From assembly GCA_949291655.1 (NCBI GenBank), contig CASEWT010000003.1, positions 1 through 51,538 on the forward strand: a stretch of 51,538 nucleotides of DNA, given 5' to 3'. The first letter of the stretch is position 1; each line of letters starts with the position of its first letter. The DNA is from an uncultured Bacillota bacterium. Its GTDB lineage: Bacteria > Bacillota_I > Bacilli_A > RFN20 > CAG-826. Positions 1 through 51,538 of this stretch are shown in pieces. The translations under genes were made by a program, and so were the position numbers. The notes below the pieces were generated by a model. The model saw nothing but the letters and a program-made list of their open reading frames with translations. It had not been told where the DNA came from and searched no databases.

Positions 1-84
1 TGTTCGGCAGGCGTTGCCGTTGTAAATATCGACAACGGTTTTGGTGCAGGGCGTTTGGCAAGCATTATTAATCATATGAGGTGA
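1..84 (+). CDS. larB: LarB C-terminal end (partial)
   Basis: Only the last 27 codons and a TGA stop are present; the gene enters from the left edge. The peptide has the VNIDNGFGAG pattern found at the C-terminus of LarB, the enzyme that carboxylates nicotinic acid adenine dinucleotide in synthesis of the nickel-pincer cofactor of lactate racemase. The next gene, larC, starts 4 nt after the stop, matching the usual larB-larC order. Codon use is A/T-rich at third positions, unlike everything right of about 870. The family call rests on a short tail plus the neighbour. Confidence 0.7.
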   Translation, partial: CSAGVAVVNIDNGFGAGRLASIINHMR

Positions 85-88
85 GAGC

Positions 89-868
89 ATGAAAAAAGCA
101 CTTTACATAGAAGCATTTTCAGGTATCAGCGGCAACATGCTGCTTGGCGCGCTTATTGACCTTGGCGCTGACGCTGCTTATATAGAAGCAGAGCTTAAAA
201 AGATGAATCTTGGCGAATATAAACTGATTAATACGCGCGCAGATAAATGCGGCATAAATGCAGCTTATTTTAATGTTAAAATTCCGGGCGTAACGGAAGC
301 AGCCGAAGCAGAAGAAGCACATCTTCATGAACATCATGACGGGCATCACTGCCATCATCATGCCCATGGCTGCGAAGGTGAAGAACATCATCACCACCAT
401 CATGAGGAGCATCATTGCTGCCACCAGCATGCTCATGCTGCCGAAGAAGCGCATGAACATCACTGCTGCCATGCGCATGAAGCAGGTGCGCATCACCATC
501 ATGAACACCGAAATTTTAACGACATCAAAACTATCATTGAAAATTCAGATTTAAGCACTAATATAAAAGATAAAGCGGTAAATGTTTTCCGCATGCTTGG
601 CCTCGCCGAAGCAAAAGTTCACGGCAAAAGCCTTGAAGAAGTGCATTTTCATGAAGTAGGGGCAGTTGATACGATTATTGATATTGTCGGCAGCTGCCTG
701 GCTTTGGAAAATCTCGGCATAGAAAAAATTTATGTGTCTGAAATTAAAACCGGCTTCGGTTTTGTGCAGTGTGCGCATGGACTGATGCCCGTGCCTGCAC
801 CTGCAACAGCCGAGCTTTTGGCGCATGGGCTGCTTTATGCCAAAGGAAACATTGAACGCGAATGGGCG
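89..868 (+). CDS. larC: LarC nickel-insertion protein, N-terminal part, cut by a junction
   Basis: LarC inserts nickel into the pincer nucleotide cofactor of lactate racemase. The start ATG follows a GAGGTGA ribosome site that overlaps the larB stop. The N-terminus (YIEAFSGISGNM) and the later HFHEVGAVDTIIDIVG and MPVPAPATAELL segments are typical LarC blocks. Residues about 85-150 form a very His-rich, Cys-containing stretch, as expected for nickel storage in this family. Recognisable LarC sequence stops near residue 258 (GNIERE, bases 845-862); the family is usually about 400 residues. The frame then reads unrelated residues to a stop at 895. The missing C-terminal third and the change in codon use mark a chimeric junction rather than a natural short form. 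Confidence 0.85.
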
Positions 869-880
869 AAAAAGCGCCCG
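850..880. other. Abrupt junction between two unrelated sequences
   Basis: LarC homology on the plus strand ends near 862, and a GH2 glycosidase on the minus strand is cut in the same few bases. Left of the junction codons end mostly in A/T; right of it they end mostly in C/G. There are no inverted repeats, no target-site duplication and no integrase nearby. Two genes truncated tail to tail at one point, with a composition break, is what a misassembled contig looks like. A natural recombination scar is the alternative. Confidence 0.8.
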
Positions 881-1499
881 CAATCCGCGCCTTGATAATC
901 AGGTTTTTCTCATCGTAATCGGGATAGACGACAAGGCTTTCGAGATGCCCTTCCCGCGGAAGGGACTCAAAGTAAACGGGACCGTAGATGCCGCTCGTCG
1001 CCGTATACCAAATGCCCCCCGGGCGGTTGGATTGCTTCCCCCGGGGAAAGATGGGGCTATCGGTGTCGTCGCGAACCGCGAGTTCGACGACCATTCTTTC
1101 CTCGACTTTGGGAAGGTAGATCTCAAAGGGGAGGTAACCGCCTTCATGATGGGCAGCCAATGCGCCGTCCACATATACATCGGCCACTTGGTCGACAGCC
1201 GTGAAGACGATGCGGCCGGCCTTCCCGACGTATTCAGACGGAAAATGTATTTCCCGCCGGTAATGGAGAACGTCGGCCTTCCCGACTTTCCTCCCGATTC
1301 CCGAAAGGGGCGTTTCCACCGCGAAGGGAACGAGGATCGATTCCCCGTAACTAACCGGCCGGCCATCCGTCCCGTCGATGCAAAACTCCCACCGCCCGTT
1401 CAGCGAAAGGTACTTTTCCCGCTCGAAATAAGGATTGGGGTGTTCGCCCAAAGGAAGCTCGTCGGCCTTGGGCCCATATGGAGTCGATAGTTTTTCCAC
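863..1499 (-). CDS. Glycoside hydrolase family 2 (beta-galactosidase/beta-glucuronidase type), N-terminal fragment
   Basis: The first ~210 residues of a GH2 enzyme are present: an N-terminal PNPYFEREKYLSLNGRWEF segment, the jelly-roll sugar-binding domain with HYRREIHFP and VDQVADVYVDG, and the GGIWYTATSGIYGPVY block typical of the family. The Ig-like and TIM-barrel catalytic domains are missing because the sequence is cut at the junction near 863-870. There is no signal peptide, so a cytoplasmic enzyme acting on imported beta-linked oligosaccharides is likely. The start is GTG at 1499. It has no useful Shine-Dalgarno spacing, but a TAAAAT hexamer lies exactly 6 nt before it, suggesting a leaderless mRNA. 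Substrate specificity cannot be told from this part. Confidence 0.85.
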
Positions 1500-1505
1500 C
1501 CCTCT

Positions 1506-1534
1506 ATTTTATCGACATAACTTCCGGAGGCCAA
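1506..1534 (-). promoter_or_regulatory. Promoter of the GH2 gene, apparently leaderless
   Basis: On the minus strand TTGGCC (1529-1534), a 17-nt spacer and TAAAAT (1506-1511) form a sigma-A-like promoter. Only six bases (AGAGGG) separate the -10 box from the GTG start, so transcription should begin at or within a base or two of the start codon. Confidence 0.6.
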
Positions 1535-1630
1535 ATCGGGGCCCAAGGCACGATGCTTAGCGTTTTTGGGCAAGGCTATGGGCCGAGCCTCCTTCGCCAC
1601 CCGATAAGCAGACAATGCTACTATATGGCC

Positions 1631-2812
1631 ATGGAAAACCTTGCCTTCATCGAACGCTTCCTCGCTGCCCGCCCCGGAAGCGCCTACCTCTCCCTCGACT
1701 ACGAAAACAAGAACCCTCTTCTCGCCTCCTTCACCTCCGGCCTCATGCTGACAAGGAAGGTCGCCTTCCTCTTCAAGTCCCCGAAGCCTGTCGTCATTGC
1801 CCAAACCCTCGACTGCCCGTTTTTGAGGAAAGGCTACGTCGGGGAACGCTTCGAGGTCCTTGAATACCGGGACTGGAAAGAATACCTGACCCTTTTGAGG
1901 CAAAGCCTAGTCGGGACCGCGACGGTCTACATGGACGTTTCCGAGAACGGGCTTCTCCCCCGGGTCAGCCTCGCCGACTACGGGTCGGTTGCCTACGTCG
2001 CTTCGCTAGGAAAGGAAATCCGGAGCTCGGGCGACCTTCTCAACGAAATGATCGGGACCCTCTCTCCCGAGGGAGAAGCATCCCAGAAAATCGCCGCCGA
2101 CCTTCTTCTCGCCATCAAGGACGAAGCCTTCGCTTACATTTCCGCCGCCTTAAGGTCGAACCGCCCCGTCGACGAATACGAGGTCCAGTCCTTCATCGCC
2201 CGCCGCTTCGAGGAAGAAGGGATGGTCTACGACGACCCGCCGATCGTCGCCGTCAATGCCAACGCGTCGAACCCCCATTACCTCCCAAGCATGGAAAAAC
2301 ATTCCCCCATTAAGAAAGGCGACTTGATTCTCATCGACATGTGGGCCAAGAAGAAAGAGCCAGGCTCCGTCTACGGGGACATAACGTGGATGGCTTACGC
2401 TGGAAACCGTCTCCCGCCCGAAATGGCTAGGCCTTTCCGGACGCTCGTTAGGAGCATCGACGCGGCCCTCGCCTTCCTTACTTCCGAACTGCCAAAGAGG
2501 GAGGTCGCCGGCTACGAAGTCGACCGCCTCGTCCGGAAAATCGTCGAGGAAGACGGATACCTCCCCTACTTCACCCACCGGACCGGCCATTCGATCAAGG
2601 ACGATGCCGGCCCCCACGGCCCCGGAGTCAACATCGACGACTACGAGTCGCACGACGAACGGAAAATCGTCGACGGGAACTCCTTCTCCCTCGAGCCGGG
2701 CATTTATCTTCCTTCCTTCGGAATGCGGTCGGAGACCGACGTCCTCATCAAGGACCGAAAGCCTCTCGTCGTGGCTGGACGCCAAGAAAGCATTGTCCTT
2801 CTTCTCGATTGA
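1631..2812 (+). CDS. M24-family metallopeptidase (Xaa-Pro aminopeptidase-like)
   Basis: This cytoplasmic two-domain enzyme probably removes N-terminal residues preceding proline. The N-terminal ~170 residues match the creatinase-type N domain; the C-terminal half is a pita-bread M24 fold. Metal-ligand motifs are visible: LILIDMWAKK and GSVYGDITWM (two Asp), THRTGHSIKD (His), FSLEPGIYLP (Glu) and MRSETDVLI (last Glu). There are two candidate starts, ATG 1625 and ATG 1631. Neither has a Shine-Dalgarno. TGC-TACTAT (1616-1624) resembles an extended -10 box, which places transcription initiation at about 1631, so the second ATG is preferred. The gene is divergent from the GH2 gene and fits a peptide-using lifestyle with the Opp operon. 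An open frame continues upstream to 1478 but overlaps the divergent promoter. Confidence 0.88.
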   Translation: MENLAFIERFLAARPGSAYLSLDYENKNPLLASFTSGLMLTRKVAFLFKSPKPVVIAQTLDCPFLRKGYVGERFEVLEYRDWKEYLTLLRQSLVGTATVYMDVSENGLLPRVSLADYGSVAYVASLGKEIRSSGDLLNEMIGTLSPEGEASQKIAADLLLAIKDEAFAYISAALRSNRPVDEYEVQSFIARRFEEEGMVYDDPPIVAVNANASNPHYLPSMEKHSPIKKGDLILIDMWAKKKEPGSVYGDITWMAYAGNRLPPEMARPFRTLVRSIDAALAFLTSELPKREVAGYEVDRLVRKIVEEDGYLPYFTHRTGHSIKDDAGPHGPGVNIDDYESHDERKIVDGNSFSLEPGIYLPSFGMRSETDVLIKDRKPLVVAGRQESIVLLLD

Positions 2813-2820
2813 ACGATAAG

Positions 2821-2844
2821 AAAAGCCCCGCAAAAGGGGCTTTT
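2821..2844. terminator. Bidirectional intrinsic terminator
   Basis: AAAAGCCCC-gcaaaa-GGGGCTTTT forms a stem with A and T runs on both sides. It lies between the convergent M24 peptidase (ends 2812) and flavodiiron gene (ends 2869), so it can stop both transcripts. Confidence 0.85.
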
Positions 2845-2868
2845 CCTTTCAAAATTTGCTTAGAAGCC

Positions 2869-4062
2869 TTAACGAAGAGTCTCGTAGTACGCCTCGAGGC
2901 CTTTTCTAGCTTCCTCGTCCATTTGGAAGTTGACGCGGTAGCCGGGAACGACCGAGAAATGCAGTTGCTTCATCCTCTCGCTTAAATGGGGCACGGCTTC
3001 GCCGCTCCAACCGTAGTCGCCGAAGGCCGAAGCCTTCTTCCCTTGGGCGACCGTCCAGTAAATGCTTCCGAGAATGTCGTAGAAGAGGCAAATGGCGTCC
3101 CCGACGAGGGTCGGCGAGCCAAGGAGGACGATGCCGGAAGCGTAGATTGACTTGACGATTTCCGGCTTGACAGTCCCGTAATTGAGGGCATCGATCTCGT
3201 AGAAGGCGACTTCCTTCCCGTCTTCCTCGAAACGCTTCTTCAGGTAGAGGGCCATCTCCCGCGTGTAGCCGTAGGCCGTCGCGTAGACGATGGTCACCTT
3301 GTTCATGTCGTTATGGGGAACAAGGGGCAGGGAAAGCTCGCGATAGAGCTCGATTTGGTCATGGACCTTCTCGTCGATGACGCAGCCGTGGCCCGGGCAG
3401 ATCATTTCGATGTCGAGCTTTTCGACCCGATCGCAAGCTTGAAGGACGTAGTTTGCAAAAGGCCCCATGATGTTGTTGAAGTAGTACTCGAGGGCCGTCC
3501 GGTAGCCTTGCTTGTCCTTCTCTTGGCTGAGGAGGATGGCATCCGAGGCAAAATGGGCACCGAAGGCATCGCAGCTCACGAGAACCTTAAGCTCCTTGAT
3601 GTAAGTGAACATGACGTCCGGCCAATGGAGAAGGAGCCCGCTCACGAATTGGAAGGTGTACCCGCCAAAGGAGAAGGTGCCATTGGGAACCATCTGCATT
3701 TTCTTGAACGGCTTCCGGATGATCTTCTCGAGGTTGTTGAGAGCAGCAAAGGATGCGACGACAGTAATGTCGGGATTCTTTTCCAAAAGGGAAGCGATCG
3801 CGCCGCTATGGTCGGGCTCGGTGTGGGTTACGAAAATGTATTTGATCTCATCGAAGCTGACGAGCGAGGAAAGATGGTCGAGGTATTCGTCCTTGAAGGA
3901 AAGCTTGGCGGCTTCGAAGACGATTGCCCCCTCCTTTGTCTTGAGAAGGTAGCTGTTGTAGCTCGTGCCGTAATCGGTCCGCACCGCCACGTCGAAGACC
4001 TTGAGAGTGTGGTCGATGACGCCGACGTAATAGAGGTTTTTCTTAAGTTCGAGACTCTTCAT
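2869..4062 (-). CDS. fprA: Flavodiiron protein (FprA/FDP type A)
   Basis: Flavodiiron proteins reduce O2 to water and/or NO to N2O in anaerobes. Residues 1-250 are the metallo-beta-lactamase-like di-iron domain with the ligand motif H80-x-E82-x-D84-H85, then a LLHWPDVMFTY segment, SCDAFGAHF and PGHG. Residues ~255-395 are the flavodoxin domain, beginning with an FMN phosphate loop in VTIVYATAYGYTREMA. The length of 397 residues is normal for the class without rubredoxin or flavin-reductase fusions, so electrons must come from a separate donor, not visible here. The start has an AAGGA ribosome site 7-9 nt upstream and a good promoter. The gene is monocistronic between two terminators. Confidence 0.95.
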   Translation of the reverse strand: MKSLELKKNLYYVGVIDHTLKVFDVAVRTDYGTSYNSYLLKTKEGAIVFEAAKLSFKDEYLDHLSSLVSFDEIKYIFVTHTEPDHSGAIASLLEKNPDITVVASFAALNNLEKIIRKPFKKMQMVPNGTFSFGGYTFQFVSGLLLHWPDVMFTYIKELKVLVSCDAFGAHFASDAILLSQEKDKQGYRTALEYYFNNIMGPFANYVLQACDRVEKLDIEMICPGHGCVIDEKVHDQIELYRELSLPLVPHNDMNKVTIVYATAYGYTREMALYLKKRFEEDGKEVAFYEIDALNYGTVKPEIVKSIYASGIVLLGSPTLVGDAICLFYDILGSIYWTVAQGKKASAFGDYGWSGEAVPHLSERMKQLHFSVVPGYRVNFQMDEEARKGLEAYYETLR

Positions 4063-4093
4063 GGAATTTCCTTATTTCTCCTTGCCAAAGGGG

Positions 4094-4122
4094 ATTATAA
4101 AAGGCTAAGGGGCCGATGTCTT
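4094..4122 (-). promoter_or_regulatory. Promoter of fprA
   Basis: Minus strand: -35 AAGACA (4117-4122), 17-nt spacer, consensus -10 TATAAT (4094-4099). The start codon is about 25 nt past the predicted +1, leaving room for the visible ribosome site. Confidence 0.7.
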
Positions 4123-4132
4123 AAAAGACGAT

Positions 4133-4156
4133 AAAAAACCGGGCCTCAGGCCCGGT
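4133..4156 (-). terminator. Terminator after hsp20
   Basis: Minus strand ACCGGGCC-tga-GGCCCGGT followed by six T residues, 16 nt past the hsp20 stop. A strong intrinsic terminator separating hsp20 from fprA. Confidence 0.85.
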
Positions 4157-4171
4157 AGGTTGCATCATGCC

Positions 4172-4603
4172 TTACTTGATGGCAATCCGATGGCCGTTTT
4201 CGACCGGCTTCTCGACCTTTTTCGGAACGAGGATGTGAAGGACGCCGTTGTTGAAGGAAGCCTCGATTTTCTCCTCATCGACACTACCGAGGTAGTAGCT
4301 GCGGCTCGAGACGCCGGAGAAGCGCTCCCGATGGACGAAGTTCTTCCTCTTCTCGCCGTTATCGAAATTGCGGTTGGCCTTGGCCTTGATGGTGAGATAG
4401 CCGTCGTCGAGGGTTACCGAGATGTCGTCCTTGCTGATTCCAGGAAGGTCGATGTCAAGTTCGTAATCGTTCTCGCTTTCGGTCACGTCGGTCCTCATCT
4501 CGAGGCCGCGCGCCACGTGGCTATCGCGGATCACGTCCGGGGTAAGGAAGTCGAACAGCGGGTCGAAGAAGCCCTCCGTGTAGTTGGTCAATTCATTCTT
4601 CAT
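4172..4603 (-). CDS. hsp20: Small heat-shock protein, Hsp20/alpha-crystallin family
   Basis: This is an ATP-independent holdase that binds unfolding proteins and passes them to ClpB/DnaK systems. At 143 residues it has the family's usual size. A short N-terminal arm rich in Phe is followed by the alpha-crystallin domain (about 40-130) with ELDIDLPGISKDDI, DDGYLTIKA and the closing GVLHILVPK strand. The C-terminal tail ends in HRIAIK, giving the I-x-I-type anchor used for oligomer assembly. Start: ATG with GGAGG 9 nt upstream. Two CIRCE boxes flank and overlap its promoter, so HrcA control is expected. The hrcA gene is not in the window. Confidence 0.95.
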   Translation of the reverse strand: MKNELTNYTEGFFDPLFDFLTPDVIRDSHVARGLEMRTDVTESENDYELDIDLPGISKDDISVTLDDGYLTIKAKANRNFDNGEKRKNFVHRERFSGVSSRSYYLGSVDEEKIEASFNNGVLHILVPKKVEKPVENGHRIAIK

Positions 4604-4615
4604 AAGTCTTGCCTC

Positions 4616-4642
4616 CTAGCACTCTTCCTTTCCAAGTGCTAA
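4616..4642. promoter_or_regulatory. CIRCE operator, promoter-proximal copy for hsp20
   Basis: CTAGCACTC-N9-AAGTGCTAA on the plus strand, matching the HrcA-binding CIRCE consensus (TTAGCACTC-N9-GAGTGCTAA) with one mismatch in each arm. It covers the predicted transcription start and the beginning of the leader. Confidence 0.92.
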
Positions 4643-4646
4643 CTAT

Positions 4647-4674
4647 ATGATAACCCCCTTTTTAGCACTTGCAA
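4647..4674 (-). promoter_or_regulatory. Promoter of hsp20
   Basis: Minus strand -35 TTGCAA (4669-4674), 16-nt spacer, -10 TATCAT (4647-4652). The -35 lies inside the upstream CIRCE and the predicted +1 lies inside the downstream CIRCE. Confidence 0.65.
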
Positions 4675-4688
4675 GTCTAAAGTGCCAA
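4662..4688. promoter_or_regulatory. Second CIRCE operator upstream of hsp20
   Basis: TTAGCACTT-N9-AAGTGCCAA, a slightly weaker CIRCE, centred 46 bp from the first. Spanning the -35 box, it would let two HrcA dimers clamp the promoter. Confidence 0.8.
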
Positions 4689-4795
4689 TTTGCGAAAATT
4701 AGTCCCTTTTCTTCGATAACGTCTGAATTTTTTATTACTGAAAAGTAGATACTTCAGCCTTCATTGGCCTGATCGACGATGCCAAGAGGGGCTAT

Positions 4796-5275
4796 TCAAA
4801 GGAGCAAAAGATCGGCAACCGCGGCTCCGAGAAAAACTTTCAGATCGTTTGGCGAAAGCCCGACTTGCAAGCCGCGCCGCCCGCCCGAAACGAAGATCGC
4901 CGGGAATAGGAAAGCCGTCTCGTCCATGTAGCAGGGCATCCTTTTCTTCAGGCCAATGGGGCTACAACCCCCGTGGACGTATCCGGTCAATGGAAGTAGT
5001 TCCTTTTGGGGGATGAGCTTAATCCATTTCGAACCGGTCGCCCGAGCCGCCTTCTTGAGGTCGAGTTCCCGATCGATCGGCACTTCGAAGATGAAATGCT
5101 CGCGGGCTTCGTTTTCGGCCACCAGCGATTTGAAAACGGAAGAAGGGTCTTCGCACAGCTCCTGGGCAACCGCAAGCCCGTCGACGGCCTCCGGGTCGTA
5201 GATGCGGACTTCGTGGGGGATGCCCGCCCCGGTAAGGAGACGGATGGCATTGCTCATAGTTTCCTTTTTGGCCAT
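4796..5275 (-). CDS. ybaK: YbaK/EbsC-type aminoacyl-tRNA deacylase (Cys-tRNA(Pro)/Cys-tRNA(Cys) editing)
   Basis: Free-standing homologue of the prolyl-tRNA synthetase editing domain; it hydrolyses Cys mis-attached to tRNA-Pro. The 159-residue product shows the family landmarks VFKSLVAENE (the conserved lysine that positions the substrate), LDLKKAARATGSKWI, YVHGGCSPIGLKKRMPCYMDE and FVSGGRRGLQVGLSPNDL. Start: ATG at 5275 preceded by GAGGA at 5-6 nt. The frame stays open further upstream but there crosses a terminator hairpin, so the longer form is rejected. It stands alone between a terminator and an intergenic stretch. Cytoplasmic. Confidence 0.9.
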   Translation of the reverse strand: MAKKETMSNAIRLLTGAGIPHEVRIYDPEAVDGLAVAQELCEDPSSVFKSLVAENEAREHFIFEVPIDRELDLKKAARATGSKWIKLIPQKELLPLTGYVHGGCSPIGLKKRMPCYMDETAFLFPAIFVSGGRRGLQVGLSPNDLKVFLGAAVADLLLL

Positions 5276-5291
5276 GTCTATCCTCGGTAAG

Positions 5292-5314
5292 AAAAAGGGG
5301 CGGTCGCCCGCCCC
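5292..5314 (-). terminator. Terminator after the 159-residue membrane protein
   Basis: Minus strand GGGGCGG-gcga-CCGCCCC followed by TTTTT. It lies just upstream of the ybaK start and ends the transcript from 5811. Confidence 0.8.
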
Positions 5315-5331
5315 GCTGCTCGAAAAGGCAA

Positions 5332-5811
5332 TCAGTTCTTCTTCCGCCCGAAGAGGCCGATGGCCCCCATGGCGAGGGAGAGAACGGCAGAGACGGCAAC
5401 GGCCGCCCCGGCCGCGATGATGCCCCACATCATCTCATAGGTCGTTCCCGGGATAACGTTGGGGGCAATGCTCGGGGTAAGGAAGGTAATGACCGCCGTG
5501 ACCGCCGCCATGATCCCGGCAAGGAGATGGAGGAAGCCGGCAAAGCGATGGCTCCGGCCGAAGGAGAAGACGACGGCGAGAAGCTGGAAGGCCGAGGCGA
5601 TGACCAGAAGGACGAAGCTGGCGACGAAGGTGCCGCTCGACTGCAGGGCCCCGAAGGCGAGGTTCCCGAAGACGAAGTCGTAGATCGTCGCGTAGTTGGC
5701 CGCGGTCCCGGCATAGACGGCCGGGGCGGCAAAGAAACCGAAGCCGGCGCCGGCCCCGATGAGCAGGGCCAAGATGCCGAGCAATCCGTACACGTTGTTT
5801 GCTTTTTTCAT
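5332..5811 (-). CDS. Small four-helix membrane protein, unknown function
   Basis: Not recognised. The 159 residues hold four hydrophobic segments at roughly 8-32, 58-82, 90-112 and 128-150, with short loops and a basic GRKKN tail, suggesting an integral membrane protein with both ends inside. A 25-residue outside loop between helices 1 and 2 is rich in Ala, Tyr and Phe. Start: ATG with GAGGA 8 nt upstream. It is separated from the metalloprotease upstream by about 70 bp and ends in its own terminator, so it is probably transcribed alone or by read-through from the opp operon. Ordinary composition. Confidence 0.75.
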   Translation of the reverse strand: MKKANNVYGLLGILALLIGAGAGFGFFAAPAVYAGTAANYATIYDFVFGNLAFGALQSSGTFVASFVLLVIASAFQLLAVVFSFGRSHRFAGFLHLLAGIMAAVTAVITFLTPSIAPNVIPGTTYEMMWGIIAAGAAVAVSAVLSLAMGAIGLFGRKKN

Positions 5812-5883
5812 GCTGTAATCCTCATTCAGACGGCTAATAGTTTACTTTCGCGAATACCGACATGCAATAACGCGTTCGCGCGC

Positions 5884-7449
5884 TCACGCACGGGTAAACG
5901 CAATCGTCGCCTCCGAGCCGTCGCTGGCTAGGTCGGTAACCTGGAAGGCGTAGGCGAAGCCGGTCCCGTCGTTGGAAAGGCAGCTTTCTCCTTGCCGCCC
6001 GTTCGGGAACTGCTCCCGAATGCCGTTATCGCCGTAATCAAGGCTCTCGCCCTCCATGAAGAGGCAATCCGAAACCCCGTTGAGCAAGGTCCCGCCGAAG
6101 CCTTGGGCCAAGCTCGCGCAGACGTTTTCCGTCTCGAAGGCGACCCCGACCCGAGATGGGGCGATGAGGCTGATCTGGCGGAACGACGATTCGGCCTCCG
6201 CGACGCTGGAGACGGTATTGCTCGCCTCCATGTAACAGCCTTCGCTCGGAATGTAATTCACGTAGTCGTAGAGATAGTATTGCCCGTTTTGATAGACAAG
6301 CCGGCGAAGCCTGGCATCGACGTGGTAGACCCGGATGCCCGGCTCGGAAAACCCTTGGAACCCGTTCCCGGGATACGGAGAGAGGGAATCCTGCTCATTG
6401 AGGCCGGTCGGGGAATAAAGCTCGAGGAGAAGGTATTCCCCGAAACTCGATCCCTGGTAGCCGTCGTTGGTCGGGATAAGGACGGCGTCCCCGGTCTCGG
6501 CGAGGTTCCCAATGGTAATGGAACCCTCCTTGTTGACGACATAGGGAGAGATCCAGCCAAGGGCGAACTTCGAATAGGCGCAGTGGTCGATGACGTTGGC
6601 GTCCATCATGTCGATATAGCCGGTCGGGGAAGTATTCCCTTCGGTATCGTAATAGTCGTTGAGCCCAAGCAGGTGGCCGGTTTCGTGAACGAAAGTATGG
6701 GCATCGACGGCCGTCTCCCCGTATCCTTCGTAAAGGAAACGGTAGGAAGCCCAGCTATAGGCATAGCCGACCGGATCATAGGGGTCGTAGTCGCCGGCCG
6801 CCTCGTAATCCCAGTAGGTGAAGGCCCATTGGATGCTCGATCCGCCCTCGGAATCGTAAGGGGCGCTGTAAACCATCCAGACGGCATCGAGGAAGCCGTC
6901 GCCGTTGCCGTCGAAATCGCGGAGGGAAGAACCCGATTCGTCCCGGTAGGCCTCGACGGCCCGGCGCATCAGATAGCTGACGCCCTCAGCCGAGGAAGCG
7001 GAGACGTTATCCCTCTCGATTTCCTCGAGGGTCAATCCGCATTCGTACCACGGGGCAACCGTCGCGCGGAAGGAAAGCTCGCCGTAGCTCGACGTCTCAT
7101 AGAAGCTCGATACCGACTCCCAGCCCGTCTCGCCGCTTGTTCCGTTGAAGGCGGCCTCGAGGTCCCGGGAAATCGCGCTTTCCTCGCTCGAAGAGAGCTC
7201 GTAGCCCTTTATCTCGATCGGGAGGACAAGGACGTTCACGTCCCCTTCCGAGGGCGTCGCGACAATGCCCGTGTTCAGCGAATAGTCCTCCATCGAAATG
7301 GTATTCGCCGCCTTCCCGTAATTGCCGTCGGGCAAGCTCAGGATGTAGTCGTTGCTGCTCCCGCCGATGAGGTCGAAAATCGTCAGAGAGCATGAAGAAA
7401 GGGCGAGAGTTCCCGCCCCAAGAAGAAAAGCTGAAAGCCTCTTATTCAT
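5884..7449 (-). CDS. Secreted M6-like metalloprotease lipoprotein
   Basis: Zinc protease probably anchored to the outer face of the membrane. The N-terminus is a lipoprotein signal with lipobox LSSC, lipidated Cys20. The zinc motif H255-E-T-G-H259-LLGLNDYYD is followed by an MMDAN Met-turn and NVIDHCAYSKFALGW, the arrangement of the M6 (immune inhibitor A-like) family. An acidic DGNGDGFLDAVW segment may bind calcium. A start 9 codons upstream is open, but MNKRLSAF fits a signal peptide. The ATG overlaps the previous stop (ATGAATAA), so the gene is translationally coupled to the membrane protein and belongs to the opp operon. It likely makes peptides for OppA to capture. 521 residues. Confidence 0.85.
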   Translation of the reverse strand: MNKRLSAFLLGAGTLALSSCSLTIFDLIGGSSNDYILSLPDGNYGKAANTISMEDYSLNTGIVATPSEGDVNVLVLPIEIKGYELSSSEESAISRDLEAAFNGTSGETGWESVSSFYETSSYGELSFRATVAPWYECGLTLEEIERDNVSASSAEGVSYLMRRAVEAYRDESGSSLRDFDGNGDGFLDAVWMVYSAPYDSEGGSSIQWAFTYWDYEAAGDYDPYDPVGYAYSWASYRFLYEGYGETAVDAHTFVHETGHLLGLNDYYDTEGNTSPTGYIDMMDANVIDHCAYSKFALGWISPYVVNKEGSITIGNLAETGDAVLIPTNDGYQGSSFGEYLLLELYSPTGLNEQDSLSPYPGNGFQGFSEPGIRVYHVDARLRRLVYQNGQYYLYDYVNYIPSEGCYMEASNTVSSVAEAESSFRQISLIAPSRVGVAFETENVCASLAQGFGGTLLNGVSDCLFMEGESLDYGDNGIREQFPNGRQGESCLSNDGTGFAYAFQVTDLASDGSEATIAFTRA

Positions 7450-8167
7450 GGCTCTTGGCTTCGTTTTCGCCGTCATCGTCCTCGACGATGTTCCCGAGTT
7501 CGTCGACCATAATCGGGTGAGGGTCGTAGTCGGAGGTCATCCCGACGTAGCTGGCAAGGCAGAAGGAAATGATGAGGAGGAAGCCAGTCATGAAGCCGTC
7601 CCAGAAGATGGCATCGCCGAAATGGGCGAAGGCTTCGAGGATCTGGTAGGAGAAGAAGGCCGCGATGACCATGAAGGCAATGTTGAGGCCGAGAATGGTC
7701 TTCATGAGCCAATTCCCGCTTCCGTCGATGGCTTTCTTGACGAAGTAGCCGGCGCTCCAGAAGGAGAAGAGGGCATTGAGGGCAAAGAAGACGGCGCTCG
7801 CGGTGTCGAGCCCGGCCTCGAACCGGTAGATGCTCTGCCCGAGGGCATAGCCGCCGTTGGCAAGGGAAATGAGAACGGTGGCCAAGACGTGGGAGGAGCT
7901 TTGCCGCCAGATGAGGTCGAGGCCGAGAAAGAGGAAGAGGAGGCAATTAATCCACCCAAAGACCAAGGTCAGGAGGTGCTCGGTTCCCGTTTCCTCGGCC
8001 ACGGCCAAGGTCCCGAAGTGGGTCGCCGTGCAGAAAATGCAATAGGCTAGGTAAACGGCAAAGGCGAGAAGGGAGAGAATGGCCACGGCGCTAAGGCGGG
8101 GCCGGTAGCTCTTCCCGCGCACCTTGATGGTCAAGGCGTCTCCGACTTGCTTGAAGAAGGTATTCAT
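7442..8167 (-). CDS. Multi-spanning membrane protein of the opp operon, unknown function
   Basis: Not recognised. The 241 residues include about six hydrophobic segments (near 26-50, 68-86, 95-112, 122-140, 150-172 and 182-203) and a strongly acidic cytoplasmic tail (VEDDDGENEAKSHE). The ATG overlaps the oppF stop as ATGA, and its own stop overlaps the protease start, so it is coupled on both sides. A role in folding, anchoring or secreting the following protease, or as an accessory to the Opp channel, would fit the position, but the sequence itself shows no catalytic motif. Confidence 0.75.
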   Translation of the reverse strand: MNTFFKQVGDALTIKVRGKSYRPRLSAVAILSLLAFAVYLAYCIFCTATHFGTLAVAEETGTEHLLTLVFGWINCLLFLFLGLDLIWRQSSSHVLATVLISLANGGYALGQSIYRFEAGLDTASAVFFALNALFSFWSAGYFVKKAIDGSGNWLMKTILGLNIAFMVIAAFFSYQILEAFAHFGDAIFWDGFMTGFLLIISFCLASYVGMTSDYDPHPIMVDELGNIVEDDDGENEAKSHE

Positions 8168-9804
8168 TCCTTTTTGCCTCCTTTCGCGGGCGTTTTGCGG
8201 GCATTTTCAGCTTTTTTGCTCTCCATCGCCTTGTCTTCCTCGGCGATTTCCGCCTTGTAGCGCTCGACTTCGCTCGGCGAGGCATAGACGAAGTGCCCGG
8301 GGAGGATTTCGACCATCGCGGGCGACTCGACGGAATAGTCGTGGGCCGTCGAAGGATCGTAAACCAAGCGCGTCCGGTTCTTTTCGTAATAGGGGTCCGG
8401 CTTCGGGATGGCGCTCAGCAAGGCCTTGGTATAGGGGTGAAGCGGATGGCGGAAGAGCTCGTCGCTCGTCGCGAGCTCGACGATCGAGCCGAAGTACATG
8501 ACGGCGATCCGGTCGCAGAAATACTTGACGACCGATAGGTCATGGGCGATGAAGAGCATCGTGAGCCCCATGTCTTGCTTGACGTCATTTAGAAGGTTCA
8601 GGATCTGAGCCCGGATCGAAACGTCGAGAGCCGAAATCGGCTCGTCGCAGATCAGGAACTTCGGGTTCATGACAAGGGCGCGGGCAATGCCGATCCGCTG
8701 CCGCTGGCCGCCCGAGAACTCATGGGGGTAACGGGAAGCGTAATCGGCCAAGAGGCCGACCTTCTCGAGCATCTCGACGCACTTGGCGTGGTTTTCCGCC
8801 TTGTTGCGGTGATGCTGGATCTTGAGGCCTTCCTGGATGATGTCTTCGACCGTCATCCGGGGATCGAGGGAGTCGATCGGGTCCTGGAAGATCATCTGGA
8901 TGTTGTTCAGCAGCTTCCGGTCGCGGTGCTTGTTGTCGTAGGCGATCCGCTCGATGTGCTTCCTTTGGATCGCGCAGTGGACCTTGAGGGCCTCGCGGAG
9001 CTCTTTGATCTTTTCCTCGTAATCTTCTTCGATCCGCTTGATGGTAAAGCTCATTCCGTCCTCGCCGCCGCTTTCGACGGAGGGGCCGTCGGTTTCCATC
9101 GCCTTGATCTTGGCCCGGCATTCTTCTTTGAGGCGCTTGATTTCCTCGTTGGTCCGGATCCGGCTCCACTTGATTTCCTTGCGGTTCCAGCGGTCGCCGG
9201 CCGAAATCCGGTAGCCTTCGTAATAAATCGAGCCCGAGGTAATGTCGTAAAGCCCGATGATCGAGCGCCCGGTCGTCGTCTTGCCGCAACCGGATTCCCC
9301 GACGAGGCCGAAGCACTCCCCTTCCTTGACGTCGAAGGAGATGTCGTGGACAGCCTTCGTCTTGTAGTTGCTGCCCATGTCGAAGAACTGCTTCAAGTGG
9401 ATGACCCGGAGGGCAACGCCTTCCTTGAACATCTCCGGCTTGTAGGAGACGAAGAAATGCTTATAGCGATGAAGTTTCTTCTCGAGTTCCTCGCTTACTT
9501 CCTTGAGCTTGAGGTCGGCTGCCTTGAGAGCATCGGAAAACTCGGCTTGGGCCTGCTCCCGGGCTTTCCTGCGCGCCTCACGGAGGGCTGAACGGTCCCG
9601 TCCGCAGCTCTTCGCGGCCACCTTGAGGAATTCCTTGAGGCGAGCGTTCAAGGCTTTGACGACGGTCTTCTTTTCCTCCTTGGCGGCGCCAAGCTCGCGG
9701 CGGAGGGCTTTGATCTCCTCGCCAAGAGCCGCGTATTCGGCCTTGGCTTTCGCTTCTTCTTCTTCGAGGCGAGCGAGTTCCTCGCGGTCTTTAGCGAAGT
9801 CCAT
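8164..9804 (-). CDS. oppF: Oligopeptide ABC transporter ATPase OppF, with coiled-coil extension and insertion
   Basis: One of two ATPases that drive OppBC. Walker A GESGCGKT (169-176), Q-loop Q307, signature FSGGQ (363-367), Walker B LICDE (384-388) and H421 are all present, followed by the HPYTKALLSAIP segment of the Opp/Dpp family. At 546 residues it is about 200 longer than usual. Residues 1-115 are an added Glu/Lys/Ala-rich coiled coil, and about 205-295 is a second charged helical insert between Walker A and the Q-loop. The C-terminus is a basic tail. The start has GAGGAGG 8 nt upstream, inside the oppD end (14-nt overlap). Catalytic residues are intact, so the additions are probably structural or regulatory. 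Confidence 0.95.
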   Translation of the reverse strand: MDFAKDREELARLEEEEAKAKAEYAALGEEIKALRRELGAAKEEKKTVVKALNARLKEFLKVAAKSCGRDRSALREARRKAREQAQAEFSDALKAADLKLKEVSEELEKKLHRYKHFFVSYKPEMFKEGVALRVIHLKQFFDMGSNYKTKAVHDISFDVKEGECFGLVGESGCGKTTTGRSIIGLYDITSGSIYYEGYRISAGDRWNRKEIKWSRIRTNEEIKRLKEECRAKIKAMETDGPSVESGGEDGMSFTIKRIEEDYEEKIKELREALKVHCAIQRKHIERIAYDNKHRDRKLLNNIQMIFQDPIDSLDPRMTVEDIIQEGLKIQHHRNKAENHAKCVEMLEKVGLLADYASRYPHEFSGGQRQRIGIARALVMNPKFLICDEPISALDVSIRAQILNLLNDVKQDMGLTMLFIAHDLSVVKYFCDRIAVMYFGSIVELATSDELFRHPLHPYTKALLSAIPKPDPYYEKNRTRLVYDPSTAHDYSVESPAMVEILPGHFVYASPSEVERYKAEIAEEDKAMESKKAENARKTPAKGGKKE

Positions 9805-11305
9805 TCTTGCGTTCCTCCTCTCGCCTTAACGAATTCTTGATGCGGGTCGAGACAATCTTCGGCATCTCGGCTTCCGGCGCCCTTTCGTCAAGGAGCCAAG
9901 TGGAAGCGTAATGGGTCGAGGAAAGCTCGTACATCGGGGGCTCTTCCTTGAAGTCCATGCCGATGGCATAGCGGCTCCGGAGGGCGAAGGCGTCGCCCTT
10001 CGGCGGGAAAAGCATGTTGGGCGGGGTGCCCGGGATCGCCTCGAGCCGCTCCTTGCTATCGACGTCGGGAATCGAGGAAAGCAAGGCCCAGGTATAGGGG
10101 TGGGCCGGGCGGAAGAAGATATCCTCTGCGGTGCCGTACTCGACGATCTTCCCGGCATACATGACCGCGACCCGGTCGGCCATGTTGGCGACGACGCCGA
10201 GGTCGTGGGTGATGAAGACGACCGACATGTTCCGGGCCTTCTTCAGCCGGTTGATGAGTTCGAGGATCTGGGCTTGGATGGTAACGTCGAGGGCCGTCGT
10301 CGGCTCGTCGCAGATAAGCACGTCGGGGTCGGCGGTGAGAGCAATGGCGATGACGATGCGCTGGCGCATGCCGCCGGAGAATTCGAAGGGGTATTGGTTG
10401 TAGCGGCGTTCCGGATCGCGGATGCCGACTTCCTGCATGATGGTAAGGGCCCGCCGCTTCGCTTCCTTCTGGGAAACGCGGAGCTTCGAGACGAAGCGCC
10501 GATGGGCGGAGACGAAGGCCCCGTAGGCTTCCGAGAAGCCGCCGGCAAAAAGGGCGCCAAGGGCCTTCCAAAGAAGGGGCAAGGCGTTCTTCCGGTAATC
10601 CTTGAGGCAAGCAAGGCGGTAGGACCTCGCCTTCTTGCGGCCCTCGGCCTTCTTGGCGCGGAGGGCCACCTTGTCCTCGGCAATCCGGGGAGCCATCTTG
10701 GCCTTCATGTCCCTATAGGCCTGAACATTGGCCGTTTTCTCCTCTTTGGAAAGGGAATTGCCGGCATTTTTCAACTTGAGTTCGCTTTTGGCGAGGGCGA
10801 CGAGGCGCTGGTCGTTCTTCAGTTGGATGAGAGCGTCGTTGATGGTGTCTTGGTAGATCTTCTTGACCCGGTTCCCGTTGATGAGCATGACCTCGGTGAT
10901 TTGTTTCCCTACCCTCATGATCGGGTTGAGCGAGGAAAGGGGGTCTTGGAAAACCATGCCGATCTTCGTCCCGCGGATCCGATGGAATTCCTCTTCCGAG
11001 ATCTTCGTGAGGTCCTCGCCCTCGTAGATGACTGAGCCCGAGTCGATGTGGGCCGAAGGGGCGAGGATGCCCATGATGGTCTTCGAGGTGACGGATTTCC
11101 CGGAGCCCGATTCCCCGACGATGCAGAGGGTTTCCCCTTTGTAGAGGTCGAAGCTGACACCCCGGACGGCCCGGACATAGCCTTCGTCGGTCTTGAAGGA
11201 GACGGCGAGGTTGCGGACCGAAAGGACCGGCGTCTTTCCCTCGGGAACGGGGCCGGTTTCTCTCGGATAGTCGATTATGCGGAGAGCCTTGGCATTCTTT
11301 TCCAT
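9791..11305 (-). CDS. oppD: Oligopeptide ABC transporter ATPase OppD, with helical insertion
   Basis: Partner ATPase of OppF. Walker A GESGSGKS (64-71), Q120 in [11 protein letters not shown], signature FSGGM (309-313), Walker B LICDE (330-334) and H367 are intact, and the C-terminus carries the [12 protein letters not shown] and [10 protein letters not shown] motifs of Opp/Dpp ATPases. Length is 504 residues against about 330 in most bacteria. The excess is a Lys/Ala/Arg-rich insert at about 145-278 between the Q-loop and the signature, partly hydrophobic near 240-262. Its stop overlaps oppF and its ATG overlaps the oppC stop (TAATG), so translation is coupled along the operon. Confidence 0.95.
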
Positions 11306-13380
11306 TATTCGTTCCCTCCTTTAAGCGACGGGTTGAAGGCATCGCGGAGCCCATTCCCGAAGAGGTTGAAGCAAATCATGACGATGGCCATGATGATGGA
11401 CCCGCTGATGATGAGGTAAGGATAGGTGTAGATGTAGGACTGGGCATTGGAGAGGGAAACGCCGAAGCTCGTCCCCTGGAACGAGAGAACGTTCGGGAGA
11501 ATGTAGCTGATCGTCGCTTCCGAGAAGATGACCGAGGGGATCATGAGAGCCGCCGAGGTGATGATCGTTCCGATGCCGTTAGGGAGAATATGGCGGAAGA
11601 TGAGCCTTCCGTCGCTCGCCCCGAGGGTCCGCGCCGCTAAGACATACTCCCGGCCTTTGAAACGGTAGAACTGGGCCCGGGTCGTCGCGGCCGTCCCGAT
11701 CCAACCGGTAAGACACATGGCGAGAAGGAAGGTCCAGAAATTGGAGCCGAGCAAGAGGACGATGAGGGTCATGAGGACCGTCCACGGCATCCCGCCGAGA
11801 ATCTCCGTGAGCCGTTCCATGAAGAGGTCGACGTAACCGCCGAAGTAGCCGGAAATCGAACCCCAGACGACGCCGACGAAGATGTTGATGATCGAGGCGA
11901 GAGCGCCGAGCTCGAGAGAAGTCAAAAGGCCAGAGAAGATGAGCTTGAAGTAATCGCGGCCTTGGTTGTCGGTCCCGAAGAGGAAGTTGACATGGCTGCA
12001 ATCGGAGATGTAGCCCCGATAGTAGAAGTCCCGGTACCGGGAACGGGTCCCAATGACGGTCGTGATGGTGTAAGTGACGTTGTCGGTCGACGTAAAGGAG
12101 ACCCTCGTGATGGCCGAGATGTCCCGAATGGGGCAATAGGTTTCCCCTTCCTCCGTGAGTTTGAAGCCAAGCTCGCTTTCAGCGTCGGTGACGACGTAAG
12201 TGCCCATGAAGCCGTCCGGCAGGGAGTCGGTGTAACTGAATCCCGGGTCGATCCACCCCCGTTGGACGAAAGTATCGACGTCGACGTTATTGAAGGTGTA
12301 GCCATCCTCTTCCCCATAGACGCCTTGGTAATAGTCGTAGCGGAACGATCCGGTCGTTACCACCGCTTCCTTGATCGAGGTGCTTCCGTTGGTCGAATCC
12401 CAGCGATAGGCCTCGGGGATGGCCGTCGAGGTGAGGACGTTGTTGAGCAAGTACTGGCTCGGGCTCGTGAAACCGTAGGTGCCGTTCACGATGTTGTCGT
12501 CGTCGTCGAGGTAGGAGTAGCCGGCTTCCTCGTCGTCGATTTGGATCGAAAGGCTGGAGAGCCAGATATCGCCCTCGGACACCTCGATCGCCAAGGCGGT
12601 CGAGAGATTCTCGTCGCTCGTCGGAAGGGTAAGAGTGCCGCTGAAAAGGCCGGTTTCCTCGCTCTGCGAGAAGGAGATGGGCTCTTGGGTGACGTCGGCG
12701 CCCTCGGTCACTTCGACGTAAATGCCGAAGTTGCTTTCCTCGACCGTCGAAGAATTCAAATCGGCCCCAAAGGAAACCGTGTAGGTCTTGCCGCCGGAAT
12801 CGGTGTCAAGAACCGGGGTCCGGAAATAGGCCGGCTCGTCGAAGGTGACCGGGGCCATCGAAAGATAGCCGCCGGATGCATAGCGGAGGGCGTTTTCGGC
12901 GAGGGTATCGCTGATCGTCGTCGTCGAAACGGTGATGTCCGGCTCCCCGTCCGCGTTTTTGGCGATGGCGTCTTCATAGTAAACGGCCGAGCCGCTCCCA
13001 ACGGCCGGTAAGCCCGTCTCCGGATCGAGGACGACGTCTTCGATATAGCCGGTGCCGTCCATGAAGCCGTTGGTGTCCTCGAACCATTTCGGCGGGAGGA
13101 AGCGCATTTCCTGGACGGAAGCGGAAGCATTGTTCTGGTCGAAGATGGGCACGAAGATGGCCATGAGAACCAAGACGCCGAGGATCGAGGCCGCGACGAC
13201 CGAGCTCTTCGACTTGCAGAAACGCTTCAAGGCGTCCCGGAAGTAGGTCGTCGGCTTCGTCTCGAACTTGTGGTCGTGGATCGACTTGTCGAGCTGGACG
13301 AACTCAAAGTCCTGCTCCTTGGTGAAAGAGATATCCGTATCGGGCGTTTCCGGGGTTATTTCGTTGACTGTCTTTTTCAT
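11305..13380 (-). CDS. oppC: Oligopeptide ABC transporter permease OppC with a ~375-residue extracellular insertion
   Basis: Membrane subunit of the peptide importer. Residues 1-58 are cytoplasmic, TM1 lies at about 59-80, and normal OppC sequence resumes near 461 (GTDNQGRD) with four or five more helices and the ATPase-contact EAA loop (EYVLAARTLGASDG). Between them, residues ~85-460 should sit outside the cell. This part is Asp/Glu/Ser/Thr-rich and beta-like; 200-300 looks like a jelly-roll binding module (for example TYTVSFGADLNSS and GIYVEVTEGADV). Typical OppC has only ~50 residues here and 300-345 in total, against 691. The insert is in frame and has the same codon use, so it is a real domain. 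A GAGGT site precedes the ATG. Confidence 0.93.
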   Translation of the reverse strand: MKKTVNEITPETPDTDISFTKEQDFEFVQLDKSIHDHKFETKPTTYFRDALKRFCKSKSSVVAASILGVLVLMAIFVPIFDQNNASASVQEMRFLPPKWFEDTNGFMDGTGYIEDVVLDPETGLPAVGSGSAVYYEDAIAKNADGEPDITVSTTTISDTLAENALRYASGGYLSMAPVTFDEPAYFRTPVLDTDSGGKTYTVSFGADLNSSTVEESNFGIYVEVTEGADVTQEPISFSQSEETGLFSGTLTLPTSDENLSTALAIEVSEGDIWLSSLSIQIDDEEAGYSYLDDDDNIVNGTYGFTSPSQYLLNNVLTSTAIPEAYRWDSTNGSTSIKEAVVTTGSFRYDYYQGVYGEEDGYTFNNVDVDTFVQRGWIDPGFSYTDSLPDGFMGTYVVTDAESELGFKLTEEGETYCPIRDISAITRVSFTSTDNVTYTITTVIGTRSRYRDFYYRGYISDCSHVNFLFGTDNQGRDYFKLIFSGLLTSLELGALASIINIFVGVVWGSISGYFGGYVDLFMERLTEILGGMPWTVLMTLIVLLLGSNFWTFLLAMCLTGWIGTAATTRAQFYRFKGREYVLAARTLGASDGRLIFRHILPNGIGTIITSAALMIPSVIFSEATISYILPNVLSFQGTSFGVSLSNAQSYIYTYPYLIISGSIIMAIVMICFNLFGNGLRDAFNPSLKGGNE

Positions 13381-13384
13381 AAGG

Positions 13385-14431
13385 TTACCTCTGTCCCATC
13401 CGGATGCGCGGGTCGACGACCCCGTAGGAGAGGTCGACGAGCAAGGTGGCGAAGAGCCCGATGATGGTGTACATGGCCATGTCGACCATGACGACGGCGT
13501 AGTCGCGGGAGTTCAGGGCGGTGACGAAGAGCTGCCCGGTTCCCGGAATCGAGTAGAGCTGCTCGAGAACCATCGAGCCGGACATGATGGAAATGAATTG
13601 CCCGATGATCATCGGAACGATGGGGACCATCGAGTTGCGAAGGGCGTGGGAGATGATCGATTGGCCTTTGGTAAGCCCCTTGGTCCGGGCCAAAAGGAGG
13701 AACTCCGAGTTCATGACCTCGCAAAGCTCGGCCCGGGTATAGCGCCCGAAGCCGGCGATCGAACCGAAGGAGAGGGCGAGGACGGGAATGACGAGGCCGC
13801 GGAAGAAGAGCGAGGGGTCGGCCGCGATGGCGATGGCGCTTGGCCAGGCCTGCGGCAGCCAGTCGTTGTAGTAGGTGAACCAAAGGAGCATGAAGGAAAT
13901 GAGGACGAAGCTCGGGACCGAGATGAAAACCATGATGAGGGTCGAGATGATCGTATCGGTCGGCTTGTTCTTCTTGAGGGCTGCCCAGACGCCGATGCCG
14001 ATGCCGAGCGGCGTCGAGACGATGATCGAAATGACATTCAGCTCAATCGTGACCGGAAGGCGTTCCATGATGATTTCCATGGCGCCGCGGTTGACCGAAA
14101 TGGCCGTCGAAACGCCCCAGTTCCACTGAGTGAAGATGTTCCCGAGCCAGTGAACGTAGCGCTCGAGGACCGGAACGGCCTGGTAATAGTAGACCGTTCC
14201 GTTGGCATCGGTGAGCCGAACGGCATCCGGGTAGCGCTCAATGACGTCTTCGAGAGTCACCCTCCAATAGTAACCAAGCTCAACTTGCTGGTCATAAAAG
14301 GAGATCTGAATCGCGGTAGTGCCTTCGGGCGGGGCAACCGGCAACGTCTGAATGAGAATGTAAGAGATCGAGAGAATGATGAAAGCCGTAAGGACGATCA
14401 ACCCGATTCTCTTAAGGACATATTTCCACAT
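13385..14431 (-). CDS. oppB: Oligopeptide ABC transporter permease OppB
   Basis: First permease of the importer, 349 residues, near the normal size. TM1 is at 9-27, followed by an ~85-residue outside loop, then five more helices and the EAA loop (EFLLLARTKGLTKGQ) that docks an ATPase. The ending SYGVVDPRIRMG matches OppB/DppB proteins. The chosen start, MWKYVLKR, has GAGGA 7 nt upstream; an in-frame ATG 11 codons earlier has no ribosome site and would add a polar tail. The stop lies 4 nt before oppC. Confidence 0.95.
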   Translation of the reverse strand: MWKYVLKRIGLIVLTAFIILSISYILIQTLPVAPPEGTTAIQISFYDQQVELGYYWRVTLEDVIERYPDAVRLTDANGTVYYYQAVPVLERYVHWLGNIFTQWNWGVSTAISVNRGAMEIIMERLPVTIELNVISIIVSTPLGIGIGVWAALKKNKPTDTIISTLIMVFISVPSFVLISFMLLWFTYYNDWLPQAWPSAIAIAADPSLFFRGLVIPVLALSFGSIAGFGRYTRAELCEVMNSEFLLLARTKGLTKGQSIISHALRNSMVPIVPMIIGQFISIMSGSMVLEQLYSIPGTGQLFVTALNSRDYAVVMVDMAMYTIIGLFATLLVDLSYGVVDPRIRMGQR

Positions 14432-14507
14432 GCTTGTATCCTCAGGTGCCTTTCCAATGGGCATTTTCGCACGAAACGCCTACGGCGGCACCCTTTTTTG
14501 ATTAAGA

Positions 14508-14536
14508 AAGGGTGGGGAGAGCGACTCCCCACCCTT
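14508..14536 (-). terminator. Intercistronic hairpin between oppA and oppB
   Basis: A perfect 12-bp inverted repeat, AAGGGTGGGGAG-N5-CTCCCCACCCTT, followed on the minus strand by TTTCTTAA. It is the only large gap inside the opp operon. The T-run is interrupted, so partial termination or protection of the oppA mRNA 3' end is likely, letting the binding protein be made in excess over the channel. Confidence 0.7.
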
Positions 14537-14556
14537 GAAGCCGATATGAGAGCCGA

Positions 14557-17250
14557 TCAGGCAATACCGGCGACTTCCGGCGTGACGAAGAGGTCAGTGA
14601 CCATGACCGTCCGGTGGACGCCGGAGTCGAAGATGGCTTCGATGCCGACGTAGAGGTTGAGGTTGCTGTAGTTCGAGCCGTTGACGGTCAGGAGCTGGTT
14701 GTAGTAGTTCCTGAGGGTCGAAGTCGGGATCCGAATCTCGATCCGCAGCGTGTTCTCGTTGAACGAGCAGTACTGCTCCGCTTCGCTCGAAGTGGCGGCG
14801 AAGGGGAAGTAGCTGGAGCCGATGGCCGAGTTGTCGGCGGTCGCGGTCAGGAGCCACACGTAGTTGAATTCGAACTCAATGGCCGGCGAGCCGTCCTCGC
14901 GGATAAGCGAATCGGGCACCGTCAGGATGAACACCGTGCTGGCTCCGTCGATCTCGGCCCGGTCTTCCATGTTCTCAGGAACGCCGGCAAGCGGCACGTT
15001 GATGCCGTTTTGGACGACCGCCGAACCGTTGCAGGCCGTGTAGAAGGCATCGTAGGAGAAGCGCTCCTCGACGCCGTCGCCGTCGCCGTCGAAGAGAATC
15101 GGGTAGGTTTCGGAGACGTTTTCGGTCGGCTCGCCCCAGGAGCAGGTGAAGCCCTGGGAGAGGGTGTTGGTGCAGATGACCGACATGAACTCAAGCGGGT
15201 TGAGGACGTTGCCGGTGATGGCGCCTTCGGCGAAGTCGAATTCGCCGCGGTCCATGGCATTGTAGGCCTGGGTGTAGTCAGAGACAGCGTGATTGTTGAT
15301 GTTGAGGGTGACGCCCCACTCCTGGCAAGCGGAGTCGAAGACGGTCTCGATCTGGTTCTTGATCTCGTTGCCGACGTTGTCGATCGAGGCCTGGTAACGC
15401 CAGGTGAAGTCGATGGTAATTTCGCTGTCCCGCTCGATTTCGCCGGTACCGACGCCCGTCTGGACGGCGCTCCGGAAGAGCTGGGCGGCCATCGAGGTCG
15501 AGTAGCCGTTGGGATCGACGGCCGTATAGCGGGAGACGGCCATCCGGCCAGCATCCGTATCGCGGTAGGAGATGTTGTTCTCCGGATCGATCTTATAGGC
15601 ATCGGAGAGATAGCCGACGGCCGGGTTGCGGCCCATCGTGTCGGCAATCGTCGCCCGGTCGATGGAGAAGAAGAGACCGTCGAGGAAGTTGTCGTTGCTC
15701 ATGATCCACTTCACGTCCCAAGCCTGGTTCGCGGCATGTGGGTACTGGGTCCCGTTGGGCCCGAAGAAGTAATCCCATTCGTCGTAAGAGCAGGTATTGA
15801 GGTTGATCTTGAGGATCGTCGAGCCTTCGGCGCGGCGGCCGTAAGGATCGGTCGCGTGTTCGCGGGTGTGCTCGGAGGGGCAGGTAACGTTGTCGAGTTT
15901 GCCGGAGATGAAACGCTGATAGGCGTCTTCTTCGTTGCTGACCTTCGTCTCGACGTAGCCTTGGAAGTTGACTTCCTCGGCATGCGAGTAGTTCGGGTTC
16001 TTCTGGTAGACAGTGACGACGTCCTTCTGCCACGAGGTCACGATGTAGGGGCCGGTGGAAAGAAGATTGTCGACGGTCGTCGTATAGTCGCCGCCGGTGG
16101 CGCTGCCGATGGCGCCGAACTGACGGCAGCCGTTCCGCCAGACCGTCGACCAGTTGCTGCTTTCTTCGGTGATGGTATCCGGATCGCCGCCGCCGAGCTC
16201 GATGAGATAGTCCTTCGGAAGCGGGCTGTAGAGAGTGCTCGAGAGGTTGTACATCGCGTAGAACTGGGTCTGCGGGGTGACGAACTCGAAGTCGATCGAG
16301 CCCTCCTCCTCGTTCAGCTGGATGCCGACGTTGGCCCAGGTCTCGTCGTTGTGCTCAGGGGCGTAGACATAGTCGTTGGCCCCGGCAAAGCCGGAAGCAT
16401 CGGTCGTCAGGCCGCTGGTCCGGAAGAGGTTGTTGTCGAGGATGGCCCGGAACGGGGTGAGGTAGTCCTCAAGCTCGATCGGGCGGCCGTTGTAATCATC
16501 GTAGTACTTGCTGCTCGGCGCGATCGAATAGCAGTACTTGTTGGGATCGTCGGCCCCGGTGTGGAGATGGACCCTCCACCGCCGGTAGGTCGTGCCCTCG
16601 GCGTATTCGACTTCGTTGCCCTCCTCGTCGAGAGGAACCGGGCGCTCATCCTTGGCGAGGACCGGACGCCAGACGTAGCCGTCCTTGGTCGCGTTCATGG
16701 TCACGCTGAAATAGCTGTTGCTGATCATGCCGTTGCGGCCGCCGACGTCTTCGCCGGAGGAATTCCAGTAGTTGAACGTGCCCGAGTCGGTCGTCGTGTA
16801 CCCCTGGTAATAATTGGGATAGGTCACCCCGCTGATCGGCTGGCCGTTCCACATGTTGCCGTTCGGGTCGAGCTTCGACTCGTTGATGCCGAAGCCGTAG
16901 TTCTCAATGTAGGTGTCGCTCGCGAGGGTAATCCGCGGCGAGAAGAGCTCGAGGGTGGCGTCGTCGTAAAGGGGGATGCCCGCCAAGTGGTGGCGCATCG
17001 CGTAGTCCTCCATCTTGTAGAGGAGGTTGGATTGATAGTCTACCCAGTCGCTCTGGCTCATGTCAGCCGGCTTTTCGGTCCAGTCGTAGACACCGTTGGC
17101 CAGCGGATTCTTGCTGTAGTCAACGCCCGTAGAACTACTGGTCGTCGATCCAGCGCCGCCGCCTGAACTGGAGCTAGAAACGATTTGCTCATTGCAGGCC
17201 ACGAGGGCAAAACCCCCGAGAAGACCTAGCAAAATCAGACTTTTCTTCAT
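14557..17250 (-). CDS. oppA: Oligopeptide-binding lipoprotein OppA (SBP family 5), enlarged
   Basis: Extracytoplasmic receptor of the importer. Lipobox LVAC gives lipidated Cys19, followed by a Ser/Gly/Thr linker. Family-5 features include a TGPYIVTSWQKDVVTVYQKNPNY-like central segment, a helix with YQRFISGKLDNV and a FLDGLFFSIDRATIADTMGRNPAVGYLSDAY segment corresponding to the usual A-x-A-I-D-R-x-x-I block. The length of 897 residues compares with ~540 normally. Extra sequence lies mainly before about residue 240 and in the last ~200. Start: ATG with AAGGAGT about 10 nt upstream. It is the first gene of opp-A-B-C-D-F, behind a TTGACA promoter and a leader hairpin. Lipid anchoring to the single membrane suits a Gram-positive or wall-less cell. 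Confidence 0.93.
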   Translation of the reverse strand: MKKSLILLGLLGGFALVACNEQIVSSSSSGGGAGSTTSSSTGVDYSKNPLANGVYDWTEKPADMSQSDWVDYQSNLLYKMEDYAMRHHLAGIPLYDDATLELFSPRITLASDTYIENYGFGINESKLDPNGNMWNGQPISGVTYPNYYQGYTTTDSGTFNYWNSSGEDVGGRNGMISNSYFSVTMNATKDGYVWRPVLAKDERPVPLDEEGNEVEYAEGTTYRRWRVHLHTGADDPNKYCYSIAPSSKYYDDYNGRPIELEDYLTPFRAILDNNLFRTSGLTTDASGFAGANDYVYAPEHNDETWANVGIQLNEEEGSIDFEFVTPQTQFYAMYNLSSTLYSPLPKDYLIELGGGDPDTITEESSNWSTVWRNGCRQFGAIGSATGGDYTTTVDNLLSTGPYIVTSWQKDVVTVYQKNPNYSHAEEVNFQGYVETKVSNEEDAYQRFISGKLDNVTCPSEHTREHATDPYGRRAEGSTILKINLNTCSYDEWDYFFGPNGTQYPHAANQAWDVKWIMSNDNFLDGLFFSIDRATIADTMGRNPAVGYLSDAYKIDPENNISYRDTDAGRMAVSRYTAVDPNGYSTSMAAQLFRSAVQTGVGTGEIERDSEITIDFTWRYQASIDNVGNEIKNQIETVFDSACQEWGVTLNINNHAVSDYTQAYNAMDRGEFDFAEGAITGNVLNPLEFMSVICTNTLSQGFTCSWGEPTENVSETYPILFDGDGDGVEERFSYDAFYTACNGSAVVQNGINVPLAGVPENMEDRAEIDGASTVFILTVPDSLIREDGSPAIEFEFNYVWLLTATADNSAIGSSYFPFAATSSEAEQYCSFNENTLRIEIRIPTSTLRNYYNQLLTVNGSNYSNLNLYVGIEAIFDSGVHRTVMVTDLFVTPEVAGIA

Positions 17251-17273
17251 GGGTGCTGCACTCCTTTCTTTCT

Positions 17274-17303
17274 AAAAAAGCAACGGGCGTAATCCTCGCC
17301 CGC
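17274..17303 (-). promoter_or_regulatory. Leader hairpin with T-run ahead of oppA (possible attenuator)
   Basis: Minus strand GCGGGCG-aggatta-CGCCCGT, then TGC and six T residues. It lies between the predicted +1 (about 17304) and the oppA ribosome site, so it is either an attenuator or a 5' stabilising stem. No riboswitch aptamer or leader peptide was seen before it. Confidence 0.5.
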
Positions 17304-17310
17304 GCAAAGA

Positions 17311-17338
17311 AGTATCCACTTACCTGATAATATGTCAA
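17311..17338 (-). promoter_or_regulatory. Promoter of the opp operon
   Basis: Minus strand consensus -35 TTGACA (17333-17338), 16-nt spacer, -10 GATACT (17311-17316). Confidence 0.65.
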
Positions 17339-17365
17339 TAATTATTTTCGGAACTTCTGACTTGG

Positions 17366-17776
17366 CTAGATGCAGTGCCAAACAATCAGCAAAACAATGG
17401 CCAAAACGAAGTAGTAACCCGCGTTGGCGAGCCACGGCAAATAGTAGGCTTTGCGCCGCTTTCGCTTCTCCTTCATTCCGATCTGGTAGTCTCCGGCCGT
17501 CTTGTAACGCCGCTCGGTCGGGCGGGGCCGAAAGGACAAAAAGAGGGCATAGGCCGAGTAACCGAGAACGTCAAAACTGCCGCCCCTCGTCGCAAAGCGA
17601 AGGCCGCAAAAAGCCAAGAGAAGACCAGCGCTCACGAAAGCCCCGTCGGAGTAGTAGGCAATGTAGGTCGGGGAATGGTAGCCGCCGACGATGAGCCAAA
17701 AGGAAACAAAGAAAACGGCTCCCAAGACCGTTGAAACGATGGTTTCGATCAACAACGCTTTGGCCTGCTCGTTCAT
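17366..17776 (-). CDS. Small membrane protein, DUF3899-like
   Basis: 136 residues with helices near 8-28, 43-62 and 115-134, and a cytoplasmic basic loop (GMKEKRKRRKAYY). The pattern of an SAGLLLAFCGL helix followed by GGSFDVLGYSAYALFLSF, then a basic segment and a last hydrophobic helix, resembles the DUF3899 family of Firmicutes. I recognise the layout, not a function. Ribosome site is weak (AAGGAAA about 11-14 nt before the ATG). It lies upstream of the opp promoter in the same direction and divergent from the M6-like protease gene at 17906. Confidence 0.65.
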   Translation of the reverse strand: MNEQAKALLIETIVSTVLGAVFFVSFWLIVGGYHSPTYIAYYSDGAFVSAGLLLAFCGLRFATRGGSFDVLGYSAYALFLSFRPRPTERRYKTAGDYQIGMKEKRKRRKAYYLPWLANAGYYFVLAIVLLIVWHCI

Positions 17777-17905
17777 CGATGGGCTATTTTCCTTTTCCTT
17801 GACGAAAAAGACAAGGCCTTGAAAATAAGGATTGAAGATTTCTCCGTCTTGAGTATTTTAAGAGGCGCGTTGAAGCGCGTTTATTTTATAAAGGAGGTTA
17901 CAGAC

Positions 17906-20014
17906 ATGAAAAAGAGCAATGTCCTCGGCGCTGCCTTCCTCTTGGCCGCCATGGCTCTCGTCTCCTGCACCCAGACGGGCGGCAGCAGCGAAAGCGGCGA
18001 GAGCAGCTCGGAGGAAACCAGCTCATCGGAAGTCGTTTCCCCGCGCCGCCTCGAAGCGACCATCGAGCATTCGAGCATCCCAGCCGGGGCGACGTTCTAC
18101 GACGGCTGCGTCCCGACGATCACCTACATTGACGAAACGGCGGGCGAGACGACCGACATTTCCAACTACTTCAACCAGCTCCGTTTCCAAATCTCGCCGA
18201 TCGTCAACGGCGAGGTCGATTCGACGACCACGTACGACGCCACTGACGCCCTTCCGGCCGGCGAGTACGAGGCGCGGATCACCGCCCGTTCCCGCACGGC
18301 GAGGGTCAACTTCACCGTCGAGGAAGGAACGGTCGAAACGGCAAGCGAAGGCAACGGCTACAAGACGATTTACGGCACCGACGAGGATTTCACCCGGCTG
18401 GCGCTCTCCAACGGGGACGTGACGCTCGGGACCCTCGGGGAAGGCAACTTCCCGTCCAAGGGCACCGTGAACGTCCTCGTCATCCCGGTCATCTTCGCGG
18501 AAATGGAGAACACCGCCTCGGCCTTCAACGAGGAAGAGCTCGCCCTCCTCGAACGGGCCTACAACGGGACCGATTCCGAAGGGCCGGAAGACACGCGGAC
18601 GGCTTGGGAATCCCTCCACAGCTACTATCAGAAGTCTTCCTACGGAAAACTCGACGTCGAGGCGACGATCGCCCCGGTCTACGTCTACGAAAGCCGGTCT
18701 ACCGACCTTAACGAAAACGACGGCAGCAATGCCCACCGCATCGTCCAGGCAGCCTTGGACGACTACCAGCGGACCCATCCCGACATGTCGATGTTCGACG
18801 CCAACAAGGACGGCTACATCGACTCGGTCAACGTCATCTACAAAACGCTGGCCCCGATCGATTCCTCCAACCCGAGCGACCTCTGGTGGAACTTCACCTC
18901 GAACGCCAGCAACAAGCCGAACGTTTCGAGCCCGACCCTCCACCGCTTCTTCTGGTCGGCCTACTCAATGATGGAAACCGGCTACTACCCGGATGTCCCG
19001 GCCGACGCCAACGTCGACCCCCACGTCCTCGTCCACGAGCACGGCCACGCCATGGGACTTAGCGACTACTACTCCTATGACCAAGATGCCACGACCGGTG
19101 CCAAGAGCGAGGCCCCGGCCGGCTGCGCCGACATGATGGACATGAACGTCGGCGACCACAATGCCTACTCCAAGATGAGGTTCAACTGGCTCCGCGACAG
19201 CGCCGACGACGAAGGCCTCAACGTCATGTACGTCGACGGCTCGAGCGACAACTTCACGGTCACCATCGACTCGTTTGCCGACGAGGGCGACGTCCTCATC
19301 GTTCGCAACACGACGACCGATCCGTGGAACGAAACCCCCTACGACGAATACCTCATCGTCACCTACTACACCCCGACCGGAGTCAACGCCCTCGACTCCC
19401 TCGGCTATGGCGAATGGACCCAGTACAACGAAAGCACCGGGACGACCGGCGCCGGAAACGGCGGTCCCTACAGGTACCCCGGCGTCCAGGTCTTCCACGT
19501 CGATGCCCGGGTCGGAGCCCAAGTCGGGCAACTGACTTCCGATGGAACGGTCGACGAAAGCACCCTCACCTGGGAATACACCGACAACATCTACACCACC
19601 GACCACTACGATACGGCTTCCGGCACCTATGAATCGGCGGCTGTCTTCCTCACCGACAACACCCCGTCCCGTTCGATGAAGATCGTCGACGGCGAGCAGG
19701 TCGGCGGAGGCGATGCCGAAATCGAGGCCATCCTCTCAAGCGGCGACGACGGCTTCCGTTCCACCTCCTACGCCAACCTCATGGGCATCCAAAGCAACCT
19801 CTTCGGCACCAAGGAGTACGCCGAGGCCAACGACTTCCAGTCCAAGGAGATGTACGGCGGCTACACCTACTCCAACTACCTCGGCTGGCGCTACTTCCAG
19901 AACGAGCTCGTCTGGAACGACGGATCGACCTTCAACTGGACGTTCTCGGTCGAAAGCCAGACCGACACCACCGCCACCCTCCACTTCATCAACAACGCTG
20001 CCATTGAAGGATAA
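17906..20014 (+). CDS. Secreted M6-like metalloprotease lipoprotein (second copy)
   Basis: Lipobox LVSC gives Cys21, then a Ser/Glu linker. The zinc motif is H377-E-H-G-H381-AMGLSDYYSYD, followed by ADMMDMNVGDHNAYSKMRFNW, the same layout as the protease at 5884-7449. DANKDGYIDSV is a probable calcium loop. Residues ~60-140 form an extra N-terminal beta module. The length of 702 residues compares with 521 for the first copy, and similarity over the catalytic core suggests an old duplication with divergence. Start: strong AAGGAGGT 7 nt before the ATG; an open frame further upstream lacks a signal peptide. Likely substrates are environmental proteins, feeding the Opp system. Confidence 0.88.
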   Translation: MKKSNVLGAAFLLAAMALVSCTQTGGSSESGESSSEETSSSEVVSPRRLEATIEHSSIPAGATFYDGCVPTITYIDETAGETTDISNYFNQLRFQISPIVNGEVDSTTTYDATDALPAGEYEARITARSRTARVNFTVEEGTVETASEGNGYKTIYGTDEDFTRLALSNGDVTLGTLGEGNFPSKGTVNVLVIPVIFAEMENTASAFNEEELALLERAYNGTDSEGPEDTRTAWESLHSYYQKSSYGKLDVEATIAPVYVYESRSTDLNENDGSNAHRIVQAALDDYQRTHPDMSMFDANKDGYIDSVNVIYKTLAPIDSSNPSDLWWNFTSNASNKPNVSSPTLHRFFWSAYSMMETGYYPDVPADANVDPHVLVHEHGHAMGLSDYYSYDQDATTGAKSEAPAGCADMMDMNVGDHNAYSKMRFNWLRDSADDEGLNVMYVDGSSDNFTVTIDSFADEGDVLIVRNTTTDPWNETPYDEYLIVTYYTPTGVNALDSLGYGEWTQYNESTGTTGAGNGGPYRYPGVQVFHVDARVGAQVGQLTSDGTVDESTLTWEYTDNIYTTDHYDTASGTYESAAVFLTDNTPSRSMKIVDGEQVGGGDAEIEAILSSGDDGFRSTSYANLMGIQSNLFGTKEYAEANDFQSKEMYGGYTYSNYLGWRYFQNELVWNDGSTFNWTFSVESQTDTTATLHFINNAAIEG

Positions 20015-20017
20015 TTG

Positions 20018-20045
20018 TTGAAAAACAAATATCTCGGCATATATT
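20018..20045 (+). promoter_or_regulatory. Promoter of the 651-residue lipoprotein gene
   Basis: TTGAAA (20018-20023), 16-nt spacer, TATATT (20040-20045), starting right after the protease stop codon. An AAAGGAA ribosome site follows. Confidence 0.6.
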
Positions 20046-20073
20046 GGCAAAGCACCAAGAAAGGAAACACCAC

Positions 20074-22029
20074 ATGAAAAGCAAAGGATTACTCGTCCTG
20101 ACGGCTCTTCTCGGCACGGGTCTCGTGCTCGGAAGCTGCGGCACGACGGCCACCTCCTCGGAAGGCGGGGCTGGGTCGGCCTCTTCCTCCGAGACGGAAA
20201 CCTCCGAAAGCCTCCCCGATACCTCGGGAAGCGAAACCTCCGAGGCTCCGGTCTCCGACTACACGGCGACCAAGGTCACCATCAGCGGCAGCACGCCGGA
20301 ACGGGTCACCGTCGGAGAGACGATCGACTTCGGTCAGTACATCACCGTGAGCGCCCCGGAAAACGGGACCTTCGGCCTCCGCGTCCGCGAAGGCTCGACC
20401 GGCACCGCCGACATCGACGGGCACAGCGTCACCATCACCGGCGCCGGCTCGATCGGCATCCAAATCGTCGGGGCCAATAACGCCAACATCCGCCTTTGGA
20501 CCATCACGGCCATTGCCGCCGACACCAAGGAGATGGCCGACTACCTCACTGCCCTCTCCTACAACTACACCGTCGACTGGCGCGACGCGACCGGCAATTC
20601 GCTCTATGGGCTCACCTACCACAACGAGAACTATTGGCTGGCCCTGAGCTCCATCGAAAACAGCGAGGACCTGAATTCCTCGACGTGGAGCTTCTGGGGT
20701 TCCATCCAAGCTGGCGAACACCGTTACGAAGTCGACTTCTACGAAGACTACGACTACGTTGAGCAGACCGTCAGCTACCGTTACGAAGCCCACCCCGGCA
20801 TCTTCGACGACTCGCTCTATTACGCGGCCGCCGAGATGGCCTTCAACGAAGACACCGTCTCGACCGATCCGGAGACCGGCCTTACCATGATCACCGATGC
20901 CGGCGTTTCGAGCCTCGTCCAGACGGGCGTCGGCACCAACTACGAAATGATCAAGGAATTGCTTCTCGACCCCGACGGCTACGAGCAAGCTTACCTTATC
21001 CCGCTCTACGAGAACGAAGGGGATGCCCAAATTGCCGGGGTCCGCATCATCTTTGCCACCGACGCCCTTGAGATGGTCTCGACCTGCGACATCTATGCCG
21101 CCGGCGAAACCTCCTTCGACGTCCTCGACGAATTCGTCGCCGAAGGCGTGCCGCCTTCATACATCACCTTCGACGCGCTAGGCGATTATCTCGGCGGCCA
21201 GGTTGCCGAACAGGCTTCCACCACCATCGAGGCCTCCATCTCCTATGGCGCCTACCTCACGAATAGCCAGACGGGCGAAACCAGCTGGCAAGACGCTTCG
21301 GTGGCCGGAGCCTCTGACCTCGAATCGCGGCTCGGCATCGTGAGCAACGCCCCGGCCGGGACCTACAACGCGACCGTCGACGGCGACAGCTACTACAGCA
21401 CCGCGACCTTCAGCCCGCTCTACTTCACGAGCGATTCTCCGATCTACGCCGCGGTTGGCCAGGATAGCGACGGCCACTACTACCGCATGGACGGCGAAAA
21501 TCCGGAGGCTTGGGAGACCAAGACCGACCTCGGTACCGACTTCGTTCTCTGGGACGAGGATGGCATCTCGACGGTCTTCGATGCCGAATACAACCTCGTC
21601 GGCGTCGAATATCTTACCCCGGCGGCCCTTACGACCGACTACCTGAAGAGCCTCCCCTACACCTCGATCGCGACGGAAGGAACCGTCACGACGGCCACCG
21701 TTGACGCCATCGAAGACGAAGGCAAGATCCTCGAGATCATCACTGGTCTCATCCCGCAAGTCGGCACCTATGTCGTCGCCGGCGTCCTCAGCGGCATCAC
21801 CGGCCCCGACGGCGTTCCGTGCTACACCCTCTTCGATTCGCCGACCATCGTCTACGACAGCGCGACTGGCGAAGTCTCCTTCGAGGCTATCCTCCCGAAC
21901 CTTGCCGAGGATGCGACGCTTGGCGCCAACGTCGGGCTCCGTCTTTCGGTCACCCTCACCGACTTCGGAACGACCGAAGTCCCGGCCTTCGGCTTCGTCC
22001 AAGCCGAAACGACCGAGCCGGCGGCCTAA
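20074..22029 (+). CDS. Large surface lipoprotein, unknown function
   Basis: Not recognised. Lipobox LGSC gives Cys22, followed by ~30 residues of Ser/Glu/Thr linker. Residues ~65-145 look like a small beta domain (TKVTISGSTPERVTVGETIDFG, with GLRVREGSTGTADIDG). The remaining ~500 residues are acidic, Tyr/Thr-rich and predicted beta-rich, with no protease, glycosidase or transporter motif visible. Codon use matches its neighbours. Start: ATG with AAAGGAA 7-8 nt upstream. It has its own promoter and a strong terminator. A binding or adhesion role is only a guess from its type and company. Confidence 0.8.
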   Translation: MKSKGLLVLTALLGTGLVLGSCGTTATSSEGGAGSASSSETETSESLPDTSGSETSEAPVSDYTATKVTISGSTPERVTVGETIDFGQYITVSAPENGTFGLRVREGSTGTADIDGHSVTITGAGSIGIQIVGANNANIRLWTITAIAADTKEMADYLTALSYNYTVDWRDATGNSLYGLTYHNENYWLALSSIENSEDLNSSTWSFWGSIQAGEHRYEVDFYEDYDYVEQTVSYRYEAHPGIFDDSLYYAAAEMAFNEDTVSTDPETGLTMITDAGVSSLVQTGVGTNYEMIKELLLDPDGYEQAYLIPLYENEGDAQIAGVRIIFATDALEMVSTCDIYAAGETSFDVLDEFVAEGVPPSYITFDALGDYLGGQVAEQASTTIEASISYGAYLTNSQTGETSWQDASVAGASDLESRLGIVSNAPAGTYNATVDGDSYYSTATFSPLYFTSDSPIYAAVGQDSDGHYYRMDGENPEAWETKTDLGTDFVLWDEDGISTVFDAEYNLVGVEYLTPAALTTDYLKSLPYTSIATEGTVTTATVDAIEDEGKILEIITGLIPQVGTYVVAGVLSGITGPDGVPCYTLFDSPTIVYDSATGEVSFEAILPNLAEDATLGANVGLRLSVTLTDFGTTEVPAFGFVQAETTEPAA

Positions 22030-22051
22030 ACCTCACCTCATCTAAACAAAG

Positions 22052-22080
22052 GCGGGCCCTTCACGGGGCCCGCTTTTCTT
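22052..22080 (+). terminator. Terminator after the 651-residue lipoprotein
   Basis: GCGGGCCC-ttcacg-GGGCCCGC followed by TTTTCTT. Confidence 0.9.
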
Positions 22081-22646
22081 ATCCCAAGATAGCGACGCAG
22101 CAGCTTTTGGGGTGGAAATCGCCGCACGGGGACATGATTCAAGCTAACCTGTCTCCTGCCCTAGCTGAATATCGCCGTCCAACGGCCATCTCTTCGCCCC
22201 GCCTCGATAATCGCGGTTGGCCACTAGGAGGCGCGCCTTATCCGATGAATATGATGTCGCCTCTTCTCTTGGCATCGCGGTCTTTTCTAAACCTCCAAGA
22301 ATTCACCTTAGCCGCTTTATATATCCGGCCCGAAGAGGCGCCGGCATGCCGAAAAGGACGAAGCTGAAAACCGAGGCCAAGGGAACTCCGCAAAACCAGA
22401 GGGGGCCATAATATAAAACCGCTTTGCCGCGGCTTTTGAACTATTAGGGGGAAAATAACCCCTTTTCTGTTTGGAGGATCGATGGGGAACCCGTTTCCTG
22501 CCTTTCGATCCATAAGGATCAAGCTTTCGGGGAAATAAAGATGCAGGACACGCCTTCGCGGAGGGCAGAAGGTCTTCCAAAGAAACGAACAAAGCCAAAA
22601 GCGACTGCCAAACCCCCTTCTTTTTGGAAAAACCCTTAATTTGCAT
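22081..22646. other. Gene-poor 570-bp stretch with degenerate character
   Basis: No convincing gene. Several short frames are open on both strands, but none has a ribosome site at proper spacing together with normal codon use, and base composition is less GC-rich than the neighbours. A weak hairpin with flanking A/T runs (CCGC-tttgcc-GCGG, near 22421-22434) resembles a terminator and would make sense only if a small transcript or dead gene existed here. I could not identify any known RNA family. Possibly a decayed gene or an undescribed small RNA. Confidence 0.5.
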
Positions 22647-22690
22647 AAGAAAAGCCGCCCTTCCAGCGCATTGGCCGGATGGAGGGCGGC
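22647..22690 (-). terminator. Terminator after the 1144-residue repeat protein
   Basis: Minus strand GCCGCCC, a 23-nt internal segment that partly pairs, then GGGCGGC and TTTTCTT, starting 16 nt past the stop. Confidence 0.8.
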
Positions 22691-22705
22691 AATTCGTCGT
22701 CGCGT

Positions 22706-25700
22706 CTAGGCGGCAACCCAGGCGATGGTATCGGTACCGGTTACGGTAGCCGTTCCGATGAGGGTTCCGTAGGCGGTAACCTCGTAGACCGCGCCGCCTT
22801 CGGAAATCGTCGTCCCTTCGATGAGGTTGATTTCGACGGTCGGAAGCATTTCGCCGTCGACGATGGCACCGTAGATCCGGCCCGGGTTTTCGCCGGTGTC
22901 GGTCATGATGGAGATGATGGCTACCCCGCCTTCCATGCTCCAGCCCGAGGTCGAGACGTAATCGCCGTTGATGGCGGACGAAGTATACGTCGACTGGTAC
23001 TTGCTGAGGTAGTAAGGCCTCGCCGTTCCTCCCCTCATGACGATGGCGTTCCCGTTTTGGTCGACCGCGACGTCATAGGTCGACGATCCGGCCGCGGTGA
23101 AGTTGAGGATGCCGCGGGTTTCGTCGTAGCTATCGATGGTGATGGCCGCGTCGGTTACGCTTCCCTCCCAGCTGAACTCGTCGGATCCGATGCCGATCTT
23201 GTAGTAGCTGGTTCCGGCGGAAGTGCCGATGTACTCGCCTTGGGCCCAGAGGTAAGCGGAGAAGGCGCCGATGTTTTCCTCGACGGTGACGGTCACTTCT
23301 TCGCCCGTATCCGAATCGACGGCAAGGACGTATTCGGTGCCGCCCTCGAGGACGGATTTGAGAAGGCCGGTGCCGGTTTTAATCACCGTTTGGCCCGTTC
23401 CGTCATAGAGAGTCAAGGTCGCGTCGGGATCGCTGGCCGTAAGGCGCGTATCCATCGTCGTCTCGGCCGTGAAGCGGACGTAGGAGACGGTCTGGCCGGC
23501 GACCGGCTGAACGCTCATCGCCCCATCGACGATTTCCACGTCGACGGCAAAGGCGGGAGCGAAGCCCGGCACGCCTTCGGCCATGATGAAGGTAAACGCC
23601 GAGGCCGAATCGGTGCCGACATAGCCGACCTCGATGACGTAGGTTCCCGGCTCCAGCCGGAGGTCGAGCTCGACTTCCGTGCCGTAGTAGACGTCCCAAT
23701 AGTCGTCTTCGCCTTCTTCGACGATCGAGCCGATTTCCGACCCGCTTTCGTCATAGACGACGATCGTCTTGGCGTAGTAATCGGTGCCGCCGTCGAGAAT
23801 GAGGCGGTAGAGGGCCGTTTCCTCGACGCTAATCTCGTAGTAGTGAGAGCCCTCGTTGAAGGCCGAGACGGTAATCGGCTCGTCCATCGTAAGGCTCAGG
23901 GCGTCGTTGGTTTCCGGCTGGCTGAGAAGGAGGCCGTCGGGCGGGAGGGAGACCGTCACGTAGGTCGAGGTAACGCCGGTTACGTATTCCTCGAACTCCG
24001 ATTCGTACATGTTGTGGGAGAAAACGAGGTAGTAGGTCGCGGCCGTATCGAGATCATCGAACACCTGGACGGACTCGTTGGTCGGATAAGTGGCGCTGAA
24101 GTCGACGACTTCCTCTCCGGCCTCGTCATAGACGGCCAGGCGGGTGTAGACGCCATCCTCGCCGCCGATGGTAATGGACGTCGGGAGGCTCGGGATCGTA
24201 CCCGGGGCCAAACGGTAGACGGCATAGGCGTCGAGGGCCCCGTTCCAATTGATCCTCGTCTTGGCGTCGTAGGCGAGGTCCACCGCCTCCTCGGCCGTGT
24301 CGTTGGCCGCGGTCGCGATGTCGACGGGAATCTTCCCGTAAAGGACGTCTTCGGGGCTATAGCTGCTATAGTAGCCGGTCACCCCGAGGTAGATGGTTTC
24401 GCCCTCCAGCAGGTCGATGGCCCAGACGTTGCTATAGCTGCTCTTTCGATGGGGGACGAGATGGTCGACTTGATAGCCGAGGGTGTTGACGGTCGTCAGC
24501 TCGGTCTTGTCTTCCCCGTAAACGAAGAGATAAGGCTCGTCGCGCGTATAGGCGGTCGTCGCCTCTTCGTCGATGTCGTAAGGCTCGCCGAGGGTGATGT
24601 AGTAGCGATCGTCGGCCGCCGCGGTGAACTGCAGGTAATAGATTTCCATGCCCGGAACGGTCGTGGCCACCCCGGAGAAGGTATCTCCCTCGATGATGTA
24701 GGGATCGTCGAGGGAATTCCCGGCCGGGAAGGCCGTCCAGTAGGCGTGGAGAGTCACGTCTTCCTCGACGACGTAGGCAGTCAGGTCGAGGGGCTCGGGA
24801 CTATCCAGATCGAGGACCCAGCCGGCCATGAAGAAGCCTTGCTTCCGCGGGACCGGGACATCGCTCAAAGTCTGCCCGACGATAACCTCGCGGACGACAT
24901 TCTCGCTTGTTTCGGCCCCGTCGACGACGGCCGTGCCGCCATTGAGGTCGAAGGTGACCGTCGCAAGCTCGGTGTCGGAGCAAATCGTCCGTTCCGAGAC
25001 GATGCGGTTGCCGGCGGACGCGGAAGCGAGGGCCGCCCATTCAGCCTCGGTTCCCTCGTAGGTGATTTGCCCGATGAGGCCGTCTTGGGAGAAGAGGGCC
25101 GAATTGGGAAGGGCAGTAACGCTCATCGGAACGACGAATTCGGCAACCTCGGTCGAGATGGTCGATTGGATGCTCGTCAATTGCGACGTCTCGAAGACGA
25201 TGCGATGGAGGCTCGTGCCCGAATTGAAGCAGCTGGAAGCAATCGTCTGGAGGCTCGAGGGGAAATTGACGGTCCCAAGGATCTCGGTCCCCGCGAAAGC
25301 CCAGCGGTTGAACTCGACGATCGTGTCGGGAAGAGTGACGTTGGTGAGGCCGCTCCGGTTCTCGAAGCAGCCGTTGATGCTCCCGAGGTCGCCTGCCGTG
25401 ACGACTTCGCCGAGGGATTCGGCCAAGTGGTCTTCGCCTTCGACGGCCGCCCAAACGAAGGGGGCGACGACGATTTCGCCGGTGCCGCTAGCATAGAAGT
25501 AGTAGTCGCCATAATAGGCGTCGGCTTCGTCTTCGTACTGGGTGTAGGTGACGCTTCCGACGGTCGGGTCGCCAAGGACGCCCCAGACGTTGGCCCGGTC
25601 GTCGATAGAATCGACGAGCCCGCCGGCGAGGTCATAGGTCTTGAGCGAGACGTCGATCTCGCTCCACCAATTGGCTTCCGGGACGTTGTTGAGGGTGTAG

Positions 25701-26140
25701 GTCATGTAGTAGTAGGCCTTGCCCTCCTCGAGCGGGGTCGTCCATAGGACATCCTCGGCCCGGGGAAGTTCGGTATAGACGTACTTAAGCTCGAAGCTCG
25801 CCTCTTCCTTTATGACCGTCTCGTTTTCCTTGACGCTTCTCGTCCAAATGGCCTTCGAAAGCCCCTGGTAGCCATCGATGGCCGCGACGAAGCGGATGGC
25901 CTTGTTGTCCCCGACGTCGGTAACGTCAACCCCGAGCACCGGATGGGCGGTGTCGACTTCGTTGGCCTTCTTGACGTGGCTTCCGAAGGCAATGGCCCGC
26001 CCGCCGTCGTCGGTGGTGACGATTTCGTCTTCAAGCAAAGGCTCGACGGTCGAGCGGCGGTCGGAATTAACGATGACAATAAGGCCGAGAGCTAGGGTCG
26101 AAAGAAGAAGGAAGGGAACGGTTTTGCGTGTGTTTTTCAT
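22706..26140 (-). CDS. Giant secreted multi-domain protein (LRR-like, InlB B-repeat, PPC-like repeats)
   Basis: 1144 residues with an N-terminal hydrophobic segment (8-28) that is either a signal peptide or an anchor; no lipobox. Residues ~220-350 resemble BspA-type leucine-rich repeats (NVTLPDTIVEFNRWAF, TVNFPSSLQTIASSCF). Residues ~375-450 match a Listeria-Bacteroides (InlB B/Flg_new) repeat: VTFDLNGGTAVVDG ... GFFMAGWVLD ... LHAYW. The rest is several PPC-like beta modules (AVYRLAPG ... RLAVYDEAG ... TYYLVFSHN and repeats of the same plan). The expected role is adhesion or ligand binding at the cell surface. Start: ATG at 26140 with AAGGAGGAG 7 nt before it, 14 nt after the stop of the upstream lipoprotein, so the two form an operon. 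Confidence 0.85.
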   Translation of the reverse strand: MKNTRKTVPFLLLSTLALGLIVIVNSDRRSTVEPLLEDEIVTTDDGGRAIAFGSHVKKANEVDTAHPVLGVDVTDVGDNKAIRFVAAIDGYQGLSKAIWTRSVKENETVIKEEASFELKYVYTELPRAEDVLWTTPLEEGKAYYYMTYTLNNVPEANWWSEIDVSLKTYDLAGGLVDSIDDRANVWGVLGDPTVGSVTYTQYEDEADAYYGDYYFYASGTGEIVVAPFVWAAVEGEDHLAESLGEVVTAGDLGSINGCFENRSGLTNVTLPDTIVEFNRWAFAGTEILGTVNFPSSLQTIASSCFNSGTSLHRIVFETSQLTSIQSTISTEVAEFVVPMSVTALPNSALFSQDGLIGQITYEGTEAEWAALASASAGNRIVSERTICSDTELATVTFDLNGGTAVVDGAETSENVVREVIVGQTLSDVPVPRKQGFFMAGWVLDLDSPEPLDLTAYVVEEDVTLHAYWTAFPAGNSLDDPYIIEGDTFSGVATTVPGMEIYYLQFTAAADDRYYITLGEPYDIDEEATTAYTRDEPYLFVYGEDKTELTTVNTLGYQVDHLVPHRKSSYSNVWAIDLLEGETIYLGVTGYYSSYSPEDVLYGKIPVDIATAANDTAEEAVDLAYDAKTRINWNGALDAYAVYRLAPGTIPSLPTSITIGGEDGVYTRLAVYDEAGEEVVDFSATYPTNESVQVFDDLDTAATYYLVFSHNMYESEFEEYVTGVTSTYVTVSLPPDGLLLSQPETNDALSLTMDEPITVSAFNEGSHYYEISVEETALYRLILDGGTDYYAKTIVVYDESGSEIGSIVEEGEDDYWDVYYGTEVELDLRLEPGTYVIEVGYVGTDSASAFTFIMAEGVPGFAPAFAVDVEIVDGAMSVQPVAGQTVSYVRFTAETTMDTRLTASDPDATLTLYDGTGQTVIKTGTGLLKSVLEGGTEYVLAVDSDTGEEVTVTVEENIGAFSAYLWAQGEYIGTSAGTSYYKIGIGSDEFSWEGSVTDAAITIDSYDETRGILNFTAAGSSTYDVAVDQNGNAIVMRGGTARPYYLSKYQSTYTSSAINGDYVSTSGWSMEGGVAIISIMTDTGENPGRIYGAIVDGEMLPTVEINLIEGTTISEGGAVYEVTAYGTLIGTATVTGTDTIAWVAA

Positions 26141-26154
26141 TGTTTGACTCCTCC

Positions 26155-26847
26155 TTACCACTCTTCGACGATGCCGCCTTCGCCTTCGCTCATGCCTTCA
26201 GGCGAAACGGTTATCACGATGGTGATGTCTCCTTCGCCCATCGTCACCGTGAGGGTCGTTCCGGTTAGTTCGGCCGCCTCCCCATCCACAGTGATGGCAT
26301 CGATGACGTACCCTTCGTCGACTTCGACGGTGAGATCGATGACTTCTCCGGCGATCCCGGTTGTCTTTCCGGTAACCGTAACGGTATCCGGGGCGTCGAT
26401 GACGATGTCGTGGATTCCAGCGGTCGTGACGACGATGGTCGCCTCGCCCTCGGGCATCGTGAAGGTGATGGTCCCCTCATCGACGGCAATAGCCTCCCCG
26501 TTGAGGGTGGCTCCCGTAATGAGGTAATCGGCATCGGCCGTCAATTCGATGGTGACTTCGTCCCCGGCCTCGGCTTCCGTCGGGCCGGTCGCGGTCACGT
26601 GGTCGCCGACGACGGTGATACCGTAGATTTTGACCTCCGAGGATTGCGAAACCTCGCTATCCGGAACGGATACGTCGATGGATGAGGAATCGCTGCTTGC
26701 TTCCGTCGTCTCAGAGGAGGCGAGCTGAGAGCTCCCCTCGGTCTCGCTGGAGGCATCCGGTCCTGACGACTCGGTGATCTGTCCGCACGACGCAAGCAAG
26801 GCGAGGAGGGCAAAGACGAGCACTCCTCTGATTTTCTTGCCTTTCAT
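26155..26847 (-). CDS. Lipoprotein with two tandem InlB-B-like repeat modules
   Basis: Lipobox LASC gives Cys21, followed by a ~50-residue Ser/Glu/Thr linker. Two homologous ~70-residue modules then follow: one with GDEVTIELTADADYLITGAT and FTMPEGEATIVV, the other with GEVIDLTVEVDEGYVIDAIT and VTMGEGDITIVI. This is the divergent InlB B-repeat pattern. The protein is very acidic and short (230 residues), with nothing catalytic, so it may be a stalk or spacer partner of the giant protein made from the same mRNA. The ATG has AAAGGAGT about 10 nt upstream. A perfect palindrome lies 86 bp upstream of the start. Confidence 0.82.
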   Translation of the reverse strand: MKGKKIRGVLVFALLALLASCGQITESSGPDASSETEGSSQLASSETTEASSDSSSIDVSVPDSEVSQSSEVKIYGITVVGDHVTATGPTEAEAGDEVTIELTADADYLITGATLNGEAIAVDEGTITFTMPEGEATIVVTTAGIHDIVIDAPDTVTVTGKTTGIAGEVIDLTVEVDEGYVIDAITVDGEAAELTGTTLTVTMGEGDITIVITVSPEGMSEGEGGIVEEW

Positions 26848-26932
26848 TCTCGAAAGACTCCTTTCTTCCGGATGGGATAAACGCCAAAGAGACTCCGGAT
26901 CGATCGCTTGGCGTTAAGGCCCTCAAAACACC

Positions 26933-26957
26933 TCCCCCATAGGCCTTATATGGGGGA
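26933..26957. promoter_or_regulatory. Perfect palindrome in a divergent regulatory region (operator candidate)
   Basis: TCCCCCATA-ggcctta-TATGGGGGA, nine perfectly matched bases per arm. Another half-like copy (TATGGGAG) follows at 26961-26968. It lies in an A/T-rich 285-bp gap between the 26847 operon (minus) and the 27133 operon (plus), with no T-run, so a protein-binding site is more likely than a terminator. The cognate regulator is not in view. Confidence 0.55.
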
Positions 26958-27066
26958 CATTATGGGAGATTGTGAAATTTTCAATAAAAAGGTGCAGTTG
27001 TTTAAACAAAATCGCAAACAGAGCCTGCCATCGAGAAAATATTTCGCACTCAACGTTACATTATTG

Positions 27067-27094
27067 TTGACATAAGGAGTGTTTCGCCTAGTCT
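27067..27094 (+). promoter_or_regulatory. Promoter of the 27133-30762 lipoprotein operon
   Basis: TTGACA (27067-27072), 16-nt spacer, TAGTCT (27089-27094). The same -10 hexamer and spacer recur before the lipoprotein at 32268. Confidence 0.55.
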
Positions 27095-27132
27095 GCACGC
27101 ATGAGTACGCGAATAAGAAAGGATATTTCGCC

Positions 27133-27972
27133 ATGGAAAAAGCGCTTCTTGCCATTCCGATAGCCTTGGCTCTTCTGCTCCCTTCTTGCGCCCAAGGGAA
27201 CCCCGCATCGTCTCCCGGCGGGCCCTCGTCGGAAGGGACCTCGGACATCTCCTCTTCCCTCGGCAGCTCTTCAGAAGGGCCGGGCAGCGAAGAGGAGGTC
27301 GACTTCAAGGACTATTCCATCATCACCAGCGACATCACCCTTGGGGGATACCTCCCCGAGGCGGCAATCGGCCTCGCCTTCCTAACCGGGCGATCTTATA
27401 CCATTTCCTTCTCCTTCTCGGTCGCGAACCTCGAGGGGGCCGAAGTCTTCTCGACCCATCCCGAATACCTGGAAGTCGAGGCAACCTCGACGGAAGGATC
27501 CTATGTCCTCCACTGCAAGAAGGACGGGGACCCCGGCCTCTTCATCCGGGACGGAGAGGGCCGGACCCATTACCGAAGCAACATCCATATCCGGGATGCC
27601 ATCGGCCTCGATGAGATGGAAAGCTATCTCGTCGGAATCGACCACTACCAGAGTTGGGGCCTCAACGGGGGAAACATCCAATTGACCTTCCTCGGGAACC
27701 AGACGGCGATGCTGACCGGGACCGACGAGGGGAACGTCCCGCTTGGAACGAACGGCATCCAGTTCACCTATGAATACGACATGACGCTCGATGCTTCCGG
27801 GATGTATGTCTTCACGATCCTCGATTGGGAGAACCCCTACACCAGCCTCACGGCCAACGCCTTCCATGTGAGCATGGCCGGAGACATCATCCACCTGACC
27901 AACGGCACGGTCGGGACCGAATCCTTCTATACCTGCGAAATCTTCCAGATTGCCGAGGCTCTTGCCGAATAA
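27133..27972 (+). CDS. Lipoprotein, unknown function
   Basis: Not recognised. Lipobox LPSC gives Cys19, then a Ser/Gly/Pro linker to about residue 55. The mature 220 residues are beta-rich, with hydrophobic strands such as YTISFSFSVANLEGAEVF and MYVFTILDWENPY; no catalytic motif is seen. Start: ATG with AAAGGA 9 nt upstream; an ATG 18 codons earlier would remove the signal from the N-terminus. It lies 15 nt before the next lipoprotein gene, so the pair is co-transcribed and may form a surface complex. Confidence 0.8.
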   Translation: MEKALLAIPIALALLLPSCAQGNPASSPGGPSSEGTSDISSSLGSSSEGPGSEEEVDFKDYSIITSDITLGGYLPEAAIGLAFLTGRSYTISFSFSVANLEGAEVFSTHPEYLEVEATSTEGSYVLHCKKDGDPGLFIRDGEGRTHYRSNIHIRDAIGLDEMESYLVGIDHYQSWGLNGGNIQLTFLGNQTAMLTGTDEGNVPLGTNGIQFTYEYDMTLDASGMYVFTILDWENPYTSLTANAFHVSMAGDIIHLTNGTVGTESFYTCEIFQIAEALAE

Positions 27973-27987
27973 AAGGAGAACAAAGAC

Positions 27988-30762
27988 ATGAAAAACGCCA
28001 AAAAGACCCTTCTCGTTGCCCTCCTCGGGGCCGGGCTCGTCCTCGCTTCGTGCGGGGGGACGGACAATTCCTCTTCCGAACCGGAAGAGGGTACCTCGAC
28101 CTCGACTCCTTCGGGAACCTCCGCCTCTTCCGAGCACCCCGGTTCGTCAAGCGAGGTTTCCCTGCCCGATTCGAGCCCCTCGACCTCGACGCCGGAGGAA
28201 ATCGTCGAGGACTATCTCGTCGATATCGTCGAGACGACCGGCGTCCACATTGTTTCCAACCTCACCCGGGCCAAGCCGGGAGATACCGTCATCCTGACCG
28301 TAACCGTCGAAAGCGGCTACGTCCTCACTTCGCTTACGATGAACGGCGAACCCCTGACCCCAGGAACCGACGGCACCTATTCCTTTACGATGCCCGACCG
28401 CGACGCGACCATTCGGGCGACGGTAACCGTCGAGGGGGAAGTGACGATCGGCGGAGCCGTCTCGGGGACCTTCGCCGAGAACGGCGACGGAACGTGGACC
28501 GCCCACGACATTGAGATCCCGGCTTCGGGCGGCCAGATCTATGTCCGCGTCAGTCCGGAAGGCGGAACGCCCGATCTTCTCGGGTATAGCGACCTCGATC
28601 TCTACAAATGCTTCGGGAACATCACTTACTACCACTCCTCTGGCACGGACATCGGCTCGATCGCGGATGATCTCGGCATCAGCGTGAGCGAGGAGAAGGG
28701 GCGCGGCTCCTTGATCCTTCTTGGTGGCAATGCGGCCTACGACATCACCTACGACCCGGCTTCCGAGTTCAAACTTTCGATCCAGCGGACGGCCGTCACC
28801 GTTCTCCCAACGACCTCCGAGCAGCTCTATAGCCTCTTCGAGGGATCGATCCTAAGCGAGACGCCGAGTTATCCCGCCGGGGTGACCGAAGTCGAGTATT
28901 ACGATTCGGCGGCCGGCCAGAACGGAGAGGACTACCACTACGTTCGTTACGCGGACGGCTCTTCCCATGCGAAGATCGTCGACCATGATAGCGGCGAGGA
29001 AGTGGCCCATGTCTACAAGGAAATCGTGACCACCGGCGGAAGGAAGCAGCTCATCGTCGTCGACAACTACCTCCGGGGCCGCACCTATAGCGACCTCTCG
29101 GGCGGAACCTCTTCCCTCGAAGGGGACAGCGAAGCGGCAGCCGACGTCGAAGCCTATAGCGGCCGTTACGACGTGGTCGACACGGTGCAAAACGGCTATT
29201 CCCGCTATCAGTACGACGAACGCGATGCTGCCTTCCTGGCCGGAAGCTACGATCACACGATGGCCGAGATCGACTTGGTCCAGTACCAAGCTTACCGCCA
29301 CTCCTTCGAAATCGCCGACGACCTCGTCCGAACCGAACTCGACATCGTTCCGGTCGAAAACGGCGATGGCACCTTCACCGTGACCGTCGACTCCCTCAAG
29401 GAGTGGAATCCGAGCGCATCGGGAAGCATCTACAACACGATGGACGTCGATACGGTCGGGACATGGCACCTCGAGATGACCTTCACCGCGGCAGGAGCCC
29501 TGCTCGAAGGTTCCTACCTTCTCAAGAAGTACACGGCAACCAGCTACAATTTCGCGACCCATGAGTTCATCGGCGATCCGGAAACGACGGGAACCCTCAT
29601 CCGGGAGCTCCGCTATTCCTACACCTATGGCGAAGCCGCGGCCAATCCCCACGACTTCGACTACGCGCCCTACTTCGCTTCTTCGATCGACCCCTACATC
29701 GAGACGACCGGCGGGGAGCGCAACGTCCTCGAGGCCGGCTGGAACTCCATCAACGACGAAGACTCGATCCACGTCAATCCTTCCCCCTCGACGGCCCTCG
29801 ATAGCTGGCAATACGGCATCATCGGCTCCGACAATCCCGACATCTGCCGGAACGAGGACGGAAACCCGACGGCTTACCAAATGTACGGAACCGGCGAAGT
29901 GACCCTCTACTTCGGCAACCATACCGACAATGCGGTCACCGGGTCGGTCGTAGTGACCATCGACGCCTCGACCTTCCATAGCCTGGCTTGGATTCCCTAT
30001 TACGCCGGGGGCATCTATTCCGACGACAACATCCTCACGGCCGATAATCTCCAGGTCTATGGCAACAGCAGCCATACCGTCACCCTTTCCCCGACGCCGA
30101 GCAACGGCACCCTCTTCGGCCTTGAGTGGACGATGGACCAGGAGGGCCTCATCGAGCTCGACCTCGATTCGGCAACCGGCCGCTGCACGGTGACGGCCCT
30201 TAGAAACGTTGCCCAAGCGACGACGGTCAACATAACCTTCGTCTCCCCTTACATCGATAACGTCGACGGCTATTGCACCCTCCAGGTCACGGTCGTCCCC
30301 GGAGCCGACGATGAGGTTTCAATCGCGACCCTCGCCGGGACTTACCGGGTAGAGCTCGGGGAAGGCGAGACCGGCTATAACCCCGACGACCCGACGATCC
30401 TCACCCTGACCGCCGAGCCCTCGAGCGACAATCCCGACGCTTACGAAGCAACGATCGAGATGTTCGACGAAGGCGCCACCTTCGAGGTCGGCTTCGACTA
30501 CGTTTACGATAGCGAGAACTTCGAGCTCTCCGTCGTCTCGGGAAGCGCGGAACTCCTAAGCGGCTCCCTAGGCTCCTACGACAACATTGTCATCAGCCTT
30601 GACTACGAGGTCGCGACCAGCAAGGTCGGCGTCTACCTGGCGACCGAGACCTACGACTGGGACACCTATAGCGAGACCATCACTCCTTATCTCGGGGAAT
30701 ACACCGACGACGAAGATTACTCCTACATTTCGGCCTACGTCTATTTCGTGAAGGCCGAATGA
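27988..30762 (+). CDS. Large lipoprotein with an InlB-B-like module, unknown function
   Basis: Lipobox LASC gives Cys22, followed by ~50 residues of Ser/Thr/Pro linker. Residues ~75-150 carry one divergent InlB B-repeat (GDTVILTVTVESGYVLTSLT, then FTMPDRDATIRATV), the same module as in the lipoprotein at 26155-26847. The next ~770 residues are not recognised: acidic, Tyr-rich, beta-rich, with a possible Ig-like part around 640-780. The ATG has AAGGAG about 10 nt upstream and follows the upstream gene by 15 nt. It ends in a strong terminator. The arrangement suggests a long surface stalk or binding protein. Confidence 0.8.
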   Translation: MKNAKKTLLVALLGAGLVLASCGGTDNSSSEPEEGTSTSTPSGTSASSEHPGSSSEVSLPDSSPSTSTPEEIVEDYLVDIVETTGVHIVSNLTRAKPGDTVILTVTVESGYVLTSLTMNGEPLTPGTDGTYSFTMPDRDATIRATVTVEGEVTIGGAVSGTFAENGDGTWTAHDIEIPASGGQIYVRVSPEGGTPDLLGYSDLDLYKCFGNITYYHSSGTDIGSIADDLGISVSEEKGRGSLILLGGNAAYDITYDPASEFKLSIQRTAVTVLPTTSEQLYSLFEGSILSETPSYPAGVTEVEYYDSAAGQNGEDYHYVRYADGSSHAKIVDHDSGEEVAHVYKEIVTTGGRKQLIVVDNYLRGRTYSDLSGGTSSLEGDSEAAADVEAYSGRYDVVDTVQNGYSRYQYDERDAAFLAGSYDHTMAEIDLVQYQAYRHSFEIADDLVRTELDIVPVENGDGTFTVTVDSLKEWNPSASGSIYNTMDVDTVGTWHLEMTFTAAGALLEGSYLLKKYTATSYNFATHEFIGDPETTGTLIRELRYSYTYGEAAANPHDFDYAPYFASSIDPYIETTGGERNVLEAGWNSINDEDSIHVNPSPSTALDSWQYGIIGSDNPDICRNEDGNPTAYQMYGTGEVTLYFGNHTDNAVTGSVVVTIDASTFHSLAWIPYYAGGIYSDDNILTADNLQVYGNSSHTVTLSPTPSNGTLFGLEWTMDQEGLIELDLDSATGRCTVTALRNVAQATTVNITFVSPYIDNVDGYCTLQVTVVPGADDEVSIATLAGTYRVELGEGETGYNPDDPTILTLTAEPSSDNPDAYEATIEMFDEGATFEVGFDYVYDSENFELSVVSGSAELLSGSLGSYDNIVISLDYEVATSKVGVYLATETYDWDTYSETITPYLGEYTDDEDYSYISAYVYFVKAE

Positions 30763-30780
30763 AGAGCCGAAAATGAGAAA

Positions 30781-30810
30781 GGCGGGCTCTCGGGCCCGCC
30801 TTTTCTCTTT
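30781..30810 (+). terminator. Terminator of the 27133-30762 operon
   Basis: GGCGGGC-tctcgg-GCCCGCC followed by TTTTCTCTTT. Confidence 0.9.
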
Positions 30811-30879
30811 GTTCGATCAAAATACCGGGTTTTTGCGGCCGATAACGGGGTCAAGGTCTCTTTAAGAGCCTCGATTAAC

Positions 30880-32268
30880 TCAGTTGACTCGGTAGGCCAA
30901 GACGTCGTCGATGGCCTTCTCGACCTCGGCCACGTTGGCTTCCCCGAAGCCGAAGAAGGAGAAGTTGGTCGACCCGTCGATCGAATTCCCGCTTCCCGCG
31001 GAATAATTGATCGCGAAGTCTACGTACGAGGTTCCGCCTTCGTCCCGTCCCCTGATCAAGACGGACCGCGGATAGTAGCCGGCGCTTTGGATCTGGCCTC
31101 CGTTCAAGGCGTCGAAGTCGATGGCCAAAGCGCTATCCTCGATGAGGTAGGAGCCATCGCCGAGGGGATCGGCGAACTCGAGGTAATCCCAAAATAGGGC
31201 TTGCTTGATATAGCCAAGACCGGAAGAGGAATCGGTCAAGTCGCTCGTCGTGATATAGGGATAGGAAAGGACCGGGGAAACCTCGAGGCCGTCTTCGACC
31301 TGACTCAGCATGAAGAGATAGGTCCCGTCGAGGACGTGGTTCAGATAGGTGATTTCCCCATCCGCATCGGCTTGGGGAAGGGAGAGCTCGACGTGGGAGA
31401 AAGAAGCGAAGGCTTGGTCGAAAGCCCCTTGGGAATGTCCGTAGTCGTTATAGAGGCCGACCCAATAGTTCGGCATGAAGTATTCGTTTCCGTAGGACAT
31501 CGTCGGGTCAGAAATGTCAAGGACGTCCCGAATGTAGTTGTCCCTCGAGAAGCGGTCGCGGTAAGAAGCGAGGTCGGATGGGACCTCGTAGAAGGAACCG
31601 CCGCGGGCAAGGAAGCCCTCAACGTCCTCGGACCGCCCGTCGAGGGAGGCGACGCCAAGGGAATATACCTCCCCTTCCACCGTTACTTCGAGGCGGAAGT
31701 CGGCGATGGACGGACCAGCCGTAAGAAGGAAAGAAGTCGCCGCGAGGAAGGCGGACGAAGGAAGCTGAAGCAAGGAGAGAGCCGCCAATTTGTTCAATTT
31801 ATTCGTCAAAGCGTAGCTGGAAGCCCCTTCTTCGAGGCTTTCCAAAGAAAGATCAATGTCGGAGAGAGAAGGGAAAAGGCCGCTTCCATAAAGCTCCGTC
31901 CCCTCCATCAATTCCGATCCCCGAAGGTTCCCTCGCTCGTCGACCGAGAGGCGGTAAACGCCTCCCTCCGCCGCGGCATAGCCGATGCTCAGAAGCCCAT
32001 CGTCGAGATAAAAGTATTCGGGCGCGTAATGGAGGAGGAATCCGCTCTCAATCCCCGAAAGGACATAGTCGTGGGAGGACTGCAAATAGACGAGGGCCGC
32101 TCGGACGTCGTTAGGGGCTGGAAGGGCGGGCTCGGAGACCGAGGAACCCGGAAGCGAGGAAGTTCCTTCCCCGCCAGCGCCCGAAGAACTCGTCAAAGGG
32201 GTATCGCCCTGACAGGAGCAAAGAAGCAACGAAAGGGCCAAAACAAAGGCTGAATGGGCATTTTTCAC
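30880..32268 (-). CDS. Lipoprotein, unknown function, GTG start
   Basis: Not recognised. Lipobox LCSC gives Cys19 and a short Ser/Gly linker. The mature part mixes helical stretches (ALTNKLNKLAALSLLQLPSS) with beta segments; nothing catalytic is visible. The first codon is GTG, chosen because GGGAGGT lies 8 nt upstream and the following residues make a standard lipoprotein signal. A promoter (TTGAGA/TAGTCT) sits just ahead, and a short structured element with its own terminator lies further upstream. No clear terminator follows the stop. 462 residues, normal codon use. Confidence 0.8.
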   Translation of the reverse strand: MKNAHSAFVLALSLLLCSCQGDTPLTSSSGAGGEGTSSLPGSSVSEPALPAPNDVRAALVYLQSSHDYVLSGIESGFLLHYAPEYFYLDDGLLSIGYAAAEGGVYRLSVDERGNLRGSELMEGTELYGSGLFPSLSDIDLSLESLEEGASSYALTNKLNKLAALSLLQLPSSAFLAATSFLLTAGPSIADFRLEVTVEGEVYSLGVASLDGRSEDVEGFLARGGSFYEVPSDLASYRDRFSRDNYIRDVLDISDPTMSYGNEYFMPNYWVGLYNDYGHSQGAFDQAFASFSHVELSLPQADADGEITYLNHVLDGTYLFMLSQVEDGLEVSPVLSYPYITTSDLTDSSSGLGYIKQALFWDYLEFADPLGDGSYLIEDSALAIDFDALNGGQIQSAGYYPRSVLIRGRDEGGTSYVDFAINYSAGSGNSIDGSTNFSFFGFGEANVAEVEKAIDDVLAYRVN

Positions 32269-32294
32269 GAATCGTTACCTCCCGTCATGCTTGG

Positions 32295-32322
32295 AGACTA
32301 GCACAGGGCCGGGAAATCTCAA
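32295..32322 (-). promoter_or_regulatory. Promoter of the lipoprotein gene at 32268
   Basis: Minus strand TTGAGA (32317-32322), 16-nt spacer, TAGTCT (32295-32300), with TG-n directly before the -10 box. Confidence 0.55.
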
Positions 32323-32391
32323 CAAAAGAAAAAAGGCCAATGGCCTTAGACAGCTGGACCGCGCCGTGGGAACTTCCGTCGAGATCCAGCC
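32323..32391 (-). ncRNA. Candidate small structured RNA or leader element
   Basis: Minus strand: an 8-bp stem closes a 22-nt apical region (arms 32383-32390 and 32353-32360, GCTGGATC with GGTCCAGC, one G-U pair). Five nt later comes AAGGCC-att-GGCCTT with a run of T residues (32323-32347), an intrinsic terminator. A TTATAT hexamer at 32398-32403 would start transcription at the base of the first stem; no good -35 is seen. The element ends just before the promoter of the gene at 32268, so it is a separate ~70-nt RNA or an upstream regulatory leader. Confidence 0.4.
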
Positions 32392-32463
32392 GTCACCATA
32401 TAAAAGCGAGGGGTTTCCTTTTTATTGGCAAAAGGGGAAATTTAGATAATCTCCCTTCGATCG

Positions 32464-32493
32464 AAAAAGCCGCCCGTAGGATCGTGGGGCGGC
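32464..32493 (-). terminator. Terminator after the PIN-domain gene
   Basis: Minus strand GCCGCCC-cacgatcctac-GGGCGGC followed by TTTTT, seven bases past the stop. Confidence 0.85.
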
Positions 32494-32499
32494 TTTCCC

Positions 32500-34155
32500 T
32501 TACTTGGACGGGGATTTGAGGTCGCGGATGGCCTTTTGGAGGCCCCGGACCGTGTAATTGAGATCTTTCAGTTCCGATTGCTTGAGAGTCCGGACCAAGG
32601 CCTCTTGGGCTTTGAGGTCCCGGAGCTTGCTCTCGAGGGGATAGGTCGGATTGTTGATCTTGGCCTTGAGGTCGCGGTCAGCAGCAAGGGCTTGCTCGTA
32701 GGAAGGGCTATGGACGGCCTTCCGGCCCGGATGGGGCTTATTGGCCGTAGCCTTGGGGGCAGCGGCTTTCGGGGCTTCCGCTTTGGGACTCGCCTGCGGG
32801 CCTTTTTGGGAAGTCGGCTTCTTGCCCGAGAGGGCTTCTTTTTTCGGGGAAACTTCTTTCGACGGGGCCGAAGGCGCTTTGGCCGACTCCGGTTTCGGGG
32901 CTTCCTCGAGGGTCACCCGATAGTCGCCTTGGTTCTTCTCGATGTGGAAGAGCAGCTTCTTGACCGTGGCATCCTTCTTGCTTCCGGCCTCGAGGAGAGC
33001 CACTTCGTGGACAAGCTTCGAGAAATCGGAATTGACGAGGTCGTGGGGTCCGTGGACGGCGGCGACATAGGGAACCCCGTCGTCGCGAATCATTGTGCCA
33101 TAGCGCCCAAGAAGGTCCTTGAGGGCCGAGATGAAGGTGTCGCCTTTGCCGAAGGGAGCCCGCTTTTTGGGGGCTTCCGGGGCCGGGGCTGGCTTAGCGT
33201 CCGGACGGGCCTTAGGAGCCGGAGCGGCGCTTTGGAGAGCGGGCTTGGCTTCCTTCTCGGAAGAGACTGGCTTTTCCTCGAGGCTCTTCTCTTGGAGAGC
33301 GATGACCTCAGCCTTGGCCTTCAGGAGATCGTCAGGTCCGTATAGCAGCTTCCAGGAGGAAATGTCGGAGGCGCTATAGGGCCCGAGATTCTTGAGCTGG
33401 CGGTCGAGATCGTCGAGCTTTCGGGCCAAGGGATAAGTCGAATTGTGGATATTGCTGGAAATGGCCCGGTCAAGCGTCTTGATATCGAGGGGCACCAAGG
33501 TCTTCGGCTCCTCTTTCTTGGTCGTTTGACGGGGCAAGGGTTGAGCTTCCCGAACGTTCTTTTCGGGGATTTTGGAAGGAAGGTTCCGGCTGCTCCTCAC
33601 GCTGCTGCGGGCTTGGCTTTGGTAAACGTTGCCTTTGTTCTCAAGGAGGTCCCCAAAGGGGTCAACCTTATAGACGTTCACGAACTTGCCGCGCTGGCTG
33701 TCGAGGTTATTGAGGTTTCGGACATCGTCGGCCAATTGCTTGTCCTGGCTGATGAGAATGATTTTCTTGTTGATTCTCTGGGCCGATATCGAGGCATAGA
33801 TGGCCGGATCGGCAAAGTCTTCCGTGCTCCGCACCCTTTCTATCGTGAAGAGCTTGTTGCCTTTTTTGTCGAGCTTCAGAAAGCGAAGGGCCCGCTTGGC
33901 GTCGATCCGCAGCTCAAGCGTCTCTCCCCTCTTGGCGTGTTTCTCGAGTTCGCTGACGACTTGGCCAACCACGATGAACTCGGGACGATGGTCTTCGAAG
34001 TACTCCGTCGACAGGTTCAAGGTGTCGAGGAAGGGGCCGAAGCTTTCTTCCATGAGGGAACAGGTATCGATGTAGCAGAGGTCGATTCCGGACAGGAATT
34101 TAGCCAGCTTCGAAGCCTTCGTTTCCTCGGTGAATTCTTTTCTTTCGATGGTTAT
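32500..34155 (-). CDS. PIN-domain protein with Pro/Ala/Lys-rich linkers and a duplicated helical module; non-canonical start
   Basis: PIN domains are metal-dependent RNases. All landmarks are present if translation starts upstream of the first ATG (34053): D30 in YIDTCSLMEES, a Glu in VVSELEKHAK, an Asp in FADPAIYASI and another in ILISQDKQLA. The first ATG would delete D30. Upstream the frame is open but has no ATG, GTG, TTG or CTG before a TGA; ATA at 34153-34155 follows GAAAGGA by 5 nt and is the best candidate. The rest has two copies of a helical module (NSTYPLARKLDDLDRQ and NPTYPLESKLRDLKAQ) joined by long Lys/Ala/Pro linkers and a central ~100-residue domain around FISALKDLLGRYG. Cytoplasmic; target unknown. 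Confidence 0.7.
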   Translation of the reverse strand: MTIERKEFTEETKASKLAKFLSGIDLCYIDTCSLMEESFGPFLDTLNLSTEYFEDHRPEFIVVGQVVSELEKHAKRGETLELRIDAKRALRFLKLDKKGNKLFTIERVRSTEDFADPAIYASISAQRINKKIILISQDKQLADDVRNLNNLDSQRGKFVNVYKVDPFGDLLENKGNVYQSQARSSVRSSRNLPSKIPEKNVREAQPLPRQTTKKEEPKTLVPLDIKTLDRAISSNIHNSTYPLARKLDDLDRQLKNLGPYSASDISSWKLLYGPDDLLKAKAEVIALQEKSLEEKPVSSEKEAKPALQSAAPAPKARPDAKPAPAPEAPKKRAPFGKGDTFISALKDLLGRYGTMIRDDGVPYVAAVHGPHDLVNSDFSKLVHEVALLEAGSKKDATVKKLLFHIEKNQGDYRVTLEEAPKPESAKAPSAPSKEVSPKKEALSGKKPTSQKGPQASPKAEAPKAAAPKATANKPHPGRKAVHSPSYEQALAADRDLKAKINNPTYPLESKLRDLKAQEALVRTLKQSELKDLNYTVRGLQKAIRDLKSPSK

Positions 34156-34184
34156 TGTTTTCCTTTCTTTTCCTCCTGCTGGTA

Positions 34185-34190
34185 ATGATA
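34185..34190 (-). promoter_or_regulatory. -10 box of the PIN-domain gene
   Basis: Minus strand TATCAT preceded by TG. The predicted +1 falls right before AGCAGGAGG, leaving a leader of about 25 nt to the ATA codon. The -35 region is not clear. Confidence 0.45.
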
Positions 34191-34253
34191 CAGCAAATCA
34201 AAGAGATGGGCACCGCCTTCGTTTTGGCAAGCCAGAAGCGGCAAATAGGATTA

Positions 34254-34267
34254 TGAAACCGTTTTCA
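34254..34267. promoter_or_regulatory. LacI/CcpA-type operator (cre-like)
   Basis: TGAAACCGTTTTCA matches the catabolite-responsive element pattern TGWAARCGYTWNCA at 13 of 14 positions. It lies between the PIN gene and the 46-residue peptide gene. Confidence 0.6.
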
Positions 34268-34337
34268 AAACAGTGAAAGAAATGCTTGTTTCGATGCCAT
34301 CACAGGTTTTAAAGATAGCCAAAACTACCGATATTTT

Positions 34338-34366
34338 CTGAAAGCGCTTAATGTAAGCACTTTCTG
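34338..34366. promoter_or_regulatory. 29-bp palindrome of two cre-like half sites
   Basis: Arms CTGAAAGCGCTTA and TAAGCACTTTCTG around ATG; 11 of 13 positions are complementary. The left arm is itself close to a cre/LacI operator (TGAAAGCGCTTAAT). It ends 24 bp upstream of the -35 box of the peptide gene. Confidence 0.55.
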
Positions 34367-34390
34367 TAAGAGGTTTCATAGAAACCCGTC

Positions 34391-34441
34391 TTGAATGGCT
34401 TTTCGAACCCTCTATATTGTGGGCGTTCCCGCAAGGGGACG
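34391..34441 (+). promoter_or_regulatory. Promoter and 5'-terminal GNRA hairpin of the small peptide gene
   Basis: TTGAAT (34391-34396), 16-nt spacer, TATATT (34413-34418), so +1 is near 34425. CGTTCCC-gcaa-GGGGACG (34424-34441) then places a stem with a GCAA tetraloop at the extreme 5' end of the mRNA, a layout known to protect transcripts from decay. Confidence 0.6.
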
Positions 34442-34466
34442 ATTGGAAAAGGAGGTAGAATCCACG

Positions 34467-34607
34467 ATGTTCTTTTACAAGAAAGACGATTCCGCCCTCG
34501 AGACCCAAGAAGGCGCGGCCTACAGCGAAAAGCTGGCCGAGCTCGCCGAACAAGGTCCGATCTTCGGAAACGACGACCAGAACGAAATCACCATCATCGA
34601 GTTCTAA
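34467..34607 (+). CDS. 46-residue acidic peptide, unknown
   Basis: Small gene with every sign of being real: AAAGGAGGT 9-10 nt before the ATG, a promoter, a 5' stabilising hairpin, a terminator 25 nt past the stop, and nearby LacI/CcpA-type operators. The peptide starts MFFYKKDDSALETQEG, has a short amphipathic helix (YSEKLAELAE) and ends in EITIIEF, a hydrophobic-acidic tail. It has no signal peptide, no Cys and no membrane segment. I do not recognise it. Options include a small regulatory protein, an antitoxin-like or chaperone-like peptide, or a starvation-induced abundant peptide. Nothing in the next gene (HTH-membrane protein, own promoter) shows dependence on it. Confidence 0.7.
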   Translation: MFFYKKDDSALETQEGAAYSEKLAELAEQGPIFGNDDQNEITIIEF

Positions 34608-34631
34608 TTATTGTTTTTCACGGAATCGCAG

Positions 34632-34653
34632 CCGCCCCACGGGGCGGTTTTTT
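34632..34653 (+). terminator. Terminator of the small peptide gene
   Basis: CCGCCC-cacg-GGGCGG followed by six T residues. Confidence 0.92.
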
Positions 34654-34704
34654 CTACCGCGAACTTTCCTTTTCTCCCCGCGATAACTATTATCCTTGTT
34701 GCCA

Positions 34705-35343
34705 ATGATAGATTTGACGCCGACCGTCGGGCGGAACCTCGCCCTCCTAAGAAAGCATCGGGGCTTGACCCAGGGCCAGCTCGCCGAGCGCTTTGCCTAT
34801 AGCGACAAGGCCATCTCGAAATGGGAACGGGGCGAGGCCCTCCCGGACCTCAATACCCTTTTCGAACTTGCCGACTTCTACGGGGTGACCCTCGATTTCC
34901 TGACCCATCCCCAAAGCGAAGCCACCCTACGGGAAATCGGACGGAACGACCCGCGGAAGGTCATGTCGAACCGGATCATCATCACCCTCCTTGCCATGCT
35001 GACCATTTGGACATTCGCGACGATTCTCTTCGTGAGCGACCTCATCATGAAAACCGCTTGGAGCGGGTGGATGGCCTTCGTCTGGGCCGTCCCGGCATCC
35101 TTCCTCCTTCTCCTGCCCTTCAACCACATTTGGGGCAAGAAAGAGTGGCTTTTCCCTCTCGCGACGACATTCATCTGGACCCTCCTCATCGCCGTTTACG
35201 TCGAAATGGGCCTCGACATCGCGGACAACGCCGGATGGGAGCTCGGCTACGTCCTCATCCTCGGCCTACCGATTACCGCCATAGGCTTTCTCGTCCACCG
35301 TTACCGAATGCAAAAGAAACGTTCGCAAGAAGAAGGGGAATGA
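34705..35343 (+). CDS. XRE-type HTH regulator fused to a four-helix membrane domain
   Basis: Residues ~5-60 are a Cro/C1-type helix-turn-helix (VGRNLALLRKHRGLTQGQLAERF ... AISKWERGEALPD ... LADFYGVTLDFL), followed after a short linker by four transmembrane segments (about 95-115, 120-142, 150-165 and 178-195) and a basic tail. Such membrane-tethered XRE proteins are common in Firmicutes and may sense envelope or small hydrophobic signals. Start: ATG 34705 has no Shine-Dalgarno; TATTAT at 34688-34693 would start transcription only ~5 nt before it, so the mRNA is leaderless or nearly so. A TTG at 34696 is less likely. 213 residues; the gene has its own terminator. Confidence 0.85.
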   Translation: MIDLTPTVGRNLALLRKHRGLTQGQLAERFAYSDKAISKWERGEALPDLNTLFELADFYGVTLDFLTHPQSEATLREIGRNDPRKVMSNRIIITLLAMLTIWTFATILFVSDLIMKTAWSGWMAFVWAVPASFLLLLPFNHIWGKKEWLFPLATTFIWTLLIAVYVEMGLDIADNAGWELGYVLILGLPITAIGFLVHRYRMQKKRSQEEGE

Positions 35344-35351
35344 AAATAGAG

Positions 35352-35375
35352 GCCGCAAAAGCGGCTTCTTTTTTC
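35352..35375 (+). terminator. Terminator after the HTH-membrane gene
   Basis: GCCGC-aaaa-GCGGC followed by TTCTTTTTT. The convergent esterase gene ends just beyond it. Confidence 0.85.
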
Positions 35376-35384
35376 TAATTATTG

Positions 35385-36254
35385 CTAGAAGGAGGCAAGG
35401 AAACGCTCACTATTGAAGCGCGCAGCCCGAGCCTCTTCGGTATCGACGTCCAAGTGAAACACGTGCTTTAGCGGCGCTTCCTTCCCGACGAAGTCGTCGA
35501 AGAAAAGCGGCACTCCAGCTTCCTCGAGGCGCTTCTTGAAAGGAGGATTCTCGGCTCGGAGGAAGTCCCCATCGGAAGTCATGAGATACGTCGGCGGGAA
35601 CGCTGGCCCGATATGGCGGACCGTCAAAAAGCGCGGATCGTCCTTCTTGCGGAAACGGGGCAGGAAGTAACGCCACATCCACCACGTCTGAGAGACTTCC
35701 GAGGTCCCGAGGTTTCCGTAGAGCCCGCAATTGAGCGATAGCCCATTGACCGGGAGATCGAGCCGAAGCCCCGGGAACAGCTTCCGATATTCCGGGCTCG
35801 ACTGCACGAGGCCGTAGAGATAGGAGAGATTCGCCCCGGCCGAATCGCCATACAAATAGACATGCCCCAAATCGGCACCCCACTCCTTCCAATGCTCCTT
35901 GGCGAACGAGAGAACCTCGTCGAGGCAATGGAGTTGAGTCGGGAAGCGGCTACCCGGAGCCAGGGGGTAGTTGAAGCAAAGGACGACGTAGCCATCGTGG
36001 GCGAGGGCCTTCGCGTACCGCGAATAGATTTCCTTCGTTCCGTAAAGGTAGCCGCCGCCATGGACGACGACGATGGTCGGCAAGAGGCCGGGAATGTCCT
36101 TCCGATAGACATCCAGTTGGCCCCATTTGCCGTAACGCCGATCGTAGGTGAGACTTTTCCACTCCTTCAAATCGGTCGGCAAGGGCTTGCCGGCATCCCG
36201 CTTTGTATCGGATTTGAGGCAGCCTTTTCCAAACAGGTAATTGATGAGGGCCAT
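35385..36254 (-). CDS. Alpha/beta-hydrolase esterase (hormone-sensitive-lipase-like)
   Basis: A carboxylesterase/lipase acting on short acyl esters is expected. The oxyanion motif HGGG (in VVVHGGGYLYGTKE), the nucleophile elbow GDSAG (in YLYGDSAGANLSY), an Asp in TSDGDFLRAEN and a His in KHVFHLD give the full Ser-Asp-His triad of the HSL family. No signal peptide, so cytoplasmic. Length 289 is normal. Start: ATG with AAGGAGGAA 5-6 nt upstream and a TATATT box (36274-36279) about 20 nt before it. Substrate cannot be read from the sequence; acetyl groups on imported sugars are possible given the glycan genes, but unproven. Confidence 0.9.
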   Translation of the reverse strand: MALINYLFGKGCLKSDTKRDAGKPLPTDLKEWKSLTYDRRYGKWGQLDVYRKDIPGLLPTIVVVHGGGYLYGTKEIYSRYAKALAHDGYVVLCFNYPLAPGSRFPTQLHCLDEVLSFAKEHWKEWGADLGHVYLYGDSAGANLSYLYGLVQSSPEYRKLFPGLRLDLPVNGLSLNCGLYGNLGTSEVSQTWWMWRYFLPRFRKKDDPRFLTVRHIGPAFPPTYLMTSDGDFLRAENPPFKKRLEEAGVPLFFDDFVGKEAPLKHVFHLDVDTEEARAARFNSERFLASF

Positions 36255-36286
36255 GGCAATTCCTCCTTCCCTAAATATAAACCAAA

Positions 36287-36307
36287 GGCCCGGACAAAAG
36301 CCGGGCC
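36287..36307 (-). terminator. Terminator after clpB
   Basis: Minus strand GGCCCGG-cttttgt-CCGGGCC followed by TTTGGTTTATATTT. Its tail overlaps the -10 region (TATATT, 36274-36279) of the esterase promoter. Confidence 0.65.
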
Positions 36308-36311
36308 TCGT

Positions 36312-38423
36312 CTATTTGAGGAGCAGCCCTTCCTTCTTGTCGAAGGAGAGAATGTACTTCTTTTCGGTCGAGAGGTTTCCTTCGACGATCTTAGTCGCCA
36401 GGTAAGTCTCGATTTTGTCGGAGATGAACCGCTTGAGGGGGCGGGCGCCGAATTTCGGGGAGTAAGCCGTCTCAAGGACATAGTCGACGATCGATTCGTC
36501 GAAGTCGACCACGTAGTAGCGCTCGGCAAGGCGCTTCCCCAGTTCGGAAAGCATTTTCTTGACGATAAGGCGCTGCATCGACTTGTCGAGCGGATTGAAG
36601 AAGACAATCTCGTCGATCCGGTTGAGGAATTCGGGCTTGAAGGTTTGATGAAGGAGGGGCTCCACCATTTCCCGATGCCCCTCGAGGATGAAGTCGCTCC
36701 CGAGGTTGCTCGTCATGATGATGATGGTGTTCTTGAAGTCGATGAGGCGGCCTTGGCTATCGGTCAAACGGCCTTCGTCGAGAATCTGAAGGAGGAGGTT
36801 GTAGACCTCCGGATTGGCCTTCTCGATTTCATCGAACAGAACGATTGAATAAGGGTTCCGCCTAACCTTTTCGGTCAGTTGGCCCCCTTCCTCGTAACCG
36901 ACATAGCCGGGCGGGGCCCCGATAAGGCGGCTGACCGAGTACTTTTCCATGTACTCGGACATGTCGATCCTGATGATGTTGCTTTCGTTGTCGAAGAGGG
37001 CTTCGGCCAAAGCCTTGCTGACCTCCGTTTTCCCAACGCCGGTCGGCCCGAGGAAAAGGAAGCTTCCGATCGGGCGATTCGGGTTTTGGATCCCGGCCCG
37101 CTGGCGGAGGATGGCATTGGAAACCAAGGTGACAGCCTCATCTTGCCCAATGACCCGCTTCTCGAGGGTCGCCTTGAGGTCGAGGACCTTCTCACGGTCG
37201 CCTTTCTCGATGCGGCTGACCGGGATATTGGTCATCCGCGACACGATTTTGGCAATGAGATCTTCGTCGACCACCTCGTTGACAAGGCGGTCTTCCTCCT
37301 TGCCCTTGCTGGCAACCTGATTCAGGCGCTTCTCCATCTCCGGTATCGTCTGATATTGGAGGCGGGAGGCGTTTTCGTAATCGCCGCGAGCAAAATACGT
37401 CTGCAAATCGAACTTGGCTTTCTCGATTTTGCCTTTGAGGTCCTTGGCATCCTTGATTTCGGCCTTCTCGACTTCCCACTTCTTGGAGAGCTCGTCGAAC
37501 TTGGCCTTGCAGCTTGCGAGGTCTTTCTCGAGGTCTTCGAGGCGGCGCTTGCTCGACTCGTCGGTTTCCTTTTTGAGATTCACCCGTTCGACCTCAAGCT
37601 GGCGCATCTTGCGATTGACCTCGTCTAACTCGACCGGCATCGACTCGATTTCGACCTTGATGGTCGCGCACGCCTCGTCGACGAGGTCAATGGCCTTGTC
37701 GGGAAGGAAGCGGCTCGTGATGTAGCGGTTCGAAAGGACGGCGGCGGCCACGAGGGCTCCGTCGGTTATTTCGACGCCGTGGTAGGACTCGAAGCGTTCC
37801 TTGAGTCCGCGAAGAATAGAGACCGTGTCTTCGACGGTCGGCTCCCCGACCATCACCGGCTGGAAACGCCGTTCAAGGGCGCGGTCCTTTTCGATGTAGT
37901 TGCGGTATTCGTTGAGGGTCGTCGCCCCGATGCAATCGATCTCCCCGCGTGCCAATAGAGGCTTGAGCATGTTCGAGGCATCCATGGCCCCGTCGGTCCG
38001 GCCAGCTCCGACGATCAAGTGGATCTCGTCGATGAAAAGAATGATCTTCCCGTTGCTGTCCTTGATTTTGTTGAGGACGGCCTTGAGCCGCTCCTCGAAC
38101 TCGCCGCGGTATTTCGCTCCCGCCAAAAGAGCTCCCATGTCGAGCTCATAGACTTCCTTGTCCTTCAAAGAGGAGGGAACATCGTCTTTGACGATCCGTT
38201 CGGCAAGGCCTTCCACGATGGCGGTCTTGCCAACGCCCGGCTCGCCCAAAAGGACGACGTTGTTCTTCGTCTTCCGGGCCAAGATCTGGATGACCTTCCG
38301 GATTTCGTCGTCGCGCCCAATGACCGGGTCGACTTTCCCTTTCTTCACGTCTTCGTTGATGTTCCGACCGAACTTCTGGAGGATGTTCTCGTCGTTTTGA
38401 TAATCCATCATTCCGTTATCCAT
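36312..38423 (-). CDS. clpB: ClpB disaggregase lacking the N-terminal domain
   Basis: Hsp100 hexamer that extracts polypeptides from aggregates with DnaK and small Hsps. NBD1 has Walker A GEPGVGKT (60-67) and Walker B ILFIDE (128-133). The pore loop is [12 protein letters not shown]. The coiled-coil M domain spans ~255-375. NBD2 has Walker A GPTGVGKT (459-466), the [13 protein letters not shown] pore loop and VLFDEIEKA. No ClpP-binding IGL-type loop is needed for this class. The protein starts only 35 residues before NBD1, so the ~150-residue substrate-binding N domain is absent (703 residues, compared with ~860). The start is secure: AAAGGAGG 8-9 nt upstream and a perfect CIRCE just beyond. 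Mycoplasma ClpB proteins also lack this domain. Confidence 0.95.
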
Positions 38424-38451
38424 AGGGCAAAACCTCCTTTGCGAGGCCTAC

Positions 38452-38492
38452 TCTATACCATCTCTTTAGCACTCGCAAGTGTTGAGTGCTAA
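38452..38492 (-). promoter_or_regulatory. clpB promoter with perfect CIRCE
   Basis: TTAGCACTC-gcaagtgtt-GAGTGCTAA (38466-38492) is a flawless CIRCE box. TATAGA (38452-38457, minus) is the -10; the -35 region lies inside the CIRCE, so HrcA binding would block RNA polymerase. It sits between the hypA stop and clpB. Confidence 0.9.
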
Positions 38493-38501
38493 TTATGTCT
38501 T

Positions 38502-38849
38502 TCAGTCGTCAGTTTCGATTTCGACAATCTCGAACTCCGTTCCGTCGATGGTGACGAAATCGTCTCGGGCACCGCATTTCGGGCATACCCGGTCGCTATC
38601 GGCAACAAGAAAAACGAAGCCGCATTTTCGGCAACGGCCGTGGGCTTTCCGCACGTTCAGTTTGAGCAGGCAATCCGCGTAAGGAGTTCCCTCCCTGGCC
38701 GCTTCCCAGCACTCGAGAAGAAAACGGGGAACGACCATCGAAGCCTCCCCCACGTCCAAAGTCACGGAAGAGAGGTGGTTTATCCCTTCCCGTTTCAAGA
38801 GGTCGTCGAGCGTCGACATGAGCTCGAAGCACAAGCCCATCTCGTGCAT
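38502..38849 (-). CDS. hypA: HypA nickel metallochaperone
   Basis: HypA delivers nickel with HypB to [NiFe]-hydrogenase precursors, or to urease in some species. The N-terminal MHE supplies the nickel-binding His2, which fixes the start. The zinc ribbon is C73-x2-C76 ... C89-x2-C92. 115 residues is standard. The start lies 3 nt after the stop of the large flavoprotein, with AAGGAAA upstream, so it is the last gene of hypB / flavoprotein / hypA. No hydrogenase or urease structural gene is in the window. Confidence 0.93.
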   Translation of the reverse strand: MHEMGLCFELMSTLDDLLKREGINHLSSVTLDVGEASMVVPRFLLECWEAAREGTPYADCLLKLNVRKAHGRCRKCGFVFLVADSDRVCPKCGARDDFVTIDGTEFEIVEIETDD

Positions 38850-38851
38850 GG

Positions 38852-41698
38852 CTAGCGAATCGTTTCCTTCTTGCCGTCTTGGAGTTCAAGGTCGTCTTTG
38901 TTCACGAGCTTGGCCTTTCCCTTGCCGGTGAAGATGATCTTGAGGTTCCGCGAAAGAAGGTGGGGAGCGGCATTGGCCGTCGATTTTTCGTAAACGACGC
39001 CTTGGGCATCGAAGCGGCGTTCAAGATGGATGGCGTCGAATTCGCACCGGGTCGTGCATAGCCCGCATCCGACGCACATCGTCTCGTCGACGAAGGTCCG
39101 GCCGCACTTCAGGCAGCGTCCCGCTTCTTTCTTGACTTCGGCTTCGGTCAGGAGGACGCGGTCGTCTTTCATCTCATCCTCGTCCTTCGACCGCCTCACC
39201 TCGACCCGCGGAGCATTGTCGAAGCCTTGGACGACGACATTGTCCTTGTCGAGCATGTAAGAGGCCAGATACGGATTTTGGGCGCGGCCGATGGTGAGGG
39301 ACTGGCCGGGATGGACACGGCGGTGCATCGATTCGGAAGCCTCGTGTCCAGCTGCAATGGCGTCGATGACGAAACGGGGGCCATAGTGGCAGTCTCCGCC
39401 GGCGAAAACGTCAGGATCGTCGGTTTGCAGCGTCAAACCGTCGGCTTTGATTCGGCCCGAAGCCCCGAGGGCACAGGTAGTGCCGTCGAGCAAGCGCCCC
39501 CATTCGCATTGCTGCCCGATGGCGGCAATGAAATAGTCGCATTTGACTTCCAAAAGGTCGTCTTCGTCGTAAGAGGGGTTGAAGCGATAGTTTTCGTCAT
39601 AAACGGATAAGCACCTCTTGAGGACGGCGTTGCGGAGGACGCCGCGCTCCCCTTGGAATTCCTTGACGCCCCAACCGTTGTGGATGAGGATCCCTTCCTC
39701 TTCGGCCTCCTCGATTTCTTCCTCGGCCGCGGTCATGAGGCTCCGGCTTTCGAGACAATAAAGGTCGACGGCCGAAGCGCCATAACGAAGGGCGGTCCGA
39801 GCGACGTCAATCGCGACATTGCCTCCGCCCATGACGGCCACCCGGCCTCTTAGCCGCGGGGCCTTTCCGAGGTTGACCCCTTTAAGGAAGGCGATTCCGG
39901 AAAGAATGCCTTGGTTTTCTTCCCCGGCCACACCCAGCTTCCGGCTGCCTTGGGCTCCGATGGCCAGATAGAAGGCCTTGAAGCCTTCGTTTTTCAGTTC
40001 CTGAATCGAGACGTTCTTGCCGACCTCGACCCCGGTCTTGAATTCGACCCCGAGATCGCGGAGGACGTCGATTTCAGCTTCGACGACCCGCTTCTCGAGA
40101 CGGAAGGAAGGAATGCCGAGCGTCAGCATCCCCCCGAGGCGGTTCTCTTTTTCGAAGACGGTTACCGCATAGCCTTTCGCCGCGAGGTAATAGGCACAGC
40201 TGAGGCCCGAAGGTCCCCCGCCGATGACCGCCATCTTGATATCGTGGAATTCCGGGTGCTCAATTCGCGGCAAAACCCGGGTCTTTTTGTTCAAATCGAG
40301 TTCGGCAACGTACTTTTTGACCTCGTCGATCGACACCGCGTCGTCGATGCTTCCCCGGGTGCAGGCATCCTCGCAGCGTTTATTGCAAACGCGGCCGCAA
40401 ACAGCCGGGAATGGGTTTTTCTTCTTGATGAGGCGCAGGGCGTCTTCGTAGCGGCCTTGCCGGGCCAGCTCGAGGTAGCCCTCGATGGCAATGTGGGCCG
40501 GGCAGGCGACCTTGCAAGGAGCCGTTCCCGTCTCCGGCATGACATATTCGCGGTTATAGCGGTAATCGGGGTTCCACTTGTCGCTCCCCCACTTGTGGTG
40601 AAAGGCGCTGAGCGGCGTCTTGACCTTGATCGGCTTCTTGTTTTCGAGCCGTTCGCCCAGCTTCAAAGCATTCATCGGGCAGGCTTCGACGCACTCCCCG
40701 CAGGCGACGCACTTGTCGGGATCGATTTTGGAAATGTAGTTGCTTCTAACCATCGTCGCCGTGTGGAAGTACTCGCCCGTCCGAAGGGAAAAGCAAGAAC
40801 AGCCGCAGCAGTTGCACATGGCGTGGGTCGAACCGGGCCCATCGGTATTCGGCATCTCGTGCATGAGGCCGTTGTCCTCGGCCTTCTTCAGAATCGCATA
40901 GCACTCTTCCTTGCTGATGCGGCGGCCGCGCCCGGCATGGATGAAAGCCCGGGCCGCCTCGTTGAACTGGATGCACATGTCGTCCTCGAGATGGCCGCAG
41001 CCCTCGCCCTGGATCCGGCGGGCTACCCGGCAAGAACAAGGGGAAACGCAAATGTCGGTGGCCGTTTCGACATAATGGGAAATCTCTTCGTCGACAGTAT
41101 GCTTCGGGTCGTCCTTGATGGCGCTCTCGATCGGGATGACCCGCATGACGCCGCCGCCGATCGGAAGGTTCCCGGCCAGGGGCATGATGCGCTTGATGGT
41201 GTATTCGTTGAAGGCCTCCGGGATCTCGGGATGGGTTTCGGCGAGTTTGACGTTGTCGACCAGGCACTCCATGATTCCCGGCACGAAAATTGGGATCCAG
41301 TAGCCGCCCTGCTTCTTGTTGTTCTTGTCCGGGCCGACCTCCGGGTCCTCTGGATCGAACATCAAAATCCCGGTCATCGCCAGGGCGCTAAGCATCGGCG
41401 CCGCCTTTTCGACCGGCATCTTGTTCTTCTTGGCGACATCCTCGACCGTATAGTGCTTCCGCAGCTTCATCGAGAGGACGAGTTTGGCCTCTTCGTCGCT
41501 TACGCAGCAAGCGAGGGCATTGTACTCGGGGTCTCCAGCCACGACCTTGACACCGGGTAGCGTCTGGATGTGATTGGCAAGCTTGGTTATGAACTTTCTT
41601 TCTTCTTTCCCGGAGGGCAAAGCGTTTTTGACTGGGCCGTCCTTATAGATGCCTTCGGCATAGTCTTGCTTGTCGACGCGATACTTTTTCTCGTCCAT
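38852..41698 (-). CDS. Large multi-cluster Fe-S flavoprotein (GltD-like NAD(P)H oxidoreductase with Cys-rich N-terminal module)
   Basis: 948 residues in four parts. Residues 1-320 hold an unusual Cys-rich module with C217, C221, C223, C234, C242 and a cluster C295-C302 (CNCCGCSC). Residues 330-340 carry a [4Fe-4S] motif, CVACGECVEAC. Residues ~390-870 are GltD-like: the C395/C399/C434/C438/C442/C446 cluster ligands, the FAD Rossmann GGGPSGLSCAYYLAA and a second nucleotide site in VAVMGGGNVAIDVA. The C-terminus has further CxxC and a CVGCGLCTTRC ferredoxin motif. It should pass electrons between NAD(P)H and a low-potential carrier in the cytoplasm. AAGGAGG precedes the ATG. Its placement between hypB and hypA suggests a link to nickel or hydrogen metabolism, which is inference. 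Confidence 0.88.
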   Translation of the reverse strand: MDEKKYRVDKQDYAEGIYKDGPVKNALPSGKEERKFITKLANHIQTLPGVKVVAGDPEYNALACCVSDEEAKLVLSMKLRKHYTVEDVAKKNKMPVEKAAPMLSALAMTGILMFDPEDPEVGPDKNNKKQGGYWIPIFVPGIMECLVDNVKLAETHPEIPEAFNEYTIKRIMPLAGNLPIGGGVMRVIPIESAIKDDPKHTVDEEISHYVETATDICVSPCSCRVARRIQGEGCGHLEDDMCIQFNEAARAFIHAGRGRRISKEECYAILKKAEDNGLMHEMPNTDGPGSTHAMCNCCGCSCFSLRTGEYFHTATMVRSNYISKIDPDKCVACGECVEACPMNALKLGERLENKKPIKVKTPLSAFHHKWGSDKWNPDYRYNREYVMPETGTAPCKVACPAHIAIEGYLELARQGRYEDALRLIKKKNPFPAVCGRVCNKRCEDACTRGSIDDAVSIDEVKKYVAELDLNKKTRVLPRIEHPEFHDIKMAVIGGGPSGLSCAYYLAAKGYAVTVFEKENRLGGMLTLGIPSFRLEKRVVEAEIDVLRDLGVEFKTGVEVGKNVSIQELKNEGFKAFYLAIGAQGSRKLGVAGEENQGILSGIAFLKGVNLGKAPRLRGRVAVMGGGNVAIDVARTALRYGASAVDLYCLESRSLMTAAEEEIEEAEEEGILIHNGWGVKEFQGERGVLRNAVLKRCLSVYDENYRFNPSYDEDDLLEVKCDYFIAAIGQQCEWGRLLDGTTCALGASGRIKADGLTLQTDDPDVFAGGDCHYGPRFVIDAIAAGHEASESMHRRVHPGQSLTIGRAQNPYLASYMLDKDNVVVQGFDNAPRVEVRRSKDEDEMKDDRVLLTEAEVKKEAGRCLKCGRTFVDETMCVGCGLCTTRCEFDAIHLERRFDAQGVVYEKSTANAAPHLLSRNLKIIFTGKGKAKLVNKDDLELQDGKKETIR

Positions 41699-41701
41699 CC
41701 T

Positions 41702-42376
41702 TCACTCCTCCTTATAGGCTTCAACAAGCCTCAATAGATAGGCAGCCAGTTCCTCGATCCCCTCGCCCGTTTTGGCCGAAACCGGGAAAAAGCAGGCCTC
41801 GGGATTCAAGCGCCGGATGTTTTCCTTCGCCTGATCGATCGAGAAATCGAAATATGGCAAGACGTCGACCTTCGAGAAAACAAAGGTCGAGCAAACCTTG
41901 AACATCAACGGGTATTTGAGAGGCTTGTCGTCGCCCTCGGGAATCGAAAGGATGTTGAGGCTCGAAACAGCCCCGGTATCGAATTCGGCCGGGCAGACGA
42001 GGTTGCCGACGTTTTCGAGAATCACGAGGTCAAAGCCGTCGATACCGAGGCCTTCGAGCCCCTCTTTCGTCATTTCGGCATCGAGGTGACAGGCTCCGTT
42101 AGTGTGCAGTTGGATGGTCTTTACGTCGGTCTTTTCGCTGATTGTCTCGGCATCGACCGCCCCGTCGATATCGGCTTCCATCACGGCGATCTTCAATTTG
42201 TCTTTGAGCCGATTGATCAAAGAAACGAGAAGAGTCGTCTTCCCGCTCCCGGGTGAGGACATGACGTTAAGAAGATAAACGCCTTTTCCTTTGAGGAATT
42301 GACGAAGTTCCTCGGCCCGCTTTTCGTTATGCGAAAAAACGGATTCCTTGACGCTGATAACCTTGAATCTATCCAT
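41702..42376 (-). CDS. hypB: HypB nickel-incorporation GTPase
   Basis: GTPase that hands nickel to HypA and target enzymes. P-loop SPGSGKTT (41-48), the conserved NGACHLDAEM metal-site motif (Cys and His), ENVGNLVCPAEFD and a SKVD base-specificity motif are visible. The 224 residues lack the N-terminal His-rich nickel store seen in some species. First gene of the trio with the flavoprotein (3-nt gap) and hypA. Start: ATG with a GAGGGGG ribosome site and a TACAAT -10 box 14 nt before the start. Confidence 0.95.
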   Translation of the reverse strand: MDRFKVISVKESVFSHNEKRAEELRQFLKGKGVYLLNVMSSPGSGKTTLLVSLINRLKDKLKIAVMEADIDGAVDAETISEKTDVKTIQLHTNGACHLDAEMTKEGLEGLGIDGFDLVILENVGNLVCPAEFDTGAVSSLNILSIPEGDDKPLKYPLMFKVCSTFVFSKVDVLPYFDFSIDQAKENIRRLNPEACFFPVSAKTGEGIEELAAYLLRLVEAYKEE

Positions 42377-42390
42377 GTCTATGCCCCCTC

Positions 42391-42396
42391 ATTGTA
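42391..42396 (-). promoter_or_regulatory. -10 box of the hypB operon
   Basis: Minus strand TACAAT, one mismatch to consensus, 14 nt before the hypB ATG. No clear -35 was found. Confidence 0.5.
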
Positions 42397-42444
42397 GGGC
42401 AAAGAAACGATAATGGCCACTTGGCAAACCGGCCGACGGGCGGC

Positions 42445-43095
42445 TCAAAAAAGCGGTAAATCGGTATACTCATCGACAAAGCGGCAAGCCAAGGAGTAAT
42501 CATCAAATAAGCAGACGCCCGTTTCGGGGGGCCTTGCCTTGACCATGAAAAGGTGGCTTGGCCGTCCGTTATGCTCGAGAAACGCCTTGACGAAATCCTC
42601 GCCATAAGCCCGGCTCATGGATAGGGTATCGTCCTTCGTCGCTGCAATTTCGACGAAGCCGAAAGCTTCCCGGTACAGTTTCGGAAGCGGGGATTTGCCT
42701 TTCTCGCCGGCAAGAATGCAAACCAGTTTCCGCGACCTCTCCGCGGCAAAAGGCCCGATCATAGCGGCAAAGCCCTTCCAGTCTTCGTTGGAGAAAAGAG
42801 ACATCAGCCAGCCCGTGGCGCCGATGGCAAAGCCGGCTTTCCCGTCCTCAAGAAGGAAGCACGAGGCATTTTCGTAGTCGTTGTCCTCGGCCGGCGCCAG
42901 GAAATCGCCATGCAGAAGGTAGGCACGGTTGATCGTGAGGGCCCTAGCAAAAGACGCTCCGCTGACCAATCGGAGTTCTTTTTTCCCTTCCGGGGTCGAA
43001 AGCGCGAGTACCGAAGGCCCGACGGCCAACGACTTAGCCGCGGCAGCCTCCTCGGCCGGAAGGGGCGTTTTGACGTACCAAGCGGGGCAAACCAT
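42445..43095 (-). CDS. Hypothetical protein, 216 residues, leaderless
   Basis: Not recognised. Mixed alpha/beta composition, five Cys, no signal peptide or membrane segment; two parts with a GFAIGATGWLMSLF core and a C-terminal FVEIAATKDDTL-SMSRAYGEDFVKAF segment. It could be a small cytoplasmic enzyme or binding protein, but no motif is diagnostic. The chosen ATG at 43095 has no Shine-Dalgarno but a TATGAT hexamer exactly 6 nt before it, so a leaderless message is likely. The frame is open upstream to 43308 but would overlap the TPP riboswitch on the other strand. Divergent from the thiamine transporter. Confidence 0.7.
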   Translation of the reverse strand: MVCPAWYVKTPLPAEEAAAAKSLAVGPSVLALSTPEGKKELRLVSGASFARALTINRAYLLHGDFLAPAEDNDYENASCFLLEDGKAGFAIGATGWLMSLFSNEDWKGFAAMIGPFAAERSRKLVCILAGEKGKSPLPKLYREAFGFVEIAATKDDTLSMSRAYGEDFVKAFLEHNGRPSHLFMVKARPPETGVCLFDDYSLACRFVDEYTDLPLF

Positions 43096-43101
43096 GAGGC
43101 A

Positions 43102-43107
43102 ATCATA
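43102..43107 (-). promoter_or_regulatory. -10 box of the leaderless gene at 43095
   Basis: Minus strand TATGAT, then TGCCTC, then ATG. Confidence 0.5.
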
Positions 43108-43117
43108 GCGGCAAGTA

Positions 43118-43145
43118 TTGCTTTGGGCACGAAAGAAACAATAAT
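43118..43145 (+). promoter_or_regulatory. Promoter of the thiT riboswitch transcript
   Basis: TTGCTT (43118-43123), 16-nt spacer, AATAAT (43140-43145). The exact -10 is uncertain because several overlapping A/T hexamers are possible. Confidence 0.4.
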
Positions 43146-43146
43146 A

Positions 43147-43236
43147 TCGGTGCCCGGAGCTTCCCCGAGGAGGCTGAGAGGAGCCGATAATGGCGGCTCG
43201 ACGGTACCTGATCCAGGCAATGCTGGCGGAGGTAAC
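43147..43236 (+). ncRNA. TPP riboswitch aptamer (THI box)
   Basis: The two conserved core blocks are present in order: GGCTGAGAGGA (43172-43182) and, after a variable stem, TACCTGATCCAGGCAATG (43205-43222) followed by CTGGCGGAGG. GGTGCCC near 43149 is the usual 5' block. It senses thiamine pyrophosphate and sits directly ahead of a thiamine transporter gene. Confidence 0.95.
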
Positions 43237-43252
43237 CCTTTTTCTTTGGCGA

Positions 43253-43277
43253 GCCTCCCCGCGAAAGGAGGCTTTTT
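43253..43277 (+). terminator. Riboswitch expression platform: terminator that also hides the ribosome site
   Basis: GCCTCC-ccgcgaaa-GGAGGC plus TTTTT, ending 2 nt before the ATG. The right arm contains the AAAGGAGG ribosome site. GGAGG at 43228-43232, the 3' strand of the aptamer, can instead pair with CCTCC (43254-43258), giving a simple antiterminator. TPP binding should thus stop transcription and mask translation. Confidence 0.8.
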
Positions 43278-43279
43278 GC

Positions 43280-44416
43280 ATGGAACATGTCGACACCCCA
43301 ACACCCACAAAGAAAGGATTCGACTACGACGCTTTCCTTAAACGTTGGCTTTGGCTCATTGCCATCGTCTTCGCGGCGATCGTCTTCGTCGGATTGGCTT
43401 TCCCGCAGTTCGAAGCGAACCCCATCGAAGTGACCGGCGGTCCGATTCTCGTCGACGGGGAGCTCACAAACGGATACACCTTCACGCCCTTGGATGAAAT
43501 CGCCATCGGATTCGGAGCGCTTTTCGCCAACGGCGGAAACTGGATGATTCTCTGGCTTTATTTCCTCCCTCTCTTTTCTCTTATTTTGCTTGTCATATCG
43601 CCTTTTTGCGGTAAATATTCCTCGCATCTCGCCCTGACAGCGGCCATCGTGAGCCTTGTCGCCGGCGTCCTCTTCTTCATTTCCCCGACCCTCTTTGCAT
43701 ACGGCGAATGCTGGCAAGCTATCGGAAGCGACATCGCCCTCGATTACGGCGACCCGGGTTTCATTTACCTCGATGCGGCCTCCCCGGCCTTCCTCCCGGG
43801 AGCGGTCGTCATCGCTGCCCTGTCGCTTCTTTCCTCGCTCGTCAGTTTCTCGCTTTCGGCCAACCTCATCAAAATCAGCATCCGCGACATCTCGGAAATC
43901 GGCATCCTCTCGGCCCTGGCCATCGCCCTTCAATTCATCAAGATCCAAGTCGGGGCCGATGGAGGATCGATCAATTTGGGGCTCGTCCCGCTTTCCCTCA
44001 TTGCCCTGCGCCACGGACCCACGAAGGGTTTCATTGCCGGCGGCCTCGTCTATGGCATCATCACCTGCATAACCGATGGCTACGGCTTCCAAACCTATCC
44101 CTTCGACTACCTGATCGGCTTCGGCTCGATTGCCGAGATCGGCTTCTTCTCCAAGCTCTGCTTCAAGGGCGAAGACGGCTGGAATCCGCTTGGTTTCCTT
44201 TACATCTTCCTCGGAATCGTCCTCGCAACCTTGGTAAGGCTCATCGGCTCCACCATCTCCTCGATGGTCATCTACGGATACGATTTGGTGGCTGCCCTTG
44301 CTTACAACGGAGTCTACATCCCGGTCACGGGAGCCGTGACCCTAGCCTGCATGGAGGCCCTATACATACCGATTGCCAAAGTAAACCGAATCTTCCCGGT
44401 TGAGCGATACGCTTAG
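43280..44416 (+). CDS. thiT: Thiamine ECF transporter S-component ThiT with an extra N-terminal membrane domain
   Basis: Residues ~200-378 match ThiT (YuaJ), the substrate-binding membrane subunit of an energy-coupling-factor importer: ISEIGILSALAIALQFIKI, the GGSINLGLVPLSLIALRHG segment and GLVYGIITCITDGYG followed by FDYLIGFG. The first ~200 residues are additional: a cytoplasmic start, helices near 22-42, 83-103, 112-132 and 172-195, and an outside loop of ~40 residues. ThiT is normally ~180-200 residues, so this is a fusion or duplication-type enlargement. The start at 43280 is fixed by AAAGGAGG in the riboswitch hairpin. EcfA/EcfT partners are not in the window. Confidence 0.9.
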   Translation: MEHVDTPTPTKKGFDYDAFLKRWLWLIAIVFAAIVFVGLAFPQFEANPIEVTGGPILVDGELTNGYTFTPLDEIAIGFGALFANGGNWMILWLYFLPLFSLILLVISPFCGKYSSHLALTAAIVSLVAGVLFFISPTLFAYGECWQAIGSDIALDYGDPGFIYLDAASPAFLPGAVVIAALSLLSSLVSFSLSANLIKISIRDISEIGILSALAIALQFIKIQVGADGGSINLGLVPLSLIALRHGPTKGFIAGGLVYGIITCITDGYGFQTYPFDYLIGFGSIAEIGFFSKLCFKGEDGWNPLGFLYIFLGIVLATLVRLIGSTISSMVIYGYDLVAALAYNGVYIPVTGAVTLACMEALYIPIAKVNRIFPVERYA

Positions 44417-44435
44417 AAAGAGAAGGAAAACAACC

Positions 44436-44465
44436 CTCCTGCCTGCGCGCGGGAGTTTTATTTTT
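44436..44465 (+). terminator. Terminator after thiT
   Basis: CTCCTGC-ctgcgc-GCGGGAG (one T-G pair) followed by TTTTATTTTT. Confidence 0.85.
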
Positions 44466-44484
44466 GACCATGCGACGCGCATAT

Positions 44485-44498
44485 CGGAAGCGCTTACA
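44485..44498. promoter_or_regulatory. LacI/CcpA-type operator O1 of the alpha-glucan locus
   Basis: CGGAAGCGCTTACA, 12 of 14 matches to the cre pattern with the central AAGCGCTT palindrome, 8 bp upstream of the -35 box. Confidence 0.65.
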
Positions 44499-44506
44499 TC
44501 TCGTTA

Positions 44507-44536
44507 TTGACAAGGTATTTTCTAGCCTTCTATCAT
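44507..44536 (+). promoter_or_regulatory. Promoter of the starch-binding lipoprotein gene
   Basis: TTGACA (44507-44512), 18-nt spacer, TATCAT (44531-44536), with +1 near 44543. Confidence 0.75.
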
Positions 44537-44543
44537 GTAATCA

Positions 44544-44559
44544 ACTTAAACGCTTAAGT
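44544..44559. promoter_or_regulatory. LacI-type operator O2 at the transcription start
   Basis: ACTTAAACGCTTAAGT, a palindrome with a central CG step, typical of LacI-family sites, overlapping +1. Its centre is 60 bp from O1. The likely reader is the LacI protein at 46219-46989. Confidence 0.7.
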
Positions 44560-44581
44560 ATTAAGCAACAGGAGGTTAAGC

Positions 44582-46162
44582 ATGTTTAAGAAAAGAGCCG
44601 TCGCCATCCTCCTCGGAGGCGCCCTGCTCGCCTTGAGCGGGTGTAACACCCCGAGCGAGAGTTCGCCGACCAACACATCGTCCGAACCAGCATCCTCGAG
44701 CCCTGTCGACTCCTCGTCTCCCGCCGAAGAAGGAATCGTCATCTCCTATAGCGTCGCCGGCGAAATCGTCCATACAGAGACCCTACCCGAAGGCGGAGGC
44801 GTCCCGACCGACTACGATTACAAGCCGACGGCGGGCAAGCTCGTCGACTGGTATTTGACCCCGAGCTTTTCGCGGGCCTATCTCTTCGAGGATCCCCTCA
44901 CCGAAAGCACGACGCTTTTCGGGGCCGTCAACGTCTACCAAGAGGACACACTGGACTACTACATCGCCGGAAGCGGCTCTTCTCCCATCCTTCTTAGTTC
45001 CAACTGGGGCGACACCCCGACTGATCAGCACAAGTTGGCAAAAGACACGGAAACGACCGACGAAAACATCTATTCCATCACCGCTGACCTCTATAAGGGA
45101 GACTCCTTCCAAGTCATCAGTTTCACCGAAACGGAAACCGATCCCTACGCTTGGGACTGGCAATACGGTTCCGGTTATGTCCGCCTCTACGAAGGCGTGA
45201 ACGAATGGATTCAGTCCGACGGCGGACTTGCCGATAGTACCCGCAAGAGCAATATCGGCATCCTCATGGACGGGAACTACACCTTGACCCTCCACACCTA
45301 TCCGAACTTCGAAGGCATCGATGCCGAGAACAACATCAACAATCTCAACTACCTGACCATCGTTCGGAACGGCGATTGCATCGAAGAGCGGCCGGAGACG
45401 ACCCTTTCCTACTACATCAAGGGCGCGAACATCACGGGCTGGGGAAACATGTTCAATAACGCGACCCAGCTTACCCCGAATGCCGATGAGTCGGCCTACA
45501 CCTTGGAGATCTATCTCCGCGAAGGCGAGGAGTTCATGTTCCACACTCTGGCAACCAACGCAGCCGACGGAACCACGAGCGACGCCAACATCTACATCAA
45601 CTACAACAATCTCGACACCACTTCGGCGGCTCTCTTCAGCCATCCGGAAAACGGAACCAATATCTTGGCGACCAAGAGCGGAACCTACACCTTCACCTAT
45701 GTCCCGGGAGCCGACAACGCGGCCGGAACCCTCTCCGCTACCCTTGACGAAACGAAGGGCCTTACCATCGGGGACTACTACATCAACGGGACCATCGCCA
45801 ACGACACCCCGTCCTGGGGGACGAGCAGCGTCACCGAAGCCGACGGCATGACCTTGATGGACACCTATAAGCTGACCGTCGATCCCGACAATGCCGACCT
45901 CTACCTCATCGAAGGCGTGACCTTCCGGGTCGACGACGAATTCACCGTTGCCGCCTTCACGGCCGGGTCGACGACGACGGGCGATGGCTGGTCCAACCAA
46001 ATCGCCAGCTACAACAGCACCTACCTTGCCCCGGCGACGACCGGATTCGAAGCAGCCAGCGCCCAAAACCTGAACGCTAAGTGCACGGAAGCCGGCGTCT
46101 ACGACATCTCCTTCAACGTCTATTCCCGCATCGTCACCATCACCCCGGCGGTCACCGCCTAA
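44582..46162 (+). CDS. Starch/alpha-glucan-binding-like surface lipoprotein
   Basis: Lipobox LSGC gives Cys21 plus a Ser/Pro linker. Residues ~50-120 resemble an InlB B-type repeat (ISYSVAGEIVHTE ... VDWYLTPSFS). Three related ~120-residue modules follow, each opening with a Tyr-Tyr/Gly strand and a Trp: LDYYIAGSGSSP...NWGD, LSYYIKGANITGWGNM, and GDYYINGTIANDTPSWGT. Aromatic residues at module starts are typical of starch-binding (SusE/F-like or CBM) domains. With LacI, GH13, MalE and MalF next door, a role in holding alpha-glucans at the cell surface is likely, though binding is inferred. Start: AGGAGG 6-7 nt before the ATG; two LacI-type operators control it. Confidence 0.8.
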   Translation: MFKKRAVAILLGGALLALSGCNTPSESSPTNTSSEPASSSPVDSSSPAEEGIVISYSVAGEIVHTETLPEGGGVPTDYDYKPTAGKLVDWYLTPSFSRAYLFEDPLTESTTLFGAVNVYQEDTLDYYIAGSGSSPILLSSNWGDTPTDQHKLAKDTETTDENIYSITADLYKGDSFQVISFTETETDPYAWDWQYGSGYVRLYEGVNEWIQSDGGLADSTRKSNIGILMDGNYTLTLHTYPNFEGIDAENNINNLNYLTIVRNGDCIEERPETTLSYYIKGANITGWGNMFNNATQLTPNADESAYTLEIYLREGEEFMFHTLATNAADGTTSDANIYINYNNLDTTSAALFSHPENGTNILATKSGTYTFTYVPGADNAAGTLSATLDETKGLTIGDYYINGTIANDTPSWGTSSVTEADGMTLMDTYKLTVDPDNADLYLIEGVTFRVDDEFTVAAFTAGSTTTGDGWSNQIASYNSTYLAPATTGFEAASAQNLNAKCTEAGVYDISFNVYSRIVTITPAVTA

Positions 46163-46172
46163 GCAAGCAAAA

Positions 46173-46203
46173 GGGGCGCCGGAACCCTTTCCGCCGGCGC
46201 CCC
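46173..46203. terminator. Strong hairpin between convergent genes
   Basis: GGGGCGCCGG-N11-CCGGCGCCCC, 10 perfect pairs. TTTT follows on the minus strand, so it terminates lacI best; it can also stop plus-strand transcription from 44582. Confidence 0.75.
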
Positions 46204-46218
46204 TCAAGGCTTGTGTCC

Positions 46219-46989
46219 CTAGACCTTCAGATGGGCCGATTGGTCGCCGTCGCGAGCGCTGGCCATGGTCCGCTCGACGATCGTCTCGACCTTTCGCGGG
46301 CTGAAGGCATCGATATTCCGGAAAGAGAGGCCTTCCCGTTCATAAAGGGCGATGAGGGCCGGGTTTCGGAGAAAGGGCGAAGGGTGGGTCCGCCCTTCCT
46401 CGAGAGCTTCCTGCTCACTGGCTACATAGCGGACGTCGAAGCGACTCTCCAAGTACTTCCGGTAAGACCTGGAAGCCACCTGCAAAGAGACGAGGACGCC
46501 GGAATAGGCGTCATAGTCATCGACGATCTGGTTGAAAAGCCAATGCTCGACCAACGTATCGACGGCAACAAAGGGAACATATAGGTCTTCGCCAATGGCG
46601 AGGAACTGGTCGCGGTCGATGCCGATGGCGATGACGCCGTCGGTCCCTTGGCCGAAAAACGAGGGCCGCCCCACTTCGAGCGAAACGCGGATCCCCCGCT
46701 CGGCGAAAGCGGCGTGGAAACGCCTCGCGATGAGGAAGCGATCGGCATCCTCAAGCAGCGATCCGGCCTCGGGAAAGAGAAGGGATATCACGTTGTGGCG
46801 TCCGGAAGCGAGGCTCGAAGCCGAAGGGTTCTTGACGTAACGGTAGAGGTTGGCCAGCTGGAGAATCTTCTTCCGCTTGGCTTCCGAGATCTTCTGGTCC
46901 GGCCGGTCGTTGAGGACGTAGGAAACCGTGGCAACGCTTACCCCCGCCTCGTTCGCGATGTCTCTGAGCGTAACTTTCTTTCGAACCAT
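46219..46989 (-). CDS. Short LacI-family repressor of the alpha-glucan locus
   Basis: Residues 1-58 are a complete LacI DNA-binding domain: VTLRDIANEAGVSVATVSYV helix-turn-helix, then a hinge helix NPSASSLASGR. The sensor part is only ~195 residues (256 total, compared with ~330), with GTDGVIAIGI, PFVAVDT and a VDDYDAYSG segment where effector-domain strands belong; much of the usual second subdomain is missing. It lies between a lipoprotein gene with LacI-type operators and the GH13 gene, so it likely controls maltose/maltodextrin use. Start: ATG with no Shine-Dalgarno and TATAAT exactly 7 nt before it, a clear leaderless case. A terminator follows. Confidence 0.88.
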   Translation of the reverse strand: MVRKKVTLRDIANEAGVSVATVSYVLNDRPDQKISEAKRKKILQLANLYRYVKNPSASSLASGRHNVISLLFPEAGSLLEDADRFLIARRFHAAFAERGIRVSLEVGRPSFFGQGTDGVIAIGIDRDQFLAIGEDLYVPFVAVDTLVEHWLFNQIVDDYDAYSGVLVSLQVASRSYRKYLESRFDVRYVASEQEALEEGRTHPSPFLRNPALIALYEREGLSFRNIDAFSPRKVETIVERTMASARDGDQSAHLKV

Positions 46990-46996
46990 TGACCTT

Positions 46997-47002
46997 ATTA
47001 TA
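46997..47002 (-). promoter_or_regulatory. -10 box of the leaderless lacI-type gene
   Basis: Minus strand consensus TATAAT, then AAGGTCA, then the ATG. The -35 region is weak. Confidence 0.65.
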
Positions 47003-47027
47003 GAAGAAAGAGGAATTTACTTAACAT

Positions 47028-48713
47028 ATGAAGAAAGAAGCCATCCTCCACGTAAGCGAATCCCCTATGGCCGAACCTCTTTCGCCGTCTTCGTTTTTCC
47101 TCCGGCTTCGCCTTGCGAGGGAAGACGAGAACGCCAAGGTCGTTATCCACTATGGAGAAAAGTACTCTTTCCAGGAAAAACGCGATCAGGTAGAAATGCC
47201 CCTCGTGAGGAAAAGCCGGGAGTTTTCCTATTTCGAGTCGGCGATTCCCTTGCAAAGCCGCCGCTTGGCCTACATTTTCGAAATTTCGGTCAGGGACGAG
47301 CACTACTACCTTTCCGAAAGGGGATTGACCGCGAGTTACGACTTCGCCAAGGCCTATGAGGATTTTTTCCAGTTCTCATATATCCACGAAGAGGATGTAT
47401 TTCACTTGCCCGATTGGGCATCGAAAGCCGTTTTCTATCAAATCTTTCCCGATCGTTTCGCGATGGGAAAAAAGGAAAAGGACACGGGTTATATCAACTT
47501 AAAATGGGGAGATAAGCCAACGAACAAATCCTTTGCCGGCGGCGACATCAAAGGGATAGCCGACCATTTGGATTATCTTGCCGACCTCGGAATCAACGCC
47601 CTTTATCTCACGCCCATCTTCCGTTCGAACAGCTACCACAAATACGACACCATCGACTACATGCAGATCGATCCTGAACTCGGGACGGAGGAAGATCTCC
47701 GCGCCTTGATAGCCAAGGCCCATGCCAAAGGGATCAGGATCGTCCTAGACGCCGTCTTCAATCACATTTCCTCCGATTCGCCTTTCTTCCAAGACGTCGT
47801 CGAAAAGGGGCGGTCTTCACCCTACTACCACTGGTTCTTCGTTCGCGGCGACCGTCCGGACATTGCCAAGGGAAACTACGAATATTTCTCGGTTTGCCCC
47901 TATATGCCGAAACTGAACCCCGAAAATAGTGAATGCGCTGCTTATCTCATTGAGGTAGCCAAACATTACCTCCGCCTTGGCATCGACGGGTGGCGGCTTG
48001 ACGTCGCCGACGAAGTCCCCCACTCCTTTTGGCGAAAGTTCCGGGTAGCCATCAAGGCGGAATTCCCCTCATCCATCATCATTGGGGAGCATTGGCACAA
48101 TGCCCATTCCTTCCTTTCCGGAAACGAGTTCGACGGGGTGATGAATTATCCGTTGACCTATGCCATCGCCGATTACCTGATAAAAGGGAAACTTACGGCA
48201 GAAGAAGCCGCCGGGCGCCTCGAAGAGCTTTATGTCCGTTACCGGCCCTCGATGCTTCCGGCCATGCTGAACCTCCTTGATAGCCACGACACCCACCGCT
48301 TCCTCACTTTGGCCAACGGCAGGATCGAGACCCTTGATGCCGCCTTGGCGATCCTCTTCTTCTACCCAGGGATGCCTTGCCTCTATTACGGGACCGAAAT
48401 CCCGATGGAAGGAGGTTACGACCCCGACTGCCGGCGTTGCTTCCCTTGGGAACGAGCAAATGATGAAAACACCCACAAAAAGCTTTTGAATTCTTTGATT
48501 TTGCTTAGAAACAGCGAAGTTTTGGCCCATGGAAGCTTCCGGGCGGAAGAAGAAAACGGCCTATTGAAAATCACGCGTTCCCACAACGGAAAATCCCTCG
48601 TCCTTTATGTCAACGGCTCTAGAAAGGCCCATCCCATCTCCTCTGAATCCCTAATCGCAAGCCGTTATGAAGGCGGCTATCTAGAACCATTCGGTTTCCT
48701 TATCAGGAGGTAA
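47028..48713 (+). CDS. Cytoplasmic GH13 alpha-glucan hydrolase (neopullulanase/cyclomaltodextrinase type)
   Basis: 561 residues without signal peptide. The N-terminal ~120 residues are a beta domain like the N module of cyclomaltodextrinases, then the (beta/alpha)8 barrel. GH13 regions are all present: DAVFNH (241-246), GWRLDVADE with nucleophile D325, GEHWHNA with acid/base E354, and LLDSHDTHR with D421. The Tyr/Pro-rich FYQIFPDRF opening of the barrel is typical of GH13_20. It should cut imported maltodextrins or cyclodextrins inside the cell. An AAGAGG sequence is 14 nt before the ATG, longer than usual. The malE start is 4 nt past its stop, so the two are one operon. Confidence 0.93.
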   Translation: MKKEAILHVSESPMAEPLSPSSFFLRLRLAREDENAKVVIHYGEKYSFQEKRDQVEMPLVRKSREFSYFESAIPLQSRRLAYIFEISVRDEHYYLSERGLTASYDFAKAYEDFFQFSYIHEEDVFHLPDWASKAVFYQIFPDRFAMGKKEKDTGYINLKWGDKPTNKSFAGGDIKGIADHLDYLADLGINALYLTPIFRSNSYHKYDTIDYMQIDPELGTEEDLRALIAKAHAKGIRIVLDAVFNHISSDSPFFQDVVEKGRSSPYYHWFFVRGDRPDIAKGNYEYFSVCPYMPKLNPENSECAAYLIEVAKHYLRLGIDGWRLDVADEVPHSFWRKFRVAIKAEFPSSIIIGEHWHNAHSFLSGNEFDGVMNYPLTYAIADYLIKGKLTAEEAAGRLEELYVRYRPSMLPAMLNLLDSHDTHRFLTLANGRIETLDAALAILFFYPGMPCLYYGTEIPMEGGYDPDCRRCFPWERANDENTHKKLLNSLILLRNSEVLAHGSFRAEEENGLLKITRSHNGKSLVLYVNGSRKAHPISSESLIASRYEGGYLEPFGFLIRR

Positions 48714-48717
48714 AAGC

Positions 48718-50205
48718 ATGAAAAGGAAGTTCGTCGTCCCTCTCGGCGCCGCCATCGCCGCCATCCTCGTCTCGTGCGGAGGCACGGAGCAATCCTCCCT
48801 CCCGAGCCAACCAAACGAAACCGGAGGCAATTCGGAAATCGTCGACGCGGACGAAAACACCCCAGTCTTCTCCGTCTTTAACGGCGAACTCGAGCGTAAC
48901 ATCAAGATCCAGGTCCTTGAAAACGATACGGCCAAGGAACTCGGCTATCTCGACGAACTGCTCGATGCTTTCAACGAAAAGTACGCCGAATACGGAATCG
49001 AGGCCGTCGACGCGAACATCGACCAATATAGCGATTTGGCCCAAGACGGTCCCTACGGTTATGGTCCCGACGTCCTTTACCAGGCCAACGACGTCATCAT
49101 GAAATACACCGAAGCCCGGCACGTCTACCCCATTCCTTCTTGGGAAGTGGAGGCTTTCGAAAACCTTCCCGAAGCGGCAGTCAAGGCTTACCAAGGGGTC
49201 GATAGCGGCGTCCGTTACACCTACGGCGTCCCAATCAACGCCCAGGCCGGGATGCTCTTCTATCGGAAAGACATGGTCCCCGAAAATAGCGACGCGAACC
49301 AAAATGGCACGCCCGACATGGTCGAAAGCTGGAATGCCCTCTGGAAATACAGCAAGGACATCAATGCCGCCGATCCGACCAAACGGGGATACGCCAAGGC
49401 CCTTTACGACGTCTATTTCTCAAGCGGCTACCTCTTTTCCTACGGGGCTTACGTCTTCGGCGACGACGGGCAGAACCCCCTCGACATCGGCTTCAACAAG
49501 GGCGAGGCCTGGAAAGGCGCCCAAATCATCCGCCAGCTGGCCGAAGTCATTGGCCCGACTTGCGTCGACGACTCCATCAACACGACGTGCTATGGGCAAT
49601 TGGCCCGCGGGGAGATCTTCGCGACGATGACGACGCCCGACGTCACGGAAAACTTCATAACCGAGATGAGGGCCCAATACGAAACTGAAGGGCTTAGCTA
49701 CGCGGAAGCCGATGCCAAGGCCCGGGAGAATCTCGTCATCGCCGGCTTGCCCCAGCTACCCGCCTCGGGCGACCTCTCGGAAGAAGACCCCGAGCTCATC
49801 GACATGCAAGCCATGGGCGGCATCAACGGCTATGCCATCTCGGCCTACACCAAAGTTCCGAACGCCGCCTTGGAGTTCGTGAAGTTTGCTACTTCATATG
49901 AGATGGTCAAGCTCCGGGAAGAGATGCTCGGCGTCGCCCCTTGCCGGGAAGACGTCGTCGCCGAGAGCGACTCGGCCATTTCCGAGAATATCTACTCACG
50001 CCTCGAGAGCGGACTCATCACCCTCATGCCCTCGATCAGCGAAGTCGCCCAGATCTGGACGCCGGGCGAAAGCTTCAACAAAGACCTCGCGACCGACCCG
50101 ACGCGGGCCCCGGCCGACCAGAAATACAAGACCCAAGAGGACTACCAAAAGGGTTTGGACGACATGTGCGACCAAATCCTCGAAGCCATCACGACATTGG
50201 CCTAG
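48718..50205 (+). CDS. malE: Maltose/maltodextrin-type substrate-binding lipoprotein (SBP family 1)
   Basis: Lipobox LVSC gives Cys20. Family-1 binding-protein features are a first strand IKIQVLEND, YGYGPDVLYQANDVIMKYTEA, the YGVPINAQAGMLFYRKDMV motif close to the classical Y-x-x-P segment, and GGINGYAISAYTKVPNAALEFVKF near the hinge. 495 residues, somewhat longer than ~400. AGGAGG lies 6-8 nt before the ATG. It is placed directly after GH13 and before malF, so the substrate is most likely maltodextrin; the sugar is inferred from context. Anchored to the outer face of the cell membrane. Confidence 0.9.
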   Translation: MKRKFVVPLGAAIAAILVSCGGTEQSSLPSQPNETGGNSEIVDADENTPVFSVFNGELERNIKIQVLENDTAKELGYLDELLDAFNEKYAEYGIEAVDANIDQYSDLAQDGPYGYGPDVLYQANDVIMKYTEARHVYPIPSWEVEAFENLPEAAVKAYQGVDSGVRYTYGVPINAQAGMLFYRKDMVPENSDANQNGTPDMVESWNALWKYSKDINAADPTKRGYAKALYDVYFSSGYLFSYGAYVFGDDGQNPLDIGFNKGEAWKGAQIIRQLAEVIGPTCVDDSINTTCYGQLARGEIFATMTTPDVTENFITEMRAQYETEGLSYAEADAKARENLVIAGLPQLPASGDLSEEDPELIDMQAMGGINGYAISAYTKVPNAALEFVKFATSYEMVKLREEMLGVAPCREDVVAESDSAISENIYSRLESGLITLMPSISEVAQIWTPGESFNKDLATDPTRAPADQKYKTQEDYQKGLDDMCDQILEAITTLA

Positions 50206-50211
50206 AAAACC

Positions 50212-51538
50212 ATGGAAAACGGCAAAATCACCAGCAAAAGTCTCTCAGAAAGGACAAAAGCTTTCTTTCAAAGCCTCGGCTCTTCCCTTGCCGGGAAAGC
50301 CAAGAGGTTTGCCGCGGCGGCTCGCGAGAAAGGGAATTCCTTCCTCGACTTCTTCGCCCAGGCCGACTGGAAGGTAGCCCTCTCCTTGCTCTTCATGGGG
50401 GCCGGGAACATCCTTTATGGCCAAATCGCCAAAGGCATTATCTTCTTCCTTATTGAAGTCCTCTTCGTCCTCTTCATGGTTTTCCTCGGTGGAGGGTATC
50501 TAGAGGGCCTGATTACCCTCGGGACGGTCAAGACCGATACGTGGGCCGGCATCCAAGGCGACAATTCGATTGTCTTCATGCTGATGGGCATCCTGACGAT
50601 CTTTGCCATCATTCTCTTCGTCGTCTGCTACACCACATCCCTCAAAAGCGCCCTTCGGGCCCGGGAAGCCGTCCTCAAGGGGAACAAGCCCCGCACCTTC
50701 ATGGAGGACATCGCCGCCCTTTCCGGCCGTTCCTTTCCGGCCGTTGCCCTCGTCATTCCTCTCCTTGGAGTAGCCCTTTTCTCCGTCCTTCCGATCGTCA
50801 TGACGATCCTCGTGGCTTTCACCAATTACGGAGGGACGATCCAAGTTCCGGCCTATCTCGTCGACTATGTCGGCCTCGAGAACTTCGTCACCATCTTCTC
50901 CGCGACGAACATCGGGGAGACCTTCTTCCGCATTCTTGGTTGGAACATCCTTTGGGCCTTCCTATCGACCTTCGTCAATTACTTCCTCGGGCTTGGTCTG
51001 GCCCTTCTCCTCTCGAAGAAGTGCGTGAAGGGAAAAGCCTTCTGGCGGGCCTTCCCCATTCTGGCTTATGCCATCCCCGGCTTCATTACCCTCATTGCCT
51101 TCAAATTCATGTTCTCGGTTTCCGGGCCCATCAACTACTACATTACATCCGGCCACCTTTTCGACGATAGGACCATCGACTTCCTCGGGATGGACAGCAC
51201 CTGGTCGGCCCGCTTCATCGGGCTGGCCGTCAATGCTTGGCTCACCGTCCCGACGACGATGCTTCTGGCAACCGGGATTCTCTCGAACGTCCAAGCCGAC
51301 CTCTACGAGGCGGCCGACATCGACGGAGCGAGCAAGACCCGCCAGTTCTTCGACATAACCCTCCCCTACGTCATCTTCGCCACGACGCCGACGCTCATCT
51401 CCCAGTTCATTGGAAACTTCAACAATTTCGGAACCTTCTATTTCCTCCGCGGCTCGATCATCTCCGAAGGCTATTTCCAGGCTTCGGACACCGATCTTCT
51501 CATCAATTGGCTTTACCGCCTCTCCCTTGATGGGAACA
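50212..51538 (+). CDS. malF: Maltose/maltodextrin ABC permease MalF (runs off the right edge)
   Basis: First membrane subunit of the importer; 442 codons are present and the frame is open to the last base. An N-terminal ~45-residue polar stretch precedes a hydrophobic hairpin (AGNILYGQIAKGIIFF), then further helices. The EAA loop (YEAADIDGASKTRQFFDITL), which contacts the ATPase, is complete, followed by QFIGNFNNFGTFYFL. MalF of this length with an added N-terminal segment is common in low-GC Gram-positives. The ATG is 6 nt after the malE stop with no good Shine-Dalgarno, so translation is probably coupled to malE. MalG and the ATPase would lie beyond the window. Confidence 0.92.
   Translation, partial: MENGKITSKSLSERTKAFFQSLGSSLAGKAKRFAAAAREKGNSFLDFFAQADWKVALSLLFMGAGNILYGQIAKGIIFFLIEVLFVLFMVFLGGGYLEGLITLGTVKTDTWAGIQGDNSIVFMLMGILTIFAIILFVVCYTTSLKSALRAREAVLKGNKPRTFMEDIAALSGRSFPAVALVIPLLGVALFSVLPIVMTILVAFTNYGGTIQVPAYLVDYVGLENFVTIFSATNIGETFFRILGWNILWAFLSTFVNYFLGLGLALLLSKKCVKGKAFWRAFPILAYAIPGFITLIAFKFMFSVSGPINYYITSGHLFDDRTIDFLGMDSTWSARFIGLAVNAWLTVPTTMLLATGILSNVQADLYEAADIDGASKTRQFFDITLPYVIFATTPTLISQFIGNFNNFGTFYFLRGSIISEGYFQASDTDLLINWLYRLSLDGN

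Follow-up and report, generated by a model that had tools for sequence, protein, structure and literature searches.

HypA and HypB are familiar from hydrogenase maturation, and the presence of their genes where no hydrogenase is in sight raises the question of which protein the two chaperones serve. Such a case was pointed out by a sequence-only reading of the window, by which we mean the whole stretch of 51,538 nt analysed here, from an uncultured Bacillota bacterium. There, hypB and hypA flank a gene for a 948-residue Fe-S flavoprotein, which had been taken either for the electron partner of a remote [NiFe]-hydrogenase or for a protein that itself needs nickel-related maturation, and the trio for a candidate undescribed system. 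The ORF coordinates and profile matches bear out this arrangement, including the short gaps on either side of the flavoprotein gene (3 nt to hypB, 41699-41701; 2 nt to hypA, 38850-38851). The genes are as follows:

41702-42376, minus strand: hypB, 224 aa, GTPase nickel chaperone; first gene of the trio, ATG start
38852-41698, minus strand: IsrA-like Fe-S flavoprotein, 948 aa; middle gene of the trio, ATG start
38502-38849, minus strand: hypA, 115 aa, nickel metallochaperone; last gene of the trio, ATG start

In the window, clpB lies downstream of the trio and an unrelated gene upstream. Loci in other genomes have recurrent extra neighbours, namely a DUF5692 cluster (21 loci) and a GntR regulator (16 loci), neither of which adjoins the trio within the window. 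A promoter and terminator scan returned hits no more numerous than in shuffles; one of its terminator-like hits is a CIRCE element.

The chaperones keep their nickel ligands

HypB passes the TIGR00073 cut-off (227 bits against 121), and its P-loop, SSPGSGKT, as well as the G-domain nickel ligands C96/H97/C128, are intact both here and in every aligned homolog having the positions. HypA, of which the genome holds a single copy, passes Pfam PF01155 (86.6 bits, cut-off 28.9); because its 61.3 bits on NCBIfam TIGR00100 fall under the equivalog cut-off of 88.1, we file it as a HypA-family protein, which, judging by its sequence, is divergent and not a TIGR00100 equivalog. Its N-terminal Met-His-Glu nickel site is present, with His2/Glu3 found in 100/100 homologs, and the zinc cysteines Cys73/76/89/92, arranged in two CxxC motifs, in 99/99.

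A Cys-rich module precedes a GltD-like flavoprotein

Profile searches of the 948-aa protein recovered Fer4_20, Pyr_redox_2 and a further pair of 4Fe-4S motifs, in keeping with the earlier count of at least three Fe-S motifs. In the N-terminal part, residues 1-320 match no Pfam family, even when residues 25-372 are searched alone. From the N-terminus, the features are:

41291-41530, minus strand: winged-helix domain, residues 57-136 (AlphaFold model and fold search)
40730-41290, minus strand: Cys-rich module, candidate nickel/Fe-S site, residues 137-323 (six invariant Cys)
40676-40711, minus strand: ferredoxin-type 4Fe-4S motif CVACGECVEACP, residues 330-341 (PF00037, invariant Cys)
40286-40525, minus strand: Fer4_20 domain, residues 392-471 (PF14691, 6.8e-21)
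39347-40237, minus strand: FAD/NAD(P)H-binding GltD-like core, residues 488-784 (PF07992, 4e-27)
39044-39115, minus strand: C-terminal Cys motifs including a ferredoxin-type 4Fe-4S site, residues 862-885 (conserved Cys)

In the AlphaFold model of residues 25-372 (pLDDT 87.5), the first domain resembles winged-helix proteins (best Z 7.5, rmsd 3.3 over 96 residues), and some homologs of the flavoprotein match TrmB/MarR/DUF7342 profiles. This domain dominates the fold search, which is therefore uninformative on the fold of the Cys-rich part, and the latter has no credible sequence relative in the PDB (best E 0.25). Its six cysteines, C221, C223, C242, C295, C297 and C302, are invariant in all of the 116 aligned sequences holding the position, two stand-alone proteins included. 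H280 is kept in the flavoproteins but not in the stand-alone proteins, so no ligand beyond the six cysteines was identified.

Fer4_20, a domain that binds 4Fe-4S clusters in the related proteins Nfn and DPD, has six invariant cysteines (395, 399, 434, 438, 442 and 446), and Cys 862, 865, 875, 878, 881 and 885 near the C-terminus are conserved in homologs. The best structural matches of the GltD-like core are the NfnABC large subunit, Nfn, DPD and the GOGAT small subunit. An identity as GltD, the glutamate synthase small subunit, was rejected: the scores on TIGR01316/01317/01318 (254, 202 and 244 bits) lie under the respective cut-offs of 472, 448 and 483 and cover residues ~390-793 only, with the N-terminal third unmatched. 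With the large subunit of bifurcating NfnABC/StnABC (9bov, 9n5u, 8oh5) and with NfnB/GltD/DPD, the window protein has in common the GltD-like core, Fer4_20 and the FAD and NAD(P) sites, but the sequence match spans its residues ~390-870 only and leaves the Cys-rich module unmatched. None of these systems is known to be linked to HypA/HypB.

The window protein resembles IsrA and its clade-9 homologs

The trio is not an undescribed system, as had been supposed, since IsrA of Acetobacterium wieringae ISORED-2 / strain Y, which putatively reduces isoprene (PMC10134865, PMC9765523), and its clade-9 homologs were published in 2023 by authors who noted frequent hypA/hypB neighbours and suggested a possible six-Cys nickel site (PMC10134865). 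On sequence grounds, the window protein fits these clade-9 homologs. Both it and IsrA are ~900 aa long and combine Fer4_20 and FAD/NAD(P)-binding domains with two additional 4Fe-4S motifs; their CxC pairs are 74 residues apart (180/182 and 254/256 in IsrA, 221/223 and 295/297 here), and these pairs and the first Fer4 motif are displaced from the published IsrA coordinates by a constant 41 residues. Both have hypA and hypB as neighbours in a genome without [NiFe]-hydrogenase, whereas the five-gene operon of IsrA includes an additional hypA as well as a ferredoxin of 350 aa (VUZ27135.1), both absent at the window trio. A 26-residue stretch (IsrA 756-782) reported to distinguish the isoprene-reducing subclade (PMC10134865) appears to be missing here, to judge from motif spacing against the published coordinates. 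The nearest Acetobacterium homolog in the comparison set, from an Acetobacterium woodii MAG (L079), is 49% identical to the window protein. New with respect to the published work are the absence of hydrogenase and HypD from 196 genomes, the hypA linkage, the match in copy number and the stand-alone module cases.

hypA and hypB follow the module across genomes

The arrangement is far from chance and is seen again across many genomes. We surveyed 196 genomes of the order, 265 of the phylum and 80 named loci; because the genomes are related, association statistics from counts such as the following are inflated. Within the order, a same-strand hypA follows 77 of the 81 IsrA-like segments, and three of the four without it are fragments. 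Of the 13 genomes with two IsrA-like genes, 12 also have two hypA. Among the named loci, hypA follows in 68/80, with the full hypB-isrA-hypA order in 37/80, and these arrangements span Clostridia, Spirochaetes, Anaerolineae and Desulfobacterales. Neither hypA nor hypB adjoins the gene in six of the 80 (L045, L098, L101, L104, L105 and L108), which may use a copy elsewhere in the genome. Of the two findings set beforehand as speaking against the sequence-only reading, a trio that is not conserved and a hydrogenase in the genome, neither came true: the gene order recurs, and no hydrogenase was detected in the window's own genome.

Two order genomes have intact hypAB on long contigs and no IsrA-like flavoprotein; in both, a stand-alone ~365-aa module protein adjoins hypAB, and the order yielded no further protein of this kind. 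The phylum sample adds L162, which on the basis of its position counts as a third case. In that sample, the Cys-rich module is present in 14 of the 15 genomes with HypA; the one exception, G293, is alone in having a [NiFe]-hydrogenase match. The chaperones therefore track the Cys-rich module and not the GltD-like part. Stand-alone Cys-rich ferredoxins of ~350-370 aa (L111, L112 and VUZ27135.1 of the isr operon) have the same module followed by 4Fe-4S motifs and share hypAB neighbours with the window protein, although they are without its flavin/NAD(P) part. The identity of L111 and L112 to the window protein is 24-27%.

Proposed function and alternatives

That the flavoprotein itself needs nickel-related maturation is well supported: the gene order is conserved, hypA is co-duplicated with the IsrA-like gene and linked to the module almost one to one, the chaperones have intact nickel ligands, and the other nickel enzymes searched for are absent. 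We consider it probable that HypB and HypA insert nickel into the Cys-rich module of an IsrA-like reductase that would depend on NAD(P)H and may act on C=C bonds. The trio would then be a dedicated maturation-plus-enzyme unit, in which the GTPase HypB and HypA would act as nickel donor pair for the N-terminal module and place the metal, probably, at C221, C223, C242, C295, C297 and C302. Electrons from NAD(P)H would enter at the FAD of the GltD-like core and travel along the canonical 4Fe-4S clusters to the module, where a substrate would be reduced, at a C=C bond if IsrA is a guide. A precedent for hypA/hypB beside a non-hydrogenase enzyme is found in the metformin/guanidine hydrolase operons, where the adjoining pair was required, by experiment, for the nickel-dependent activity of metformin hydrolase (PMC11399263); the target in that case, a ureohydrolase, has no relation to the Fe-S flavoprotein.

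The six cysteines alone need not mean nickel, because a related ~430-aa family (L159, L160, L161 and L164) keeps the same pattern, is not linked to HypA and, in three of its four genomes, has no HypA above cut-off. This family, like the divergence of the window HypA below the TIGR00100 cut-off, would suit repurposed chaperones that act on the module to yield a nickel-free centre, whether Fe-S or of another metal. We find this unlikely, as His2/Glu3 of HypA and Cys-His-Cys of HypB are fully conserved among the homologs of the two chaperones, which would not be required after a change to another metal.

It is still less probable that HypA/HypB load another, unlinked nickel enzyme, with the flavoprotein as its redox partner or mere neighbour. 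No [NiFe]-hydrogenase, HypD, CODH/prismane or urease was detectable in the window's own genome (assembly 91% complete), a search whose scope left room for lactate racemase or nickel glyoxalase; against such a target, hypA is co-duplicated with the IsrA-like gene, follows it across phyla and adjoins the stand-alone module where the flavoprotein is missing. A remote [NiFe]-hydrogenase with the flavoprotein as electron partner, which the known role of HypA and HypB had brought to mind, is barely credible and, as far as genomes go, refuted, by the absence of large subunit and HypD from the own genome and from the order (PF00374 in 0/196 genomes, HypD in 0/196).

Implications

A further and more tentative step, on which we stay just short of an even judgement, would be to regard the module as a previously unclassified Ni-Fe-S catalytic domain, fused or stand-alone, matured by HypA/HypB only and widespread in anaerobes without [NiFe]-hydrogenase. 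The stand-alone ~365-aa protein offers a small object for a direct test of the nickel question. The presence of hypA/hypB should not be taken as a sign of hydrogenase; the proposed function, if true, would explain why the two genes are retained in so many genomes without [NiFe]-hydrogenase, and, if the module holds nickel, many anaerobes of gut and sediment would have a class of nickel enzyme additional to the classical ones.

Results

The hypB–flavoprotein–hypA linkage described in the sequence-only reading is correct, as gene coordinates, the 3-nt and 2-nt spacing within the trio and profile matches agree.

Genes of the trio
41702-42376, minus strand: hypB, passing the NCBIfam cut-off
38852-41698, minus strand: Fe-S flavoprotein of 948 aa, GltD-like core with Fer4_20
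38502-38849, minus strand: hypA, above the Pfam but below the NCBIfam cut-off, hence a divergent HypA

Pfam/NCBIfam profile searches show that the flavoprotein joins a GltD-like FAD/NAD(P) core to Fer4_20 and two further 4Fe-4S motifs, while its N-terminal third matches no Pfam family of its own. Residues 25-372 were modelled confidently (pLDDT 87.5), and a fold search found the first domain of this model (about residues 57-136) similar to winged-helix proteins. For the full-length model (pLDDT 81), structural matches are to large subunits of NfnABC, to Nfn and DPD, and to small subunits of GOGAT.

Upstream of hypB lie a GTG-initiated gene for 287 aa (42445-43308), matching no Pfam or NCBIfam family, and a ThiT-like transporter component (43190-44416) with ~230 additional residues ahead of its ThiT domain. 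Next after hypA comes clpB (36312-38423, minus strand); its match to the ClpB model does not start until position 151, and its product seems, by sequence, to lack the N-terminal domain. A perfect CIRCE element (HrcA operator), TTAGCACTC-N9-GAGTGCTAA, occupies 38466-38492 between hypA and clpB; no perfect copy is expected by chance in the window, which contains another copy, with two mismatches, at 4616-4642.

The absence of a hydrogenase extends beyond the contig. No match to PF00374 ([NiFe]-hydrogenase), CODH/prismane or urease was found in the window's own genome (1.26 Mb, 107 contigs, 91% complete), and neither PF00374 nor HypD was detected in any of the 196 genomes of the order, control genomes known to carry them having given matches.

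The protein resembles IsrA, the putative isoprene reductase of Acetobacterium wieringae described by Kronen et al. in 2023 (PMC10134865), which isoprene strongly induces (log2 fold change 10.7) along with HypA, HypB and a ferredoxin, in a genome without [NiFe]-hydrogenase and hypCDEF. The CxC pairs of the window protein (221/223 and 295/297) and of IsrA (180/182 and 254/256) are both spaced 74 residues, and the first Fer4 motif is offset by the same 41 residues as these pairs; the window protein therefore fits, as a new member, the IsrA family proposed in 2023. Having neither a second hypA nor the ferredoxin gene, the window locus is not the five-gene isr operon.

IsrA-like proteins occur in 66 genomes of the order, HypA above cut-off in 70, HypB in 69, and IsrA-like protein and HypA together in 65; given the relatedness of the genomes, Fisher p-values for this association have descriptive value only. 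By position, a same-strand hypA follows 77 of 81 IsrA-like segments, the exceptions being three fragments and one whole gene (G168, contig C15), in a genome whose other IsrA-like copy does have hypA. Among 13 order genomes with two IsrA-like genes, 12 carry two hypA. Outside this sample, hypA comes next in 68 of 80 named loci (Clostridia, Bacilli, Spirochaetes, Anaerolineae, Desulfobacterales and others), 37 of which keep the complete order hypB-isrA-hypA, several further loci being cut by contig ends. Of 988 homologs in clade 9, the IsrA group defined in the 2023 study, 73% have hypA and 56% have hypB nearby (PMC10134865).

Several order genomes hold two hypB genes, tandem or divergent (for example G028:C4:41217-41846 and 41965-42582; G019:C55:7952-9265; G140:C19:1355-2660), with hypA staying at about one per IsrA-like gene. 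DUF5692 family and flavin amine-oxidase-like proteins recur beside IsrA-like genes in other genomes (L080:4697-5698, L055:2907-4463, L042:10922-12472, L040:3331-4605), possibly hinting at substrates.

Five HypA copies in the order do not follow an IsrA-like match: one lies behind an IsrA-like gene that is truncated where its contig ends (L114), one begins at base 5 of its contig and one, without a partner, has an internal stop (L115). The other two (G175, G184) belong to hypA/hypB pairs on longer contigs, adjoining stand-alone proteins of 362 and 368 aa that share the CxC...C...CxCCxCxC pattern of the Cys-rich module (residues 137-323 of the window protein) and two 4Fe-4S motifs; the flavoprotein part is absent. 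An order-wide search with one of the two as query found no further stand-alone module proteins, the other module-covering matches being IsrA-like proteins themselves. Across 265 genomes of the phylum, HypA exceeds the cut-off in 15, and 14 of these contain the module, including G349, where it takes the form of a stand-alone protein of 371 aa, with 0.9 kb between the end of the module match and hypA. A [NiFe]-hydrogenase match was obtained in just one genome of the sample, the fifteenth (G293); this match lies ~4 kb from hypA and spans profile positions 1-70 only.

In an alignment of 116 sequences drawn from the order and the named loci, C221, C223, C242, C295, C297 and C302 show no variation in any sequence that includes the position, and C234, C298 and C300 are variable; both stand-alone proteins of the order keep the six, at 24–27% identity. 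HypA retains His2 and Glu3 in 100/100 sequences and its four zinc cysteines in 99/99, and HypB retains Cys96-His97...Cys128 in all sequences holding those positions; both are predicted to be intact nickel chaperones.

Discussion

HypA and HypB follow the Cys-rich module. The stand-alone module beside hypAB is a step beyond the earlier study, which found no association of stand-alone ferredoxin with HypA or HypB (PMC10134865), and the new element here is cross-genome evidence as to the portion of the protein with which HypA and HypB are associated.

In the simplest account, HypB and HypA would hand nickel to the module, where electrons from NAD(P)H, passed on by FAD and then the 4Fe-4S clusters, would reach the substrate. 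That nickel may be bound by the Cys6 site of IsrA, with the pairs Cys180/182 and Cys254/256, was proposed in PMC10134865, and metformin hydrolase is a precedent for an enzyme other than a hydrogenase being served by a hypA/hypB pair next to its gene (PMC11399263). IsrA activity itself is based on induction and strain comparison, no purified enzyme or metal measurement having been found in Kronen et al. (PMC10134865) or Jin et al.; by analogy with IsrA, and solely from it, the window protein may reduce C=C bonds.

Against equating the six cysteines with nickel stands a stand-alone family of ~430 aa (L159, L160, L161, L164) that shares the Cys pattern (CYCRHK...C...CNCCGCCC), likewise has two 4Fe-4S motifs and shows no linkage to hypA. 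No HypA exceeds the cut-off in three of the four genomes; the fourth contains, apart from this protein, an IsrA-like gene accompanied by a hypA of its own. Two members were scanned against NCBIfam, and matches are restricted to their ferredoxin part. This family would either carry a nickel-free cluster at the same place or obtain its metal otherwise. In the window's host, an unusually clean case can be made for dedicated maturation with nickel.
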